From Aquibium microcysteis (GTDB lineage: Bacteria > Pseudomonadota > Alphaproteobacteria > Rhizobiales > Rhizobiaceae): a DNA stretch of 64,000 nucleotides. Location of the stretch: the NCBI RefSeq assembly GCF_014495845.1, contig NZ_CP061080.1, forward strand, positions 5,260,001-5,324,000, in the 5' to 3' direction. Below, piece after piece: positions 1 through 64,000 of the stretch (position 1 is its first letter; every line of letters begins with the position of its first letter). A program made the translations under genes and the position numbers. The notes under the pieces were generated by a model. It saw only the letters and a program-made list of their open reading frames with translations, ran no database searches and had not been told where the DNA came from.

Positions 1-203
1 TGATGATCATCGTCTTCATCGTCGTCATCATCGGCGGGCTGGGATCGATCCAGGGCTCGCTGCTCGGCGCCATCCTGGTCGGGCTGATGACCAACTACGT
101 CGCCTTCCTGTTTCCCAAGCTGGCGCTGGCCTCCAACATGCTCTTGATGATGGCGGTGCTGCTCTGGCGGCCCTATGGGCTGCGGCCGGCGGTGAAGGGG
201 TGA
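1..203 (+). CDS. Branched-chain amino acid ABC transporter permease, LivH type (3' end only)
   Basis: The last 66 residues of an inner-membrane permease; the 5' part lies outside the window. The fragment holds two hydrophobic segments and the glycine-rich stretch IIGGLGSIQGSLLGAI, which resembles the conserved C-terminal loop of LivH/LivM permeases that contacts the ATPase subunit. The next gene on the same strand is a full-length LivM-type permease, which supports the assignment. The substrate (Leu/Ile/Val, or amides and urea in related systems) cannot be read from the sequence. A urea-type Urt system is possible given the urease cluster 40 kb away, but nothing here shows it. Confidence 0.85.
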   Translation, partial: MIIVFIVVIIGGLGSIQGSLLGAILVGLMTNYVAFLFPKLALASNMLLMMAVLLWRPYGLRPAVKG

Positions 204-238
204 TGGGGATGCATGGCGCGTGTGATACCCCCAGCTCC

Positions 239-376
239 GCCGTCATCCTCGGGCTTGTCCCGAGGATCTGCTTCGCTTCGCGATCGAGGCTCGGCGTCGA
301 TGACGGTATGTGGCAGCCGGTGACGCTCTTCGCTCGGGCGGCAGCAGATCCTCGGGACAAGCCCGAGGATGACGGC
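239..376. repeat. Inverted repeat with 33-nt arms (rhizobial palindromic element)
   Basis: Arms at 239-271 and 344-376 are perfect reverse complements, separated by 72 nt. Each arm itself contains the smaller palindrome CCTCGGG-cttgt-CCCGAGG. It sits between the livH-type and livM-type genes, whose products act together, so the operon has absorbed the element. This arm type is common in Mesorhizobium-like intergenic regions (recalled, not searched). No coding sequence lies in it. Confidence 0.85.
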
Positions 377-432
377 GTCCGTGGTGGCTTGCGTCGCAAA
401 CCAGCCTGCCGGCGTGCCGGGGACGTCCGCCG

Positions 433-1533
433 ATGACCGCTTCCTCCATCCCCTCCACCCCCGCCCGCCGCGTTCCCGCCGGGCGCCTCGCCGTCTACGG
501 CATCGTCTTCGCCATCGGACTCTGCCTCGCCTTCGCGCCGTTTCTCTTCACCGACGTGCGGGCGGCAGAGGTGGCGGCGCGGATCTGCATCTTCATCGTG
601 CTGGTGGCGAGCTACGACCTTTTGATCGGCTACACCGGCATCGTCTCCTTCGCCCACACGATGTTCTTCGGCCTCGGCGCCTACGGCGCGGCGATCGCGC
701 TGAAGGCCTGGGGACCGGGCTGGGATGCGATCCTGATCGGCGGCGGCGCGGGGATCCTCGCCGCGCTGGTGCTGGCGGTGCTGATCGGGCTCCTGTCACT
801 CAGGGTCAAGGCGATCTTTTTCGCCATGGTGACGCTGGCGGCGGCTTCCGTGATGCTGGTGCTGGCGAGCCAGCTCTCCGACATCACCGGCGGCGAGGAC
901 GGCTTCACCTACCAGGCGCCGCGGCTCTTCTCTCCGGCCTTCAAGCTGTTCGAGGACGCCGACGGCAAGGTGCTGCGGCTGTTCGACGTGGCGCTGAACG
1001 GCAAGGTGGCGGCCTATTACTTCGTCTTCCTGTCGAGCCTCGTGCTGTTCCTCCTGATGCTGCGCATCGTCGCCTCGCCGATGGGCACGGTGCTGGAGGC
1101 AATCCGCGAGAACGAGATGCGGGCCGAGGCGATCGGCTACAAGGTGGTCGCCTACCGCACCGCGATCTTCTGCATCGCGGCGGTCATCGCGGCCACGATC
1201 GGCGTGGTGCGCGCGGTCTGGCTGAAATACACCGGGCCGGAAGTGGCGCTGTCCTTCCACATCATGATCGACATCCTGCTGATGGTGGTGATCGGCGGCA
1301 TGGGCACCATCGTCGGCGCCGTCATCGGCGTCGTGGTGATGAGCCTCGCCCAGTTCTACCTGAAGGACCTGATGGAGGTGGCGGCCGAGGCCACCGCCGG
1401 CATCCCGCTGCTGCCGGACCTGCTCAATCCGGACCGCTGGCTGCTCTGGCTCGGCGTGCTCTTCATCCTGCTCGTCTATTTCTTCCCCGCCGGCATCGCG
1501 GGCACGCTCATGAACAAGGGAAGCCACAAATGA
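433..1533 (+). CDS. livM: Branched-chain amino acid ABC transporter permease, LivM type
   Basis: A 366-residue integral inner-membrane permease with about nine hydrophobic segments, the usual LivM length. The segment LLIGYTGIVSFAHTMFFGLGAY near residues 65-86 matches the LivM/LivH N-terminal signature. GGMGTIVGAVIGV near residue 290 is the conserved loop before the last helices. It would pair with the upstream LivH-type subunit to form the channel of a high-affinity importer. The start at 433 is the first good in-frame ATG, but its ribosome-binding site is weak. The stop overlaps the next start (ATGA). Confidence 0.9.
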   Translation: MTASSIPSTPARRVPAGRLAVYGIVFAIGLCLAFAPFLFTDVRAAEVAARICIFIVLVASYDLLIGYTGIVSFAHTMFFGLGAYGAAIALKAWGPGWDAILIGGGAGILAALVLAVLIGLLSLRVKAIFFAMVTLAAASVMLVLASQLSDITGGEDGFTYQAPRLFSPAFKLFEDADGKVLRLFDVALNGKVAAYYFVFLSSLVLFLLMLRIVASPMGTVLEAIRENEMRAEAIGYKVVAYRTAIFCIAAVIAATIGVVRAVWLKYTGPEVALSFHIMIDILLMVVIGGMGTIVGAVIGVVVMSLAQFYLKDLMEVAAEATAGIPLLPDLLNPDRWLLWLGVLFILLVYFFPAGIAGTLMNKGSHK

Positions 1534-2363
1534 TCCCGCGCTCGACCTATGTGCCCGCCGGGCGGCACGAGATGCACGTCACCGAATGGGGCGAGCGGGG
1601 CCGGCCGGCGCTGGTGATGTGGCACGGCCTGGCGCGCACGGGGCGCGATTTCGACGAGGCGGCGGCAGCCCTTGCGGACAGCTATTTCGTGATCTGCCCC
1701 GACACGCTGGGGCGCGGCCTGTCGAGCTGGTCGGCCCCCGGCGGGGCCGACTATTCCTATGCGAGCTTCGGGGAGACCGCACTCGCCATCCTCGACTTCT
1801 ACGGCATCGGCGATCTGCGCTGGATCGGCACCTCGATGGGCGGACTGCTCGGCGTGACGCTGGCGGCCGGGGCGCTCAAGGACCGCATCACCCATCTCGT
1901 CATCAACGACATCGGCCCCGACATCCCCGAGGCCGGTACCGGCCGCATCGCCTCCTATGTCGGCAACCCGCCGGTCTACGACACGGTGGCCGAGCTGGAG
2001 GGCTGGCTGCGGACGAACTATGCGCCCTTCGGGCAGAACAGCGAGGCCTTCTGGCGCCGCATGGCCGACACCTCGGCGCGTCGCACCGACGCCGGCAAGG
2101 TGACGGTGCATTACGACCCGCTGATCGTCACCCAGTTCACCCTGCACAAGGGCGACCTCGACGTCTGGGACAAGTATGACGCGGTGACGGCGAAGACGCT
2201 GCTGCTGCGCGGCGAGGCTTCCGACGTGCTCTCCGCCTCGACCGCCGAGGCGATGACCCGCCGCGGCCCGAAACCGAAGCTGGTGACGATGCCCGGCTGC
2301 GGCCATGCGCCGACGCTGGCCAGCGCGGGCGAGATCAAGATGCTGCGGGAGTTTCTGGGGTAG
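1530..2363 (+). CDS. Alpha/beta-fold hydrolase
   Basis: 277 residues, translationally coupled to the permease gene by a 4-nt ATGA overlap. The serine hydrolase triad is visible: nucleophile Ser near residue 102 in IGTSMGGLLG, an acid in GEASDVLS, and a His in GCGHAPTL near the C terminus. WHGLARTG near residue 31 is the oxyanion-hole HG motif. There is no signal peptide, so it should act in the cytoplasm. Its place at the end of a transporter operon suggests a role in using the imported compound, perhaps amide or ester cleavage. The substrate is unknown. Confidence 0.85.
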   Translation: MIPRSTYVPAGRHEMHVTEWGERGRPALVMWHGLARTGRDFDEAAAALADSYFVICPDTLGRGLSSWSAPGGADYSYASFGETALAILDFYGIGDLRWIGTSMGGLLGVTLAAGALKDRITHLVINDIGPDIPEAGTGRIASYVGNPPVYDTVAELEGWLRTNYAPFGQNSEAFWRRMADTSARRTDAGKVTVHYDPLIVTQFTLHKGDLDVWDKYDAVTAKTLLLRGEASDVLSASTAEAMTRRGPKPKLVTMPGCGHAPTLASAGEIKMLREFLG

Positions 2364-2414
2364 CGGCGGCGCGGTTCGGTTTCGCGAGGTCGCCTTCGCA
2401 AGGTCGGTGCGGGG

Positions 2415-2500
2415 ACCCCCACCCCTTACCCCTCCCCTCAAGGGGGAGGGGGACGTGAGACGTCGGCGGCCCCCTCCCCCTTGAGGGGAGGGGTGGGGGT
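2415..2500. repeat. C/G-rich inverted repeat in the gap after the hydrolase gene
   Basis: Arms at 2415-2452 and 2470-2500 pair almost perfectly apart from a small insertion in the left arm. Each arm contains CCCCTC-aa-GGGGGAGG. It belongs to the class of short mosaic palindromes in rhizobial intergenic DNA. The rest of the 2364-2693 gap shows no gene. The hairpin could stop transcription from either side, but there is no T-tract. Confidence 0.75.
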
Positions 2501-2693
2501 TCTTCCAACACTCAACGCGCGCGATCGCCTCTTTCCCGCTTACGCCATCAGCAGATTCGCACGTTCAAAGTCGTTCGGTCTCAGAGGCGCGGGGTCGTGT
2601 GCAGGCGCCTGGCGCGACGCCCCGCGTCCTGCCCGGGTGCCCGACGCGGCGGAGTGATCCTCTCGGACCGTCCTGCCGCGCCGGCCGCAGGTC

Positions 2694-3143
2694 CTAGCTT
2701 CCTGCCAGCACCTTCTCGATCTCCGAGACGCTGTGGTTGGTCAGCGTCTTCGCCACCTCGCCGGTGACCTTGTCGGCCACCTCCTTGTGCAGCTTCTTGC
2801 GCATCTCGCCGAGCACCTGGGGCTGCGCCACCAGGACGAGCTTCTTGAAGGTGCCCTTGTGCGCCATCTTGTAGAGCTGCGCGGCGATCTCGTCGGCGAA
2901 GCGGTCCTTCTCGATCCGGTGCCAGTCCGTGTCGGCGACCGCGCTGCGGTGGTTGTCGGAAGCGTCGTGGAGACGGCCCGGCCGATCGGTGCCCTGCTCG
3001 CGCGTCGGCGGGTTGTCGTGATGGTCCTCGCGCATCACCTGCAGGTTCGGATATTGCGCGTCGCCTTCGTTGCGAAGGAAGAGCGCCTTCTCGCCGTCGG
3101 CGACGAGAACCCACATGTCGTGTTCGAGCTTGATGGCGGACAT
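2694..3143 (-). CDS. Host attachment family protein (bacterial eRF1-fold)
   Basis: 149 residues. The start at 3143 (MSAIKLEHDMWVLVADG) is chosen because GGAG lies 7 nt upstream; an ATG 11 codons earlier lacks a site. The opening WVLVADGEKALFLRN and the block FADEIAAQLYKMAHKGTFKKLVLVAQPQVLGEMR are typical of the 'host attachment protein' family, first noted in Agrobacterium and related to archaeal and eukaryotic release factor domains (baeRF). The molecular role is unsettled; ribosome or RNA contact has been suggested for the superfamily. An FNR/FixK-type box lies 55 nt upstream, so it may be induced at low oxygen. Confidence 0.8.
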   Translation of the reverse strand: MSAIKLEHDMWVLVADGEKALFLRNEGDAQYPNLQVMREDHHDNPPTREQGTDRPGRLHDASDNHRSAVADTDWHRIEKDRFADEIAAQLYKMAHKGTFKKLVLVAQPQVLGEMRKKLHKEVADKVTGEVAKTLTNHSVSEIEKVLAGS

Positions 3144-3197
3144 TTCGAACTCCAATCCTGTTCCACTGGATGACACGCCCGGGCGGCGCCGATCGCC

Positions 3198-3211
3198 TTG
3201 ATCGGGATCAA
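3198..3211. promoter_or_regulatory. FNR/FixK-type box, TTGAT-N4-ATCAA
   Basis: The sequence TTGATcgggATCAA is an exact match to the rhizobial anaerobox consensus. It lies 55 nt before the minus-strand attachment gene and about 250 nt before cysG. Position favours control of the attachment gene. The surrounding 3177-3460 region contains no gene. The match could instead be a chance 8-bp hairpin (GCCTTGAT / ATCAAGGC). Confidence 0.6.
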
Positions 3212-3460
3212 GGCCGGCCCGCGGCCGTCATCGGTGGGAGAACGTCCCGCGTGGCCGGCCGTTCCGGAGCGGACGGCGGCGCCAGGCGCCGCGTGGCGGA
3301 CCACGCGGGCGGGCGGTCCGACGGCGATCGGAATGGTTTTCCGTCCTGCGCCGACGCCGCGGAAAACCCGTTGCGGCCACCCCGACCCGGCAGGACGGTG
3401 TGCCTTCAGATCGCCGAGCAACGGACCGACAATGCAGCCCAAAGGTGGAGACGTGCGCCC

Positions 3461-4888
3461 ATGGCTGCCGCAACTGCAAAACTGAACGCTTTCCCGGTCT
3501 TCATGAAGGTGGAGAAGCGGACCGTCGTGATCGTCGGCTCTGGCGACGAGGCGCTGGCCAAGGCGCGCCTGATCGGCCAGTCCTCGGCCGAGATCCGCAT
3601 CGTCGCCGACGAGCCGGAGGCCGAACTCGCCGCCTATGCCCGCGAGGCGGGCATGGAGCTGGTCGAGCAGGCCTACCGGCCGGATCTGATCGACGGCGCC
3701 TGCCTCGTCTTCGCCGCCACCGGGGAGGAGGCGCTCGACGGTCGCGTCGTCGCCGACGCCAAGGCGCGCGGCATTCCGGCCAACGCCGTCGACCGCCCGC
3801 ATCTCTGCGACTTCTTCACGCCCGCGCTGGTCAACCGCGCGCCGGTCGCCGTCGCGATCGGCACGGAGGGTGCCGGGCCCGTGCTCGCCCAGATGATCCG
3901 CGCCAGGGTCGACCGTATGCTGTCGCCCGCACTCGGGCCCCTGGCCAGCCTCGCTGCCAGCCTGCGCGACACGGTCGAGCGGCTGGTTCCGCGCGGCAAT
4001 GCCCGCCGCGCCTTCTGGAGCGACTTCTTCGAGGGCGCGCCGGCGCGAGCCATGGAGATCGGCCACATCGAGGAGGCGCGCGAGGCGGCGGCCGAACTGA
4101 TGCAGCGCCGCACCGAGGCGCGCGGCCATGTGGCTCTCGTCGGCGCTGGGCCGGGCGCGGAGGACCTGATCACCATCCGCGCGCAGCGGCTCCTGATGCA
4201 GGCCGACGTGATCCTGTTCGACGCGCTGGTGCCCGAGGCGGTCGTCGCCATGGGCCGCCGCGACGCCGAGCGGATCTCCGTCGGCAAGCGCAAGGGCTGC
4301 CATTCGAAGAAGCAGGAAGAGATCAACGGCCTGATCGTCGAGCTCGCCCGCGAGGGCAAGCGCGTGGTGCGGCTGAAGTCGGGCGATCCGCTGGTCTACG
4401 GCCGCGCCGGCGAGGAGATCGCGGCGCTGCGCGAGGCCGGCATTTCCTACGAGATCGTCCCGGGCGTGACCGCCGCCTTCGCCGCCGCCGCCGATTTCGA
4501 GCTGCCGCTGACGCTGCGCGGCGTCGCCTCGTCGATGGTCTTCACCACCGGCCACGACCTGAAGGGCGGCGCGCTGCCCGACTGGGCGCGGCTCGCCGTT
4601 TCGGGCGCGACCGTCGCCGTCTACATGGGCCGCACCATCGCCGCGCAGGTGGCGGGACGTCTGATCGAGGCGGGCCTGTCGCCCGATACCGGCGTCGCCG
4701 TGGTGGAGAATGCAAGCCTCGTGGCGCGACGCCTGTTCCACGGCACGCTGGCCGACCTGCCGGCGCTGGAAGACCGCAGCGAGCTCGACGGTCCGGTGAT
4801 GACCATCATCGGCGACGCCGTCGCCGGCGCCAATTTCGCCTTGTCCACCCCGCTCGCCGTGCATGCGCGGCTGCCGGTCGCGGCCTGA
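3461..4888 (+). CDS. cysG: Siroheme synthase CysG (multifunctional)
   Basis: 475 residues, close to the 457 of E. coli CysG. The N-terminal part (about 10-215) has VVIVGSGDEALAKARL, the NAD-binding loop of precorrin-2 dehydrogenase/ferrochelatase. The C-terminal part (about 220-460) is a SAM uroporphyrinogen-III methyltransferase with VALVGAGPGAEDLITIRAQRLL and LKSGDPLVYGRAGEE. Together they make siroheme from uroporphyrinogen III. The start at 3461 has AGGTGGAG about 9 nt upstream. It opens the sulfite-reduction operon and supplies the prosthetic group of CysI two genes downstream. Confidence 0.93.
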   Translation: MAAATAKLNAFPVFMKVEKRTVVIVGSGDEALAKARLIGQSSAEIRIVADEPEAELAAYAREAGMELVEQAYRPDLIDGACLVFAATGEEALDGRVVADAKARGIPANAVDRPHLCDFFTPALVNRAPVAVAIGTEGAGPVLAQMIRARVDRMLSPALGPLASLAASLRDTVERLVPRGNARRAFWSDFFEGAPARAMEIGHIEEAREAAAELMQRRTEARGHVALVGAGPGAEDLITIRAQRLLMQADVILFDALVPEAVVAMGRRDAERISVGKRKGCHSKKQEEINGLIVELAREGKRVVRLKSGDPLVYGRAGEEIAALREAGISYEIVPGVTAAFAAAADFELPLTLRGVASSMVFTTGHDLKGGALPDWARLAVSGATVAVYMGRTIAAQVAGRLIEAGLSPDTGVAVVENASLVARRLFHGTLADLPALEDRSELDGPVMTIIGDAVAGANFALSTPLAVHARLPVAA

Positions 4889-4901
4889 GGAGGGCCATAT
4901 C

Positions 4902-5210
4902 ATGAAAGTGCTTACCGCCAACCGGCTGATCGACGGCGAAGTGGTCTGGTACGGGACGGGCGAGGCCTGGATCGAGCTGATCGACGGCGCCCGCATCGCC
5001 CGCGACAAGGCCGGCGAGGAGATGCTGCAGGCGATCGGCAAGGCGGCGCTGGCCGCCAACCTCGTCGTCGACGTCGACCTGATCGACGTCGAGCTCGCGG
5101 GCGACCGCATCGTGCCGACGCGCCTGCGCGAGCGTATCCGCGCCGCTGGGCCGACGAACCACCGCCACCACGGCAAGCAGGCGCGGCCCGATTTCGCGCC
5201 GGCCGCCTGA
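4902..5210 (+). CDS. DUF2849 protein of the sulfite reduction operon
   Basis: 102 residues, starting at 4902 behind a strong GAGGAGGG site and 13 nt after cysG. The sequence MKVLTANRLIDGEVVWYG matches the DUF2849 family, small proteins almost always encoded between cysG and cysI in alphaproteobacteria. The context implies a helper in siroheme loading or sulfite reductase function, but no activity is established. A basic, His-containing tail (NHRHHGKQARPD) closes the protein. Confidence 0.85.
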   Translation: MKVLTANRLIDGEVVWYGTGEAWIELIDGARIARDKAGEEMLQAIGKAALAANLVVDVDLIDVELAGDRIVPTRLRERIRAAGPTNHRHHGKQARPDFAPAA

Positions 5211-5252
5211 ACCGGCACAGCAAGACACGCCGTACGAGCAGGGAAGACGAGA

Positions 5253-6923
5253 ATGTACCGCTACGACGAATTCGACCACACCTTCGTGCAGGCCCGCGTG
5301 GCCGAGCTGCGCGATCAGGTGGAGCGCCGGCTGGCCGGCGAGATTACCGAGGACCAGTTCAAGCCGCTGCGGCTGATGAACGGCGTCTATCTGCAGCTGC
5401 ATGCGTACATGCTGCGGGTGGCGATCCCCTACGGCACGCTGAGCGGCCGCCAGATGCGGATGCTCGCCCACATCGCCCGCACCTACGACAAGGGCTACGG
5501 CCATTTCACCACGCGCCAGAACATCCAGTACAACTGGCCGGCGCTGGCCGACATTCCGGCGATCCTGGATGACCTGGCGAGCGTCGAGATGCACGCCATC
5601 CAGACGAGCGGCAACTGCATCCGCAACGTGACGGCCGACCATTTCGCGGGCGCTGCCGCCGACGAGGTCGCCGATCCGCGGCCCTATGCCGAGATCCTGC
5701 GGCAGTGGTCCTCGGTGCATCCCGAGTTCTCCTACCTCCCGCGCAAGTTCAAGATCGCCGTGACGGGGGCGGAGCGCGACCGCGCCGCGATCCAGGTGCA
5801 CGACATCGGCCTGCATCTGAAGAAGGATGCCTCGGGCGCCCTGGGCTTTGCCGTCTACGTCGGCGGCGGCCAGGGGCGCACGCCGATGATCGCCAAGAAG
5901 ATCCGCGACTTCCTGCCGGAGGCCGATCTCCTCGCCTACTGCACGGCGATCCTGCGCGTCTACAATCTCAACGGCCGGCGCGACAACAAGTACAAGGCGC
6001 GCATCAAGATCCTCGTCCACGAGACCGGCACCGAGGAGCTGACGCGCCAGGTGGAGGCGGAGTTCGCGCATCTGAAGGATGGCGCGCTGACGCTGCCCGA
6101 GGCCGACATCGCTGCCATCCAGGCCTATTTCGCCCCGCCCGCGCTGGTCGCGCGGCCGGAGGGCGACGCGTCGGTCACGCAGGCGCGGCTCGACTCGCGC
6201 GGCTTCGCCGACTGGCTCGGCCAGAACGTGACCACGCACCGTCACCCCGACTACGCCGCGGTGACGATCTCGCTCAAGGGGATCGGCGAGGTGCCCGGCG
6301 ACGCGACCGATGCGCAGATGGATGCCGTCGCCGATCTCGCCGAGCGCTACGCCTTCGACGAGATCCGCGTCAGCCACGAGCAGAACCTGATCCTGCCGCA
6401 TGTCGCGCGCGCCGACCTGAAGGCGGTCTACGACCGGCTGGTGGAGATCGGGCTGGCCACGGCGAACTCGAACCTGATCAGCGACATCATCGCCTGCCCG
6501 GGCCTCGACTACTGCGCGCTCGCCAATGCCCGCTCCATCCCGGTGGCGCAGGACATCTCGCGCCGCTTCGCCTCGCTGGAGCGGCAGCGCGAGATCGGCG
6601 AGCTGAAGCTCAAGATCTCCGGCTGCATCAATGCCTGCGGCCACCACCACGTCGGCCATATCGGCATCCTCGGCGTCGAGAAGAAGGGCGCCGAGCTCTA
6701 CCAGATCACGCTCGGCGGCTCGGGCGACGAGAACACCTCGATCGGCGAGATCGTTGGTCGCGGTTTTCCGCCGGAGGAACTGACCGACGCGATCGAGACG
6801 ATCGTCGACACCTACCTGGCACTGCGCCTCGACGCCTCGGAGCGTTTCATCGACGCCTATCGCAGGCTGGGCGCGGCACCCTTCAAGGAGGCGCTCTATG
6901 CTGGCGAAGCTAAGGCCGCTTGA
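5253..6923 (+). CDS. cysI: Sulfite reductase hemoprotein (nitrite/sulfite reductase family)
   Basis: 556 residues, single-domain hemoprotein length. The siroheme-[4Fe-4S] ligands are visible as CPGLDYC (C-x5-C) and GCINACGHHH (C-x3-C). FTTRQNIQYNW near residue 87 is the conserved substrate-side motif. It reduces sulfite to sulfide in the cytoplasm for cysteine synthesis. Its position between cysG and cysH supports sulfite rather than nitrite as substrate. There is no flavoprotein subunit beside it, so electrons probably come from ferredoxin or an unlinked reductase. The next gene begins 26 nt before its stop. Confidence 0.92.
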   Translation: MYRYDEFDHTFVQARVAELRDQVERRLAGEITEDQFKPLRLMNGVYLQLHAYMLRVAIPYGTLSGRQMRMLAHIARTYDKGYGHFTTRQNIQYNWPALADIPAILDDLASVEMHAIQTSGNCIRNVTADHFAGAAADEVADPRPYAEILRQWSSVHPEFSYLPRKFKIAVTGAERDRAAIQVHDIGLHLKKDASGALGFAVYVGGGQGRTPMIAKKIRDFLPEADLLAYCTAILRVYNLNGRRDNKYKARIKILVHETGTEELTRQVEAEFAHLKDGALTLPEADIAAIQAYFAPPALVARPEGDASVTQARLDSRGFADWLGQNVTTHRHPDYAAVTISLKGIGEVPGDATDAQMDAVADLAERYAFDEIRVSHEQNLILPHVARADLKAVYDRLVEIGLATANSNLISDIIACPGLDYCALANARSIPVAQDISRRFASLERQREIGELKLKISGCINACGHHHVGHIGILGVEKKGAELYQITLGGSGDENTSIGEIVGRGFPPEELTDAIETIVDTYLALRLDASERFIDAYRRLGAAPFKEALYAGEAKAA

Positions 6924-7650
6924 GGCGGCGCACGACGCGGAGGCGGAAGCCGCCGCGCTGGAGGAGCGTTTCGGCGATCTCGACGCGCGTGACCTGATCG
7001 CGCTGTCGATCGGGCGGTTCCGGCCGGGTGCGATCGCGGCGGTCTCGTCCTTCGGGGCGGATTCGGCCGTGCTTCTGCACATGATCGCGCGCATCGATCC
7101 GGCGCTGCCGGTGCTCTTCCTGGAGACGGGCAAGCATTTCGGCGAGACGCTGCAATATCGCGACGCGCTGGTCGCCGATTTCGGCCTGCGCGACCTGCGT
7201 ATCGTCGCGCCGCGCCCGGAACTCCTGGCGGTCCGCGATCCGGACGGGACGCTGCACCAGCGCGACACGGACGGCTGCTGCGACGTGCGCAAGGTCGAGC
7301 CGATGGCGCGCGCCGTGGCGCCCTTCGAGGCCTGGTTCACCGGCCGCAAGCGCCACCAGGCGGCGACGCGGGCCGGCCTGCCGGTGTTCGAGGCGGTGGG
7401 CGAGCGCATCCGCATCAACCCCCTTGCCAAATGGACGACCGCCGATCTCGCCGCCTACATGCGCGAGCATCAGCTGCGCGAGAACCCGCTCGTGGCCTAC
7501 GGCTATCTGTCGATCGGCTGCTTCCCCTGCACGCAGCCGGTGAAGGAGGGCGACGACCCGCGCGCCGGCCGCTGGGCGGGCCAGGCGAAGACCGAGTGCG
7601 GCATCCATCTTTCGGGCCTCGACGACTCGCTCACGGCCTCCTCGCTCTGA
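6898..7650 (+). CDS. cysH: Phosphoadenylyl/adenylyl-sulfate reductase
   Basis: 250 residues. The PP-loop SSFGADSAVLLHM near residues 50-62 binds the nucleotide. The iron-sulfur cysteine pairs DGCCDVRK and GCFPCTQP mark the bacterial APS reductase subtype rather than the cluster-free PAPS enzyme. The catalytic C-terminal motif ECGIHL is intact. It reduces APS to sulfite with thioredoxin. The gene overlaps cysI by 26 nt, which implies coupled translation and co-expression. Confidence 0.92.
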   Translation: MLAKLRPLEAAHDAEAEAAALEERFGDLDARDLIALSIGRFRPGAIAAVSSFGADSAVLLHMIARIDPALPVLFLETGKHFGETLQYRDALVADFGLRDLRIVAPRPELLAVRDPDGTLHQRDTDGCCDVRKVEPMARAVAPFEAWFTGRKRHQAATRAGLPVFEAVGERIRINPLAKWTTADLAAYMREHQLRENPLVAYGYLSIGCFPCTQPVKEGDDPRAGRWAGQAKTECGIHLSGLDDSLTASSL

Positions 7651-7665
7651 TATAGACACTGCGCC

Positions 7666-7705
7666 CGTCGGCCGCGGCGGCAGGACCGCCGCGGCCGACG
7701 GTTTT
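7666..7705 (+). terminator. 15-bp hairpin plus T-run after cysH
   Basis: Arms 7666-7680 and 7686-7700 are perfect complements around a 5-nt loop, followed by GTTTT. This is a canonical intrinsic terminator, yet DUF934, the usual last gene of this operon, starts only 29 nt later. It may stop most transcripts and so lower DUF934 expression. Confidence 0.75.
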
Positions 7706-7728
7706 CCGCGACCATTCGACAGGCGATC

Positions 7729-8262
7729 ATGACCCAATCCACCCCCGACGCACCACGGCTCTGGACCCCGGACGGTTTCCGCGAGGATACCTGGACCCAT
7801 GCCGAGAGCGCCGAGGCGCTGGAGGGCAACGCCGCCGTCATCCTGCCGCTGCCCGTCTGGCAGGCGCTGGATGCGGACACGAAGGCCGCCAACCGTGACC
7901 GCATCGGCGTGCTTCTGGCGCCGGGCGAGCCGCTCGACGCCATCGTCGAGGCGTTGCCCGGCCTGCCGCTGGTGGCGCTGTCCTTCCCGGCCTTCAACGA
8001 CGGCCGCAGCTTCTCCAAGGCCGAGCTGCTGCGCAGCCGCCACGGCTATACGGGCGCCGTGCGCGCCTGCGGCCAGGTGCTGCCCGACCAGATTCCGCAT
8101 ATGATCCGCACCGGCTTCGACGAGCTGGAAGTGTCCCATCCGGTCGCGCTGAAGCGGCTGGAGGAAGGCCGCGCCGGCGGGCTGCCGCTCTACTACCAGC
8201 CGGCGGCGAAGGGCGGGGAGGCCGAGGGCAAGTACTCCTGGCGTCGCAAGCCGGCGGAGTGA
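7729..8262 (+). CDS. DUF934 family protein of the cys operon
   Basis: 177 residues. SFPAFNDGRSFSKAELLRSR is the family hallmark, followed by a C-terminal block around LYYQPAAKGG. DUF934 proteins are found next to cysI and cysH in proteobacteria and are often labelled oxidoreductase; a biochemical role has not been proven. The gene follows cysH with a strong terminator-like hairpin between. It converges with the MFS gene 10 nt downstream. Confidence 0.82.
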   Translation: MTQSTPDAPRLWTPDGFREDTWTHAESAEALEGNAAVILPLPVWQALDADTKAANRDRIGVLLAPGEPLDAIVEALPGLPLVALSFPAFNDGRSFSKAELLRSRHGYTGAVRACGQVLPDQIPHMIRTGFDELEVSHPVALKRLEEGRAGGLPLYYQPAAKGGEAEGKYSWRRKPAE

Positions 8263-8272
8263 GAGACCCGCG

Positions 8273-9502
8273 TCAGGCCGGCGGCGCGGCGGGACGCGAA
8301 CCGCGCGCCATCAGTGCGACCGCGCAATAGCCCGCGACGGCTGCCGCGCCCACCACAGCCACCATCGCCAGCGCGGTCATCGACGAGGCGCGCGCCATGA
8401 CCAGCGCGAAGGCGAAGGGGGCGATCGCCGTCGAGACCTGCCGCGCCGCGCTCATCCAGCCGACATGCGCGCCGTAGGCCGCCCGCCCGAACACCTCGAG
8501 CGGCAGCGTGCCGCCGACGATCGAGAACAGGCCCGAGCCGAGGCCGAAGAGGATGACGGCCGCCGCGATGCCCGGCACGCTGGGGGCGACGAGCGCAAGC
8601 AGCACGACGCCGGACGTCAGGAACAGGCCTGCGAGGATGGCGAGCCAGGACTGCCTCAGCCTCCCGCCGAAGACCATGTTGATCAGCCGGCTGGCCACCT
8701 GCGCCGGCCCGAAGAAGGTCGAGACCAGAACGCCCGCGGTGCCGAGGCCCATGCCGGTGAGCAGCGGCACCATGTGCAGCAGGATGGCCGCCTGCACGAA
8801 GCCGGCGAAGGCGAAACCGGCGAGCATCAGCAGGAACACGGCGCGCAGCCGGATGGGCGCAAGGCCGATGCCGTCGGCAGCCGCGACCGTGGCCGCGACG
8901 GCCGCCGGCGCAGCGAGCGCGCGGCGCTTCGCGAGCCGCGCGATCCAGCCATGCACGGGCAGGCAGAGCATCAGGTTCATGCCGGCGAAGACGAGATAGA
9001 CCTCGCGCCAGGTCAGCGTCGCATGCAGTGCCGAGGTCAGCGGCCAGAACAGCGTCGAGGCGAAGCCCGCGATCAGCGTGAGCAGCGTGATCGACCGCTG
9101 CGCCCCGACCGTGCCGGTCTGGACGATCGCCACGAAGGCGGTCGAATAGAGGACGAAGCAGGCCGCGAATTCCATCGCCAGAAGCGCGATGACGAAGCTT
9201 GCCCGTCCCGGCGCCAGCGCGCAGGCGACGAGCGCGAGTGCGGCAATCGCCGAGCCCGCCGACATGACGCGGCCGGCGCCGTGCCTGTCGGCCAGCCGCC
9301 CCGCCAGCGGGGCAAACAGGCTGCCGAAGAACAGCGCCGCCGACAGCGCCGCGAAAGCGAGGTGTTCCGGCACCGCAAATTCCGCGGCGATGGCCGGCGC
9401 GAGGATGGGGAAGGAATAGAACAGCGTGCCGTATCCCACCACCTGCGTCAGCCCCAGCCCCCAGATGACGGCGGGAGGCGCCTTGGAATCGGAATGCGGC
9501 AT
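8273..9502 (-). CDS. MFS transporter
   Basis: 409 residues with about twelve hydrophobic segments, a standard major facilitator. The start at 9502 (MPHSDSKAPP) is preferred; the longer open frame begins with 77 non-membrane residues that overlap arsR. The motif LAGRLADRHGAGRVM between helices 2 and 3 is MFS motif A. The gene follows an ArsR-type regulator by 65 nt on the same strand, so the two probably form a unit. With such a regulator, efflux of a metalloid or organoarsenical (as in ArsJ/ArsK-type carriers) is possible, but specificity cannot be read here. Confidence 0.85.
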   Translation of the reverse strand: MPHSDSKAPPAVIWGLGLTQVVGYGTLFYSFPILAPAIAAEFAVPEHLAFAALSAALFFGSLFAPLAGRLADRHGAGRVMSAGSAIAALALVACALAPGRASFVIALLAMEFAACFVLYSTAFVAIVQTGTVGAQRSITLLTLIAGFASTLFWPLTSALHATLTWREVYLVFAGMNLMLCLPVHGWIARLAKRRALAAPAAVAATVAAADGIGLAPIRLRAVFLLMLAGFAFAGFVQAAILLHMVPLLTGMGLGTAGVLVSTFFGPAQVASRLINMVFGGRLRQSWLAILAGLFLTSGVVLLALVAPSVPGIAAAVILFGLGSGLFSIVGGTLPLEVFGRAAYGAHVGWMSAARQVSTAIAPFAFALVMARASSMTALAMVAVVGAAAVAGYCAVALMARGSRPAAPPA

Positions 9503-9567
9503 CGGCGGGTCCGGGTGGGGGCAAGGATCGGCGGGCGGGAAGGCTGAGGCCGGCGGGCGACGCGAGC

Positions 9568-9894
9568 CTAGCCGGGCGGCGACGCTTCGCCCGGCGGAAA
9601 CGAGCCGTCGGCGCAGCACTCTTCGGAGAGGAACCCGATCAGCGCCTCCATCTCGGCATAGACCGCGCGACAGATCAGCGTCGTGCCCTGCCGCTCCTGG
9701 CTGACGAGTCCGGTCTCCACCAGACGTCGGCAATGGTGCGACAGGGTCGAGGCAGGAATGTCGAGCTTCTCCTGGATGCGCCCCACGGCAAGCCCCTCGG
9801 CACCGGCGCGCACCAGGATCCGGTAGATCCTGAGCCGCATCGGACTGCCGAGCGCCTCCAACTGGCGGGCGACGGTTTCGATCGTCATGGGCAC
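9568..9894 (-). CDS. ArsR/SmtB family winged-helix regulator
   Basis: 108 residues from a GTG at 9894, or 106 from the ATG at 9888. The winged helix includes LGSPMRLRIYRILVRAG and the recognition helix IPASTLSHHCRRLVETGLV. A vicinal Cys pair occurs near the C terminus (SEECCADG), outside the helix used by classical ArsR. It could bind As(III) or Sb(III), as in variants with displaced cysteines. It probably represses itself and the MFS gene just downstream. Confidence 0.85.
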   Translation of the reverse strand: MPMTIETVARQLEALGSPMRLRIYRILVRAGAEGLAVGRIQEKLDIPASTLSHHCRRLVETGLVSQERQGTTLICRAVYAEMEALIGFLSEECCADGSFPPGEASPPG

Positions 9895-10065
9895 GGCTTA
9901 GGCCGGGCCCGCGCGGAGGTCAAACGGTATTTCGGGAAATATGGAAACAGAATTTGCGAGGCTTTCAGGGTCGCACCTGCGGGCGCCATGGAGTGCGATC
10001 GTCCAGGAGGGCGATCACACCCACGATCCTCAGCCTCGGCTGCCCAACTCCCGACCGCCGCCCGC

Positions 10066-11043
10066 CTACGGCCAGATCGACCAGACGTAGACGCCGTAGC
10101 CCGTGAGCAGGACGGCGCCTTCCCAGCGGCTGATCCGGCGGCCGGTCCAGGCGAAGACGAGCACCAGCAGCGACACGCCGATCATCACGAGATTGTCGAA
10201 GGAGACGATCTCCTGCGGCACCGTGGTGGGCGACATCAGCGCGGTGGCGCCGCCGATGCCGAGGATGTTGTAGATGTTGGAGCCGACGATGTTGCCGAAG
10301 GCGACGTCGGTCTGCCTGCGCAGCGCGGCCATGACCGAGGTGACCAGTTCCGGCATCGAGGTTCCGACCGCCACGATGGTGAGGCCGATCACCGTCTCCG
10401 AGATGCCGAAGGAGCGGGCGAGGCCGACCGCGCCGGTGACGAGAAGGTTGCCGCCGTAGACGACGATGCCGAGACCGGCCAGCGCCATCAGCAGCGGCCA
10501 GAGCAGCGAGCCCTTCGACCGGGCGGCAGGCACCAGGCCGGCATCGGCCTCCTGCGCGGCGAGGCTCTTGTCATAGACCGCGCCATGCTCGGCGCCGGCC
10601 CGGCTTTCCTGCCGGAAGGCGACGTAGATGTAGAGGCACAGTGCGGCCACGAAGACCGCCCCGACCAGACGGCCGGCCGGCATGGTGGCTGCCATGGCGG
10701 CGAAAGCCAGCGTGACGCCGATCATCACCACGCCGTCACGCTTCAGCGTGCTCGATTCGACGGCGATCGGCAGGATGATCGTCGCGACGCCGAGAATCAG
10801 CAGGATGTTGGCGATGTTGGAGCCGACGATGTTGCCGTAGGCGATGCCCGGCGCGCCGGCCAGCGCCGCCTGTACCGAGGTCACGAGTTCGGGCGTCGAG
10901 GTGCCGAAGCCGACCAGCGTGAGGCCGATCACCAGCGGCGACACGCCGAGGCGGCTGGCGACGTTGACCGACCCGCGAACGAGCAGTTCGCCGCCGAGGA
11001 CGAGCAGGACGAGGCCGCCGAGCAGCAGGAGGAAGGTTGTCAA
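10066..11043 (-). CDS. Calcium/sodium antiporter (CaCA family, YrbG-like)
   Basis: 325 residues from a TTG at 11043 that has GGAG 8 nt upstream; an in-frame ATG at 11097 would give 343 with an unlikely polar N terminus. Both inverted alpha-repeats are intact: GFGTSTPELVTSV with GNIVGSNIANILLILG in the first half, and AVGTSMPELVTSV with GNIVGSNIYNILGIGG in the second. These carry the ion-binding acidic and polar residues. About ten membrane segments and length fit YrbG-type exchangers. It should export Ca2+ in exchange for Na+ or H+. Confidence 0.9.
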   Translation of the reverse strand: MTTFLLLLGGLVLLVLGGELLVRGSVNVASRLGVSPLVIGLTLVGFGTSTPELVTSVQAALAGAPGIAYGNIVGSNIANILLILGVATIILPIAVESSTLKRDGVVMIGVTLAFAAMAATMPAGRLVGAVFVAALCLYIYVAFRQESRAGAEHGAVYDKSLAAQEADAGLVPAARSKGSLLWPLLMALAGLGIVVYGGNLLVTGAVGLARSFGISETVIGLTIVAVGTSMPELVTSVMAALRRQTDVAFGNIVGSNIYNILGIGGATALMSPTTVPQEIVSFDNLVMIGVSLLVLVFAWTGRRISRWEGAVLLTGYGVYVWSIWP

Positions 11044-11209
11044 GCGATCGGCTCCGGTGGCTCGATGGAGGAGGGACGGCGAATGCCGAGGCCTCATATA
11101 GGCGAGCAGGCGACGATTGCCAGTGACGGCCGGCGCACGGCAGATCCGGCCGATGGCTCCGCGGCCGTCCCGCCGCGCCGCGGCGCGCGACGGACCGGCC
11201 GCAGCCGGT

Positions 11210-11479
11210 TCAGTTGTTCGCGGGATCGGTCTCCGCCTCGTAGGCGAGGCGCAGGATGACCGCGATGCCCCAGAGGGCGGCGATGCCGAAGATGCCGTAG
11301 AGCACGGTGGCGACGGTCTGCGACAGGTGCAGGAGCACGATCAGCGAATAGACGAAGACGCCCCCGACGGTGACGAACTGGCTGGCGATCAGCGTCGACA
11401 CCGCCGCCATGCCGAGCAGCGTGGCGGGCGTGACGATACGCCGGGACGGGGCGGAGAGGGTTTGATCTATCTGTTTCAT
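11210..11479 (-). CDS. Small membrane protein, unknown
   Basis: 89 residues from the ATG at 11479; an alternative ATG lies 4 codons upstream. It has two or three hydrophobic segments covering about residues 20-78 and a short charged tail (YEAETDPANN). I recognise no family. It is the last of three minus-strand open frames (12238 to 11210), the middle of which is also a tiny membrane protein, so a small membrane complex is conceivable. No homology-based function can be given. Confidence 0.6.
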   Translation of the reverse strand: MKQIDQTLSAPSRRIVTPATLLGMAAVSTLIASQFVTVGGVFVYSLIVLLHLSQTVATVLYGIFGIAALWGIAVILRLAYEAETDPANN

Positions 11480-11556
11480 ATGTCTTTCCATAGAAGAATG
11501 CGCCCGAACGGTGCCTGGCACCGGGGCGGGGAAGAGGGGGATGGCGGATGGGGGCG

Positions 11557-11760
11557 TCAGCCGCCGAAGCGGATGCCGGTCACTTCGAAGATCATCAGCA
11601 GGATGCCGAAGGAGCCGAGCACCGTGACGACCATGATGGCCGCCGTCGCCGCAAACTCGTTGTCGAAAGGCGCACGGACGATGCCGGCGGCGTTCGGCCG
11701 TGCATAGCGGACCAGCGCGAAGCAGACGGCGAGAAGCACGAGACCCATGACCAGTTCCAT
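11557..11760 (-). CDS. Small two-helix membrane protein, unknown
   Basis: 67 residues. The start at 11760 has GGAG 8 nt upstream. Hydrophobic segments at about 2-18 (LVMGLVLLAVCFALVRY) and 40-60 flank a short polar loop, PNAAGIVRAPFDNEF. It lies 77 nt upstream of the 89-residue membrane protein on the same strand. I recognise no family. Confidence 0.6.
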   Translation of the reverse strand: MELVMGLVLLAVCFALVRYARPNAAGIVRAPFDNEFAATAAIMVVTVLGSFGILLMIFEVTGIRFGG

Positions 11761-11857
11761 GGGAGTTCTCCAGGATGGGGGATTCCGGATGGCCGGCCGG
11801 CGATCGCGCGCGTCGGAATTTCCGGCACGGCGCGCGAGCGTCCGCGGCTGGCGGGGA

Positions 11858-12238
11858 TCAGACGTTCCGGGAAAGGGTCGGCGGCGCGCGCTGGCCCGGC
11901 GCGAAGGTGGCGCTGCGGACGGAGGCGGGTACCTCGCGGGCTGCGGCGGCCAGCACCGCGCCCTGCGGCAGGGGCAGCCGCGCGGACGGAAGGATGGCAT
12001 CGCCGGCCGGCTTGCCGCCGACATGCGGCTGGCGGTCGCCGGCGGCGAAGCGGATCTCGCCCTGCGGCGCTTCCGACGCCAGCGCCGGCTGCTGCAGGTC
12101 TCCCGACGACAGGACAGGGTGTCCGAGGTCGAAACCGGACCGCGCGACGCGGCCGGCATCCGAGACGTGCGACAGCACCGTCAGGACCACCAGGAGCCCG
12201 ACCAGCCAGCGTGCCGTGAAACGGTTGAGGATGTTCAA
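11858..12238 (-). CDS. Possible secreted small protein, unknown
   Basis: 126 residues from a TTG with AGAGG 6 nt upstream. The N terminus, MNILNRFTARWLVGLLVVLTVL, looks like a signal anchor or signal peptide. The rest is low-complexity, rich in Ala, Gly, Pro and Arg, with no motif I know. It is first of three same-strand small frames. The coding claim rests on frame length, start site and signal, so it could be spurious. Confidence 0.4.
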   Translation of the reverse strand: MNILNRFTARWLVGLLVVLTVLSHVSDAGRVARSGFDLGHPVLSSGDLQQPALASEAPQGEIRFAAGDRQPHVGGKPAGDAILPSARLPLPQGAVLAAAAREVPASVRSATFAPGQRAPPTLSRNV

Positions 12239-12319
12239 CGAAGCCTCTCGACGGCTCAGGCCGCCACGATCTTCAATACCAGTCCCGCGGCGCGGACGCC
12301 AGACCGTCGGGCATGACCG

Positions 12320-13039
12320 TCAGCGCATGCGCGCGGCGGCGCCGTGGCGCAGCGAGATCGCCTTGTGCAGATGCACCATCATGGCGGCCGCGAACAGCGG
12401 CGTCAGAAGGTTGACCAGCGGGATCGCCAGGAAACCGGCGATCACGAGGCCGGCGAGGAACACGGTGCCGGCATGCCGCCGCCGCAGGGCCTTGGCCTCC
12501 GCCTCGTCGCGGAAGCGCATGGCGGCGAACTCGAAGAACTCGCGGCCGAGCAGGTAGCCGTTGACGACGAAGAAGGCGACGAGGTTGACGCCGGGGACCA
12601 GCAGCAGCAGCAGCGCGACGAGATTGCCGAGGATGACGATGGCGAAGAACTTAAGCGACAGCCACAGCGCCTGCACCGGCGGCATGGCGCGGCCGGGCGG
12701 ATCGGCAGGATAGTCGCTCTTCTCGACCAGTTCGGCGACGTCGTCGAGGAACAGGCCGGCGATCAGCGCCGAAACCGGCGCGACGAGCAGCGCCAGCCCC
12801 AGTGCCAGCGCCAGGCCGGCGACGATGGCGGCGATCAGCCCGAGCCACCCGGCCCAGTCGGGCATCGCGGGCACGAAGCCTTCCAGCACCGGCAGGGCGA
12901 GCCAGGCGAAGCCCTGCGTCAGGGCGAACCACAGCGCCACCAGCGCGAGCAGCGTCAGCCCCAGCGTCTTGAAGAAGACGGTTCGGAAGGCGGGGGAGAG
13001 GAGCTGGCCGGCGGCGCGGCCGGCGGCGTCGAGGATCAT
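12320..13039 (-). CDS. EI24 domain membrane protein (CysZ-like)
   Basis: 239 residues from MILDAAGRAAGQLLSPAFRTVFFKTLGLT, a start that avoids a poor 40-residue extension. About four long hydrophobic stretches alternate with amphipathic segments (GLFLDDVAELVEK), as in the EI24/CysZ family. FFVVNGYLLGREFFEFAAMR near residue 175 is the family core. E. coli CysZ is a sulfate channel, but alphaproteobacterial EI24 proteins are not all sulfate carriers, and the sulfate operon is 4 kb away. Divergent from adenosine kinase. Confidence 0.75.
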   Translation of the reverse strand: MILDAAGRAAGQLLSPAFRTVFFKTLGLTLLALVALWFALTQGFAWLALPVLEGFVPAMPDWAGWLGLIAAIVAGLALALGLALLVAPVSALIAGLFLDDVAELVEKSDYPADPPGRAMPPVQALWLSLKFFAIVILGNLVALLLLLVPGVNLVAFFVVNGYLLGREFFEFAAMRFRDEAEAKALRRRHAGTVFLAGLVIAGFLAIPLVNLLTPLFAAAMMVHLHKAISLRHGAAARMR

Positions 13040-13219
13040 CGCTGGGTCTTTCCTTGTCGGCGCGCAGATAGGCACGGCCGCGCGGCGAAACAAGCGTGCC
13101 GCCGCCGCCGCGCCGCCGCACCGGCCAGCCCGACCGTGCCGCGCGCCGCGCCGTTGCAAAGTCGGGCGGATCGGCTAAACCGGTCGCACCGCCCGCTCGC
13201 AACAAAGGCTCTCCTCCCC

Positions 13220-14221
13220 GTGCCAACCGATCCGACCTACGATGTCCTGTGCATCGGCAACGCCATCGTCGACATCATCGCGCGCTGCGACGAGGCCTTC
13301 CTCGTCGACAACGGCATCATCAAGGGTGCGATGAACCTGATCGACGCCGAGCGCGCGGAACTCCTCTATGCCCGCATGGGGCCGGCCGTGGAGGCGTCCG
13401 GCGGCAGCGCCGGCAACACCGCGGCGGGCGTCGCGAGCTTCGGCGGCCGCGCCGCCTATTTCGGCAAGGTCTCGAACGACCCGCTCGGCGGCCTCTTCGC
13501 CCACGACATCCGCGCTCAAGGGGTGGCCTTCGACACGCAGCCGCTGACGGGCTTTCCGCCCACCGCCCGCTCGATGATCTTCGTCACGCCCGACGGCGAG
13601 CGCTCCATGAACACCTATCTCGGCGCGTGCGTGGAACTGGGGCCGGACGACGTCGAGGAAGAAAAGGCGCAGGGCGCCAAGGTCACCTATTTCGAGGGCT
13701 ATCTCTGGGACCCGCCGCTGGCCAAGCAGGCGATCCGCCGTACGGCCGCACTGGCGCACGCCGCCGGGCGCGAGGTGTCGATGACGCTCTCCGACCCCTT
13801 CTGCGTCGACCGCTACCGCGACGAATTCCTCGACCTGATGCGCTCGGGCACGGTCGACATCGTCTTCGCCAACGAGAGCGAGATGAAGTCGCTCTACCAG
13901 ACCTCGTCCTTCGAGGCCGGCCTCGAGGCGATCCGCAAGGACTGCCGGCTCGCCGCCATCACCCGCTCCGAGCGCGGCTCGGTGATCGTGCGCGGGCACG
14001 AGACGGTGCAGGTCGACGCCATCGAGATCGCCGAGCTCGTCGACACCACCGGCGCCGGCGACCTCTACGCCGCCGGCTTCCTCCACGGCTACACCACCGG
14101 CCGCTCGCTCGCCGACTGCGGCAAGCTCGGCTCGCTGGCGGCCGGCATCGTCATCCAGCAGGTGGGGCCGCGGCCGATGCGGAGTTTGCGCGAGGCGGCG
14201 GAGCAGGTGGGGTTGGGGTGA
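13220..14221 (+). CDS. PfkB-family sugar kinase, adenosine kinase type
   Basis: 333 residues from a GTG at 13220. GGSAGNTAAGVASFGGRAAYFGKV near residue 55 is PfkB signature 1 and DTTGAGDLYAAGFLHG near residue 277 is signature 2, with the catalytic Asp and the anion hole intact. The family in rhizobia is annotated as adenosine kinase and phosphorylates adenosine to AMP. That would recycle adenosine from S-adenosylhomocysteine, in line with the many SAM-using enzymes nearby. Other nucleoside or sugar substrates cannot be excluded. Confidence 0.85.
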   Translation: MPTDPTYDVLCIGNAIVDIIARCDEAFLVDNGIIKGAMNLIDAERAELLYARMGPAVEASGGSAGNTAAGVASFGGRAAYFGKVSNDPLGGLFAHDIRAQGVAFDTQPLTGFPPTARSMIFVTPDGERSMNTYLGACVELGPDDVEEEKAQGAKVTYFEGYLWDPPLAKQAIRRTAALAHAAGREVSMTLSDPFCVDRYRDEFLDLMRSGTVDIVFANESEMKSLYQTSSFEAGLEAIRKDCRLAAITRSERGSVIVRGHETVQVDAIEIAELVDTTGAGDLYAAGFLHGYTTGRSLADCGKLGSLAAGIVIQQVGPRPMRSLREAAEQVGLG

Positions 14222-14322
14222 GGGGGCGCCGCTTTCAGTGCCGCGTACCCCACCTTCATCGCGGGCTGATCTGCGGACGACGTCTCAGTACCATTCCGGA
14301 GGCCGCTTCTCCTGCCTGCGGC

Positions 14323-14817
14323 CTACCATCCCATCGTCCCCGGCCCGCCCTTGAACGGGCCGACGACCCGGCTGGTGATCCATCCGCCGTAGAAGCGGCC
14401 GGGCTGGGGCGTCACGGTTTCGCCGTCCACCGTGCACCGGTCGAAGGGCCCGGCATAGAAGGCGACGTGGTCGCGCAGGAGCGCGAAGGCCGGCGTCGGG
14501 TTGGGGTAGCTCCAGCCGACCCGGGGCAGCACGGTGTCTCCCACTAGGACGTCCCAGTAGACGGCAGTGCCTTTCCATTCGCAGAGCGAGGTTCCCGCCG
14601 CCCTGCGCAGCACGCCCGGCGCGATGTCGGCCGGCGGGATGTACCAGGATGGCGGGTGGCTGGTCTCGAGCGTCCGCACGGCCGACCGGGTCTCGGCGAT
14701 CCGTCGCCCGCCATGTTCGATGACGATGTGGCAGGGGCTCGGCTCGGCGATGGCCGGGCGCGGATAGGACCACACGCTTTCCTGGCCGGGCCCGACCGGA
14801 TCGCCGCGGCGCATCAT
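14323..14817 (-). CDS. DUF427 domain protein
   Basis: 164 residues from the ATG at 14817 (a second ATG follows directly). The repeat-like blocks SHPPSWYIPPADI, CEWKGTAVYWDV and VGWSYPNPTPAFALLRDHVAFYAGPFDRCTVDGE are DUF427, a small beta-rich domain whose function is unknown. The start overlaps the stop of the DCC-domain gene by 4 nt, so the two are translated together. No catalytic residues can be assigned. Confidence 0.82.
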   Translation of the reverse strand: MMRRGDPVGPGQESVWSYPRPAIAEPSPCHIVIEHGGRRIAETRSAVRTLETSHPPSWYIPPADIAPGVLRRAAGTSLCEWKGTAVYWDVLVGDTVLPRVGWSYPNPTPAFALLRDHVAFYAGPFDRCTVDGETVTPQPGRFYGGWITSRVVGPFKGGPGTMGW

Positions 14818-15176
14818 GCCGGCGCCGACCGGCGGGCGAGGCGCTGCAGCCGCGGCCGGACGCGCAGGAAGGCCACGTAGCAGCGCTCCAGCACGGCCAG
14901 CACGAGCGGGATGCGGGCCAGCACGCCGAGGGGGCGCAGAAGCGGGATTGCCCGCCACATGGCTGCGAAGGCGCCGGCGCCCGACACGAGCACGCCGTTC
15001 TCCCGGGCGTGAAACCGGGCGAGCAGTTCGGCGCGGTCGATGGGGCAGTCCGCGACGCTGGATGCCGCGACGTCGATGAAGTCGATGGCGCCGCGGCGGT
15101 CGAGGCGCTTCATCAGCATGATCTCGCGCGTGCAGAGCGGGCAGGAACCGTCGAACCAGATGGTGAGCGTGGCCAT
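14814..15176 (-). CDS. DCC1-like thiol-disulfide oxidoreductase (DUF393)
   Basis: 120 residues. FDGSCPLCTREI near residues 8-19 is the DxxCxxC motif that names the DCC family, a thioredoxin-fold group. It is a short cytoplasmic protein without a signal peptide. The partner protein or substrate is unknown. It is the first gene of a two-gene unit with DUF427, linked by an ATGA overlap. Confidence 0.85.
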   Translation of the reverse strand: MATLTIWFDGSCPLCTREIMLMKRLDRRGAIDFIDVAASSVADCPIDRAELLARFHARENGVLVSGAGAFAAMWRAIPLLRPLGVLARIPLVLAVLERCYVAFLRVRPRLQRLARRSAPA

Positions 15177-15501
15177 GACCCGGGATATGGGGCACGCCTC
15201 GCCAACGTCACGGCCTCAAGATGTCGCACGGTGCGGAGCGTGCCGGCGGTCGCCTTCTGGCTGGTGAGGTCGGGCGTCGGAAACGTCCAGCCGAAACCGC
15301 GCGTGCTCCGAGGACGACGGTGAAACGCGTTCTGGAGCGAAGAAGCGCGGCGGCCTCATGCGCGGCGATGCGCGGACGAGGCCGCCGATGGTCGATGTCA
15401 TGGCGCCCGTCACGCCGGCGTCGCGCCGCCGCCATCCCCGGGCCCGACGGACAGGGCAACGGCGCCGCGAGCGCTTGGCGGTCGCGGCTCCGGGGGCTTG
15501 C
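15177..15501. other. 325-nt gap, nothing recognised
   Basis: Between the DCC gene start and the carbonic anhydrase stop I see only short overlapping open frames with no motif or ribosome-binding site. No clear hairpin with T-run was found. It must contain the promoter of the DCC/DUF427 pair. Confidence 0.5.
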
Positions 15502-16302
15502 TCAGCGGATGGGGGCGAGCAGTTCGGAGGTCGTGACCAGCTGCCGCACGCCGTGGGCGTGCTCTTCCTTGAAGACGTTGCCCTTTGCCGCCCAGGCATG
15601 CAGCGAGCCGATGTCGAGGCGGGCGCAGTCGGGGCGGACGCTCCAGGTCACCTGGAGCGGCGAGCAGGCGCTCTCGGTGTATTTCGGGCCGGTCGTGGAG
15701 CCGGCGAAGACGACCGGCGTGCCGGTGCCGCGCGGCAGCGCCTTCGGCTGATGGTGGCCGTCGCCCTGGCGCACGGTTTCGGCGAAATCGGCGAAGTCGA
15801 GCGCACGCGCGTCGTTCACCAGCAGGAACACCTGCGATTCCACCCGCAGCTGCGGGTTGGTGCAGGTCTCGCTCATGCAGGCGCCGAGGCCCTCGCCGGG
15901 CGCGACGTCGCAGGAGCTGTAGACCCAGTGGACCTCGATCGTGTCGCCGGGCTCCACGCCGTGGAAGCCGTGCTCGACATGTTCGGGCTTCTCGCGTTCG
16001 GCGGGCGTCAGGCTGTCCGCATCGTTGCAGCGGAAGCCGCCATGCTCGCCGGCACCGGCGCTGATCGAGAAGCCCGGCCCCTTGTGCTCGGCATTGGCAT
16101 GGGTGTGGATGTTGCAGAGGTTCATCGCCTCCGGCGCCGGTGCGGCGGCGAAGACGCGAGAATTGGTCCCGGCAAGGCTTGAAATGTCGCGTGGGGCCTG
16201 CGGGCCGTAACCGGCACAGACTTCGCCCGCTGTGGCGGTCGAGATCAGGGCGAGCGAGGTGGCGAGCGCGGCCGCAGCGCGCACCGTGGCAGTGTTGAAC
16301 AT
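15502..16302 (-). CDS. Delta-class carbonic anhydrase, exported
   Basis: 266 residues with a Sec signal peptide (MFNTATVRAAAALATSLALI, cleavage after STATA), so the enzyme is periplasmic. NLCNIHTHANAEHKG at 61-75 resembles the zinc-site signature of delta carbonic anhydrases, first known from diatoms and dinoflagellates and later found in bacteria. Candidate zinc ligands are His66, His68 and His73. Further downstream are FRCNDADSL, EVHWVYSSCDV and GPKYTESACSP, consistent with that family. It would interconvert CO2 and bicarbonate. The start at 16302 has AGGGGG 9 nt upstream. The assignment is from motif memory only. Confidence 0.7.
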   Translation of the reverse strand: MFNTATVRAAAALATSLALISTATAGEVCAGYGPQAPRDISSLAGTNSRVFAAAPAPEAMNLCNIHTHANAEHKGPGFSISAGAGEHGGFRCNDADSLTPAEREKPEHVEHGFHGVEPGDTIEVHWVYSSCDVAPGEGLGACMSETCTNPQLRVESQVFLLVNDARALDFADFAETVRQGDGHHQPKALPRGTGTPVVFAGSTTGPKYTESACSPLQVTWSVRPDCARLDIGSLHAWAAKGNVFKEEHAHGVRQLVTTSELLAPIR

Positions 16303-16475
16303 TCGGGTACCCCCTTGAACAATCTTGTCCCGAAACATTCTTTGCCCGAGGCAAATTAAGACAAGAATGATGAGGGTTGCGACATTTGACGCGAATTTGT
16401 GCGAAGTCGCGGGGCGGGACGGTCTTCCACTTGCATCGCTGCGGAAGACGAAGGACGGCATCCCGCCGCAGCCTT

Positions 16476-17108
16476 TCAGACGATGTCCTCCGGCCGCCGC
16501 CCCGGCCGGCTCCGGTAGGGCGGGAAGGTCCAGCCGAACCACAATGCGCCGCCGCGCACCGCGAAGGCGGCCAGCGCCCCGAGGACCGCGGCGAGCGGCA
16601 TGGTCAGGCCGAGGATGGCGAGCAGCGTGAAGGTGGCGGCGCCGGAGAGCGCGGCGGTGACGTAGATTTCGGGGCGCAGCAGCACCGAGGGTTCCTGTGC
16701 GGCGATGTCGCGGACGATGCCGCCGAAGGTCGCGGTCATCACGCCCATGACGATGGCGATGGTGGCCGAGCCGGTGACGATCAGGCCCTTGTAGGCGCCG
16801 AAGACGCAGTAGGCGGCGAGCCCGACGGCGTCGAGCCAGAGCAGCAGCTTGTAGCGCGACTCCAGCAGATGGGCGGTGAAGTAGACGATGACGGCGACCG
16901 CCGCGCAGACCAGGATGTAGTCCTGGTTGACGGTCCAGAACACCGGCACGCCGAGGATCAGGTCGCGCAGCGTGCCGCCGCCGGTGCCCGTCACGCAGGC
17001 CATGAAGACGAAGCCGATGATGTCGAGCTCCTTGCGCGAGGCCGCCAGCGCGCCGGTCGCGGCGAACACGGCCACGCCGGCATAGTCGAATGCGAGGATC
17101 GGGATCAT
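16476..17108 (-). CDS. TRIC-type cation channel family protein (UPF0126)
   Basis: 210 residues with seven hydrophobic segments and an internal duplication. Each half carries a glycine motif: VTGTGGGTLRDLILG near residue 39 and TATFGGIVRDIAAQEPS near residue 124. This is the GGxxRD pattern of the UPF0126/YicG family, prokaryotic relatives of trimeric intracellular cation channels. It should form a trimeric monovalent cation pore in the inner membrane. It is monocistronic, with a palindromic element between it and grpE. Confidence 0.87.
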   Translation of the reverse strand: MIPILAFDYAGVAVFAATGALAASRKELDIIGFVFMACVTGTGGGTLRDLILGVPVFWTVNQDYILVCAAVAVIVYFTAHLLESRYKLLLWLDAVGLAAYCVFGAYKGLIVTGSATIAIVMGVMTATFGGIVRDIAAQEPSVLLRPEIYVTAALSGAATFTLLAILGLTMPLAAVLGALAAFAVRGGALWFGWTFPPYRSRPGRRPEDIV

Positions 17109-17231
17109 GGCGGGCCTCCTGCGACAGGCTTAGCGCGGATGGAGGCGGCTGCGCCAGACGGGGGATCGGAGAGGGGATCGGATCGTCTGCAGCGTCGATC
17201 CCGCCGCCCGTCTGAAGGTCGCGCTCTGCGG

Positions 17232-17425
17232 CACCCCCCTCTGCCTGCCGGCATCTCCCCCTCACGGGGGGAGATCGGCAGCGTCGGCGGCGCCGCTCTC
17301 CCTGCCACGTCGAAGACTTGCGGAGCACACGCTCCGCGGGCTTCGCGCGCACATTGCCTGCGTTGCAGGACGAAACCGCCGATCTCCCCCCTTGAGGGGG
17401 AGATGCCGGCAGGCAGAGGGGGGTG
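17232..17425. repeat. Inverted repeat with 48-nt arms (rhizobial mosaic palindrome)
   Basis: Arms 17232-17279 and 17378-17425 are reverse complements with a single mismatch. Each arm holds the submotifs CTGCCTGCCGGCATCTCCCC and a small hairpin CCCCCTC-a-GGGGG. The 98-nt centre has no gene. It fills most of the 17109-17500 gap between the channel gene and grpE. The element shares CCTGCCGGCA with the repeat at 27.2 kb. Confidence 0.85.
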
Positions 17426-17500
17426 TCGTGGAGCGCGAGCTTGCAAGGCACCGGCGGCCGAGCAGGCCGCCGAGGGGCAAAGCGCCGGGATGCCTCCCGC

Positions 17501-18151
17501 TCAGCCCTTCGCGTCTTCCGCCGGAGCAGCTTCGGCGGCCGGTGCGCCCTTGGGGCCACCCTTCGACACGCCGACCATGGCGGGGCGCAGCATGCGTTCG
17601 CCGATGACGTAGCCGGTCTGCACGACCTGGACCACGGTGTTGGCCGGCAGATCCGGGTTCGGCACCTCGAACATCGCCTGGTGGAAGTTCGGGTCGAAGC
17701 GCTCGCCCTCGGGTTCGATCTTCTTCACGCCGTGGCGTTCCAGCGTCGACAGCATGCCGCGTTCGGTCATCTCGACGCCTTCGAGCAGCGCCGCGAATCC
17801 GGCTTCGCCCTTCTCCTTCGCCTCGGCGGGCACGGCGGCCAGCGCGCGCTGGAGGTTGTCGGAGACGGTCAGCATGTCGCGGGCGAAGTTGGCGATCGCG
17901 TAGGCGCGGGCGTCGTGAACGTCGCGGGCGGTGCGGCGGCGCAGGTTCTCCATCTCGGCGGCAAGCCTGAGCGCCTTGTCCTTCAGCTCCTCGTTTTCCT
18001 TCGCCAGCCGCATGAAGGCTTCGAAATCGGCTGCCTGGGCGGCTTCGCCGGCTTGCGCATCGGCCGGCTGGCCGTCGGTGGCCGGGCTGCCGGCCTCGGG
18101 CTTCGCCGCATCCATGTCGGGGGCGCGTTCCTGGTTCGGATGGTCGCTCAT
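17501..18151 (-). CDS. grpE: Nucleotide exchange factor GrpE
   Basis: 216 residues from [12 protein letters not shown] charged, probably disordered N terminus (about 1-45) is followed by a long coiled coil ([20 protein letters not shown]) with the conserved [15 protein letters not shown], then the beta domain with the GrpE signature including [23 protein letters not shown]. It drives ADP release from DnaK. It follows hrcA by 85 nt on the same strand, the standard order in Hyphomicrobiales. The C-terminal tail is Ala-rich. Confidence 0.95.
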
Positions 18152-18236
18152 CGCTTGATCCCGTATGCTCGAATTCCGGTCGGTGGGTTGCGCCCGATAT
18201 CGAGGCTCGGGGGGCAAAAATCAAGGGGCCGGCAAC

Positions 18237-19307
18237 TCACCCAAGCATCCGCGAGATCATCTGGGCGGTGTAGTCGACCATCGGCACGATGCGGGCATAG
18301 TTGAGCCGCGTCGGGCCGATGACGCCGAGCGCGCCGATGACGCGTGCGTCCTTGTCGCGGTAGGGGGCGACGACCAGAGAGGAGCCCGACAGGGAAAAGA
18401 GCTTGTTCTCGGAGCCGATGAAGATGCGCACGCCCGGCCCCTGCTCGGCGAGTTCGAGCAGCTGGATCAGGCCCTCCTTGGTCTCGAGATCCTCGAAAAG
18501 GTGCTTGAGCATCTCGATGTCGGCCTGCGCGGTGACGTTCTCGAGCAGGTTGGCGCGGCCGCGCACGATGAGGCGCGACGGCGTCCCGGTCTCGGTGCCG
18601 CCCCAGACGGCGAGGCCCTTCTCGACGAGGTCCTGCGACAGGCTGTCGAGTGCCTGGCGGGTCTCCTCGCGCAGCCGGGCGATCTCGGCACGCGCCTCGG
18701 CCAGCGTCCGGCCGCGGATATGGGCGTTCAGGTAGTTGGAGGCCTCGTGCAGCTGCGAGAGCGTGACGCCGGCCGGCAGGTCGATGACGCGGTTCTCGAC
18801 ATCGCCCGAATGCGACACCAGAACCGCCAGCGCCTTGTCCGGCTCGAGCTGGATGAACTCGATGTGCTTCAGCGCCGTCTCCGTCTTGCCGGCGAGCACG
18901 ACGCCCGCGCCGCGCGACATGCCCGACAGCATGGTGCTCGCCTCGGTCAGCATGTGCTCCAGCGAGGCGCCGCGGCCCGAGGCCCTGACCTGCGCGTCGA
19001 TGCTGCGGCGCTCCTCTTCCGACAGGTCGCCGATCTCCATGAAGGCGTCCACGAAGAAGCGCAGCCCCTTCTGCGTCGGCAGCCGGCCGGCCGACACGTG
19101 CGGCGAATAGATCAGGCCGAGATGCTCGAGGTCGCTCATCACGTTGCGCACCGTGGCCGGCGACAGCGACGAGGGTAGCAGGCGGGCGAGGTTGCGCGAG
19201 CCCACCGGCTCGCCGTCGCGCATGTAGGAATCGGCGATGAGCCTGAAGATCTCGCGGGAACGGACGTCGAGGGACTGAAGGGTCGGGTCGGTGATCGGCT
19301 TCGTCAT
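18237..19307 (-). CDS. hrcA: Heat-inducible transcription repressor HrcA
   Basis: 356 residues from [14 protein letters not shown]. The winged helix is at about 10-75 ([19 protein letters not shown], then [15 protein letters not shown]). The middle GAF-like part and the C terminus ([27 protein letters not shown]) match HrcA. It represses groESL and related heat-shock operons by binding CIRCE elements; no CIRCE sequence is seen in this window. Diverges from rph. Confidence 0.95.
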
Positions 19308-19439
19308 GGGGGCGGAACTCCGGAAAGAACCATATAATCCGGAGCGGCACGAACACAACGCCGATCACGGCTCCTTTCCCTTTGCGTCGCTGCCCGGCAG
19401 GGGCTAAAAGCCGCCCTTTACAGAGACCGAGGAACCCCG

Positions 19440-20156
19440 ATGCGTCCTTCCAAGCGCCAGCCAGACGAGATGCGCGCCGTCAGCTTCGAACGCGGCGTCT
19501 CCAAGCATGCCGAGGGCTCCTGCCTCGTCAAGTTCGGCGACACGCACGTGCTCTGCACGGCAAGCCTCGAGGAGCGCGTGCCGCCATGGCTGCGCAACAG
19601 CGGCAAGGGCTGGGTGACGGCCGAATACGGCATGCTGCCGCGCGCCACCGGCGACCGGATGCGCCGCGAAGCCTCCGCCGGCAAGCAGGGCGGCCGCACC
19701 CTGGAGATCCAGCGGCTGATCGGCCGCTCGCTGCGCGCGGTCGTCGATCTGGAAGCGCTGGGCGAGGTGCAGATCACGGTCGACTGCGACGTGATCCAGG
19801 CCGACGGCGGCACGCGCACGGCCTCCATCACAGGCGGCTTCGTCGCGCTCTACGACTGCCTGGCCTGGATGGAAGCGCGCAAGATGCTGACGGTGAGCAA
19901 GGTGCTCAAGGACCACGTCGCGGCGATCTCCTGCGGCATCCATGGCGGCACCTGCGTTATCGACCTCGACTATGTCGAAGATTCGTCCGCCGGCGCCGAC
20001 GCCAACTTCGTCATGACCGGCAAGGGCGGCATCGTCGAGATCCAGGGCACGGCCGAGGGCGACGCCTTCTCGGAGGCGCAGTTCGCCGAGCTGATGGCAC
20101 TGGCCAGGAAAGGCATCGCGCGCCTCGTCGACCTGCAGAAGATGGCGGTCGCCTGA
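19440..20156 (+). CDS. rph: Ribonuclease PH
   Basis: 238 residues, the family's usual length. [19 protein letters not shown] is the canonical opening and [24 protein letters not shown] the conserved core; the phosphate-binding segment [11 protein letters not shown] and catalytic Asp region [13 protein letters not shown] are intact. It trims tRNA 3' ends phosphorolytically, so it could act on the CCA-bearing RNAs at 33.7-34.0 kb. Divergent from hrcA, as in most Hyphomicrobiales. Confidence 0.95.
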
Positions 20157-20192
20157 GGCCGGCCGCGGCCGCGAACAGTCGGGAAACCGGAC

Positions 20193-20606
20193 ATGACGCC
20201 AGCGTCGATCCTCGAATCCGCGCTCTACGTGGCCGATCTCGACGCGGCCGAGGCCTTCTACGCCGAGGTCCTGGGACTGGAGCGGATCGCGAAGGTGGAC
20301 GGGCGTCATGTCTTCTTTCGTTGCGGCCCGGGCGTCCTGCTGCTCTTCCAGCCGGAGGCGACGGTCATTCCGCCGGCGCCGGATGCCAGGCTGCCGGTGC
20401 CGCCGCATGGCGCACGCGGCCGGGGCCACCTCTGCTTCTCTGCCTCGGCGGGCGAGATCGACGGCTGGAAGGCGCATCTCCTGGCCCGCGGCATAGCCGT
20501 CGAGGCCGATTTCGAATGGCCGCAGGGCGGCCGGTCCATCTATTTCCGCGATCCGTCCGGCAATTCGCTGGAATTCGCCGAACCGCGCATCTGGGGCATC
20601 GCATGA
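20193..20606 (+). CDS. VOC (glyoxalase/bleomycin resistance) family protein
   Basis: 137 residues with two beta-alpha-beta-beta-beta halves. The first begins [20 protein letters not shown] and the second ends [17 protein letters not shown], where the final Glu is a typical metal ligand. It is a single-module vicinal oxygen chelate protein that would dimerise. The substrate is unknown. The stop overlaps the rdgB start by 4 nt, giving a co-translated pair downstream of rph. Confidence 0.85.
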
Positions 20607-21250
20607 ATTCTCTCGCAGGGCGGAAGATCGTCGTCGCCAGCCACAATGCCGGCAAGCTGCGCGAATTCGCGGATCTGATGGCGCCCTTCGGCATCGAGGC
20701 GAAATCGGCAAAGGACTACGGCCTGCCCGAGCCGGAGGAGACTGGCACGACGTTCGAGGAAAACGCCTACCTCAAGGCCTTCGCTGCGGCGAAGGCGACC
20801 GGCCTGCCGGCGATGTCGGACGATTCCGGGCTCTGCGTCGACGCGCTGGACGGCGCGCCGGGGGTCTACACCGCCGACTGGGCGACCCGCCCCGACGGTA
20901 CGCGCGACTTCATGATGGCGATGGAGAAGACGCAGTCGCTGCTGGCCGCGAAGGGCGCCATGGAGCCCGCGCAGCGGACCGGCCGCTTCGTGGCGGTGCT
21001 GTGCCTGTGCGAGCCCGACGGAACGGCCGAATATTTCCGCGGCGAGGCGGAAGGGACGCTGGTCTGGCCGCCGCGCGGCAGCGACGGCTTCGGTTATGAT
21101 CCCGTTTTCCAGCCGCACGGCTTCGAGATCACCTTCGGCGAGATGACGGCCGAAGAGAAGCATGGCTGGAAACCCGGGCAGGAGACGGCGCTCTCGCACC
21201 GCGCCCGCGCCTTCCAGAAGTTCGCCCGGGCGAAGCTGGGGTCGGCATGA
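20603..21250 (+). CDS. rdgB: XTP/dITP diphosphohydrolase (HAM1 family)
   Basis: 215 residues from [22 protein letters not shown], where [10 protein letters not shown] is the nucleotide entry motif. [19 protein letters not shown] holds the catalytic Asp pair, and [12 protein letters not shown] with [11 protein letters not shown] are the other conserved blocks. It cleans inosine and xanthosine triphosphates from the nucleotide pool. Both ends overlap neighbours by 4 nt (VOC gene before, hemW after). Confidence 0.94.
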
Positions 21251-22449
21251 CGGTGCTGGGCTTTCGTGCCACGCCGGACGGCGGAACGTTGCTCGCGGAC
21301 GACCGGTCGCCCGGCTTCGGCATCTACGTGCACTGGCCCTTCTGCGCGGCCAAGTGCCCCTATTGCGACTTCAACTCGCATGTCCGCCACCAGCCGCCGG
21401 ACCAGGTGCGCTTCGCCCGCGCCTTCGAGACCGAACTCGCCTCGATGCGCGCGCAGTCCGGGCCGCGCACGGTCACCAGCGTCTTCCTCGGCGGCGGCAC
21501 GCCGTCGCTGATGGAGCCCGGAACGGTCGGCACCATCCTCGACGCGATCGCAGCGAACTGGACGGTGCCGGCCGGCATCGAGGTGACGCTGGAGGCCAAT
21601 CCGTCGTCGGTCGAGGCGGAGCGCTTTCGCGGCTATCGCGCGGCCGGCGTCAACCGCGTCTCGCTCGGCGTCCAGGCGCTGAACGATCGTGACCTCAAGT
21701 TCCTCGGTCGGCTGCACAATGTCGAGGAAGCGCTGAAGGCGATCGAGCTTGCCCGCGCGACCTTCCCGCGCCTCTCCTTCGACCTGATCTACGCCCGTCC
21801 CGGCCAGACTCCGGAGGGCTGGGAGGCCGAACTGCGCCAGGCGATCGGCCATGCCGCCGACCATCTGTCGCTCTACCAGCTGACCATCGAGGAGGGCACG
21901 CCCTTCTTCGCGCTGCATGCCGCCAAAAAGTTCGCCATCCCGGATGCCGATCTCGCGGCCGACCTCTACCAGCTGACGCAGGAGGTGACGGCGGCGCACG
22001 GGCTGCCGGCCTACGAGATTTCCAACCACGCCCGGCCGGGAGCGGAGAGCCGCCACAACCTGACCTACTGGCGCTACGGCGAATACGTCGGCGTCGGTCC
22101 CGGCGCGCATGGCCGCTTCATCACCGAGGGCACGCGCACCGTCACGATGGCCGAGCGCCATCCCGAGCGCTGGCTGGCGCTGGTCGAGCAGCAGGGACAC
22201 GGCGTGGCCGACGGCGAGGAACTGACGCGCGACCAGGAGGCCGACGAGTTCCTGCTGATGGGTCTCCGGCTCGTCGAAGGCCTCGACCTCGTGCGCTACG
22301 CCGAACTCGCCGGCCGCCCGCTGCCGCAGGACCGCATCGCGATCCTGCAGCAGGAGGGCCTCGTCGCCCCGATCGGCAATTCCCGCCTGCGCGCGACGCC
22401 CGCCGGCATGATCGTGCTCGACGCGGTGGTGGCGGACCTGGCGCGGTGA
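21247..22449 (+). CDS. hemW: Radical SAM protein HemW (heme chaperone)
   Basis: 400 residues. [19 protein letters not shown] near residues 27-45 carries the CxxxCxxC cluster motif. [16 protein letters not shown] and [19 protein letters not shown] follow in the right order, and the C-terminal HemN_C part is present. It resembles HemN but is the HemW type, now viewed as a heme chaperone rather than coproporphyrinogen oxidase. It overlaps rdgB by 4 nt, the common rdgB-hemW order. Confidence 0.9.
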
Positions 22450-22525
22450 GGGGGAGCGTTGCGGCCACCCGGAATGGTCACTATAGTCAGTATGGTCATG
22501 CCGGCGTACCGGCGGTGCGGGAGCC

Positions 22526-22807
22526 GTGGGCGATCGAGTGAGCAAGTCTGCGAACAAGGATCTGGACGTCTGGACGCTGGCCAATGCCAAGGCCCGCCTG
22601 TCGGAAGTCGTGGATCGCGCGCAGGACGTTCCACAGATGGTCACCCGGAACGGCAGACCCGCGGTGGTGATCGTCTCGGCCGAAGAATGGAAGCGGAAGA
22701 CGGACCGGAAGGGCAACCTGGCCGAGTTCCTTCTTGCCTCGCCGCTCCGGGGGCTCGATCTCGACGTCGAGCGCGTGGACGAACCGCCTCGCGAACTCGA
22801 CCTTTGA
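22526..22807 (+). CDS. Phd/YefM-type antitoxin
   Basis: 93 residues from a GTG at 22526; a second GTG at 22538 is equally possible. WTLANAKARLSEVVDRAQ is the Phd dimer/DNA-binding segment and VTRNGRPAVVIVSAEEW the conserved strand and helix. The C-terminal third (LRGLDLDVERVDEPP) should wrap the toxin. It would neutralise the PIN toxin encoded next and repress the pair's promoter. The toxin gene starts inside its stop codon (TTGA). Confidence 0.88.
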   Translation: MGDRVSKSANKDLDVWTLANAKARLSEVVDRAQDVPQMVTRNGRPAVVIVSAEEWKRKTDRKGNLAEFLLASPLRGLDLDVERVDEPPRELDL

Positions 22808-23229
22808 ACTATCTGCTGGACACCAACGTCCTGTCGGAATCATCTCGGCCGCAGCCGTCGCCCGACGTCATGCGATGGCTTGCCGAGCTGGACGAGGACC
22901 GCGGCTTCGTAAGCGTCATCACGGTCGCCGAACTGCGTCGCGGAGCGTTGATTCTCGCGCCGGGACGTCGCCGCGACTCGCTCATGTCCTGGATCGACGG
23001 GGAACTGCGGGACCGGTTCGCGGGCCGGATCATTCCCGTCGACGCCGAGGTGGCCGATCGCTGGTCCGATATCATGGTTGCCCGCCGTTCCGAAGGCCGT
23101 GGGCTCGGCGTCATGGACGGGTTCCTGGCAGCGACGGCGCTCGTTCGCGGTTTGACGGTCGTGACGAGAAACATCCGTGATTTCGCCTTTCTGGGGGACC
23201 GTGTCGTCAACCCGTGGGGAACCCCGTGA
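22804..23229 (+). CDS. PIN-domain ribonuclease toxin, VapC type
   Basis: 141 residues from a TTG that overlaps the antitoxin stop. The PIN acidic residues are in place: LLDTNVLSE (Asp), ITVAELRRG (Glu), GVMDGFLAATA (Asp) and TRNIRDF (Asp). It should cleave RNA, in many VapC proteins a tRNA anticodon loop or rRNA. Its stop overlaps the preferred GTG start of rsmI, so the pair is transcriptionally and translationally embedded before a housekeeping gene. Confidence 0.88.
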   Translation: MNYLLDTNVLSESSRPQPSPDVMRWLAELDEDRGFVSVITVAELRRGALILAPGRRRDSLMSWIDGELRDRFAGRIIPVDAEVADRWSDIMVARRSEGRGLGVMDGFLAATALVRGLTVVTRNIRDFAFLGDRVVNPWGTP

Positions 23230-24131
23230 CAGAGCCGCGCCATCCCACCTTCCTCGTCCACCAGACCGCCATCCCCGCCCGTCCGCTGGAGCCGGCGCTC
23301 TATCTCGTGGCGACGCCGATCGGCAATCTGGGCGACGTCACGCTTCGGGCGCTGGAGACGCTGGCGGCCGTCGACGTCGTCGCCTGCGAGGACACCCGCG
23401 TCAGCCGCGTGCTGCTGGATCGCTACGGCATCCGCCAGAAGCTGACCGCCTATCACGAGCACAATGCGCAGGCGGCGGGGCCGCGGCTGCTGGCCGATCT
23501 CGCCGATGGAAAGGCGGTGGCGCTGATCTCCGACGCCGGCACGCCGCTGGTCTCCGATCCCGGCTACCGGCTGGTCGGCGAGGCGATCGCCGCAGGCCAC
23601 CGCGTCGTGCCGATCCCCGGCGCCTCGGCGGTGCTCGCGGCGCTGACGGCGAGCGGCCTGCCGTCCGACGCCTTCTTCTTCGCGGGCTTCCTGCCGGTGA
23701 AGGACGGGCAGCGGCGCACGCGGCTCGAGGCGGTGAAGGCGGTGCCGGGCACGCTGATCTTCTACGAATCGCCGAACCGGGTGGCCGACAGCCTCGCCGC
23801 CATGCGCGACGTGCTGGGCGGCGAGCGCGAGGCCGCCGTCGGCCGCGAACTGACCAAGACCTTCGAGGAGATGCGGCGCGGCAGCCTCGTCGCGCTGGCA
23901 GACCATTACGAGGCGGCGCCGACGCCGAAGGGCGAGATCGTCGTCTGCGTCGCGCCGCCCGGCGAAGCGGGGGAGGACTCGCCGGAGGACGTCGACCGGC
24001 TGCTCCTGTCGCTCGCCGCCGAGATGCCGACGTCGAAGGCCGCGGGCGAAGCCGCCCGCATGACTGGCCAGCCCAAGCAGGCGCTCTACCGGCGGCTTCT
24101 GGAGCTGAAGGAGGAGGGCGGTGCCGGCTGA
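23226..24131 (+). CDS. rsmI: 16S rRNA (cytidine-2'-O)-methyltransferase RsmI
   Basis: 301 residues from the GTG at 23226, which has GGGGA 5 nt upstream and overlaps the vapC stop by 4 nt; a GTG at 23214 would add four residues. [20 protein letters not shown] is the family opening; [24 protein letters not shown] and FYESPNRV follow. It methylates C1402 of 16S rRNA. The next gene, yraN, overlaps its end by 11 nt, the classical rsmI-yraN pairing. Confidence 0.94.
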
Positions 24132-24498
24132 AGCGCGCGACCGGCGCTTCCGCGCCTATCGCAAGGGCCACCGCGGCGAGTGGCTGGCCGCGCTCGCCCT
24201 GATGCTCAAGGGCTACCGCATCGTCGCCCGGCGCCATCGCACGAAGCTCGGCGAGATCGATCTGATCGCCCGGCGCGGCGATCTTGTCGCCATCGTCGAG
24301 GTGAAGGCACGGCCGACGCTCGTCCAGGCCATGGATGCCGTCGGCCACGAGGCGCAGCGCCGCATCGAAGGCGCGGCCGACCTCTGGCTTTCGAAGCAGC
24401 GCGACCACGCCCGCCTGTCTCTGCGCTTCGACATCGTCGCGGTGCTGCCGCGGCGCTGGCCGGTGCATGTCGAGAACGCCTTCCAGGGACGAAGCTGA
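24121..24498 (+). CDS. UPF0102 (YraN) endonuclease-fold protein
   Basis: 125 residues from a GTG inside the end of rsm[22 protein letters not shown] near residues 44-64 is the UPF0102 hallmark and has the D-(x)n-E-x-K pattern of PD-(D/E)xK nucleases. [20 protein letters not shown] precedes it. The biological role is not established; the family may process DNA or branched substrates. Coupled to rsmI by overlap. Confidence 0.9.
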
Positions 24499-24571
24499 GC
24501 CTTGCGCACAGTTTCGCACAGGCTCATGCTGCTCCTGATGCGGCTAATCAATAACCTGCGGAGTATTCGAG

Positions 24572-25405
24572 ATGTGCCATCATTGCGTGATCGACGGCGT
24601 GAAGAAGAGCATGCTGTCGCGGCGTGACCTGTTCCGGGGTGCGGCGGTCGCCGCCGGCGCTGCGGCGATCGGTGCCGCGGCTGCGCCGCAGCCGCTGTTC
24701 GCCCAGGCGGCGAAGCCGACCCGGGCCGAGGACCTCACCCACGAACTCTACGACATGTTCCCGACCTTCTTCGGCGAGCAGCAGCTCTTCTACGACCAGA
24801 AGTTCAACTATGCGCAGCACAAGTTCAATCTTTTCGAACTGCGCGTGAACGAGCACACCGGCACCCACATCGACGCGCCGCTGCATTTCTCGGCGGACGG
24901 CAAGTCGGTGGCCGAGATCCCGGTGGTCGATCTGGTCTGCCCGCTCGTCGTCATCGACATCCGGGAAAAGGCGGCGGCCGACGCTGACGCGCAGGTGACG
25001 CCGGACGACATCAAGGCCTGGACGGCGGCGAACGGCGACCTGCCGGCCGGTGCCTGCGTGGCCATGCTGTCGGGCTGGGGCCAGCATGTCGCGACGGAGA
25101 AGTTCCGCAACGTCGGCGCCGACGGCAAGACCATGCATTTCCCCGGCTTCCACATCGAGGCCGCGCAGATGCTGATGGAGTCCGCCTCCGGGGTGAAGGG
25201 CATCGCCGTCGACACGCTCTCGCTGGACTTCGGCATGTCGCCCGACTTCGCGGTGCACTACGCTTGGCTGCCGTCCGGACGCTGGGGCCTGGAGTGCATC
25301 GCCAACCTCGAATCCATGCCGGCTTCTGGCGGAACGATCGTCGTCGGCGCGCCCAAGGTGCGTGGCGGTACGGGCGGGCCGTCGCGCGTCTTCGGCATGG
25401 CCTGA
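24572..25405 (+). CDS. Cyclase family protein, Tat-exported
   Basis: 277 residues. The N terminus has a twin-arginine signal, SRRDLFRGAAVAAGAAA at about 16-32, ending LFAQA, so it is likely exported folded with its metal. HTGTHIDAPLHF near residue 93 is the metal-binding HxGTHxDxPxH motif of the cyclase/kynurenine formamidase-like family. GWGQHVATEKF and PGFHIEAAQML are later conserved blocks. Hydrolysis of an amide or formyl group in the periplasm is expected; the substrate is unknown. It precedes a GMC oxidoreductase by 83 nt. Confidence 0.85.
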   Translation: MCHHCVIDGVKKSMLSRRDLFRGAAVAAGAAAIGAAAAPQPLFAQAAKPTRAEDLTHELYDMFPTFFGEQQLFYDQKFNYAQHKFNLFELRVNEHTGTHIDAPLHFSADGKSVAEIPVVDLVCPLVVIDIREKAAADADAQVTPDDIKAWTAANGDLPAGACVAMLSGWGQHVATEKFRNVGADGKTMHFPGFHIEAAQMLMESASGVKGIAVDTLSLDFGMSPDFAVHYAWLPSGRWGLECIANLESMPASGGTIVVGAPKVRGGTGGPSRVFGMA

Positions 25406-25487
25406 CGCCGACGATCCCTCTGGACAAGCGCCTCGCGGGGCGCTTGTCTTTCCCTGCCGCAGGGAGGCCGCGGCGGGGGGAACGAGG

Positions 25488-27098
25488 ATGACGTTCGACT
25501 ATGTGATCGCCGGCGGCGGATCGGCCGGTTCGACGCTCGCCGCGCGCCTGTCCGAAGACCCGTCCGTCAGCGTCTGCCTGATCGAGGCCGGGGGCGAGGG
25601 GCGCGACCTCCTGGTGCGCGTGCCCGTCGGCGTGGCGGCGATGCTGCCGGGACGGCCGGCGAAGATCAACAACTGGTGCTTCGAGACCGTGCCGCAGCCG
25701 GGGCTCGGCGGCCGCAGGGGCTACCAGCCCCGCGGCAAGGCGCTCGGCGGATCGAGCGCCATCAACGCCATGCTCTACGTGCGCGGCCATCCATCCGACT
25801 ATGACGAGTGGGCCAATCTCGGCTGCGAGGGCTGGAGCTGGAACGACGTCCTTCCGTTCTTCCGGAAATCCGAGGGCAACAGCCGCGGCGCCGACGACCG
25901 CCATGGCGCCGACGGGCCGCTGAAGGTGCGTGATCAGGCGAGCCCGCGCGCGGTCAGCGAGGCCTTCGTTGAAGCCTGCGGGCGCCTGCAGATCCGCCGC
26001 AACGACGACTTCAATGGACCCGAACAGGAGGGTGCCGGGCTCTACCAGGTCACGCAGTTCTTCGACGGCCCGCATCGCGGCGAACGCTGTTCGGCGGCGG
26101 CCGCCTATCTCCATCCGGTCATGGACCGGCCGAACCTGACCGTGATCACCGGCGCGCACGTCACGAAGATCGCCCTCGACGGACGGCGGGCGACCGGCCT
26201 TCGCTACCGGCGGGGCAGGGAGGAGCACGTCGTGGAGGCTTCGCGCGAGGTGATCGTCTCGGCCGGCGCCTTCGGTTCGCCGCAGCTGCTTCTTCTTTCC
26301 GGCATCGGCCCGGCCGACGAGCTGAAGAGCCATGGCCTGCCGGTCGTGCACGAGCTGCCGGGCGTCGGCCGCAACCTGCAGGACCATCTCGACTTCGTGC
26401 TGACGTGGAAATCGCGCCGGACCGATCTCTTCGGCATCGGGCTGCGCGGCGGCCTGGCACTCGCCGGACAGGTCGGCGCCTGGCGCCGCGACGGCTCGGG
26501 TCCTCTCGCCTCGCCCATCGCCGAGGCGGGCGCCTTCGTGAAGTCGCGGCCCGATCTCGACCGGCCCGACCTGCAGCTGCATTTCTGCGCCGGTATCGTC
26601 GACGACCACACGCGCAAGATCCGTCTCGGCTTCGGCTTCTCCAGCCACGTTTGCGTGCTCAGGCCCTTCTCGCGCGGCACCGTCGGGCTCCTCGACGCAG
26701 ACCCGCTGTCGGCCCCGCGTATCGATCCGGCCTTCCTGTCGGACGAGCGCGATGCCGAGCTGCTCCTGAACGGCGCCCGGCTGATGCGCGCGATCCTCGC
26801 CGCCGAGCCATTGGCGCCGTTCCGCCACAAGGAGCTCTACCTGGACGGGCCGGTCTCCGACGCCGAACTGATGCAGCACATCCGCGCCCGCGCCGACACG
26901 ATCTACCACCCGGTCGGCACCTGCCGGATGGGCGTCGACGACGAGGCCGTCACCGATCCGCAGCTGCGCGTGCGCGGCATCGACGGCCTGCGCGTGGTCG
27001 ACGCCTCGGTGATGCCGACGCTGATCGGCGGCAACACCAATGCGCCGACGATCATGATCGCGGAGAAGGCGGCGGAGCTGATCCGGACGGCGGCCTGA
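25488..27098 (+). CDS. GMC family FAD-dependent oxidoreductase (choline dehydrogenase-like)
   Basis: 536 residues from the ATG at 25488 behind a G-rich site. FDYVIAGGGSAGSTLAARLSE is the FAD dinucleotide fold; YQPRGKALGGSSAINAMLYVRGH is GMC signature 1 and SAGAFGSPQLLLLSGIGP signature 2. The C-terminal catalytic His is in YHPVGTCRMG and the closing block is GGNTNAPTIMIAEKAAELI. It oxidises a primary or secondary alcohol. There is no betaine aldehyde dehydrogenase nearby, so choline is not specially supported. Confidence 0.9.
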   Translation: MTFDYVIAGGGSAGSTLAARLSEDPSVSVCLIEAGGEGRDLLVRVPVGVAAMLPGRPAKINNWCFETVPQPGLGGRRGYQPRGKALGGSSAINAMLYVRGHPSDYDEWANLGCEGWSWNDVLPFFRKSEGNSRGADDRHGADGPLKVRDQASPRAVSEAFVEACGRLQIRRNDDFNGPEQEGAGLYQVTQFFDGPHRGERCSAAAAYLHPVMDRPNLTVITGAHVTKIALDGRRATGLRYRRGREEHVVEASREVIVSAGAFGSPQLLLLSGIGPADELKSHGLPVVHELPGVGRNLQDHLDFVLTWKSRRTDLFGIGLRGGLALAGQVGAWRRDGSGPLASPIAEAGAFVKSRPDLDRPDLQLHFCAGIVDDHTRKIRLGFGFSSHVCVLRPFSRGTVGLLDADPLSAPRIDPAFLSDERDAELLLNGARLMRAILAAEPLAPFRHKELYLDGPVSDAELMQHIRARADTIYHPVGTCRMGVDDEAVTDPQLRVRGIDGLRVVDASVMPTLIGGNTNAPTIMIAEKAAELIRTAA

Positions 27099-27114
27099 CG
27101 CGGGCGAACGGGAA

Positions 27115-27430
27115 GTACGGGGACAGTTTCCCGAATTCGGTCGCCCTGCAATACGACTGGCCTTTACCTTCGACCTTCGCGCCGCCCCTCATCCGCCTGC
27201 CGGCACCTTCTCCCCGTAACACGGGGAGAAGGACGCCGTCACCGACGGCTTCGCCGGTCGCAAAGGTCGCCTACCTGGTGCCGATGTCGCGGCCGTGCCC
27301 CCTTCTCCCCGCTTGCGGGGAGAAGGTGCCGGCAGGCGGATGAGGGGCAGCGCCGTGGGTCAATCGAAAAGACCGCTGGTGTAACCCTCATCGCGGCGCC
27401 GAGAGGCCGAACTCGGTAACTGTCCCCGTA
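27115..27430. repeat. Nested palindromic element, about 316 nt (MITE-like)
   Basis: Outer ends 27115-27140 and 27407-27430 are imperfect inverted repeats containing TACGGGGACAGTT, a motif often seen at REP-type or transposase-linked repeats (from memory). Inside, 27184-27232 and 27301-27348 are near-perfect inverted arms, each with its own TTCTCCCCG...CGGGGAGAA hairpin. No open frame of note lies within, so it would be non-autonomous. It fills the gap between the convergent GMC and P450 genes. Confidence 0.75.
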
Positions 27431-27448
27431 TCTCCAGACGGCCCGCGC

Positions 27449-28825
27449 TCAGCCGCGCGGCGTCACCGTCATCGGCAGGCCGCCGCCCGGCTGCGTCGTG
27501 AGCTTCTGCACCGGCCAGGGTTTCGTCGTCGGCAGCGTGTCGAAGCGGAAGCGCGACATCAGCGTTCCGAGCGCGATGACCGCCTCCTGCATGGCGAAGC
27601 TCGCGCCGATGCAGATGCGCGGCCCGGCGCCGAAGGGCAGGTACTGGTAGCGGTCGATCCGGTCGCGGTTGCCGGGCAGGAACCGCGCCGGAAGGAAAGC
27701 TTCCGGATTGTCCCACAGCTTGCGATGGCGGTGCACCGTCCAGGGCATGATCTGGACCTGGGTACCCTTCTGAATGACGAGGTCGCCGTAGGCGTCGTCC
27801 TCGATCGCCTCGCGGCTGATCGAAGCCGCCGGCGGATAGAGCCGCATCGCCTCCTCGAAAGCGGCGCGGGTGACCGGCATGGCGTCGAGCCATTTCACGG
27901 GGTCGGGCTCTGCCGGCAGGACCGTATCGATCTCCTGCTCGACCTTCACGCGTTCCCAGGGCGCTTCGGCCAGGCAGTAGAGCGTCCAGCCGAGCGCCCG
28001 CGCCGTCGTCTCGTGGCCGGCACCGATGAAGGTGATGATGTTGTCGGCGATCTCGTCGCCGGAAAGTCCCTGCGGCCCCTCCGCCCTGAGGAGCAGCGTC
28101 AGGAAGTCGTTCGGCGCGCCGTCGGGATCGCGCGCCAGCTTCCCTCGCCGCAGCTGCGCCGTGTCGTCGACCAGCCTGCGGAAGAAGGCCATGGTCTTGC
28201 GTCCGCGGATGCGGGTGAAGCGCGGCAGCCAGTCCGGCGCGCCGAGGAGGTCGAGCGGATCGACCCGTCCCATGGTCTCGAAGAGATGATCGACCTGCCG
28301 TGCGAAGGTTCCGGGCTCGCCGGCGATCTCGCCCGAGAACAGCGTTTCGGCGAGGATGTCGTAGGTGAGCATCGTCATGTCGTGCGCCAGATCGATCGCT
28401 CCGGTGTGCCCGGCATATCGATCCGCGAACGCCTGCGCGCTCTTCAGCATCGGCTCCGCGAAGCCGTGAATGTGGCGCGGCGTGAAGACGGGCGCCATCG
28501 CCTTGCGGGAACGCTTCCAGGTCTCGCCCTCGGCCGTCAGCAGCCCGTCGCGCAGGATCGGCCGCAGGATCTTCTGCCGTACCCGGCCCATGCGGTAGTT
28601 GCGGACGTTGTCGACGAGCACGTGGCGGATGAGGCCCGGATCGTTGGCAACGAGCAGCGGCCCGCCGATGCCGCCCTTCAGCGAGACCCATGGCTCGTTG
28701 TAGGATGGCTCGCCCCACAGTTCGAGCGGATTGCGATAGACGATCCGCAGCATCTGCAGTGCCGAGGGCGGCCGTGTGCGCGGCTTCGGGGCGGGCGGGA
28801 CGAAAGGGGCAGGTTGGGCGTCCAT
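27449..28825 (-). CDS. Cytochrome P450
   Basis: 458 residues. The I-helix motif FIGAGHETTARAL (oxygen activation), the K-helix EAMRLYPP (ExxR) and the heme-ligand loop FGAGPRICIGASFA with its Cys are all intact. No signal or membrane anchor is seen, so it is a soluble bacterial P450. Fused reductase or ferredoxin domains are absent and no redox partner gene is adjacent. The substrate cannot be inferred. The start at 28825 is preferred; an in-frame ATG lies 9 codons upstream. Confidence 0.92.
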   Translation of the reverse strand: MDAQPAPFVPPAPKPRTRPPSALQMLRIVYRNPLELWGEPSYNEPWVSLKGGIGGPLLVANDPGLIRHVLVDNVRNYRMGRVRQKILRPILRDGLLTAEGETWKRSRKAMAPVFTPRHIHGFAEPMLKSAQAFADRYAGHTGAIDLAHDMTMLTYDILAETLFSGEIAGEPGTFARQVDHLFETMGRVDPLDLLGAPDWLPRFTRIRGRKTMAFFRRLVDDTAQLRRGKLARDPDGAPNDFLTLLLRAEGPQGLSGDEIADNIITFIGAGHETTARALGWTLYCLAEAPWERVKVEQEIDTVLPAEPDPVKWLDAMPVTRAAFEEAMRLYPPAASISREAIEDDAYGDLVIQKGTQVQIMPWTVHRHRKLWDNPEAFLPARFLPGNRDRIDRYQYLPFGAGPRICIGASFAMQEAVIALGTLMSRFRFDTLPTTKPWPVQKLTTQPGGGLPMTVTPRG

Positions 28826-31597
<2,772 letters not shown>

Positions 31598-31703
31598 GGG
31601 GCGGCCGCTTCGTCGCCCGCATTCGCGGGAGGCGTGGCGGCCGGCGACGGGCAGCGGAGGAGGCCTACCCGGAGCGCCTCCTTCGGCGCCTTCCGTCGCC
31701 GGC

Positions 31704-33104
31704 TCAGACGCGGCCCTGCCGCTTCTTCCGCCAGGGCGCGTTGGCTTCCCAGTCGCCAGCCATGATGCAGCCGTAGGGCAGCACCTCGTCGACGATCTCG
31801 GCGAGGCCGAAATCCTCGATCTGGCGGCGGACGGTGGATGCGCTCTTGTAGGCGCTCGGCAGTTCCGAGATGTCCGTGACACCCGAGAAGAACCGCGCGT
31901 CGATACCCTTCGTCTCCTCGGCGACGATGTCCTCGACGGGACGATCGCCCTTGAGCCGCTTGTGCTGAGTGCGTGAGAAGTTGCGCCCCGCGCCATGCGG
32001 CGAGAAGCCCAGCCCGTGAGCCGCGTTCCTGCCGCGCGCAATCAGCACCGGTTCCGCCATGTTGAGCGGAATCAGCGTCAGGTCGGTTGCGTCGTCCGCC
32101 CAGTCGTCGAAGGCGGGCGTCGCTCCCTTGCCGTGATAAAACAGACCGTCCGAGCGCCGGAAGACGAAGTTGTGCTCGTTCCAGAACCGGTCGCCCACCT
32201 TGGCGGAGAGGCGTTCCGCCGTGAGGTCGTGGATGAGTTCGTGGTTCGCCTTCGTCCAGGCGCGGATGGTCTGCAGCGCGTCCCAATAGTCGTCGCCTTC
32301 CCGCGTGTCGGCGGGGATCCAGGCGTTCTGGGGCAGCGTCGCCGGCGACAGCCGTTTGCGGAAACTCTCGGCGATCTTCATGCCGCGGGAATAGAGCCGG
32401 GCGCCCGGCGCGCGCGACCCGTGATGGGTCACGAGCGCCGTCTCGCCGGTCGATTTCAGCGTGCCGACGAAGGCGAAGTGGTTGCCGTCGCCCTGCGTGC
32501 CGAAGTGCTCGATCGCCGCGCTCATATTGTCGCGCAGACAGGGATTGGCGTCGATGCGCGCGGCGACTTCTGCCGGCGGGCGGATCTGTTGCCCGCGCGG
32601 GCGCCCGCCCGGTCCGAAATGCGTCACCGCATGGACCGCGTCGAGCAACGCGGCCGGCGATACGCCCGGGAAGGTCGAGATCGCCATCGAGCAGCAGATG
32701 TCGGCCGAATGCATGTCGGGATGGATCGCCTCGGAAACCACCACGCCGCCGACCGGGATCGTGCCAGACGGGCCCGCCGGGCACGCGTCGGGCATGATCG
32801 CGCCGGCGCGCACCACCGGCGTGCGCATCAGCATCCGCATCGAGTTGCTCACCGCTTCGACATTCGAGGCCTCGTGCTCGTTCTCCGCCTTGATGTTGAC
32901 GTGGAACGGAATCGTATCCTGCGCCAGCAGCGGCACCGCTGGCGGCGGCTCGAAAGCGCGCGCGGCCGCGACCGCGTCCGCATGCGACCCGCCGCGCGCG
33001 AGCACCGTGTTGCCGGCGGCGAGCGCGTCGCGAAACCACTTTCCCTGCGCCAGTCCGGCGTCGATGAGATCCTGTCCGCTCAGTACGTCGACCATGTCGT
33101 CCAT
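31704..33104 (-). CDS. rtcB: RNA-splicing ligase RtcB
   Basis: 466 residues, longer than the 408 of E. coli RtcB. Metal and guanylate site blocks are intact: HPDMHSADICCSMAIS (Asp, Cys), HFGTQGDGNHF (His), and THHGSRAPG; the guanylated His lies in SPHGAGR in the C-terminal third. It joins RNA 2',3'-cyclic phosphate or 3'-phosphate ends to 5'-OH ends using GTP and Mn2+. The start at 33104 follows the last tRNA-like RNA unit by 80 nt. Gene order rsr - RNA array - rtcB on one strand implies a shared RtcR-controlled transcript. No rtcA follows it. Confidence 0.93.
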   Translation of the reverse strand: MDDMVDVLSGQDLIDAGLAQGKWFRDALAAGNTVLARGGSHADAVAAARAFEPPPAVPLLAQDTIPFHVNIKAENEHEASNVEAVSNSMRMLMRTPVVRAGAIMPDACPAGPSGTIPVGGVVVSEAIHPDMHSADICCSMAISTFPGVSPAALLDAVHAVTHFGPGGRPRGQQIRPPAEVAARIDANPCLRDNMSAAIEHFGTQGDGNHFAFVGTLKSTGETALVTHHGSRAPGARLYSRGMKIAESFRKRLSPATLPQNAWIPADTREGDDYWDALQTIRAWTKANHELIHDLTAERLSAKVGDRFWNEHNFVFRRSDGLFYHGKGATPAFDDWADDATDLTLIPLNMAEPVLIARGRNAAHGLGFSPHGAGRNFSRTQHKRLKGDRPVEDIVAEETKGIDARFFSGVTDISELPSAYKSASTVRRQIEDFGLAEIVDEVLPYGCIMAGDWEANAPWRKKRQGRV

Positions 33105-33184
33105 CCCTATTCATCTCTTCGCGAACCCATTGGGGCTGCGTCTGCCAATTGTTCAGCCGGCTTGCGGCGCCGGGTTCGGCGGTC

Positions 33185-33279
33185 GGACGACAAGGGGCTG
33201 CAAGACCATCGACGAACCTTCCGGTCCATCGGGCGGATTCGAACCGCCAGTACCGATGTAGTCCTGCATTCATTCGTCC
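33185..33279 (-). ncRNA. Y RNA-like unit 6: T-arm/acceptor minihelix
   Basis: Shortest unit (95 nt), read on the minus strand. The outer helix pairs GGACGA (33279-33274) with TCGTCC (33190-33185) and holds the motif GACGAATG. The inner helix pairs TGCAGGAC (33268-33261) with GTCTTGCA (33206-33199). Inside is a T arm, GGCGG-TTCGAAT-CCGCC, then a 9-bp acceptor-like stem CGATGGACC / GGTTCGTCG closed by the GNRA loop GGAA. D arm and anticodon arm are absent. It therefore mimics only the top half of a tRNA. It lies directly before rtcB. Confidence 0.75.
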
Positions 33280-33288
33280 TTCCGGTCT

Positions 33289-33414
33289 GGCGACAAAACG
33301 CGCCAGGACGTTTCTGAGCTACTTCGCGTCCTTGCGGGTGCGAGGGGCGACTTGAACGCCCGACCTCCCGACATGTGCCGGGTGCTCTATCCTGTAGTCC
33401 CGACTGCATTCGCC
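33289..33414 (-). ncRNA. Y RNA-like unit 5: permuted tRNA mimic, broken in the D loop
   Basis: Outer helix GGCGA (33414-33410) / TCGCC (33293-33289), where both strands changed together relative to GACGA/TCGTC in units 1, 2 and 6. Inner helix GTCGGGAC (33404-33397) / GTCCTGGC (33309-33302). The body starts in the D loop (GGATAGAGCA), then an anticodon-like hairpin CCCGGC-ACAT-GTCGGG with only four loop bases, the variable AGGTC, and a T arm GGGCG-TTCAAGT-CGCCC. An acceptor stem capped by GCAA follows, then the 5' part AGTAGCTCAG. It cannot decode or be charged as a normal tRNA. Confidence 0.78.
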
Positions 33415-33416
33415 CT

Positions 33417-33556
33417 CGATGCTTGGCGGCAAGGGTTGGCAGGACAGCTTTGACTGCGCCACATCGCCTTGCGGCGATGGAGTGATTTGAACACCCGACC
33501 TCTCGCCTTGGGGCGAGCGCGCTACCTGTAGTCCTGCCCGCATTCGCCAGGCATCG
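33417..33556 (-). ncRNA. Y RNA-like unit 4: permuted tRNA mimic with GCAA-capped acceptor
   Basis: Outer helix CGATGCCTGGCG (33556-33545) / CGCCAAGCATCG (33428-33417) has one mismatch; inner helix GGCAGGAC (33538-33531) / GTCCTGCC (33445-33438) is perfect. The body reads from the D loop: GGTAGCGC, hairpin CTCGCC-CCAA-GGCGAG in place of the anticodon arm, AGGTC, T arm GGGTG-TTCAAAT-CACTC. Then comes a perfect 7-bp acceptor CATCGCC / GGCGATG joined by GCAA (33472-33469), and TGGCGCAGT. This is the clearest case of a tRNA whose two ends are fused and whose chain is reopened in the D loop. Confidence 0.82.
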
Positions 33557-33558
33557 AT

Positions 33559-33689
33559 GATCGCGGCGCCAGAAATGACGAAACCCCGGAAGCCCCGCTC
33601 GTGCCAGTGAGCGCCCGCAAGGGTGAGGAGTCGAACCCCACGGGTCATCCCTGTATTGTGCTGTAGTTCCGTCGGCATTCGCCGCGATC
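33559..33689 (-). ncRNA. Y RNA-like unit 3: partly degenerate tRNA mimic
   Basis: Outer helix GATCGCGGCG (33689-33680) / CGCCGCGATC (33568-33559), 10 perfect pairs; inner helix GACGGAAC (33673-33666) / GTTTCGTC (33584-33577). Inside are a T arm (TGGGG-TTCGACT-CCTCA), a short acceptor CCC-TTGC-GGG and a D arm GCTC-ACTGGCAC-GAGC. Anticodon-arm pairing is unclear; GGG-ATGA-CCC forms a small separate hairpin. The 3' flank differs from the TTG[TC]CG[TC]C of the other units, but the outer helix is the longest perfect one. Confidence 0.72.
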
Positions 33690-33699
33690 GTATTGGGGT

Positions 33700-33826
33700 G
33701 TGACGACAATTTCGTCGCGAAACGTTCTTCTGCTCTAACCGCTGAGCTACGGCCCCGATTGGCGGGACCGGCGGGACTTGAACCCGCGACACGAAGGTTG
33801 GATGTAGTTCCGCTGTCATTCGTCAC
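33700..33826 (-). ncRNA. Y RNA-like unit 2: permuted tRNA with encoded CCA
   Basis: Outer helix GTGACGA (33826-33820) / TCGTCAC (33706-33700); inner helix GCGGAAC (33813-33807) / GTTTCGC (33723-33717). The body begins in the anticodon arm, then variable GTGTC, T arm GCGGG-TTCAAGT-CCCGC, acceptor strand CGGTCCC, discriminator G and CCA (33762-33760). After ATC the 5' strand GGGGCCG starts and pairs fully with CGGTCCC (one G-U), followed by TAGCTCAGCGGTTAGAGCA. Anticodon stem GAAGA/CCTTC has four pairs. The acceptor end is open, so processing to 5' and 3'-CCA ends is possible. Confidence 0.8.
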
Positions 33827-33874
33827 GCTCTTCTCGCTACTCCTTCTTTCAGTCCTGTTGGCACCCGACGTCGT

Positions 33875-34022
33875 CATGACGACAAGGGTGATGAAACGTC
33901 GCCCGCCTTGCGGCGGACACCTGCTCTACCGCTGAGCTACGGGCCCGCAGTGGTGGACCCGGCGGGATTCGAACCCGCGACCTGGAGGGTGACAGCCTGT
34001 AGTTCCATCGGCATTCGTCATG
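33875..34022 (-). ncRNA. Y RNA-like unit 1: permuted tRNA with encoded CCA
   Basis: First unit after rsr. Outer helix CATGACGA (34022-34015) / TCGTCATG (33882-33875); inner helix GATGGAAC (34009-34002) / GTTTCATC (33897-33890). The 3' half comes first: AGGTC, T arm GCGGG-TTCGAAT-CCCGC, CGGGTCC, A, CCA (33953-33951). After CTGC the 5' half follows: GGGCCCG, which pairs fully with CGGGTCC, then TAGCTCAGCGGTAGAGCA. An extra GNRA hairpin CCGCC-GCAA-GGCGG (33916-33903) sits beyond the D arm. Anticodon-stem pairing is imperfect (GGTGT/TCACC). Standard tRNA finders would miss it because the halves are swapped. Confidence 0.8.
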
Positions 34023-34076
34023 CGCTTTCGGTGTGGCTCCCGGCGGGTGCACCGCCGGGAGCCGTCTTCAAAGCGC
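34022..34076 (-). other. Stable two-part hairpin at the rsr stop codon
   Basis: On the minus strand GGCTCCCGGCGG (34063-34052) pairs perfectly with CCGCCGGGAGCC (34046-34035) around a 5-nt loop. An outer 7-bp helix, GCGCTTT (34076-34070) / AAAGCGC (34028-34022), encloses it. The rsr stop lies in the outer left strand. There is no T-run, so it is more likely a processing or mRNA-stability element separating rsr mRNA from the RNA array than a full terminator. Confidence 0.6.
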
Positions 34077-35627
34077 TGTCGCATCGATGGCGCGGACCCA
34101 GTGATCCGGGTCGTTGCCGCTCGAAACGAAGCTTGCCACCACGTCGAACACACGGTCCGAGAAGCCGCCGACGTTCAGCACGTCGCCGTCGCCCTTCGCC
34201 TGCGTCGTCGCATGGGGCTGGATGTCGACGCAGACCAGCTTCGCCTTCGGGTTCAACGCCTTCAGCTTCCGCCACTCCTGCATCGTTCCGGTCCCCTGAT
34301 GCGGATGCGCCGTAGCGTCCAACCAGGACTGGTTGTCCGAAACGAACAGAACCAGGTCGACCTTTGCCCGCTCCTTCACCAGCCGCGCCAGCGGAGCCGA
34401 ACAGTTCGTTCCGCCGCCACCGATCGCGGCCAGCTTCGCCGCATTGGTCATCACCGTGTCGCGGGCGTTGAGGTGGACTTCCACCACGTCGTTCTCGAAC
34501 GGCAGGACCCGCGCCGTCGGGTTGCGCCGCAGAACCGACGCCGCCACGAGCGCAGCGACGTCGATACAGCGGACCGTCGACGTCGACCCCTTGCGGTGGC
34601 CGGTCACCGACGACCCCATCGACCCCGAAACGTCCGGGCAGACGACGACGTTTCTGCCGAAGGACGGCACGTTGGCGAGTGCCACCTCCATCGCATCCTG
34701 CAACGAGTCCCGGACCACCGGCGGCACGGCTGGATCGACGTTCATGTACGCCACCAACAGCTGGTAGGGGAAAACGCGCGAGCGCTTCACCTCGGCGGGG
34801 TCGGCCAGGCGACGGGCAAGCCGCTCGGCAAATCCCTCCACCTCGAACACGCCGTGGCGTGCGAAGGTGTTCAGGTTCTGCCGCAGCATCTGCCAGCCGG
34901 CCGTCTCGGCGATCTCTGCCCAATGCTCCTTCGTCAGGGGCAGTGCGGTGAGCATCTGGAACGGCACGTTCGGCACCGGCAGCGACGGGTCGCGCTTGAA
35001 CGCCTCGAACGCCGTAACCTGCACCGGCAGGGCGTTCACATCGTGCGGTTTGCCGAGCAGATAGCCGTAAAGCGCCTCACGCGACGCCGAGACCGGCTTC
35101 GGGTGAACCATCTTCACGACATCCGCCAGCGAGGGGTCGTTGCCGACCGCCGCCCGCATGAGTTCGACGTCCGAGGCCTTCTCCAGCCATCCGAGTACCA
35201 GCCGCTTGGGACGCGTCCCCAGCGACTTGCGCCCCGTGGCGCCCGACCGCATGACCTGCACGAAGGTGCGCAGCATCTTGCCGTTCTTCACGACCCGGCT
35301 GAACGCTCGCTCGAACTGGTCGCCCTGCATCTGCGAGAGGATCGCCAGCAGGAATGCCGGCATATCCTTCATGTAGCCCTGCTCGAAAGCATGCACGGCG
35401 GTCTTGGCCAGGAATTCCGGTTCGACCTGCCAGGCAAGCTTCAGCACCTCGTCGAGCTGCTCCCGCGCATCCGCGTAGAAGGTGGCGTTGAACGTTCCCG
35501 TCGCGGCCAGCTGCGCGAGAGCCTGATGCGGCGCCAGCCGGTAGGCCGGAGCGCCCTCGTGGTTCGTCGCGTCGGTACGCGGGAGCAGCTTTCCCCTGAT
35601 CGCCGCAAACACGGATTTGTTTGCCAT
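34068..35627 (-). CDS. rsr: Ro60/TROVE domain protein Rsr
   Basis: 519 residues from MANKSVFAAIRGKLLPRTDA, start 35627 with AAGGAAG upstream. Residues about 15-320 form the HEAT-like TROVE ring (VEPEFLAKTAVHAFEQGYMKD, GYLLGKPHDVNALP). The C-terminal part is a von Willebrand A domain with the MIDAS motif DVSGSMGSS near 332-340. Ro60 orthologues bind Y RNAs and misfolded RNA and, in bacteria, gate exonucleases such as PNPase. The RNA array directly downstream is its likely ligand. Probably transcribed from the sigma-54-like site at 35661-35676. Confidence 0.92.
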   Translation of the reverse strand: MANKSVFAAIRGKLLPRTDATNHEGAPAYRLAPHQALAQLAATGTFNATFYADAREQLDEVLKLAWQVEPEFLAKTAVHAFEQGYMKDMPAFLLAILSQMQGDQFERAFSRVVKNGKMLRTFVQVMRSGATGRKSLGTRPKRLVLGWLEKASDVELMRAAVGNDPSLADVVKMVHPKPVSASREALYGYLLGKPHDVNALPVQVTAFEAFKRDPSLPVPNVPFQMLTALPLTKEHWAEIAETAGWQMLRQNLNTFARHGVFEVEGFAERLARRLADPAEVKRSRVFPYQLLVAYMNVDPAVPPVVRDSLQDAMEVALANVPSFGRNVVVCPDVSGSMGSSVTGHRKGSTSTVRCIDVAALVAASVLRRNPTARVLPFENDVVEVHLNARDTVMTNAAKLAAIGGGGTNCSAPLARLVKERAKVDLVLFVSDNQSWLDATAHPHQGTGTMQEWRKLKALNPKAKLVCVDIQPHATTQAKGDGDVLNVGGFSDRVFDVVASFVSSGNDPDHWVRAIDATAL

Positions 35628-35660
35628 CTCTGTCTTCCTTCTCGTTCCCGCGACAAGCCT

Positions 35661-35676
35661 TTCAAGAGGCATGCCA
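35661..35676 (-). promoter_or_regulatory. Sigma-54-like -24/-12 promoter of rsr
   Basis: On the minus strand TGGCATG-CCTC-TTGAA matches the consensus TGGCACG-N4-TTGCA with GG and the -12 element correctly spaced; the -12 has GA instead of GC. It lies 34 nt before the chosen rsr start, leaving room for a short leader with the AAGGAAG site. The divergent neighbour encodes RtcR, an obligate sigma-54 activator, which makes the match meaningful. Confidence 0.6.
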
Positions 35677-35691
35677 AGTCGAGTTCCAGGC

Positions 35692-35709
35692 AGAGGGAGG
35701 CGTCCCTCT
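35692..35709. promoter_or_regulatory. Inverted repeat AGAGGGA-N4-TCCCTCT, possible RtcR site
   Basis: Perfect 7-nt arms at 35692-35698 and 35703-35709, 16 nt upstream of the -24 element on the rsr side and between rsr and rtcR. Activator sites for sigma-54 promoters usually lie further upstream, so this could also be another operator. Confidence 0.35.
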
Positions 35710-35836
35710 CTTCCTTCAAGCCTCTGATATCATTGCATACAAATCTTCCGACCAACGATGTTGCGGGGAATGTTGACGTTGGGTGGAGACAGGTGAAATA
35801 ATCCCACGGTATAGATTCATATCGAATGAGATAAGA

Positions 35837-37450
35837 ATGAAGCGGTGTGTGGCCATCAGCATTCTCGGAACCACCCTGGATGTCGGAGGTCGCGACGATC
35901 GCTGGAAGCGCTGGCGTCCGACTGTCTCGCTTTGCCTGCAGCCGAACCTCTTCATCGACCGGCTCGAACTTATTCACGGAGCGGCCGCGACGGGACTGGC
36001 AAAGCAGATCATTCGCGACATCGAGGAGGTATCGCCAGGCACCGAGGTGCGTCAGAACGTCATGAACATGCGCGACCACTGGGATTTCAGTGAGGTCTAT
36101 ACCAGCCTGCGTGACTTCGCCCGGGCATATGAGTTCGACACGGAGCGCGAGGACTATCTCGTCAATATCACCACCGGCACGCATGTCGCTCAGATCTGCT
36201 GGTTCCTGCTGACCGAGGCCCGCTTCATTCCTGCCCGGCTGCTGCAGCTCTCGCCGCCGCCGCGGCGGAGATCGCCGGACGATCCGATCGACGTCACCGG
36301 CAGCCATTCCATTATCGATCTCGACCTGTCCCGATACGACGCCATCGCCACGCGCTTCGCCGCCGAGCGCGACGAGGCGACGTCGTTTCTGAAGTCCGGC
36401 ATCGAAACGAAGAACCCGGCTTTCAACCGGATGATCGATCAGATCGAGAAAGTTGCGATCCGCTCGCGCGCGCCCGTCCTGCTGACCGGGCCGACTGGCG
36501 CCGGCAAGTCGCAACTCGCCAGGCGCATCTACGAACTCAAGAAGGCGCAGCGCCAGATCTCCGGCGATTTCATCGAGGTGAACTGCGCGACGCTGCGCGG
36601 CGATCAGGCGATGTCGACCCTGTTCGGCCATGTGAAGGGGGCCTTCACCGGCGCGCAGTCCGAGCGCGCTGGCCTGATGAGGTCGGCCGACAAGGGCGTT
36701 TTGTTTCTTGACGAGATCGGCGAACTGGGACTGGACGAGCAGGCGATGTGTCTGCGTGCCATCGAGGAACGGCGATTCCTGCCGGTGGGCGCCGACCGCG
36801 ACACGACGTCGGACTTCCAGCTGCTGGCCGGCACGAATCGCGACCTCTCCGCCAGCGTCAGGGAAGGCCGGTTCCGCGAGGACCTGTTCGCCCGGCTGAA
36901 TCTCTGGACCTTCACCCTCCCGGCCCTGAGGGATCGGAAGGAGGACATCGAGCCGAACCTCGAATTCGAACTGCGCCGCTTCAGCGAGAAGGAGGGACGC
37001 AACGTCACGTTCAACAGGGAAGCGCGGGAGACCTACATCCGGTTCTCCATGGCACCGGAGGCAGCGTGGCGCGCCAATTTCCGTGACCTCTCGGCCTCCG
37101 TGACCCGAATGGCGACTCTGGCGCCGCAAGGCCGAATCAACGAGGAAACGGTCCGCGAGGAGATCGCGAGGTTGCGGCGGCTCTGGGCGGGCTCGCTTGC
37201 CGCCGACGAGCCGGAAGCCATGCTCGCCGGTCTCTTCGGCGCTGAAAGGCTGAAGGAGATCGATCCGTTCGACCGGGCACAACTCGCCACCGTCGTGGCG
37301 GTTTGCAGGCGATCCAACTCGCTCAGTTCGGCAGGGCGCGAGCTGTTTGCCGTATCCCGGCTTCAAAAATCCAGCAGCAACGATGCCGATCGACTGCGGA
37401 AGTACCTGGCCCGCTTCGATCTCTCCTTCGATAGCTTGGTCCGACCCTAG
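35837..37450 (+). CDS. rtcR: RtcR, CARF-AAA+ sigma-54-dependent activator
   Basis: 537 residues (E. coli RtcR 532) from the ATG at 35837 with GAGATAAG upstream. Residues 1-180 are the CARF-like sensor, with VNITTGTHVAQ near 109-119 as the likely ligand loop. The AAA+ domain has Walker A GPTGAGKS (218-225), the sigma-54 contact loop GAFTGA (268-273) and Walker B VLFLDE (288-293). A C-terminal helix-turn-helix is expected at about 470-535. RtcR in E. coli is switched on by RNA damage products, probably cyclic-phosphate-ended RNA or oligonucleotides. It should activate rsr, the RNA array and rtcB. Confidence 0.93.
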   Translation: MKRCVAISILGTTLDVGGRDDRWKRWRPTVSLCLQPNLFIDRLELIHGAAATGLAKQIIRDIEEVSPGTEVRQNVMNMRDHWDFSEVYTSLRDFARAYEFDTEREDYLVNITTGTHVAQICWFLLTEARFIPARLLQLSPPPRRRSPDDPIDVTGSHSIIDLDLSRYDAIATRFAAERDEATSFLKSGIETKNPAFNRMIDQIEKVAIRSRAPVLLTGPTGAGKSQLARRIYELKKAQRQISGDFIEVNCATLRGDQAMSTLFGHVKGAFTGAQSERAGLMRSADKGVLFLDEIGELGLDEQAMCLRAIEERRFLPVGADRDTTSDFQLLAGTNRDLSASVREGRFREDLFARLNLWTFTLPALRDRKEDIEPNLEFELRRFSEKEGRNVTFNREARETYIRFSMAPEAAWRANFRDLSASVTRMATLAPQGRINEETVREEIARLRRLWAGSLAADEPEAMLAGLFGAERLKEIDPFDRAQLATVVAVCRRSNSLSSAGRELFAVSRLQKSSSNDADRLRKYLARFDLSFDSLVRP

Positions 37451-37473
37451 GCGGAAGCGGACCTCCCCATCGC

Positions 37474-38262
37474 CTACTCCGCCTCGCTCCGCGCCTGCCC
37501 CTCTTCCTCGGCCTTGCGCTGCATCTGGATGGCGTCGGAGAAGGCGGCGGCGAGGATGCCGGTGGGCATGGCGATGAGGCCGATGCCGGTGATGGCGGTG
37601 ATGCCGGCGAGGATGCGGCCGAGCGGGGTGACCGGGAAGACGTCGCCATAGCCGACGGTCGTCAGCGTGGCGATCGACCACCACATGGCGCGCGGGATGC
37701 TGCCGAACCGGTCAGGCTGGACGGTGCCCTCGATCAGGTAGAGCAGCGTCGAGGAGACCAGAAGCAGGATGCCGGCGATCGTCAGGCTCATCAGCAGTTC
37801 GTAGCGGCGCGAGTTCACCGCCGTCGTGATGGCATCGATCGCCCGCGAGAAGCGCCCGAGGCGCGCCAGCCGCAGGATGCGCAGCAGCCGGAACAGCCGC
37901 ACGACGAAGGCCTCGCTGCCGATGAAGACGAAGAGGCCGGGCAGGATGGCCAGGAGGTCGATCAGCGCCGGCACGGAGACCATGTAGCGCAGCCGCCCGA
38001 AGCGGCCGGCATAGCGGGGTTTCTCGGGCGCGATCCAGATCCGGACCAGATACTCGGCGAGGAAGACCAGCGTGAAGACCGCCTCGATGGCGGTCAGGAA
38101 GGCGAAGCGGCGCTCGACGATGGTCGGTTCCGTCTCGATCACGGCGAAGAAAACGGCGACCACGATCAGCGCGGCCAGCGCCTTGTTCAGCGGCGACAGG
38201 CCCCGGTGCGGCCAGGCCGTCGGCTCCAGGTTCCGGTAGGCGCGAGCGCGCAGACTGCTCAT
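37474..38262 (-). CDS. Voltage-gated ion channel, potassium type
   Basis: 262 residues from MSSLRARAYRNL. Six hydrophobic segments; S4 has regularly spaced Arg (VVRLFRLLRILRLARLGRF near 124-142). The pore filter is TLTTVGYGD near residue 208, the K+ signature. It resembles bacterial Kv channels of the ion_trans family. The C-terminal tail is short and charged, with no ligand-binding domain visible. It converges with rtcR 23 nt away. Confidence 0.9.
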   Translation of the reverse strand: MSSLRARAYRNLEPTAWPHRGLSPLNKALAALIVVAVFFAVIETEPTIVERRFAFLTAIEAVFTLVFLAEYLVRIWIAPEKPRYAGRFGRLRYMVSVPALIDLLAILPGLFVFIGSEAFVVRLFRLLRILRLARLGRFSRAIDAITTAVNSRRYELLMSLTIAGILLLVSSTLLYLIEGTVQPDRFGSIPRAMWWSIATLTTVGYGDVFPVTPLGRILAGITAITGIGLIAMPTGILAAAFSDAIQMQRKAEEEGQARSEAE

Positions 38263-38362
38263 GGAAGGCCCCCGCGGCAACGCCCCCGTCGCCGCACCGT
38301 GCATTCCTAGCCTGCGCGGCGCGCCGCGGCAATCGATGCAGCCGCGGCTGAAATCGGCTCGG

Positions 38363-39130
38363 TCAGTTCCGGAACGTCGACCCCTCCTCGTCGAGGATCG
38401 CCTTGAGCTCCGCGAGATGCCGGCCGCCCATCGAGACGGGATAGTCGTCGATCTGCCGCGCCACCGTCCGCGCCACCTCGTCGGAGAGGCGGCGCAGCGG
38501 CTGTCCGGTCCACAACGCCTTGATGTAGGTCTCGCAGGCCCGCTCGAAGTAATAGAGCCGGTCGAACGTGTCGGCGACGCTCTGGCCGATGACCAGCACG
38601 CCGTGATTGCCCATCACCATGACCTTGACCTTCGGGTCTGCGAACAGCGACGCGCAGCGCTCGCCCTCCTCCTCGAAAGCGAGGCCGCCATAGCCGTCGT
38701 CGATCACCACCCGCTCGAAGAACATCGCCGAGTTCTGGTCGATCGGCGGCAGGGTGGAATCGGCGAGCGAGGCGAGCACGGTGGCATGGATGGAATGGAC
38801 GTGCATGGCGCAGCGCGCATGCGGCACGCGGCGGTGCAGCGCTCCGTGCAGGCCCCAGGCCGTGGGGTCGGGCGCGTCGGGCCGCTCCATCGTCGTCGGG
38901 TCGTCGGCGTCGATCAGCAGGAGGTCGCTCGCCCGGATGCGCGAGAAATGCATCATGTTGGGGTTGATGAGGAACCGCGTGCCCGCCTCGTCGACGGCGA
39001 GCGAGAAGTGGTTGGCCACGGCCTCGTGCATGTTGAGCCGCGCCGTCCAGCGGAAGGCGGCGGCGAGGTCGACCCGCTCTTCGTAGTGGGGGAGGTTGGG
39101 GCGGCGGTCTGCGAGCGCTGTGACGGTCAT
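38363..39130 (-). CDS. Class II aldolase/adducin family protein
   Basis: 255 residues. The zinc site shows as HVHSIHATVLASLAD near residue 114 and GNHGVLVIG near residue 192; a catalytic acid is expected around FEEEGE. The family includes fuculose-phosphate aldolase, ribulose-phosphate epimerase and a pyridine-dicarboxylate decarboxylase of vitamin B6 breakdown. The gene follows a PLP aminotransferase by about 100 nt on the same strand, so they may share a catabolic pathway. The substrate is unknown. Confidence 0.87.
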   Translation of the reverse strand: MTVTALADRRPNLPHYEERVDLAAAFRWTARLNMHEAVANHFSLAVDEAGTRFLINPNMMHFSRIRASDLLLIDADDPTTMERPDAPDPTAWGLHGALHRRVPHARCAMHVHSIHATVLASLADSTLPPIDQNSAMFFERVVIDDGYGGLAFEEEGERCASLFADPKVKVMVMGNHGVLVIGQSVADTFDRLYYFERACETYIKALWTGQPLRRLSDEVARTVARQIDDYPVSMGGRHLAELKAILDEEGSTFRN

Positions 39131-39233
39131 GGGATCCTCCTGCGGCGGATCATCCTGACCCGACGCGCCCCGATGTGCAAGGCGCGAGGAATCGTGCCTG
39201 CGAAGCGGCTCCAGGACGGCCGGCCGCGCCCCG

Positions 39234-40436
39234 TCAGGCGAGGACGGCGGCCGCGCGCGACAACGCTCCGGTCCCGTGCGGGATGGCGAGGGCGGCCATG
39301 GCGGTTTCGATCGCGCCCAGCACGCCGAGCGTCATGTGCGTGTTGACGTGGCCCATGTGCGCGACGCGCATGAAGCCGTCGGCTGCCGGATCGCCCTCGG
39401 GCGCCATGCCGAGCCCGATGCCCAGCGTCACGCCGGCATGGGCCTGCGTCCAGCGGCGGATGTCGGTGGCGAGCGGAGCGGCGAAGCGCACGCTGGTGAC
39501 CGCATGCGAGCGGCACGCCGGGTCGGCGACGTTGAGCCCGATGCCCGACGCCTTGCCGGCGTCCTCGCCCCAGGCGTCGAAGGCGGTCCAGACGGCGCGC
39601 GCCAGCCGCTCGTGCCGCCGCCAGGCCGCCTCGATGCCCTCCTCGTGGATCAGCATGTCGAGCGCCGCGCGCAGCCCGAACAGATGGTGCGTCGGGGCGG
39701 TGCCGCCGAAGCGGTGGTAGAACTGCTTCGCCTCGATCCGTAGCGTCCAGTCCCAGTAGGGCGTGCGCCAGCGCGCACCGGCGCCGGCCTGCAGCGCGCG
39801 GTCGTTGAGCCAGACGAAGCCGAGCCCCGGCGGCGTCATCATGCCCTTCTGGCTGGCGCAGACCATCACGTCGACGCCCCAGGCGTCCATCTCGAAGACG
39901 TCGCAGCCGAGCGAGGCGATGCAGTCGACGGCGAGAATGGCCGGATGCCCGACCCGGTCGATCGCGGCCCTGACGGCAGCCGGGTCGTTGCGCACCGAGG
40001 TGGTGGTGTCGACATGCGACATCAGCACGACCTTGATCGTCCCGCCACGGTCTTCGGCCAGGGCCTTCGCCACGGCATCGGGATCGACCGGGTCGCGGCG
40101 GCCGAAGTCGAGGCGCTGCACCGTCACGCCGAGCGCCTCGGCCGCCTGTGCCCAGCCTTCGCCGAAGCGGCCGGTGACCAGCGCCAGCGCGTGGTCGCCG
40201 GGACTGAAGAGATTGGTGGTGGCCGCCTCCCAGGCGCCGTGGCCGTTGGCGATGTAGACGGCGACATGGTGCTTCGTCCGCGCCAGCCGTTTCAGATCCT
40301 CGTAGAGGCCGGTCATCATCTCGTGCAGTTCGCCACCATAGATGTCGGGCGAGGCGCGGTGCATGGCGTTGAGGACGCGGTCGGGAATGACCGAAGGACC
40401 GGGGATGGCGTGGTAGTGGCGGCCTGTGGCGGTCAT
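39234..40436 (-). CDS. Class V PLP aminotransferase (alanine-glyoxylate type)
   Basis: 400 residues. The PLP lysine is in CASQKGMMTPPGLGFVW near residue 200 and the cofactor Asp in AVDCIASLGCD. The opening HYHAIPGPSVIPDRVLNAMHR and NGHGAWEAATTNLFSPGD are typical of serine/alanine-glyoxylate aminotransferases. Rhizobial relatives include pyridoxamine-pyruvate aminotransferase of vitamin B6 degradation. Pairing with a class II aldolase makes that worth testing, but no other B6 gene is here. Confidence 0.87.
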   Translation of the reverse strand: MTATGRHYHAIPGPSVIPDRVLNAMHRASPDIYGGELHEMMTGLYEDLKRLARTKHHVAVYIANGHGAWEAATTNLFSPGDHALALVTGRFGEGWAQAAEALGVTVQRLDFGRRDPVDPDAVAKALAEDRGGTIKVVLMSHVDTTTSVRNDPAAVRAAIDRVGHPAILAVDCIASLGCDVFEMDAWGVDVMVCASQKGMMTPPGLGFVWLNDRALQAGAGARWRTPYWDWTLRIEAKQFYHRFGGTAPTHHLFGLRAALDMLIHEEGIEAAWRRHERLARAVWTAFDAWGEDAGKASGIGLNVADPACRSHAVTSVRFAAPLATDIRRWTQAHAGVTLGIGLGMAPEGDPAADGFMRVAHMGHVNTHMTLGVLGAIETAMAALAIPHGTGALSRAAAVLA

Positions 40437-40536
40437 GTCTCAGCGAATCCGGAAGGGGAGGGCGCGAGTCCGCGATATCCTCCCGCGGACGCGCGCGGTC
40501 AAGCCGCGCCGGCCACGGCGGCGAAGTCGCAGGTGC

Positions 40537-40788
40537 CTACGGCCCGTCCGCGATCCAGCCACTGCGGCGACAGTAGAGAATCTCTGTGCGACCGCTGACC
40601 GGGCTGTTCTTGAACCCGGGAACGTCGATGAGCCTTGTCCCCAACTCGGCGAGATAGGCGTCATAGGACGTGTTGCGAAGCAGGCCGACATAGAACACGT
40701 ATCGCGGATCGGCCGTCTTCCTTGCCCGTTTTTCCAGATGAGACCGATTGTGGACCCGATAGGGTCCGGTCAGCGTCGTCGCGGCCAT
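40537..40788 (-). CDS. Small protein downstream of ureG, unknown
   Basis: 83 residues. The start at 40788 has GAGG, formed over the ureG stop, 8 nt upstream, so translation follows ureG directly. The sequence is basic at the N terminus (RVHNRSHLEKRARKTADPRY) and has YVGLLRNTSYDAYLAELG. I recognise no family and see no metal motif. Position as last gene of the urease transcript is the only functional hint. Confidence 0.6.
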   Translation of the reverse strand: MAATTLTGPYRVHNRSHLEKRARKTADPRYVFYVGLLRNTSYDAYLAELGTRLIDVPGFKNSPVSGRTEILYCRRSGWIADGP

Positions 40789-40797
40789 CGCTGCGCC

Positions 40798-41430
40798 TCA
40801 CGCGGCCGGGCGGCTGGAGGCCAGCCCACCCATTTCGACGATATAGCGCACCACCTCGTCCAGGCCCTTGCCGCGCGACAGGTCGGTGAAGCCGAAGGGG
40901 CGCTGGCCGCGCTGGCGGGCAGCATCGCGCTCCATCACGTCCAGGTTGACGTTGACGTAGGGCGCGAGGTCGGACTTGTTGATGACGAGGAAGTCCGAGC
41001 GCGTGATGCCGGGACCGCCCTTGCGCGGGATCTCCTCGCCCTGGCAGACGGAGATGACATAGAGCGTCAGGTCGGCGAGGTCGGGTGAGAAGGTGGCGGC
41101 GAGGTTGTCGCCGCCCGATTCGATGAAGACGATGTCGAGATCGGGGAACTTGCGGTTCATCTCGGCGATCGCCTGGAGATTGATCGAGGCATCCTCGCGG
41201 ATGGCGGTGTGCGGGCAGCCGCCGGTCTCCACCCCCATGATGCGCTCCTCCGGCAGCGCCTGGAGACGGGCGAGGATCATCGCGTCTTCCTTGGTGTAGA
41301 TGTCGTTGGTGACGACGGCGATGGAGAAATCCTCGCGCATCGCCTTGCAGAGCTTTTCGGTCAGCGTCGTCTTGCCGGAGCCGACCGGTCCTCCGATGCC
41401 GACGCGCAGCGGTCCCGTGCCCTTGGTCAT
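40798..41430 (-). CDS. ureG: Urease accessory GTPase UreG
   Basis: 210 residues. [18 protein letters not shown] is the P-loop and [17 protein letters not shown] carries the conserved Cys-Pro-His metal motif. [15 protein letters not shown] is the switch region. It hydrolyses GTP to drive nickel insertion into urease with UreD, UreF and UreE. The start overlaps the ureF stop by 4 nt. Confidence 0.96.
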
Positions 41431-42086
41431 GATCTGAACAGCCTCGAATATTGCGTTTCGTGGTTCATGGCGGCGATCTCTGCGGCGACCGTGCAGGAGC
41501 CGAGATCGTCGGGCGTCGAGCGGGCGGCGCGGGCGGCGGTCTCGAGCACCAGCGGCTCCAGTGCGGCGAGCAGGCCGACCGCGCCGGTCTGGCCGATCAC
41601 GGAGAGCCGGATCGCTGCCTGCAGCTGATTGGAGGCGAAGGCCTGGAGCCAGGCGCCGAGCGCGGCTTCCAGCGAAACGCCGTGACGGCCGGCAGTGGAG
41701 CCGACGGCGACGCAGTAGGGCAGGGCGGCCGCATCCGCGCCCCAGGCGCCGGCAGCGGTCATGAAGGCCTCCCCCTGCAGCGTCGATTCCATGTGCCGCT
41801 CGCGCGAGCCGGCCATGGCTTCGGCGAGTTCGGCCATGTCCCCGGCGTCTTCGGCCGCCGTGCCGCGCCGCCAGCTCTCGGCAAACAGCACCGCGTCGTT
41901 CCAGGCCGAGCCATGGTCGAGAAGCGCCTCGATCCAGGCCTTCAGTCCCTCGCGTCCCTCGACGAGCCCGTCATGAACCGCCCGTTCCAGGCCATGGCTG
42001 TAGGTGAACGAGCCGACCGGGAAGGCGGGCGACAGCCATGCCATCAGGCGCAGCAGCGCGGCATGGCCGTCGCGCCGCTCAGGCAT
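41427..42086 (-). CDS. ureF: Urease accessory protein UreF
   Basis: 219 residues from [39 protein letters not shown] is the UreF hallmark; the rest is alpha-helical. It bridges UreD and UreG in the activation complex and controls GTP hydrolysis. It overlaps ureG by 4 nt and ureE by 8 nt. A longer frame upstream only reads through the His-coding tail of ureE in another frame and is not used. Confidence 0.94.
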
Positions 42087-42693
42087 GGTTGTGTCCGTAG
42101 TGCGGATCGCCCGGCAGGCGCCCGAAGCGGTCGCGGTCGCCGTGGTGGTGGCCGTCGTCGTGATGATGCCCATGCCCATGCCCATGCCCGTGGTCATGAC
42201 CATGCGCATGTCCGTGGCCGGAATAGGCGCCGCGCACCGGCTGGAACGGCTCGGACACCTCCGTCACCGCCGCGCCGAGGCCCTCCAGCATGTCCCGGAT
42301 GACGTGGTCGCGCAGGATGAGGATGCGGTCCGCCTCGATCTGCGCGGCGAGGTGGCGGTTGCCGATGTGCCAGGCGAGTTCGGACAGGTGCACCGGTCCG
42401 CGGGCGCGGATGTCGTAGACCTCTTCCTCGGCCGCGATGATCTCGGCGCGGCGGCCGTCGTCGAGCACCAGCACGTCGCCATGGTCGAGCGAGACGGGTT
42501 CGGGCAGGTCGACCAGCACCTTGTCGCCATGCACCAGCGTCAGGACGCGGCGGCGCAGATGGCGCTCGTCATGGGCGAGCACGACGAGGTCGAAGGGTTG
42601 CGGCCGGTCGGCCGCGGGCTCCAGTTCGGCGGCGCGCAGGATGCGCCCGGCGCGCGGCAGCTTGGTGAAATCGGTGTTGAGATTGAGCTTCAT
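42079..42693 (-). CDS. ureE: Urease nickel metallochaperone UreE
   Basis: 204 residues from [16 protein letters not shown]. The N-terminal half is the UreE fold ([16 protein letters not shown]), followed by the peptide-binding-like domain with [23 protein letters not shown]. The last 45 residues are extremely His-rich, alternating His with Gly or Asp, and probably store several Ni2+ ions. It overlaps ureF by 8 nt and the GST gene by 4 nt. Confidence 0.93.
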
Positions 42694-43301
42694 GCGGCGG
42701 CGGCTTCCTTTTCCCGTTCGCGGGCCCGCGCCAGGGCGGGCCGCGACAGCACGCGATCCATGTAGGCGTTCACCGCTTCCGATTCGATGGCGAACTTGCT
42801 GCCGCGCGCCCACTGGCCGCAATGGCCGAGGATCACGTCGACGGCGGTGAAACGGTCGCCGAGGGCATAGAGCCGATCGCCGAGCTTGGCCTCCAGCGCC
42901 GTGACCTCGCTTGCGAAATCATGCGCGGTGGCGGCGCCGACGTCGGCCCGGCAGGGCTCCGGCAGGATGAACCTGTGGCGCAGCTTGTTCCACAGCGGCG
43001 CCTCGAACTCCGACTGGGCGAACTGCATCCAGGCCTCCATCTCGGCCTCGCCGCGCAGGCCGGGCTGCGGGCCGAACCCCTTGTCGGCATGCTTCTTCGC
43101 CAGATAGCTGCAGATCGCCGCCGAATCCGTCAGGACGAAGTCGCCGTCGACCAGCGCCGGCATCTTGCCGGTCGGGTTGTAGCGCCGCATCGTCTGCGAA
43201 TGCTGCTTTGTCTTGACGATCTCGTAGGGCTCTCCGAGTTCCTCCAGCATCCAGGTGACGCGGGTCAGGCGAGAGCCGGGCGATCCGACGGCTTGGTACA
43301 T
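42690..43301 (-). CDS. Glutathione S-transferase family protein
   Basis: 203 residues from [27 protein letters not shown]. The thioredoxin-like half has [27 protein letters not shown], with the cis-Pro and glutathione-contacting DSAAI; the helical half ends with the N-capping region [14 protein letters not shown]. It overlaps ureE by 4 nt and is thus embedded in the urease accessory operon. A link to urease is not known and may be only shared transcription. Confidence 0.88.
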
Positions 43302-43321
43302 GCGATCTCTTCCCAGGCTAT

Positions 43322-43810
43322 TTAGTCGCGGATAATCATCCACTGCTCGAAAGGCTCTCCCGGGAAAAAGCGCGAATCCAGCGCTTGCTCGACCGTGAAC
43401 GGCGGCTCGGCAGGGAATGCACTTGGCTGAAGGCCCGTTTCGTCGATCGCACGGCGGCGACCGTCCTCGTAGGCATTCTTGAAGACCTGACCCGGATAGC
43501 GCTTCAGGCTTGGGCTGTCCTTCAGGATACCGGGAATGAACGTTCTCTGCTCGCTGATCGTGATCCGCCAGCTTTCGCTCCTGCGCCCCGGTTGGAACTG
43601 CCATTCCAGTAGATGCTGGATAAGCAGGGCGAGCCTGTTCACGATTTCGCGCTTCTGGCTGCGTCCCACGCTTTCGACCTCCTCTGCGAGGTTGTCCCAG
43701 TCGATGTCGTTGTGGGAGCGCGCGCGCAGGTTCTCCGCCTGGTCCATCAGCCAGGCGTGGAAATCCCGCTCGTAGAGCGTGTCGGGGGTCTTGGCGAGTG
43801 TCTTGCCCAT
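43322..43810 (-). CDS. DUF29 domain protein
   Basis: 162 residues. YERDFHAWLMDQAENLR, DWDNLAEEVESVGRSQKREI and a middle LIQHLLEWQFQP match DUF29, a helical family common in cyanobacteria and alphaproteobacteria, with no known activity. It sits between the ABM gene and GST on the urease strand. Its presence inside the cluster looks like later insertion. Confidence 0.85.
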   Translation of the reverse strand: MGKTLAKTPDTLYERDFHAWLMDQAENLRARSHNDIDWDNLAEEVESVGRSQKREIVNRLALLIQHLLEWQFQPGRRSESWRITISEQRTFIPGILKDSPSLKRYPGQVFKNAYEDGRRRAIDETGLQPSAFPAEPPFTVEQALDSRFFPGEPFEQWMIIRD

Positions 43811-43848
43811 CCTCGAAATCTAGTACGAAGCGGGGCGGCGCGCCATGG

Positions 43849-44145
43849 TCAATAGGTCTCCACCTTGTCCGGATGCACGATCTCGATCGTCCGCGAGACG
43901 AGGTGCGGACCGCTCGCCTCGCGCCACACCGCCAGATGCGGCTGCTTCGAATGCGCCGTCAGGTCCTCGCGCGTCTCCCATTTCTCCACGAAGATCAGCT
44001 TCTGCGGATCCGACAGGCTTTCGAACAGCTCGTAGGCGATGCACCCGTTCTCCTTAACGGTCTCGGCGATGCAGGCAGCGGCCGGCGCGCGCAGCGCCTC
44101 CAGCGAGCCCGGCTTGATGGTGAGCGTGGCGACGACGTAGATCAT
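43849..44145 (-). CDS. ABM-domain protein (putative quinol monooxygenase)
   Basis: 98 residues. MIYVVATLTIKPGSLEAL opens the ferredoxin-like ABM fold and ENGCIAYELFESLSDP, FVEKWETREDLTAHSKQPH are its conserved strand and helix. Relatives include YgiN quinol monooxygenase and LsrG. It should dimerise. The substrate is unknown. It lies between a foreign-looking gene and DUF29 within the urease region. Confidence 0.87.
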   Translation of the reverse strand: MIYVVATLTIKPGSLEALRAPAAACIAETVKENGCIAYELFESLSDPQKLIFVEKWETREDLTAHSKQPHLAVWREASGPHLVSRTIEIVHPDKVETY

Positions 44146-44178
44146 GGAGCTGTCCTCTCAACTTGATTCGGCTGAATA

Positions 44179-44835
44179 TCAAAGAATTTTGTCGAGATCG
44201 CTGATGCCGGGCAAATCGGACAGTTTCTTGAGCAATTCGGCTCCTGAATCTCCGGCACTCCCTATGGCGTCGGTAATCTCTTTCTCGACGCCTTTCTCTA
44301 CTGCTTTTTTCCCGACTCGTTTCAACCAAGAAAAAAATCCTTTAGTTTGTGGTTCCTCGACATACGGAGCTTTTATCGAGGCTAAAGTGGCTTCAAGTAG
44401 AGCGATTATTTGAGAAGTTATGATGGGATCAAGTGGCGAATTTTCACCATTTAGCGAGTTGCTGCCGCGTATCAGGTCTCTCAGTCGGATAAGGCGAGTA
44501 GAAACTTGTGAAATCGTTTCCTGAACATCTTCGGCAGTAACGTCTCTCCATCGTGACCTCAGCCGAATGCTGTCTCCGAATGGAGCCAGCATTCGTGCCA
44601 ACATACTGTCACTTATCCGTTCGCCCGCGAGGATCGCTTTGATAGTGCTGGGGCTCATTCCAAGCCGTTTTGCGGCCTCCGACGTCGTTATTTTATTGTC
44701 GTCGATCCAGAACTGAAGGGACCGTGCTACCTCACCGCCTTCGTACAGGTTCTTGCCGCGATCCCGTATATTGTAGACGGGTCCTCGCGCCAGCGCCGCC
44801 AGCACAGCTGAGGTTAGGTTCTCGAAACTATCCAA
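44179..44835 (-). CDS. Helix-turn-helix protein with helical tail, A+T-rich, unknown
   Basis: 218 residues. About 50-85 form a helix-turn-helix (ITTSEAAKRLGMSPSTIKAI). The middle, about 110-150, is helical, and the C terminus is charged and amphipathic (KKAVEKGVEKEITDAIG). I know no family for the whole protein. The gene is visibly richer in A and T than every neighbour and uses codons rare here, such as TTA and AAT. It lies 26 nt from ureC, inside the urease cluster, which points to acquisition by transfer. A regulator or part of a small defence or toxin module is possible. Confidence 0.75.
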   Translation of the reverse strand: MDSFENLTSAVLAALARGPVYNIRDRGKNLYEGGEVARSLQFWIDDNKITTSEAAKRLGMSPSTIKAILAGERISDSMLARMLAPFGDSIRLRSRWRDVTAEDVQETISQVSTRLIRLRDLIRGSNSLNGENSPLDPIITSQIIALLEATLASIKAPYVEEPQTKGFFSWLKRVGKKAVEKGVEKEITDAIGSAGDSGAELLKKLSDLPGISDLDKIL

Positions 44836-44861
44836 GCCGACCTCACGGTTCCAAGATTACC

Positions 44862-46574
44862 TTAGAACAGGAAATACCGCTGCGCCATCGGCAGCACGGT
44901 TGCCGGCGGGCAGGTCAGCAGTTCGCCGTCGGCGCGCACCTCGTAGGTTTCCGAATCCACTTCGATGTGCGGCATGGCGTCGTTGAGGATCATCGAGCGC
45001 TTGCCGATGCCGCCGCGGGTGTTTTCGACCGCGACCATGGCCTTGTCGACGCCGAGCCGCTGCTTCAGACCGGCGTCGAGCGCGGCCTTCGAGACGAAGG
45101 TGACGGAGGAGTTGGTGATCGCCTTGCCGAAGGCGCCGAACATCGGCCGCATGTGGACGGGCTGCGGGGTGGGGATCGAGGCGTTGGGGTCGCCCATGGG
45201 GGCAGCCGCGATCGACCCGCCGATCAGCACCATGTCGGGCTTCACGCCGAAGAAGGCCGGGTTCCAGATGACGATGTCGGCACGCTTGCCGACCTCGAGG
45301 GAGCCGATCTCCTTGGACAGGCCGTGCGCGATGGCCGGATTGATCGTATACTTGGCAATGTAGCGGCGGGCGCGGAGATTGTCGTTTTCTCCGGTCTCCT
45401 CCTTCAGCCGCCCGCGCTGGCGCTTCATCTTGTCGGCGGTCTGCCATGTGCGGATGATCACCTCGCCGATGCGGCCCATGGCCTGGCTGTCCGACGAGAT
45501 GATGGAGAAGGCGCCCATGTCGTGCAGGATGTCTTCCGCTGCGATCGTCTCCTTGCGGATGCGGCTTTCGGCGAAGGCGATGTCCTCGGGGATCGACGGC
45601 GACAGGTGGTGGCAGACCATCAGCATGTCGAGATGCTCGGCGATGGTGTTGACCGTGTAGGGCCGCGTCGGATTGGTCGAGGACGGAATGACGTTGGGCA
45701 GCCCGCAGACCTTGATGATGTCGGGCGCGTGGCCGCCGCCGGCACCTTCGGTGTGGAAGGCGTGGATGGTGCGGCCCTTGATGGCGGCCACCGTATTCTC
45801 CACGAAGCCGCTTTCGTTCAGCGTGTCGGTGTGGATCATGACCTGCACGTCGTAGGCGTCGGCCACCGACAGGCAGCAGTCGATGGCGGCCGGCGTCGTG
45901 CCCCAGTCTTCGTGCAGCTTCAGGGCGCAGGCGCCGCCGAGCACCATCTCCTCCAGCGCCGCAGGCAGGGAGGCATTGCCCTTGGCCGACAGACCGATGT
46001 TCATCGGGAAGGCGTCGAAGGACTGGATCATGCGGCCGATGTGCCAGGGGCCGGGCGTGCAGGTGGTGGCGAGCGTGCCATGGGCCGGGCCGGTGCCGCC
46101 GCCGAGCATGGTGGTCAGTCCCGCCATCAGCGCCTCCTCGATCTGCTGCGGGCAGATGAAGTGGATGTGCGCGTCGAAGCCGCCGGCCGTGACGATCTTG
46201 CCCTCGCCGGCAATGGCCTCCGTGCCCGGACCGACGATGATGCTGACGCCCGGCTGGGTGTCGGGGTTGCCGGCCTTGCCGATGGCGTGGATGCGGCCGT
46301 CGCGCAGGCCGATGTCGGCCTTGTAGATCCCGGTGTGGTCGAAGATCAGCGCGTTGGTGATGACGGTGTCGACGGCGCCCGCCGCGCGCGTCACCTGGCT
46401 CTGGCCCATCCCGTCGCGGATCACCTTGCCGCCGCCGAACTTCACCTCCTCGCCGTAGACGGTCAGATCCTTCTCGACTTCGATGAACAGTTCGGTGTCG
46501 GCCAGCCGCACCCTGTCGCCCGTGGTGGGGCCGAACATCTGGGCATAGGCGGAACGGATGATGCGTGCGGGCAT
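44862..46574 (-). CDS. ureC: Urease subunit alpha
   Basis: 570 residues. The nickel-bridging carbamylated Lys is in [12 protein letters not shown]; nickel His residues are in [24 protein letters not shown] and [16 protein letters not shown]. The mobile flap has MVCHHLSP with the catalytic His, and SSDSQAMGR gives the Asp ligand. It hydrolyses urea to ammonia and carbamate. It is separated from ureB by two plus-strand genes, so it needs its own promoter in 46575-46726. Confidence 0.97.
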
Positions 46575-46726
46575 GGTCGGTCCCTTCAGAACGGTGAGGA
46601 GCCGGAGAGATTTCTCCCGGTCCGATTGACGCAGAGGTAAGGTGCGGCATAGTTGCGCACGTCAGCAGCCAGAAATGCACGTAATGCGGGAAATCCCGCC
46701 GCGCGTTCAAGCCACCGGAGGAAAAA

Positions 46727-47569
46727 GTGTACACGAGGACAATCACCGCGATACTGATCGCGATCGGCGGCGCCGCGGCCGCGCAGGCCGAGACCCCGGT
46801 GGAACGCGGCGAATACCTGGTCCGAGGCATCGCCGGTTGCGGCAACTGCCACACGCCGATGGGACCGGACGGCTTCGTCATGCAGCAGGAACTCGCCGGC
46901 CGACTCGTCGAGGACAACCCGCTCTTCACCGCCTACGCCCCGAACATCACGCCCGCCGGCCGCATCGCGCACTGGTCGGACGAGGAACTGGCCCGCGCGA
47001 TCCGCGAGGGCATCCGCCCGGATGGCAGCCTGATCGGCCCGCCGATGCCGTTCACCATGTATCGCGGGCTCGGCGACGACGATCTCAATGCCATCGTGGC
47101 GTTCCTGCGCACGCTGCCGGCCGTCGACAATACCGTTCCCGCATCCACCTACCGCATCCCGCTGCCCCCGGCCTATGGTCCTCCGGTCGAAAGCGTGACC
47201 GCGCCGGAACGCGGCGTCACGGCCGCCTATGGCGAATATCTGGCTGGTCCGGTTGCCCACTGCATGGAGTGCCACACGCCGATGGGTCCGCAGGGCCTGC
47301 TGCTCGAGACCTCGCTCGGCCAGGGCGGCTTCGAGTTCCATGGTCCGTGGGGTACGTCCGTGGCGGCCAACATCACGCCCCACGAGGACGGTATCGCCGG
47401 CTACTCCGACGATGAACTGAAGGCGATGATCACCAAGGGCGTGCGGCCCGACGGCACGCCGATGTTCCCGCCCATGCCCTACGGCCTGCTCGCCCGCATG
47501 TCGGCGGAGGATCTCGACGCCATCGTGCTCTATCTGCGCAGCCTGCCGCCGCTGCCCGACGCGCAGTAG
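46727..47569 (+). CDS. Diheme cytochrome c
   Basis: 280 residues from a GTG with GGAGG 6 nt upstream. A Sec signal (TITAILIAIGGAAAAQA) precedes two cytochrome c domains, with heme sites CGNCHTPMG near residue 38 and CMECHTPMG near residue 180. Each domain repeats WSDEELARAIREGIRPDGS or YSDDELKAMITKGVRPDGT, showing internal duplication, and each has a Met-containing PPMP ligand loop. It resembles subunits that accept electrons from periplasmic dehydrogenases. It lies on the plus strand between ureC and ureB. Confidence 0.9.
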   Translation: MYTRTITAILIAIGGAAAAQAETPVERGEYLVRGIAGCGNCHTPMGPDGFVMQQELAGRLVEDNPLFTAYAPNITPAGRIAHWSDEELARAIREGIRPDGSLIGPPMPFTMYRGLGDDDLNAIVAFLRTLPAVDNTVPASTYRIPLPPAYGPPVESVTAPERGVTAAYGEYLAGPVAHCMECHTPMGPQGLLLETSLGQGGFEFHGPWGTSVAANITPHEDGIAGYSDDELKAMITKGVRPDGTPMFPPMPYGLLARMSAEDLDAIVLYLRSLPPLPDAQ

Positions 47570-47692
47570 TCCGGTCTTCGGGTCGCTTCCGGACCCGCCG
47601 GGAACCATCCGGCGGGTTCCCTCGTTCGGGTCCGAGGCTCCCGTGCCCTGTGCTCGCGGGATCTCTCGACCGTCCCAGCGAAGGAGAACGGC

Positions 47693-48181
47693 TTGACCCG
47701 ATACGATCCAGGAACGCGCTTTGCGCGGATGGCGCTTGCGGCATCGCTTGCGGCCGGGCTGACGACGTTCCCGGCCGCAGCCCAGGGGCTCGACGCGCCC
47801 GAGGCAATCGATTCGATCGTCCAGTCCGACGTTCACGAGGAAGAGGCCGAGGCCGGCGCCGATGCCGCCAAGGTGATCGCGGCGATCGAGAAGGCGGGGC
47901 AGTCGGCCAGCGACGTGCGCAAGGTGACCGTGCTCGACCGGCTCGACATCGTCTTTCTGGCGGACGCCGCGGCGACCGAAGGCGGGCCGCCGCCCGAGAT
48001 CGCCGAGAAGCTGGCCGAGCATGGCGAAGATATCGAGACGCTGCGGCGCGAGCTTACCGGCAACGCCATGCTGTTCCATGCCATCGATTCGCGGAACATC
48101 CTTCCCCAGGACGTGCTGGGCATCGAGTTCGACGACGACCGCGGTGCGGTGATCTACGCCGCCGCGAGGCCCGCCAGCTGA
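47693..48181 (+). CDS. Exported protein, unknown
   Basis: 162 residues from a TTG with AAGGAGA 6 nt upstream. The signal peptide RMALAASLAAGLTTFPAAAQG leads to an acidic mature protein (SDVHEEEAEAGADAAKV) and a C-terminal part that may be alpha/beta (VRKVTVLDRLDIVFLAD). I recognise no family. It follows the cytochrome gene by 123 nt. Together they form a plus-strand insert between ureC and ureB. Confidence 0.65.
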   Translation: MTRYDPGTRFARMALAASLAAGLTTFPAAAQGLDAPEAIDSIVQSDVHEEEAEAGADAAKVIAAIEKAGQSASDVRKVTVLDRLDIVFLADAAATEGGPPPEIAEKLAEHGEDIETLRRELTGNAMLFHAIDSRNILPQDVLGIEFDDDRGAVIYAAARPAS

Positions 48182-48226
48182 CGGGTCTCGGGCGTGACCG
48201 CCGCTGGCTGCGCCCGCCTGCCCCAT

Positions 48227-48532
48227 TCAGAGCTTCCCCATCACCTTCTGCTGGAAGCCGTACACGGTGCGTCCGCCCGACAGGGGCACCAGCGTGACGT
48301 CGCGCTCTTGTCCGGGCTCGAACCGCACCGCTGTGCCCGATGCGATGTCGAGCCGCATCCCGCGCGCCTTCTCGCGGTCGAAGCGCAGGCCTTCATTCGT
48401 CTCGAAGAAATGATAGTGGCTGCCGACCTGGATCGGCCGGTCGCCGGTGTTGGCGACCTTCAGCGTCACGGTCGGCCGGCCGGCGTTGAGTTCGATCTCG
48501 CCGGCGGCGGTGATGATCTCTCCGGGGATCAT
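48227..48532 (-). CDS. ureB: Urease subunit beta
   Basis: 101 residues. [20 protein letters not shown] is the canonical start; [20 protein letters not shown] and [21 protein letters not shown] are conserved. It is the small structural subunit between UreA and UreC. It follows ureJ by 11 nt. Its usual partner gene ureC lies 1.65 kb away past two opposite-strand genes, an unusual split. Confidence 0.95.
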
Positions 48533-48543
48533 GGCGCCACTCC

Positions 48544-49146
48544 TCAGCCGGCCAGCGCCAGCCAGATGCCGCCCAGAGCGGCGGCACCGCCGGCAAGCCG
48601 GGTCGCCAGACGCCCGCTCGCCGTGCCGAAGGCCTTGCCCAGCAGCAGACCGGCGGCCACGCCCGCCGCGTGCAGCAGCGCCGTGGCGACGGCGAAGCCC
48701 ACGGCGTAGGACCAGGCGCCGGCCTCGCCGATCTCGCCGCCATGGGCATGGCCGTGGAAGAAGGCGAAGAAGCCGACCATGGCCATCGCCAGCACCGTCC
48801 GGACGTTCAGCGCGACGGCGGCGAGCAGTCCGATCACGACGACGGACGCCAGGATCACTGGTTCCACGAAGGGCAGCGGCAGGTCCAGCATCGCGGCGGC
48901 GAATCCCAGGATCATCGTGCCGACGAAGGCGGAAGGCACCAGCCAGAGCGCGCGCCGGTCGGTCGCCTGCGCGAGCAGCGCCGCCCACAGGCCGACCGCT
49001 ACCATCGCCAGGATGTGATCGGTCCCGAACAGGGGATGCGAGAAACCGGCGGCGAAGGAGCCGTGGGCCACAGGATCGAGGTGAGCGAAGGCCGGCGAGG
49101 CGGTCAGGCCGAGCAGGGCGGCGGTTGCGGCAAGTTTCCGGATCAT
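48544..49146 (-). CDS. HupE/UreJ family nickel transporter
   Basis: 200 residues from [21 protein letters not shown], a signal peptide followed by [27 protein letters not shown], the HupE/UreJ signature with potential Ni-binding His and Asp. [12 protein letters not shown] near residue 133 is the second motif. About six membrane segments follow. It should bring Ni2+ (or Co2+) into the cell for urease. Confidence 0.9.
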
Positions 49147-49174
49147 GGGTCCCTCTTCGGTCTGGTCGGTGGCG

Positions 49175-49432
49175 TCAGGCGGCGCGGCCGGCAGGCGCGC
49201 AGCCTTCGGCCTTGAGAATGCGGGCGGCGGATGGCGGGTATTTCGACAGGAGCCGGGCCGGCCGGATCGGCCGCGGCACGAAGCCGCCGCCGCAGTTGGG
49301 GCAGGCGTCCGCGAGAACGCCATGAGCGCAGTCGGCACAGAAGGTGCATTCGAAGCTGCAGATCATGGCGTCGGCGGCATCGGGCGGCAGATCCCGGTCG
49401 CAGCATTCGCAGTTGGGTCTCAGTTCCAGCAT
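49175..49432 (-). CDS. DUF1272 Cys-rich protein
   Basis: 85 residues. MLELRPNCECCDRDLPPD, FECTFCADCAHGVL and CPNCGGGFVPRP are the DUF1272 pattern, with eight Cys that could hold two zinc ions. The function is unknown. It lies between ureA and ureJ, a placement that might tie it to metal handling, though DUF1272 genes are common elsewhere. Confidence 0.88.
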   Translation of the reverse strand: MLELRPNCECCDRDLPPDAADAMICSFECTFCADCAHGVLADACPNCGGGFVPRPIRPARLLSKYPPSAARILKAEGCAPAGRAA

Positions 49433-49457
49433 CGCGCGCTCCTGTCGGCCGGCGGTC

Positions 49458-49760
49458 CTACCGAATGGGCTCGTGCACGGTGACGAGCTTGGTGCCGTCC
49501 GGGAACGTCGCCTCCACCTGCACGTCGTGGATCATCTCGGCGATGCCCTCCATCACCTGCTCCCGGGTGACGACGTGGGCGCCGGCCTCCATCAGCTCGG
49601 CGACCGAACGCCCGTCCCGCGCGCCTTCCACGACGAAGTCGGTGATCAGCGCGATGGCTTCGGGATGGTTGAGCTTGACGCCGCGCTCGAGGCGTCGGCG
49701 CGCCACCATCGCCGCCATCGAAACGAGAAGCTTGTCCTTTTCACGCGGCGTCAGAATCAT
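49458..49760 (-). CDS. ureA: Urease subunit gamma
   Basis: 100 residues, the exact family length. [27 protein letters not shown] and the ending [24 protein letters not shown] are canonical. It is the smallest structural subunit. It follows ureD by 10 nt on the same strand, so the two are co-transcribed. Confidence 0.96.
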
Positions 49761-49770
49761 GCATCCGTCC

Positions 49771-50610
49771 CTAGATTGACCACACTTTGGGCAGCCCTGC
49801 CGCTCCGTTGAGCATATGGAGCAGCGGTATCAGCCGCTTGCGAAGGCCGTATCCGTCCTCGGCGATCAGTCTCGCAAGAAGCTTGCCAGTCTCGCCCACC
49901 CGCCAGGCGCTGGCCCCGCCCGTCGGGCCGACGAGGGTGCGGACCCGGTCGAGGAGGTCTTCGGCATCGTCGCGCAGCACCAGCACGGTCGCGACGGCGC
50001 AGGCCCCGCCGGTCCCCGCGTGCGGCGCCAGCCGGCCGGGCACGTCGGGGCCGATGGCGAAGTCCTCGGCATGGACGAGACGCCCGCCGCTGCGGATGCG
50101 CCAGCGGTCGCGAAACAGGCCGCGCCGCAGCGTCTCTCCCATGGTGAGACGGCCGAACAGTGTCGATTCCACGATCAGCCCGCGCGCGCCGACGGCGAAG
50201 TCGGCAGAGATCGTGCGCCGGAAGGCCGAGCCGTCGAACAGGATCGTTTCCTGCGGCAGCCAGGCGAGGCTCGCCCCGGCGCCGACGTCGAGCGCGATGG
50301 TCGAGGTGGCATCGCCGCCACAGGAGCGGTACACCTTCTCGCAGGCCTGCGTGGTCACCGACGCATGCGCTCCGTCTGCCACCGTGACCGTCCACGCCAG
50401 ACGGTCACCGCCCGTCAGACCGCCGGCCGTGTTGATGAGCACGGCCTCGAGCGGGTCGCCGGCGCCCTGCGGCAGCCTGATCTTGGCGGCACCCTCCTGG
50501 AACAGCCGTTCGATGCGCGTGCGGCCGACGCGCCGGCGCACGTGCAGCGCCCCGCGGGCATCGACCCTCTGTTCGGCCAGTGCGGCCCCGATTGCGCCTT
50601 CGAACGACAT
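49771..50610 (-). CDS. ureD: Urease accessory protein UreD (UreH)
   Basis: 279 residues from [14 protein letters not shown] behind [35 protein letters not shown] and [16 protein letters not shown] are UreD blocks. It binds apo-urease directly and, with UreF and UreG, lets nickel through. It is the first gene of the urease cluster; its promoter shares 50611-50761 with the divergent acyl carrier protein gene. Confidence 0.95.
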
Positions 50611-50761
50611 CCGGCCCCTCCGTCGGAACGCACGATAGCGATTGCGCCGGGCCTGTCGAGCCGGGTCGCCGGATGTTCCAGGCGCGGCTTCCGGAAGCTG
50701 CGGCGTTGTACATGCCGTGTCGAGCGGCTAGAACTCGACCGGGAGCGAGGAGGATCGGGGT

Positions 50762-51043
50762 ATGGAAAACGGGATGGAGCCAATGAGTGACGATATTTCC
50801 AGCCGCATCATCGGCCGCATTGCCTCGCATGCGCAGCCGGATGCGGGCGAGATCACGCTGGACACGGAGCTTTCCGCGCTCGGCATTCATTCGCTCGAAC
50901 TGACGGAAATCATTTTCGACATCGAGGACGACTACGGAATCGAGGTCGAGATGAACACGGCCGATGCATGGAGCAACCTGCGCAACGTCGGCGACATCGT
51001 CGAAGCGGTCCGCGGCCTCGTCGAGGCAAAAAAGACAGCATGA
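50762..51043 (+). CDS. Acyl carrier protein (NodF-like)
   Basis: 93 residues from an ATG with AGGAGGA 8 nt upstream; MSDD seven codons later is the alternative start. The phosphopantetheine Ser is in [17 protein letters not shown]. The long pI-lowering acidic helix after it is typical. The stop overlaps the ketosynthase start (ATGA). A dedicated ACP-ketosynthase pair is the arrangement of nodFE, which make special fatty acids for Nod factors, but no other nod gene or nod box is seen. Confidence 0.88.
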
Positions 51044-52257
51044 GCAGGCCGCGCATCGTCATCACCGGCCTTGGCGGGCTCTGCTCGCTGGGAACCGACG
51101 CAGCGTCCATCTGGACGGCCATGAAGCAGGGCGTCGTCGGCATCGGGCCGATCACCACGGTGCCGATGCGCGATCTCAAGGTCACGATCGGAGCCGAGAT
51201 CAAGGCTCTGCCGTACCACGGCATCGACCACCGGCAGATGACGACGATGGACCGCTTCAGCCTGCTGGCGGCCATCGCGGCGGGCGAAGCCATCCGCCAG
51301 TCCGGGCTCGAGGTCACCGCGCAGAACGCGACGCGGATCGGCGCGGTCGTCGGGACCGGCGTCTGCGGCTGGGAGGCCATCGAGGAGAACTACCGGGCGC
51401 TGCTGCTCGAGAACAAGCCCCGCGCCGGCATCTTCACCGTGCCGCGGGTGATGCCGGGCGCGCCGGCGGGGCAGGTGTCGCTGGTTCACGGCATGCGCGG
51501 ACCGGTGTTCGGCGTGACGTCGGCCTGCTCCTCGTCAAACCACGCCTTCATCGCCGCGATGGACCAGCTCCGCTCCGGCCGTGCCGACGTCATGCTGGCC
51601 GGCGGTACCGACGCGCCCATCATCTGGGGCGTCATGAAGGCCTGGGAATCGCTCCGCGTGCTGGCGAAGGAGGCCTGCCGGCCGTTCTCGGCCGATCGCG
51701 ACGGTCTGGTGCTCGGCGAAGGCTCGGCGATCGCCGTCCTGGAGACGCTCGAGCATGCGCAGGCGCGCGGCGCCACGATCCTGGCCGAACTCGCCGGCGG
51801 CGGCATGTCGGCCGACGCCTCCGACATCGTCTCGCCGACGGTCGACGGACAGGCCTTCGCCATCCGCTCCTGCCTCGACGATGCCGGGCTGGCGCCGCAG
51901 GACGTCGACTACATCAACGCGCATGGCACGGCCACCAGGATGAACGACGCGACGGAGACGAAGGCTCTTCAGACAGTCTTCGGCGATCACCTTCCCGCAA
52001 TCGCGGTCTCGTCGACCAAGTCCATGCACGCACATTGTCTTGGGGCCTCGGGCGCTCTCGAGCTGATCGCCTGCGTCAACGCCGTCCGCGAAGGCGTCAT
52101 CCCGCCCACCATGGGCTACCGTGTCGCCGATCCCGACTGTCCGCTCGACGTGACGCCGAACGAGGCGCGCCGCCGGCCGGTCCGTGCGGCGGTCAGCAAT
52201 TCCTTTGCCTTCGGCGGCACCAATGCCGTCGTGGCGGTAAAGGCCTTCGGCGGCTGA
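51040..52257 (+). CDS. Beta-ketoacyl-ACP synthase (FabF/NodE type)
   Basis: 405 residues. The active-site Cys is in [13 protein letters not shown] near residue 165, the first His in [12 protein letters not shown] near 300 and the second in [14 protein letters not shown] near 335. The last differs from the usual KSMTGHxxGA at two positions but keeps the His. It elongates an acyl chain on the ACP encoded just before it. It resembles NodE and a polyketide-like KAS used for unusual lipids. The product is unknown. Confidence 0.9.
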
Positions 52258-52381
52258 CCGGCACGGCGGTGCCGGACTGTTCATCAACGGGCGCCGCGGC
52301 CGTCATTGCTCCGGCGCACGCACCCGGGCATGATCTCCGCCATCGACGGCCGACGTCCCCTTTCTCTTTCCGGAGACCCTC

Positions 52382-53086
52382 ATGACCGACCTGTCTGCGT
52401 TCGCGATCTCCCGCGCCTATCCCGCGCAGCATCCTGATCGACTGCAACTCTACTCCTTCCCGACCCCGAACGGCATCAAGGTTTCGGCCATGCTGGAGGA
52501 GATCGGCCTCCCGTACGAGCCGCACCTCGTCAACATCATGAAGAACGAGACCTGGACGCCCGACTTCCTGGCGCTCAACCCCAACGGCAAGATCCCCGCG
52601 ATCATCGATCCCGCCGGTCCGGGCGGCAAGCCGCTGCCTTTGTTCGAGTCCGGTGCGATCCTGGTCTATCTGGCCGAGAAAACCGGCAGGCTGATGCCGC
52701 AGGACCCGGCCGGCCGCTACGAGACCATGCAGTGGGTGTTTTTCCAGATGGGCGGCCTGGGGCCGATGTTCGGCCAGCTCGGCTACTTCTTCAAGTTCGC
52801 CGGCACCGCCATCGAGGACAAGCGCCCGCTGGAGCGGTACGTCGCCGAGAGCAAGCGCCTGATGGGCGTGCTCGAGACGCGGCTGGACGGCCGGACCTGG
52901 ATCATGGGCGACGACTATACGATCGCCGACCTGGCGATCTTCCCCTGGGTTCGGACGGTCAAGGAGTTCTACGGGGCCGGCGCAGTCACCGGGCTCGACA
53001 CCTCGGTCAACGTGCTCGCCTGGCTCGAGCGCTGCATGGCGCGTCCCGCGAGCCAGGCGGCGCTGAACATTCCCGCCCGTCCCTGA
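52382..53086 (+). CDS. Glutathione S-transferase (Nu class-like)
   Basis: 234 residues. LQLYSFPTPNGIKVSAMLEEIGLPYE and LNPNGKIPAIIDP are the glutathione-binding half; ESGAILVYLAEKTGRLMP follows. The Thr/Asn of TPNG fits the Nu class (YghU/YfcG), which has disulfide-bond oxidoreductase activity. The helical half has MGDDYTIADLAIFPW. It appears monocistronic. Confidence 0.9.
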   Translation: MTDLSAFAISRAYPAQHPDRLQLYSFPTPNGIKVSAMLEEIGLPYEPHLVNIMKNETWTPDFLALNPNGKIPAIIDPAGPGGKPLPLFESGAILVYLAEKTGRLMPQDPAGRYETMQWVFFQMGGLGPMFGQLGYFFKFAGTAIEDKRPLERYVAESKRLMGVLETRLDGRTWIMGDDYTIADLAIFPWVRTVKEFYGAGAVTGLDTSVNVLAWLERCMARPASQAALNIPARP

Positions 53087-53105
53087 AGGTCCGGGGGCGA
53101 GGGTG

Positions 53106-53127
53106 CGGTCCGGCGCAGGCCGGACCG
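53106..53127. terminator. Hairpin between convergent GST and hydrolase genes
   Basis: CGGTCCGG (53106-53113) pairs with CCGGACCG (53120-53127) around a 6-nt loop. It abuts the hydrolase stop at 53128. No T-run on either side, so termination is likely but not certain; it would serve both strands. Confidence 0.5.
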
Positions 53128-54900
53128 TCAGTTGCCGCCGAACAGCTTCTGCAGCGCGGCCTCGAGCCTGCTCCGCTCCTCGCGGTCGATCGTCGGCGGC
53201 ATGATGAAGCGGTTCATGAACAGCCGGGCGTCGCTGGCGGAGGTGACCGCGCCCTGCCGCAGCAGCGACAGCGTCGACAGCAGCGCGTCGCCGTCGCATT
53301 CCGCGGGGGAATACTGCCAGTATGACCCCTGCTCGCCCTGCGCCTGCTTCATCCCGCAGCGCTGGCCGGGCGGTGCGTCCCGCCAGAACAGCGACAGGAT
53401 GTCCGTCAGCGCCGAAGGGTTGTTGGCGTAGTAGCTGTGCTTCAGCATGTCTTCGCCAATCTCGGTCATGTCGATGCTGTCCACATCGGCCACGTGCAGG
53501 ATGCCGCGTCCACCCTGTCCGGCGCGCGGCGAATCGCCATGCAGCCGCCGCGACACCGCAAGCGCCCAGTCCTTGTTGGAAGCATAGAGCGTGATGCGGC
53601 GCGCCGCCACACGGATGGTCTTCATCATCTCGGCGAAGAGCCCGGCATCGAGGTCGGGCGCGGTGAACAGCACCTGGTCGAAGGCGGGCTGCGCGCCTTT
53701 GTAGCGCAGCGCGAAGAGCTCCAGCGCGTCGGTCAGGGCCCGGTTGCCCATCGAGTGCGCGATCAGATGGATGCGCTGCGCGCCCGACTTCGCCACCACG
53801 TCCTCCAGGAACCGGCTGAGCCGGCGGCCGCTGAGGTTCACCACCGCCGTGTCGGCGATGTAGGACAGCAGCGAGGAGCGGGACGGCCAGGAGTAGAGGA
53901 TCGGCAGGCCGTCGAAATTCATGTCGTAGGCCATCTGCGCCGTGCGTTGAGCTGCCTCGTGGAACGGCACGTTGAAGCCGTGGACGAAGACGAAGGCCTC
54001 CGCCTTGCCGGTCTCCGCGACCTGTGCGCGCATCTCGGCGAACACCGCCTCGTCCGCCGCCGGCGTCACCGACAGCAGCACGATGTGGCGCTCCGGATCC
54101 TCGCGGAAGTCGAAGGTCCATATCGACGGCTTCTCGATCCGACCCGGCTTGTGAGCCTCGGGAATGCTGACTGTCGCAGTCCCGAGCTCCAGCTCGCCGC
54201 GCTCCCCGCCATAGACCTTCGCCGGCAGCGTTTCCCCGGTGCGCGCCCGGTCGGTCGCGTAGAAGATCCTGACGGTCGAATAGCCGGCGTCCGGGTCGAG
54301 GTCGAAGCTGCGGCCCGTCTCCGCGAGGCGGTCGGTCTCCCGGGCATGGTCCTCGGCGACCGCACGGGCGCGCTCGGCCGCCTCCGGGTCGCCGATCGCG
54401 GCGAGCCTGTCGAGGAGCGGCTGGACCGTGCCGGCGAGGCCGGCCGCCCGCGCGACGGCGAGCGCCCGTTCCAGCGCGTCGACGGCCTCGCCTGCGCGGC
54501 CCGCCGCGATCAGGTCGCCCGCCGCGGCGTCCAGCACCAGGATGAGGTCGGGCGCATTCTTCCCGTCTTCGGCAGCGATCAGTTCGGCGAGTGACAGCCG
54601 GGTCGCGGCGGCCTGCGCAGGCCGCCCGGCCTCGGCCTCGATTTCGGCCTTCTGCTCCAGCAGGTCGCGGCGGTTGCGGGTGTCAGCCTCCTCGGCGAGC
54701 GCGGCCGACAGCAGCGCGATTGCGCCGTCGGGATCGTCGGCGGCGAGCCTCTGCGACAGGGCGACGCCCAGCAACGGATCGGCCGCGGAGGCGGGCAGCG
54801 GCGCGGCCGCGACGAATGCGGCAAGCGCAGCCGCGGCGGCGAGGCGAAGTCCATCCGCTGCACGTCGAGTCGAGATGTTGAACATGCCGCGCGCCCACAT
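53128..54900 (-). CDS. Alpha/beta hydrolase, DUF900 type, exported
   Basis: 590 residues. A signal peptide (LAAAAALAAFVAAAPLPASA) precedes a helical tetratricopeptide-like segment at about 50-190 (DDPDGAIALLSAALAEEAD). The DUF900 hydrolase domain (about 205-500) has TVRIFYATDRART, AFVFVHGFNVPFHEAA and the nucleophile IAHSMGNRALTD. It is probably a periplasmic or surface esterase. The N-terminal repeat-like part may bind a partner. Substrate unknown. Start 54900 or MFNIST at 54885. Confidence 0.85.
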   Translation of the reverse strand: MWARGMFNISTRRAADGLRLAAAAALAAFVAAAPLPASAADPLLGVALSQRLAADDPDGAIALLSAALAEEADTRNRRDLLEQKAEIEAEAGRPAQAAATRLSLAELIAAEDGKNAPDLILVLDAAAGDLIAAGRAGEAVDALERALAVARAAGLAGTVQPLLDRLAAIGDPEAAERARAVAEDHARETDRLAETGRSFDLDPDAGYSTVRIFYATDRARTGETLPAKVYGGERGELELGTATVSIPEAHKPGRIEKPSIWTFDFREDPERHIVLLSVTPAADEAVFAEMRAQVAETGKAEAFVFVHGFNVPFHEAAQRTAQMAYDMNFDGLPILYSWPSRSSLLSYIADTAVVNLSGRRLSRFLEDVVAKSGAQRIHLIAHSMGNRALTDALELFALRYKGAQPAFDQVLFTAPDLDAGLFAEMMKTIRVAARRITLYASNKDWALAVSRRLHGDSPRAGQGGRGILHVADVDSIDMTEIGEDMLKHSYYANNPSALTDILSLFWRDAPPGQRCGMKQAQGEQGSYWQYSPAECDGDALLSTLSLLRQGAVTSASDARLFMNRFIMPPTIDREERSRLEAALQKLFGGN

Positions 54901-55036
54901 GACGAGTTGGCCGGAAGTGACTGAGCCTGACGGTATAGACAGTGCGGGTCAAGAACGTCGTGAGTATGACGGGGCAATGGTCGCGTATCTGCGGGCATGC
55001 GGGCTGGTCGCGACGCACCACCCGGTCTTCAGATGC

Positions 55037-55073
55037 GAAGAAGGGCGCGGCCTCGCCGGCCGCGCCCTTCTTC
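55037..55073 (-). terminator. Terminator-like hairpin downstream of csbD
   Basis: GAAGAAGGGCGCGGCC (55037-55052) pairs with the segment ending 55073 across a short loop; the stem is about 16 bp. On the minus strand the 3' arm ends CCCTTCTTC, giving only a partial T-run. It lies 20 nt after the csbD stop. Confidence 0.7.
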
Positions 55074-55093
55074 TGCGGGACGAAGGCTGCCGC

Positions 55094-55288
55094 TCAGCGG
55101 CCGAGCCACTCGTCGATCTCGCGGTCGGCCTCGTCCTGGGCCTTGCCGTAGCGCTCCTGGAGACGGCCCGAAAGCTGCTTGCGATCGCCCTCGATCACCT
55201 GCAGGTCGTCGTCGGTGAGCTTGCCCCACTGCGACTGCACCTTGCCCTTGATCTGCTCCCAGTTGCCTTCGATCTGATTGCGGTTCAT
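55094..55288 (-). CDS. CsbD family stress protein
   Basis: 64 residues from MNRNQIEGNWEQIKGKVQSQWGKLTDDD, the family hallmark, with AGGAGA upstream. The rest (VIEGDRKQLSGRLQERYGKAQ) is helical and hydrophilic. CsbD proteins accumulate under general stress; their activity is unknown. It is monocistronic and followed by a strong hairpin. Confidence 0.93.
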   Translation of the reverse strand: MNRNQIEGNWEQIKGKVQSQWGKLTDDDLQVIEGDRKQLSGRLQERYGKAQDEADREIDEWLGR

Positions 55289-55395
55289 GGCGGATCTCCT
55301 TGGTTGGCAGACGACGGTCTGTCGTCCGTTCCAGATGAAAACGCCGTTCGCCGCCGCCGGGTTCCGCTTCCGCAATGACGTTGCGGAAGGCCAAG

Positions 55396-55424
55396 AAAAA
55401 CCCCGCCGGATCGCTCCGGCGGGG
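55396..55424 (-). terminator. Intrinsic terminator of rpsA
   Basis: On the minus strand CCCCGCCGG and CCGGCGGGG pair around a 6-nt loop, followed directly by TTTTT (55400-55396). It lies 55 nt past the rpsA stop. A textbook rho-independent terminator. Confidence 0.9.
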
Positions 55425-55478
55425 TCTGCCGGATCGCTCCGGCCGGTCTTAGCGTCCGGCCCGCAGGGCCGGGCGGGC

Positions 55479-57179
55479 TCAGGAGTTGCCCTGCTTCTTC
55501 AGCGCGGCACCCAGGATGTCGCCCAGCGAGGCGCCGGAGTCGGTCGACCCGAACTGCGCCACCGCTTCCTTCTCCTCGGCGATTTCGAGCGCCTTGATGG
55601 AGACGTTGATGCGGCGGGTCTTCTTGTCGAACTGCGTCACGCGGGCATCGACCTTCTGGCCGACCGAGAAACGCTCGGGGCGCTGCTCGTCGCGGTCGCG
55701 CGACAGGTCCGAGCGGCGGATGAAGGTGTCCATGTCGTGGTCGACGAGACGCACTTCCAGGCCGCCATCCTTGACCGCCGTGACCTCGCAGGTGACGACC
55801 GCGTTCTTGCGCAGATCGCCCGAGGCAGCCGCCTCGCCGACCGCGTCGCGGCCGAGCTGCTTGATGCCGAGCGAGATGCGCTCCTTGTCGATGTCGACGT
55901 CGAGCACCTGGGCCTTCACCACGTCGCCGCGGTTGAACTCCTCGATGACCTGCTCGCCCGGACGGTTCCAGTCGAGGTCGGAGAGGTGCACCATGCCGTC
56001 GACGTCGCCCTCGAGGCCGATGAACAGACCGAACTCGGTCTTGTTCTTGACCTCGCCCTCGACCACCGAACCGGTCGGATGGTTGCGGGCGAAGGCCTCC
56101 CACGGGTTCTCGAGCGTCTGCTTGAGGCCGAGCGAGATGCGGCGCTTCTGCGGGTCCACCTCGAGCACCACGACGTCCACCTGCTGGGTGGTCGACAGGA
56201 TCTTGCCCGGATGCACGTTCTTCTTGGTCCACGACATTTCCGAAACGTGGATGAGGCCCTCGATGCCCGGCTCCAGCTCGACGAACGCGCCGTAGTCGGT
56301 GATGTTGGTGACCGTGCCGGTGATCTTCTTGCCGAGCGGGAACTTGGTGCCGATTTCCGACCACGGATCCGCCTCGAGCTGCTTCATGCCGAGCGAGATG
56401 CGGTGCGTTTCCTGGTTGATGCGGATGATCTGCACCTTGACCGTCTGGCCGATGTTGAGGATCTCGGTCGGATGGTTGACGCGGCGCCAGGCCATGTCGG
56501 TGACGTGCAGCAGGCCGTCGATGCCGCCGAGGTCGACGAACGCACCGTAGTCGGTGATGTTCTTGACCACGCCTTCGACCACCTGGCCCTCCTCGAGGTT
56601 CTGGACGATCTCCGAACGCTGCTCGGCGCGGCTCTCTTCCAGCACGGTGCGGCGCGACACGACGATGTTGCCGCGGCGGCGATCCATCTTGAGGATCTCG
56701 AAGGGCTGCGGATTGTGCATCAGCGGCGTGACGTCGCGGATCGGGCGGATGTCGACCTGGCTGCGCGGCAGGAACGCCACGGCGCCGTCGAGATCGACCG
56801 TGAAGCCGCCCTTGACCTGGTTGAAGATGACGCCTTCCACGCGCTCGCCCTTGGAGAACTTCTCCTCGAGGCGGACCCAGCTCTCCTCGCGGCGAGCCTT
56901 CTCGCGCGACAGCATGGCCTCGCCCAGCGCGTTCTCGATGCGCTCGACATAGACCTCGACGGTGTCGCCGACCTTCATCTGGCCGTCCTTGGCCTTGGCG
57001 CCGAATTCCTTCAGCGGCACGCGGCCCTCGACCTTCAGGCCGACGTCGATGATGGCCATGTCCTTTTCGATGGCCGTGATGACGCCCTTGACGACCGAGC
57101 CCTCGGCGGAATGGCTTTCGGAGAAGGACTCTTCGAGCAGGCTCGCGAAATCGTCACGGGATGGATTGAATTGCGACAT
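55479..57179 (-). CDS. rpsA: 30S ribosomal protein S1
   Basis: 566 residues from MSQFNPSRDDFASLLEESF with AGGAGA 5 nt upstream. Six S1/OB repeats are visible, each with a variant of ITDYGAFVDLGGIDGLLHV or the later GLFIGLEGDVDGMVHLSDL. The last repeat ends VSIKALEIAEEKEAV. S1 binds mRNA leaders on the ribosome. cmk lies upstream on the same strand, the common cmk-rpsA order; aroA is not next to them here. Confidence 0.96.
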   Translation of the reverse strand: MSQFNPSRDDFASLLEESFSESHSAEGSVVKGVITAIEKDMAIIDVGLKVEGRVPLKEFGAKAKDGQMKVGDTVEVYVERIENALGEAMLSREKARREESWVRLEEKFSKGERVEGVIFNQVKGGFTVDLDGAVAFLPRSQVDIRPIRDVTPLMHNPQPFEILKMDRRRGNIVVSRRTVLEESRAEQRSEIVQNLEEGQVVEGVVKNITDYGAFVDLGGIDGLLHVTDMAWRRVNHPTEILNIGQTVKVQIIRINQETHRISLGMKQLEADPWSEIGTKFPLGKKITGTVTNITDYGAFVELEPGIEGLIHVSEMSWTKKNVHPGKILSTTQQVDVVVLEVDPQKRRISLGLKQTLENPWEAFARNHPTGSVVEGEVKNKTEFGLFIGLEGDVDGMVHLSDLDWNRPGEQVIEEFNRGDVVKAQVLDVDIDKERISLGIKQLGRDAVGEAAASGDLRKNAVVTCEVTAVKDGGLEVRLVDHDMDTFIRRSDLSRDRDEQRPERFSVGQKVDARVTQFDKKTRRINVSIKALEIAEEKEAVAQFGSTDSGASLGDILGAALKKQGNS

Positions 57180-57402
57180 TGGTTCTCCTGGATGCCCCGG
57201 CCTCGCGGGCGGCGGGGCGGCACCGGTGGTTCGTGTTTCGGTTCGCCTGGACCCGCAATCCGCTCGTCTCGAGCGTTTGGCCGCTGTGGCGGCCGGTCCG
57301 GTGCAGTCTGAATGCGGGCAGGCATCGTTCACCCGGAACGCAAAAGGGCGGAGGGACTTCCATTCGCTCGCGAAAGGAAAGGTCCGCCGCCGCTGCTTCC
57401 GG

Positions 57403-58047
57403 TCAGTTCCGCCCCCCCAGCGCATCGTCGATGATCGCGCAGGCGGCGAGGAACGCGGCTTCTATACTCATTTGCGACGTGTCGAGCAAGTGTGCGTCGG
57501 CCGCCGGCCTGAGCGGCGAATCCGCCCGCTCCATGTCGCGCGCGTCGCGCCGCTCGATGTCGGCGAGGATCGCCGCGTAGTCGGCCTGGCCGCCGAGCCG
57601 CAGGATCTCGCGGTGCCGCCGGCCCGCGCGGACAGCGGGGCTCGCGGTCACGTAGAGCTTCACGTCGGCGTGCGGGCAGACCACCGTACCGATGTCCCGG
57701 CCGTCGAGCACCGCCCCCGGCGGCTGCGACGCGAAGGCACGCTGCTTCTCCACGAGCACCCGGCGCACCGGCGGAAAGACGCTGACCCGCGACGCCGCGT
57801 CGCCCACGGCGTGGGCAGACAACGCCGCGGCATCGAAGGCGGAGAAATCGACCGCCCTGGCCGCCTCCGTTGCCAGTGCCTCGTCGTCGAGAGGCCGGCC
57901 CGCTGCCATCAGCGCCTGCGCCACCGCCCGGTAGGACAGCCCGGTGTCGAGATGGCGCAGCCCGTACTGCGTGGCGAGCCGCCGCGACAGCGTGCCCTTG
58001 CCCGAAGCGGCCGGTCCGTCGACGGCGATGACGATGGGTTTGCTCAT
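57403..58047 (-). CDS. cmk: Cytidylate kinase
   Basis: 214 residues from [25 protein letters not shown], which contains the P-loop. [32 protein letters not shown] and the lid [14 protein letters not shown] are conserved. It phosphorylates CMP and dCMP. It precedes rpsA by 223 nt. A longer open frame upstream lacks family similarity and is not used. Confidence 0.94.
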
Positions 58048-58369
58048 GGCCGGCGTTGAAGCGGGATTCGGGCGGGGAGGCAAGGGGCGAGGGGAGGCAG
58101 GACGCGCGTTGCGCGCTTTGACGCGCGCGGGCATCGCAGTTCGGGGCCCGGACGAGCCCGGCCGCTTTCGACCCGGCCGGGATGCCGACCCGATCACGGA
58201 GTGACGCGCGACATCGGTGGCGCAAAGAACTGGAACTGTCTGGTCATCCGTTCCATGATCGGGTTCCCGGGGATTGCATCCTATGCCGCAAGGAATGTCC
58301 GTACCCGCCGCCATGCGCAAATGCCTGAGCATCTGTTCAGGGCAATCCTGACCAGGGGTCCTGATCCTC
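58048..58369. other. 322-nt divergent intergenic region, nothing specific
   Basis: Between cmk and the bciA-like gene, both of which start outward from here. It must hold both promoters, but I see no convincing -35/-10, operator or riboswitch. Confidence 0.5.
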
Positions 58370-59404
58370 ATGCATTCTCCGGCCGCAACCGATCCGTCAT
58401 CCACAAGAGGTCCTTCGCGCAGGCGGATCTGCGTGCTGGGCGCCACGGGGACCATTGGCCGCGCCACGGTCGGTGCACTCGTGCAGCGGGGACATGAAGT
58501 GGTCTGTCTCGTCAGAGCCCGCGCGGGCATCGGCGGATCGTCGGCGCCGGCAGACACCGTACACCTCCTCCACGGCGCCGCCGTCAGGGTCGTGGACCCT
58601 GCCGATCCCGCGTCGCTGCGCCGCGGCGTCTTCGATGGCGGGCGTTTCGACGCCGTCCTGTCATGCATGGCCTCCCGCACCGGCGCGCCGAAGGACGCCT
58701 GGGCAGTCGATTTTCGCGCGCATATGAACATACTCGACGCGGCGAAGCAGTCGGGCGTCGGGCACTTCGTGCTGCTCTCCGCCATCTGCGTGCAGAAGCC
58801 GCTCCTCGCCTTCCAGCATGCCAAGCTGGCCTTCGAGGAGGCGCTGACCACATCGGGTATGCGCTATTCCATCGTCCGGCCGACCGCCTTCTTCAAGTCG
58901 CTGTCGGGTCAGATCGAGCGTGTCCGCGGCGGCCGCCCCTACCTGATTTTCGGGGACGGGACGCTGACGGCGTGCAAGCCGATCAGTGACGCCGATCTGG
59001 CCGAATACATCGCGGGCTGCCTCGACGAGGAGAGCCGCTGGAACCGCATCCTGCCGATCGGTGGGCCGGGACCGGCGATCACGCCGCGGCAGCAGGGCGA
59101 AACGCTGTTTCAACTGCTGGGGCGCCCGGCACGGTTCCGGTCGGTTCCCCCGCAACTGCTCGACGTCATTGTGGCCGGGCTCGGGGCGGTGGGCCGCATC
59201 CTGCCCCCGCTGGCCGCGAAAGCCGAACTCGCCCGCATCGGGCGATATTATGCGACGGAATCCATGCTGGTGCTGAACCCGCGGACGGGCTCGTACGATG
59301 CCGACGCCACGCCCTCGACGGGAACCGAGACGCTGTTCGACTTCTACCGCGCGGTGCTTGGCGGCGGCCGCATGCCGGACCGGGGGGACCACGCCGTCTT
59401 CTGA
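58370..59404 (+). CDS. NAD(P)H-binding reductase, BciA-like (8-vinyl reductase)
   Basis: 344 residues. [19 protein letters not shown] near residue 19 is the Rossmann loop. [43 protein letters not shown] and [19 protein letters not shown] closely match BciA, divinyl (proto)chlorophyllide 8-vinyl reductase of bacteriochlorophyll synthesis. No other photosynthesis gene is in the window, so either the organism is phototrophic with a distant main cluster, or this paralogue reduces another substrate. It is followed by a hydrolase. Confidence 0.7.
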
Positions 59405-59532
59405 GGAGGCGCGGAAGCGACGAGCGCCGCGGGGACGGGGGCCTGCCTGCGATCGCTTCGCCGGACGCCAGGCTGGCGTTGCCCCTTTGCGAAACCAATC
59501 GATCGGACGCGGTGACGGAGTTGGCCGGGAGA

Positions 59533-60468
59533 ATGAAGAGGACGACGAGAATCCTTGCCTGGCTGGCGGGCCTGGCCGCACTTGCGATCGTCGTGTCGGC
59601 CGTCCTCCTCCATGCGCCCGACAAGTCCCGCGCCGTGCTGGACGTGGCCTACCCTGCCGACTACCGCACGGTGGAGGGGGTGCGGCTGCGTTTGCGGGAC
59701 ACCGGTCCGCGTGACGCTCCGGCGGTGATCCTGCTGCACGGGTTCGGCGCCAGTCTCGACACCTGGGACGCCTGGGCGCAAGGCCTGTCGTCGCGTTTCC
59801 GGGTGGTCCGGTTCGATCTGCCGGGCTTCGGCCTGACCGGCCCCGACCCGACAGGCGACTATTCCGACGCGAGGGCGATCAGGATCCTGCTCGGTCTGCT
59901 GGATGACCTCGGCATCGATCGCGCCGGAATCGTCGGCAGTTCGCTCGGCGGACGCATCGCCTGGAGCTTCGCTGCCCGTCATCCCGATCGTGTCTCGCGC
60001 CTCGTCCTGATCTCGCCGGACGGTTTCGCCAGCCCGGGCTTCGCCTACGGCGAGGCCGCCGGCGTGCCCGTGGTGATGCGGGCTCTGCCCTACGTCGCGC
60101 CGCGCGGCCTGCTGAAGGCCAATCTGGCGGCCGCCTACGCCCGGCCGGAAGCGCTGAGCGAGCGGGTGGTGACCCGCTATCGCGACATGATGCTGGCACC
60201 AGGCGTCCGAAAGGCGATCCTTGCCCGCCTGGAGCAGACGATCCTGTTCGACCCCGGGCCGGCACTCTCGAGCATCCGGACGCCGACCCTTCTCCTGTGG
60301 GGCGAGATGGACCGGATGATCCCGATCTCGAATGCGGCCGACTACCTGCGGCTGATGCCGAATGCCGTCCTGGTGCGCCTGCCGGATGCAGGTCATCTTC
60401 CGTTCGAGGAGGACCCACGGGGATCCCTTCCGCCGGTCGAGCGGTTCCTGTCCGGCGAGACTCCGTGA
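59533..60468 (+). CDS. Alpha/beta hydrolase with N-terminal membrane anchor
   Basis: 311 residues from MKRTTRILAWLAGLAALAIVV, an uncleaved anchor or signal peptide. VILLHGFGASLDTWD is the oxyanion HG motif, IVGSSLGGRIAW the nucleophile elbow (Ser near residue 127), and LPDAGHLPFEEDP the His. It is like the many haloperoxidase-type hydrolases. It follows the bciA-like gene by 128 nt. BchO-like hydrolases occur in photosynthesis clusters, but the resemblance is not specific. Confidence 0.85.
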   Translation: MKRTTRILAWLAGLAALAIVVSAVLLHAPDKSRAVLDVAYPADYRTVEGVRLRLRDTGPRDAPAVILLHGFGASLDTWDAWAQGLSSRFRVVRFDLPGFGLTGPDPTGDYSDARAIRILLGLLDDLGIDRAGIVGSSLGGRIAWSFAARHPDRVSRLVLISPDGFASPGFAYGEAAGVPVVMRALPYVAPRGLLKANLAAAYARPEALSERVVTRYRDMMLAPGVRKAILARLEQTILFDPGPALSSIRTPTLLLWGEMDRMIPISNAADYLRLMPNAVLVRLPDAGHLPFEEDPRGSLPPVERFLSGETP

Positions 60469-60775
60469 ACTGGGCAGGGAGGAGGTCGGTCGCCGCATCG
60501 TCCGGGCGCGGCGGATCAGGTCACACGAAGCACCGTCCACCCGTTCGCGGTCCTGCCTGGAAAATGCGTTTCGCGCAGGGCAATGCCCGAACTCCCGACT
60601 GCTGCCGTGTTTCGGGAAATCTCGCCGATCGATCTCCGCTGCAGGATCGTCCATCGAAACCATCGAAACCATCGACGACGTCGAACGGGGGCGGTCATCA
60701 GAGACCCGGTCGGGCTCATCCAAGAACCGTATGGAGGTTGTGACGGAAAGGAATGCCGGATGCAGCAAACGACGA

Positions 60776-60799
60776 CGCATACCCAAATTTGGGTATGCG
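60776..60799. repeat. Perfect 24-nt palindrome
   Basis: CGCATACCCAAA is followed directly by its reverse complement TTTGGGTATGCG. It lies in non-coding, locally A+T-rich DNA. It could be an operator for a dimeric regulator. No second copy is seen in this window. Confidence 0.7.
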
Positions 60800-61083
60800 C
60801 GAATACTCGGAAATCCTTAGCGTGCCTCCCGCGACGGGAGGGATATTCGTTGCGATCATGGCACGAGATGGAATAGCTTAGGGATGATGTTCGTTGAGGC
60901 AGCAGAGGACCGACGACGACTTTCATCGGTGACGCGCGCCTCACCATGCTTCGGTTCCCGTGCCGCCGGCGAACGCCCTCGTTTTCTCGGGGGAGCGCCC
61001 AGACGGAACCGGCCGCGCCGGAACGGCAGAAGACGTCGAGCGCAATGAAAGGATGCAGCTGGACGATGGGCGGCGGGAGCCTC

Positions 61084-61170
61084 ATGACGAACAGGTCCAT
61101 CGGTGTGCTGGCCTGCGGCGTCTCCCTGCTGACGCCGGCCGTCGCCTTCCCGCTTCCGGCACGCGCCTAG
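61084..61170 (+). pseudogene. Signal-peptide-only frame, possible gene remnant
   Basis: A 28-residue frame, MTNRSIGVLACGVSLLTPAV then AFPLPARA and a stop. It is a complete Sec signal peptide with a cleavage site and nothing after it. Either the mature part was lost by a nonsense change, or the frame is chance. The next gene also encodes a signal peptide, so an ancestral tandem copy is possible. Confidence 0.35.
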
Positions 61171-61249
61171 ACCGGAGAGTTCGGACGGGCCGGGAACTTC
61201 CGGATTTCGATCTTCCGTTACTCTGCACCTGAATCATGAGGGGAACACC

Positions 61250-62257
61250 ATGTCGAACTTGCGCATCGTCGCTTTCGCCACGCTCGCGACGGCCGCGGCT
61301 CTGCCGGCTCTCGCCCAGACGAACGACTATGGCGGCTACGACATCGTCAGCCAGCGCCAAGGCGAATATTTCTACGCCGATACCCGCGGATGGCGCATCT
61401 TCGCGGCCAGGGATGGTGCGGCATTCGCCTACTGCTTTGCCGATACGGATCAGAGCAACGGGACGTCCCACCGGCTCGGCTGGGACGGCATGCAGTGGCA
61501 GCTCGCGGTGCCGCTCCGGACGCGGCCGGACTGGGAGGGTACCCTCCAGATCGACGGTGCCGGATCCGGGCAGGGCTATGGCAAGGGGGGCGATTCAATT
61601 TCCGGCACCGCGAACGCCGAGTGGACCATCGCCTGGCTCGGGGAGGCCGAACTCGACGGCATCCGCCGGGGGGGCGACGCCGTCCTCGGGGTCGGCAAGC
61701 GCGACTACGATTTCTCCTTGTCCGGCGCGACGGCGGCCACGCTGAAGGTCCAGGAATGCGTGGAGCAGGCGGGCGGTGGGGGACCGGCCGCGGCGCCACA
61801 GCCGGAGCCGGGCGCCAGCGACACCGTCCGTTTCGGCAAGGCCGGCAGCTGGGTCGTCAACGAGATCCGGGACGGCCGGCAGACAGTCGCGTGCGAAGCC
61901 CTCGACCCGTCACAGAATCCGAATCTCCGTTTCGAGATCGATCGCGACAACTCCTACATCGATTTCCGGGATGGCGGGTACATGGGCGATCTCGGCGAGC
62001 GCAAACCGATCCGGCTTCTGTTCGGGCCGGGCAGTTCGTGGAGCGAAACGGAGGTCGAGATCATCGAGGGCCGGGACGGCGACAAGTGGGCCCGCATCTC
62101 CGAAGGCCGCAGCGACGGGCCGGGCTTCCTGGACGATGCCATTCCCAATGCGCCTCAGGTCGCGTTCGTCGGTGACAACATCATCCTCGAGACGCCGCTC
62201 GATGGCACCAACCGGGCGCTCGACCTGTTCTTCCGATGCAGCGACAAGATCCGATGA
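61250..62257 (+). CDS. Exported protein with duplicated domain, unknown
   Basis: 335 residues. Signal peptide RIVAFATLATAAALPALAQ. Two halves look related: each begins with a tryptophan segment (GWRIFAARDGAAFAYC near 46 and SWVVNEIRDGRQTVAC near 202) and ends with a Cys segment (LKVQECVEQ and FFRCSDKI). A Pro/Ala/Gly linker (GGGGPAAAPQPEPGAS near 175) joins them. Each half could form one disulfide. I recognise no family. Confidence 0.75.
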   Translation: MSNLRIVAFATLATAAALPALAQTNDYGGYDIVSQRQGEYFYADTRGWRIFAARDGAAFAYCFADTDQSNGTSHRLGWDGMQWQLAVPLRTRPDWEGTLQIDGAGSGQGYGKGGDSISGTANAEWTIAWLGEAELDGIRRGGDAVLGVGKRDYDFSLSGATAATLKVQECVEQAGGGGPAAAPQPEPGASDTVRFGKAGSWVVNEIRDGRQTVACEALDPSQNPNLRFEIDRDNSYIDFRDGGYMGDLGERKPIRLLFGPGSSWSETEVEIIEGRDGDKWARISEGRSDGPGFLDDAIPNAPQVAFVGDNIILETPLDGTNRALDLFFRCSDKIR

Positions 62258-62375
62258 GCCCAGGCTGACGCCCGTGCCGCGGCTCTCCGGCCGCGTGCGC
62301 GATCGGTGAAACCGCGCCGCGTGCGGCCTTCCGAGGGCTGCACGTCGTCGCGGACCGTCGTCACCGGATCGGCGT

Positions 62376-63077
62376 TCATACGCTCCGCGTGATCCCCCCG
62401 TCGATCCGCAGGTTCTGCCCGGTGATGTAGCTCGACCGCTCCGTCGCCAGGAACAGGATCAGTTCGGCCACCTCGTCCACCGTCCCGTAGCGGCCCATCG
62501 GAATGCGGGCGCGGCGGTCTTCCTTCTCGGGCAGGGAATCGATGAAGCCGGGGAGCACGTTGTTCATCCGGACGTTGTCGGCGGCGTACCGGTCGGCGAA
62601 GAGCTTGGTGAAGGCGGCGAGGCCGGCGCGGAAGACGCCGGAGGTGGGAAACAGCGCCTCGGGCTCGAAAAGCGCATAGGTGGCGATGTTGACGATCGCG
62701 CCGGTCTTCTGCGCCTGCATCACAGGCGTCACCAGTCGCGTCATGCGGATCACGTTGAGCAGGTAGTATTCCATGCCCAGCTGCCAGTCGGCGTCGGAGA
62801 TGTCGAGCAGCGGCCCCTTGGGCCCGTGCCCGGCGCCGTTGACCACGGCGTCGATCCGGCCGAAGCGGTCGAGCGTCAGGTCGACGAAACGCTTCAGGTC
62901 GTCGGGCTCGCGGTTGGAGCCGGTAAAGCCGAGCCCGCCGAGTTCGGCCGCCAGCGCCTCTCCCCTGCCCGACGAGGACAGGATGGCGACGGCGTAACCG
63001 TCTGCGGCGAGCCTGCGCGCGGCGGCGGCCCCCATGCCGGACCCGCCGGCGACGATCATGGCGACTTTGGCGGACAT
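62376..63077 (-). CDS. SDR-family protein lacking the catalytic Tyr and Lys
   Basis: 233 residues. The Rossmann start VAMIVAGGSGMGAAAARRLA, VVNGAGHGPKG and the ending YITGQNLRIDGGITRSV are classical SDR. The active site is not: after NIATYAL (131-137) the expected YxxxK is replaced by SGVFR (146-150), with Ser for Tyr and Arg for Lys. It may therefore bind NAD(P) without the usual chemistry or use another base. It is monocistronic. Confidence 0.87.
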   Translation of the reverse strand: MSAKVAMIVAGGSGMGAAAARRLAADGYAVAILSSSGRGEALAAELGGLGFTGSNREPDDLKRFVDLTLDRFGRIDAVVNGAGHGPKGPLLDISDADWQLGMEYYLLNVIRMTRLVTPVMQAQKTGAIVNIATYALFEPEALFPTSGVFRAGLAAFTKLFADRYAADNVRMNNVLPGFIDSLPEKEDRRARIPMGRYGTVDEVAELILFLATERSSYITGQNLRIDGGITRSV

Positions 63078-63357
63078 GGCAGCGTCTCCCTCCGGGCGTT
63101 CCGCCGGTCGCGATCCGCACCGCGCCGCGCCAGCGTGTCGCGGGCTTCCCTAGCACGGCTTCCGCCCATGGTCACCCGTGCCGCATCTTGCTTGCTTCGA
63201 GCCCGAAAACACGCTGCGGAAGACTTCTGATTAGCCTTTGACAGGACGATGATCTGTGTTTATGGGGACCGATCTTTCAAGGAAGCAACGCCCGTACCCG
63301 GCGGCTTGCGGCGCGCCCGCCGGTCGGTACGGCTCCACCACCCGACGAGGCTAGGCC

Positions 63358-63735
63358 GTGGCGAAACCCGAACTTGGCACCAAGCGAATCTGCCCCGAGA
63401 CCGGGCGGAAGTTCTACGACCTCAACAAGGACCCGATCGTGTCGCCCTACACGGGAATGACCTATGCGCGGTCCTATTTCGAGGGTGGCTCGGCCGTCCG
63501 CGAGGAGGAAGAGGAAGTCGAGACGAAGGAGCTCGATGCCGAGGAGGGCGCCGAGATCGTGTCGCTGGAGGATGCCGACGAGGAAACCAAGGGCGGCGAC
63601 CTCCCGGATCTCGACGACGACGAGGACGTCGATCTCGGCGATGACGACGACACCTTCCTGGCCGACGACGAGGAAGAGGACGACGACGTCGCCGACATCA
63701 TCGGCGTCGGCGGTGAGGACGACGACGAGGTCTGA
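63358..63735 (+). CDS. TIGR02300 family protein with polyacidic tail
   Basis: 125 residues from a GTG. KRICPETGRKFYDLNKDPIVSPYTGMTY is the conserved N-terminal motif of the alphaproteobacterial TIGR02300 family. From about residue 50 the chain is almost entirely Asp and Glu with few other residues, and probably unstructured. The single conserved Cys and the acidic tail suggest binding to basic partners or metal, but the function is unknown. It lies 152 nt before tRNA-Ala. Confidence 0.9.
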   Translation: MAKPELGTKRICPETGRKFYDLNKDPIVSPYTGMTYARSYFEGGSAVREEEEEVETKELDAEEGAEIVSLEDADEETKGGDLPDLDDDEDVDLGDDDDTFLADDEEEDDDVADIIGVGGEDDDEV

Positions 63736-63887
63736 TCGACCCTTTCGAGCCCGACCGAAAAAAAGCGAACGGTACGGGCTTGATCTTGCAAACGGGCGGA
63801 TATAGAAGCCGCCAACACGTTCGGCGCCGGTCCCTTCCGGCGCAGTCTTCCCCCCGAAAGGGCGGGTCCCGGCGAAAGCCGGAGCGT

Positions 63888-63963
<76 letters not shown>

Positions 63964-64000
63964 TTAAACCGGATCACGAGCAGACCGACAAAATCCGTCG

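What the first reader, a model, noticed from the sequence alone, without database searches (positions are those of the whole stretch)
33185..34022. Six tandem Y RNA-like units, each a permuted tRNA mimic, between rsr and rtcB
The stretch between the Ro60 gene and the RNA ligase is not empty. On the minus strand six units follow head to tail with 2-48 nt spacers. Each has the motif G[AG]CGAATG at its 5' side, mostly TTG[TC]CG[TC]C at its 3' side, and inside them a T arm and 3' acceptor strand that come before the matching 5' acceptor strand. Rsr-YrlA-Rtc operons are known from Salmonella, and bacterial Y RNAs are known tRNA mimics; the 5' motif resembles the Ro60-binding helix reported for them (from memory). 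A six-member array with such varied modules is, as far as I know, undescribed.
Basis: partly seen in the sequence, partly recalled or inferred. Interest (0 to 1): 0.95.

Follow-up and report, generated by a model that had tools for sequence, protein, structure and literature searches.

The report
Tandem Y RNAs mimicking rearranged tRNAs
Between the genes for a Ro60-like RNA-binding protein and an RNA-repair ligase, this bacterium carries six different predicted small-RNA genes in a row whose heads read as whole or partial tRNAs with their pieces in a new order; two are predicted to be near-complete tRNA folds opened in the D loop and lacking a normal anticodon loop, and the set would likely be made when tRNAs are damaged.

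Summary
All six units lie on the minus strand between rsr and rtcB, share a Y RNA basal stem, and are the six best hits in the window of a covariance model built without window sequence. They are YrlA-like bacterial Y RNAs, but not of one kind. Y1 and Y2 have the library layout (T arm, acceptor, D arm; opened at the anticodon). Y3 and Y6 are reduced. Y4 and Y5 are predicted tRNAs opened inside the D loop: the two ends of the head form the D stem, and the anticodon arm is kept but capped by a short loop. This D-loop-split class recurs: 77 units in 54 of 80 related loci plus the window; RNAalifold returns the same fold for 48 units outside the model's seed; a class II, tRNA-Leu-like form occurs in 13 loci. 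In 297 genomes of the order it occurs in 13, all among the 27 with Rsr. Arrays of 2-7 units are the rule in the loci sampled (72 of 80), so six is not special; the second layout is. A conserved sigma-54 site and divergent rtcR suggest induction by tRNA damage. Expression, Rsr binding and function are untested, and the main YrlA survey papers could not be read.

The parts
35837..37450 (+). rtcR, sigma-54 activator with RtcR domain; the open frame begins at 35783, many relatives align from about codon 19
   Evidence: Pfam RtcR 5e-78, Sigma54_activat 2.9e-50; alignment starts in relatives
35661..35676 (-). predicted sigma-54 promoter TGGCATGCCTCTTGAA in front of rsr
   Evidence: 9 of 11 consensus positions; 71 of 76 regions (window included) have 9 or more against 3.5% of shuffles; sigma-54 gene present
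34068..35627 (-). rsr (Ro60 orthologue); the open frame extends to 35672, the consensus of relatives begins at MANKSV (codon 16)
   Evidence: Pfam vWA_Ro60 3e-21, TROVE 2.4e-7; alignment A1
34035..34063 (-). GC-rich hairpin between rsr stop and Y1, no T run
   Evidence: read; similar hairpin in L007 and L008
33877..34020 (-). Y1: anticodon-split (library YrlA layout) head, ACCA between the acceptor strands, extra hairpin after the D arm
33701..33825 (-). Y2: anticodon-split head, best Rfam YrlA match (64.8 bits)
33564..33684 (-). Y3: T arm, rudimentary acceptor, D-arm-like CGCTCACTGGCACGAGCG, near-invariant in relatives
   Evidence: 43 such units, window included, in 41 loci plus the window; alignment A6 and fold of 27 of them
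33424..33549 (-). Y4: D-loop-split, near-complete four-arm tRNA mimic, 4-nt cap in place of the anticodon loop
   Evidence: R2 109.5 bits
33519..33522 (-). Y4 D stem, 3' strand (GCGC), near the 5' end of the head; pairs with 33456-33459
33456..33459 (-). Y4 D stem, 5' strand (GCGC), near the 3' end of the head
33288..33415 (-). Y5: D-loop-split, near-complete tRNA mimic with a 2x2 internal loop in the acceptor
   Evidence: R2 104.5 bits
33384..33387 (-). Y5 D stem, 3' strand (GAGC); pairs with 33316-33319
33316..33319 (-). Y5 D stem, 5' strand (GCTC)
33185..33279 (-). Y6: T arm plus long closed acceptor, no D arm as I read it (the script gave it a weak D hairpin that lies in the upper stem)
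33125..33184 (-). probable decayed remnant of a seventh, tRNA-Leu-type unit (alignment continues weakly to 33087, into rtcB); no covariance model hits it
   Evidence: local alignment to L008 unit 7, score 70 against a maximum of 50 in 300 shuffles; absent
31704..33104 (-). rtcB, RNA ligase
   Evidence: Pfam RtcB 8.7e-34

Best explanation
The stretch is a tandem set of six YrlA-like Y RNA sequences, predicted to be transcribed with rsr and rtcB from one RtcR/sigma-54 promoter, each predicted to bind Rsr by its shared basal stem and to hold out a different tRNA-shaped head that would likely dock tRNA-acting proteins onto Rsr when tRNAs are cut. Shown by sequence comparison: the shared stem, the six units, the gene order, the conserved sigma-54 site, and two head layouts, the second supported by covariation. 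In one layout (Y1, Y2) the tRNA is opened at the anticodon; in the other (Y4, Y5) it is opened in the D loop between the bases equivalent to 16 and 18, keeps acceptor, D, anticodon and T arms and the usual tertiary-contact bases, and has a short cap where the anticodon loop would be. Inferred: cleaved tRNA ends activate RtcR; the transcript is cut into single Y RNAs; Rsr carries them; the heads bind PNPase, RtcB or tRNA-modifying enzymes as a tRNA would, but cannot decode and offer no normal anticodon loop to cut, so the Rsr particle is tethered to tRNA decay or repair.
For: Identity. Context: (Rsr, RtcB, RtcR); all 51 loci with close RtcB also have rtcR and two or more units. Promoter: 71 of 76 regions; no terminator-like site between rsr and rtcB by a simple pattern scan; sigma-54 gene present. 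D-loop-split class: RNAalifold gives the same fold on 29 seed rows and on 48 non-seed rows (188 of 192 D-stem cells paired, with G-C, A-U and C-G types); the named structure on A2 pairs 94.5% of cells against 79.8% in shuffles, with 22 of 36 pairs changed on both sides. Bases that I place at U8, A14, R15, A21, Y48, T54, T55, C56, R57 and A58 are kept in 27-29 of 29 and 44-48 of 48 rows. The cap is 3-5 nt in 61 of 77 units and 7 nt in 3. Linkage: 13 of 13 genomes with a D-loop-split unit have Rsr, 125-678 nt upstream on the same strand; none of the 270 genomes without Rsr has one, p = 1.2e-15. Tether role of bacterial Y RNA between Rsr and PNPase, and TruB/DusA acting on YrlA: PMC8394870 and PMC4726728, passages. 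RtcR binding 5' tRNA fragments with cyclic phosphate: PMC7790460, passages.
Against: No transcript, binding or activity data. Y3 folds no better than shuffles and Y5 only weakly. Most D-loop-split heads do not match one isoacceptor, which speaks against heads made for one tRNA each. The genome has no RtcA, which is important for induction in Salmonella, so induction may differ. YrlA fragments were not seen in Salmonella when tRNAs are cut, which fits a decoy role as well as a tether role. The 77 units were picked by score with a model that contains the D stem, and 20 of its 29 seed rows were first found by a script that looked for that pairing. The locus is patchy: none of four same-genus genomes has Rsr.
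Confidence: 0.55

Rival explanations
1. Decoys: the heads work chiefly as uncuttable tRNA look-alikes that soak up anticodon nucleases or other tRNA-attacking enzymes after damage; Rsr binding only stabilises them.
For: Anticodon loop replaced by a short cap in most D-loop-split units (61 of 77 with 3-5 nt); operon wired to tRNA cleavage in Salmonella; a competitive-inhibitor role for YrlA was proposed by Hughes et al. (PMC7790460, passages).
Against: The anticodon-split Y1/Y2 lack a normal anticodon arm, so an anticodon nuclease has little to hold; the Rsr stem is kept in all six; only a minority of heads resemble one tRNA species.
Confidence: 0.25
2. Copying by-product: one Y RNA matters and the rest are tandem duplicates drifting without a role of their own.
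For: Unit number varies from 0 to 7 between loci; L007 has no GCGC-type (Y4-like) unit and has other units; a seventh unit seems to have decayed in the window.
Against: Compensatory changes keep the helices of the D-loop-split class and the Y3 type is near-invariant in part of its sequence, both signs of selection.
Confidence: 0.12
3. Cis element: the hairpins act inside the rsr-rtcB mRNA as spacers, stabilisers or a translation brake on rtcB and never work as free RNAs.
For: They fill nearly the whole gap and run almost into rtcB.
Against: Conserved tRNA tertiary bases and D/T arms are not needed for a spacer; Y RNAs of Salmonella and D. radiodurans work bound to Rsr.
Confidence: 0.06
4. Permuted tRNA genes: Y4/Y5 are precursors that RtcB joins at the D loop to make real tRNAs, as in algae.
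For: A D-loop junction (position 20/21) is one of the four known types of permuted tRNA genes (PMC3978253, passages), and an RNA ligase gene is adjacent.
Against: A 7-nt anticodon loop in only 3 of 77 units; acceptor strands mostly closed by 3-5 nt (52 of 77) with CCA in the loop in 6 of 77; ARAGORN reports no tRNA there; the shared Rsr stem.
Confidence: 0.02

Closest known systems
YrlA, bacterial Y RNA (Rfam RF02553; Salmonella YrlA structure 6CU1)
   Same: Basal stem and GGA(A)CUAC motif, rsr neighbourhood, closed acceptor, T and D arms in Y1/Y2; circularly permuted against tRNA (PMC11472068, passages).
   Different: Y4/Y5: D stem formed by the two ends of the head (opened in the D loop), anticodon arm kept and capped; a class II form with long variable arm in relatives; none of the six reaches the gathering score. 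In 10 relatives six units pass it, all anticodon-split; none of the 18 D-loop-split units of those 10 loci does.
Salmonella rsr-yrlBA-rtcBA operon
   Same: Divergent rtcR, sigma-54 promoter, rsr, Y RNAs, rtcB in one order (PMC9879122, passages).
   Different: Six Y RNAs instead of two; no rtcA found in this genome.
Circularly permuted tRNA genes of algae and archaea (type I, D-loop junction)
   Same: 3' half before 5' half, junction in the D loop (PMC3978253, passages).
   Different: No normal anticodon loop in most units, no maturation into tRNA expected, attached to an Rsr-type stem.
Permuted (two-piece) tmRNA of alphaproteobacteria (taxon recalled)
   Same: T arm and 3' acceptor strand before the 5' acceptor strand.
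   Different: RF04321 scores 30.2 bits against a cut-off of 47 on Y1 and 16.6 on Y2; the units carry Y RNA stems.

Membership tests
YrlA / bacterial Y RNA | Score over the Rfam gathering cut-off (69 bits) | tested here: not met
   0 of 6 units; best 64.8. In 10 relatives 6 units pass, all anticodon-split
YrlA / bacterial Y RNA | Basal stem with GNCGAAUG / UYGUCGYC and the GGA(A)CUAC core | tested here: met
   5' motif and core in 6 of 6, 3' motif in 5 of 6
YrlA / bacterial Y RNA | Encoded next to rsr | tested here: met
   Directly downstream of rsr
YrlA / bacterial Y RNA | Head order T arm - acceptor - local D hairpin (opened at the anticodon) | tested here: inconclusive
   Met by Y1 and Y2; Y3 with a rudimentary acceptor; not met by Y4, Y5 (D stem split) and Y6 (no D arm)
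YrlA / bacterial Y RNA | Bound by Rsr; expressed as free RNA; modified like tRNA | not testable with these tools
   needs RNA and protein experiments
RtcR-controlled RNA repair operon | Divergent rtcR and sigma-54 promoter before the operon | tested here: met
   (promoter by consensus and conservation only)
RtcR-controlled RNA repair operon | rtcA present | tested here: not met
   PF01137: 0 matches in the whole genome; E. coli control positive
Permuted tRNA gene | Standard 7-nt anticodon loop and a 3' CCA route to a mature tRNA | tested here: not met
   7-nt loop in 3 of 77 D-loop-split units, neither of them Y4 or Y5; CCA in the acceptor loop in 6 of 77; no ARAGORN hit in the array
Permuted tmRNA | RF04321 or RF00023 over the cut-off | tested here: not met
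   30.2 bits each against 47

The most novel reading that the evidence does not exclude
A second architecture of bacterial Y RNA exists: near-complete tRNAs, class I and class II, opened inside the D loop, stripped of the anticodon loop and mounted on a Ro60-binding stem. Arrays of them are a repertoire of tRNA-shaped adaptors that the Ro60-RtcB repair operon deploys when tRNAs are cut.
Probability: 0.5. Interest if true: 0.85.

Novelty: new variant of a known kind. Interest (0 to 1): 0.72.

Why it matters
[quoted passage not shown] A natural series that keeps one Rsr-type stem and swaps heads - opened at two different points, with or without D arm, anticodon arm or variable arm - is a ready-made set for finding which tRNA feature matters and which protein reads it. 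If the D-loop-split class is real as RNA, evolution has built the same trick (a tRNA shape carried on a Ro60 stem) by two different rearrangements, which argues that the tRNA shape itself is the working part.

Tried and rejected
Heads as copies of particular host tRNAs: D-loop-split heads put back in tRNA order and scored against 41 distinct tRNAs of this genome gave no consistent best match. Exceptions: the D stem GCGC/GCGC of Y4 occurs only in the three tRNA-Pro among those 41 (Met tRNAs were merged under one name), and the class II units carry tRNA-Leu marks.

Phage origin: 42 Rsr-bearing viral contigs gave 21 R1 hits of at most 50.1 bits; none of the 42 has one at 75 or more.

Permuted tmRNA or tRNA gene: rejected, see the membership test. 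R1 scores under about 60 bits are not specific in whole genomes: 22 of 190 genomes of the class match at E <= 1e-5, 18 of them at no more than 42 bits, and only 2 at 75 bits or more.

Structure script: it failed to parse a T arm with acceptor in 93 of 321 units, so its class counts are lower bounds. Window Y5 was among the failures and was added to A2 by eye, as were L008_5, L015_4, L015_6, L046_2, L055_1, L058_1 and L063_4; L049_6, which the script had put in its T-plus-acceptor group, was added too. Eight of the 49 units that the script listed as D-loop-split were set aside as mis-parsed or odd; three of those stretches hold units that the model or I later took up (L016, L062, L079). Other units of that list were simply not used in A2. 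The 13 rows of A5 were chosen by eye for their tRNA-Leu-type D arms. Motif counts per locus are approximate: some starts are missed, and one is false (the third in L021 lies inside its second unit).

Promoter scan used a pattern one base short and ended in an error; discarded, replaced.

Literature: eight searches (for example 'permuted tRNA' with 'Y RNA': 0 papers) showed no description of D-loop-split Y RNAs in the listings or in the passages that I read; but Chen 2014 (RNA), Wang 2018, Sim and Wolin 2018, Sim 2020, Burroughs and Aravind 2016, Chen 2013 and Wolin 2013 are not held, so 'not in print' is not established.

Full report
What is there. The window is G000:C1:5260001-5324000 of a 6.1-Mb genome held as one contig. 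On the minus strand follow rsr (vWA_Ro60 3e-21, TROVE 2.4e-7), six units, and rtcB (8.7e-34); rtcR is divergent on the plus strand (RtcR 5e-78). Each unit starts with G[AG]CGAATG and has GGA(A)CTACA 13-14 nt further on; five of six end with TTG[TC]CG[TC]C. Rfam YrlA aligns end to end to all six, at 17.4 to 64.8 bits, none over the cut-off of 69; for Y5 and Y3 the E-values (0.3, 1.5) are not significant alone. The locus is patchy: of 21 relatives searched only the window's own genome has a strong Rsr match, and none of four same-genus genomes (one of them 69% complete) has any.

Relatives. A strict motif finds 321 units in window plus loci: per locus 0 in 3, 1 in 5, 2 in 6, 3 in 19, 4 in 15, 5 in 17, 6 in 9, 7 in 6 of 80. 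These counts are approximate. All 51 loci with RtcB over 60% identity to the window's have at least two units and rtcR. So the array is the normal state in this sample; 15 of 80 loci, and the window, have six or more.

Two layouts. Canonical YrlA, as drawn by Rfam, reads T arm, acceptor, D arm: a tRNA opened where the anticodon arm would be. Y1 and Y2 fit. In Y4 and Y5 the minimum-energy fold instead pairs the last part of the head with its first part. Read in tRNA order (numbering recalled) this is U8-A9, D stem, A14-G15-N16, then the break, then G18-G19-N-A21, D stem, base 26, anticodon stem, a short cap, AGGUC variable loop, T arm, 3' acceptor strand, and a short loop that joins back to the 5' acceptor strand: a tRNA opened in the D loop. 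Y6 keeps only T arm and acceptor; Y3 a T arm, a rudimentary acceptor and a near-invariant D-arm-like hairpin.

Support for the D-loop-split fold. Twenty-nine units of this kind were aligned by MAFFT (A2). The named structure pairs 94.5% of 1037 cells (79.8% in shuffles, 0 of 500 as high), has changes on both sides in 22 of 36 pairs, and falls to 36-58% when slid by 1-3 columns. RNAalifold, given the alignment alone, returns the same six helices. A model from A2 (R1) searched over window and 80 loci gives 371 hits at E <= 0.01; in two batches that list every row, 204 and 171, all but two (23.8 and 22.7 bits) lie on the rsr strand. Scores are bimodal: 77 hits at 75.6-130.2 bits in 54 of 80 loci and the window, then one shortened unit at 69.3 and the rest at 60.3 or less. 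Of the 77, 48 were not in the seed; aligned by MAFFT alone (A4) RNAalifold again returns basal stem, upper stem, D stem, anticodon stem, T stem and acceptor, with 31 of 34 pairs showing a kept double change and 188 of 192 D-stem cells paired. A second model from A4 with that computed structure (R2), holding no window row, scores Y4 at 109.5 and Y5 at 104.5 and the other four units at 29.8-50.0 bits; the next hit is the window's tRNA-Ala at 20.3. Limits: the 48 were chosen with a model that contains the D stem, and 20 of the 29 seed rows came from a script that looked for it; E-values from these models are rough.

tRNA-likeness. At the columns that I place at U8, A14, R15, A21, Y48, T54, T55, C56, R57, A58 the tRNA base is kept in 27-29 of 29 (A2) and 44-48 of 48 (A4); a GG before A21 in 29 of 29 and 47 of 48. 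By a simple inward-pairing script the anticodon arm is capped by 4 nt in 50 of 77, 3-5 nt in 61 of 77, 7 nt in 3 of 77; in 9 of 77 the script stopped early and left 10 nt or more. Acceptor strands are joined by 3-5 nt in 52 of 77 and the loop holds CCA in 6 of 77, against 57 of 102 well-parsed anticodon-split units with CCA at that place; 12 of the 77 show 3 acceptor pairs or fewer by that script.

Class II form. Thirteen of the 80 loci hold a further unit, chosen by eye, whose head has tRNA-Leu marks: GTGGCGGAA in 13 of 13, GGTAGACGC in 9 of 13, the variable arm GTGCCGAAAGGCGTG exactly in 8 of 13; host tRNA-Leu(cag) has GTGCCGCAAGGCGTG. RNAalifold returns D stem, anticodon stem, variable arm, T stem and acceptor for them. 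The window keeps what looks like a decayed 5' part of such a unit at 33125-33184. The other heads do not follow single isoacceptors.

Rfam coverage. In 10 of the loci, six units pass the YrlA cut-off; all six are anticodon-split by my script and score 36.2-56.9 bits with R1. None of the 18 D-loop-split units of those loci passes.

Linkage. Among 297 genomes of the order, 13 have an R1 hit at E <= 1e-12 (all at least 77 bits); in the same draw (297 genomes, same handles where shown) 27 have Rsr at E <= 1e-40. All 13 are among the 27, p = 1.2e-15, and each unit lies 125-678 nt downstream of the Rsr match on its strand. The other 14 Rsr genomes have no such hit. In 190 genomes of the class 2 have a hit at 75 bits or more. 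Hits over 75 bits also occur in contigs titled Pedosphaera, Verrucomicrobia and Bacteroidota (L074, L079, L076); these are MAGs, so the labels are soft. Among 42 viral Rsr contigs none reaches 75 bits.

Regulation. A sigma-54 site (TGGCAC-N6-TG in most) precedes rsr: 71 of 76 regions have 9 or more of 11 consensus positions, against 3.5% of shuffles; L026, L027, L046, L076 and L082 fall short in the stretch searched. The window site is 35676-35661; sigma-54 is encoded. No terminator-like site was found between rsr and rtcB by a simple pattern scan. RtcA was not found in the genome.

Mechanism. [quoted passage not shown] bacterial Y RNA tethers Rsr to PNPase, and DusA and TruB modify the YrlA head (PMC8394870 and PMC4726728, passages). 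Inference: the array is an inducible repertoire of tRNA-shaped heads on one Rsr-type stem. I commit to the tether reading, with the decoy reading as main rival; the computed data do not separate them. The identity of the six units I hold at about 0.95, the D-loop-split fold at about 0.9, the tether function at about 0.35; the stated 0.55 is for the whole statement.

Novelty. Multi-Y-RNA operons are known, so the array alone is a larger case. The D-loop-split layout is not in the Rfam YrlA model and did not turn up in eight searches, but the papers most likely to show it could not be read.

Noticed in passing
whole genome G000: No RtcA (PF01137, 0 matches) although RtcR, RtcB and sigma-54 are present; how RtcR is switched on without the cyclase is open.
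   Followed up: partly
window 33125-33184 (-): Apparent decayed remnant of a seventh, tRNA-Leu-type Y RNA; L008:8476-8599 holds a fuller copy.
   Followed up: partly
window 34035-34063 (-): Strong hairpin without T run between rsr and Y1, also in L007 and L008; possibly a processing or stabilising element.
   Followed up: no
L028:8486-8575, L031:7328-7417, L007:8395-8490 and others: A further unit type without T arm (for example GGGGCCGCATCGCGCC...GGAATGCGTGCGGTG) with the same Rsr-type stem, not in the window.
   Followed up: no
L042:7709-7814, L044:7630-7733, L046:8108-8208, L067:8427-8533: Another head type sharing a CGTTATC(C/G)GGAGC motif, with no tRNA-like arms that I could see.
   Followed up: no
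window 33564-33684 (-) and 42 further units in 41 loci: Y3 type: CGCTC(A/T)CTGGCACGAGCG almost invariant, more conserved than a helix needs; perhaps a protein site.
   Followed up: partly
window 46135-46420 (+): Rfam 5_ureB_sRNA match at 115 bits (cut-off 40); the family is known to me (recalled) from Helicobacter, so it may reflect a coding-sequence match.
   Followed up: no
genomes of the class without a D-loop-split unit (e.g. G105, G122): Background R1 hits of 34-42 bits that may be permuted tmRNA genes.
   Followed up: no
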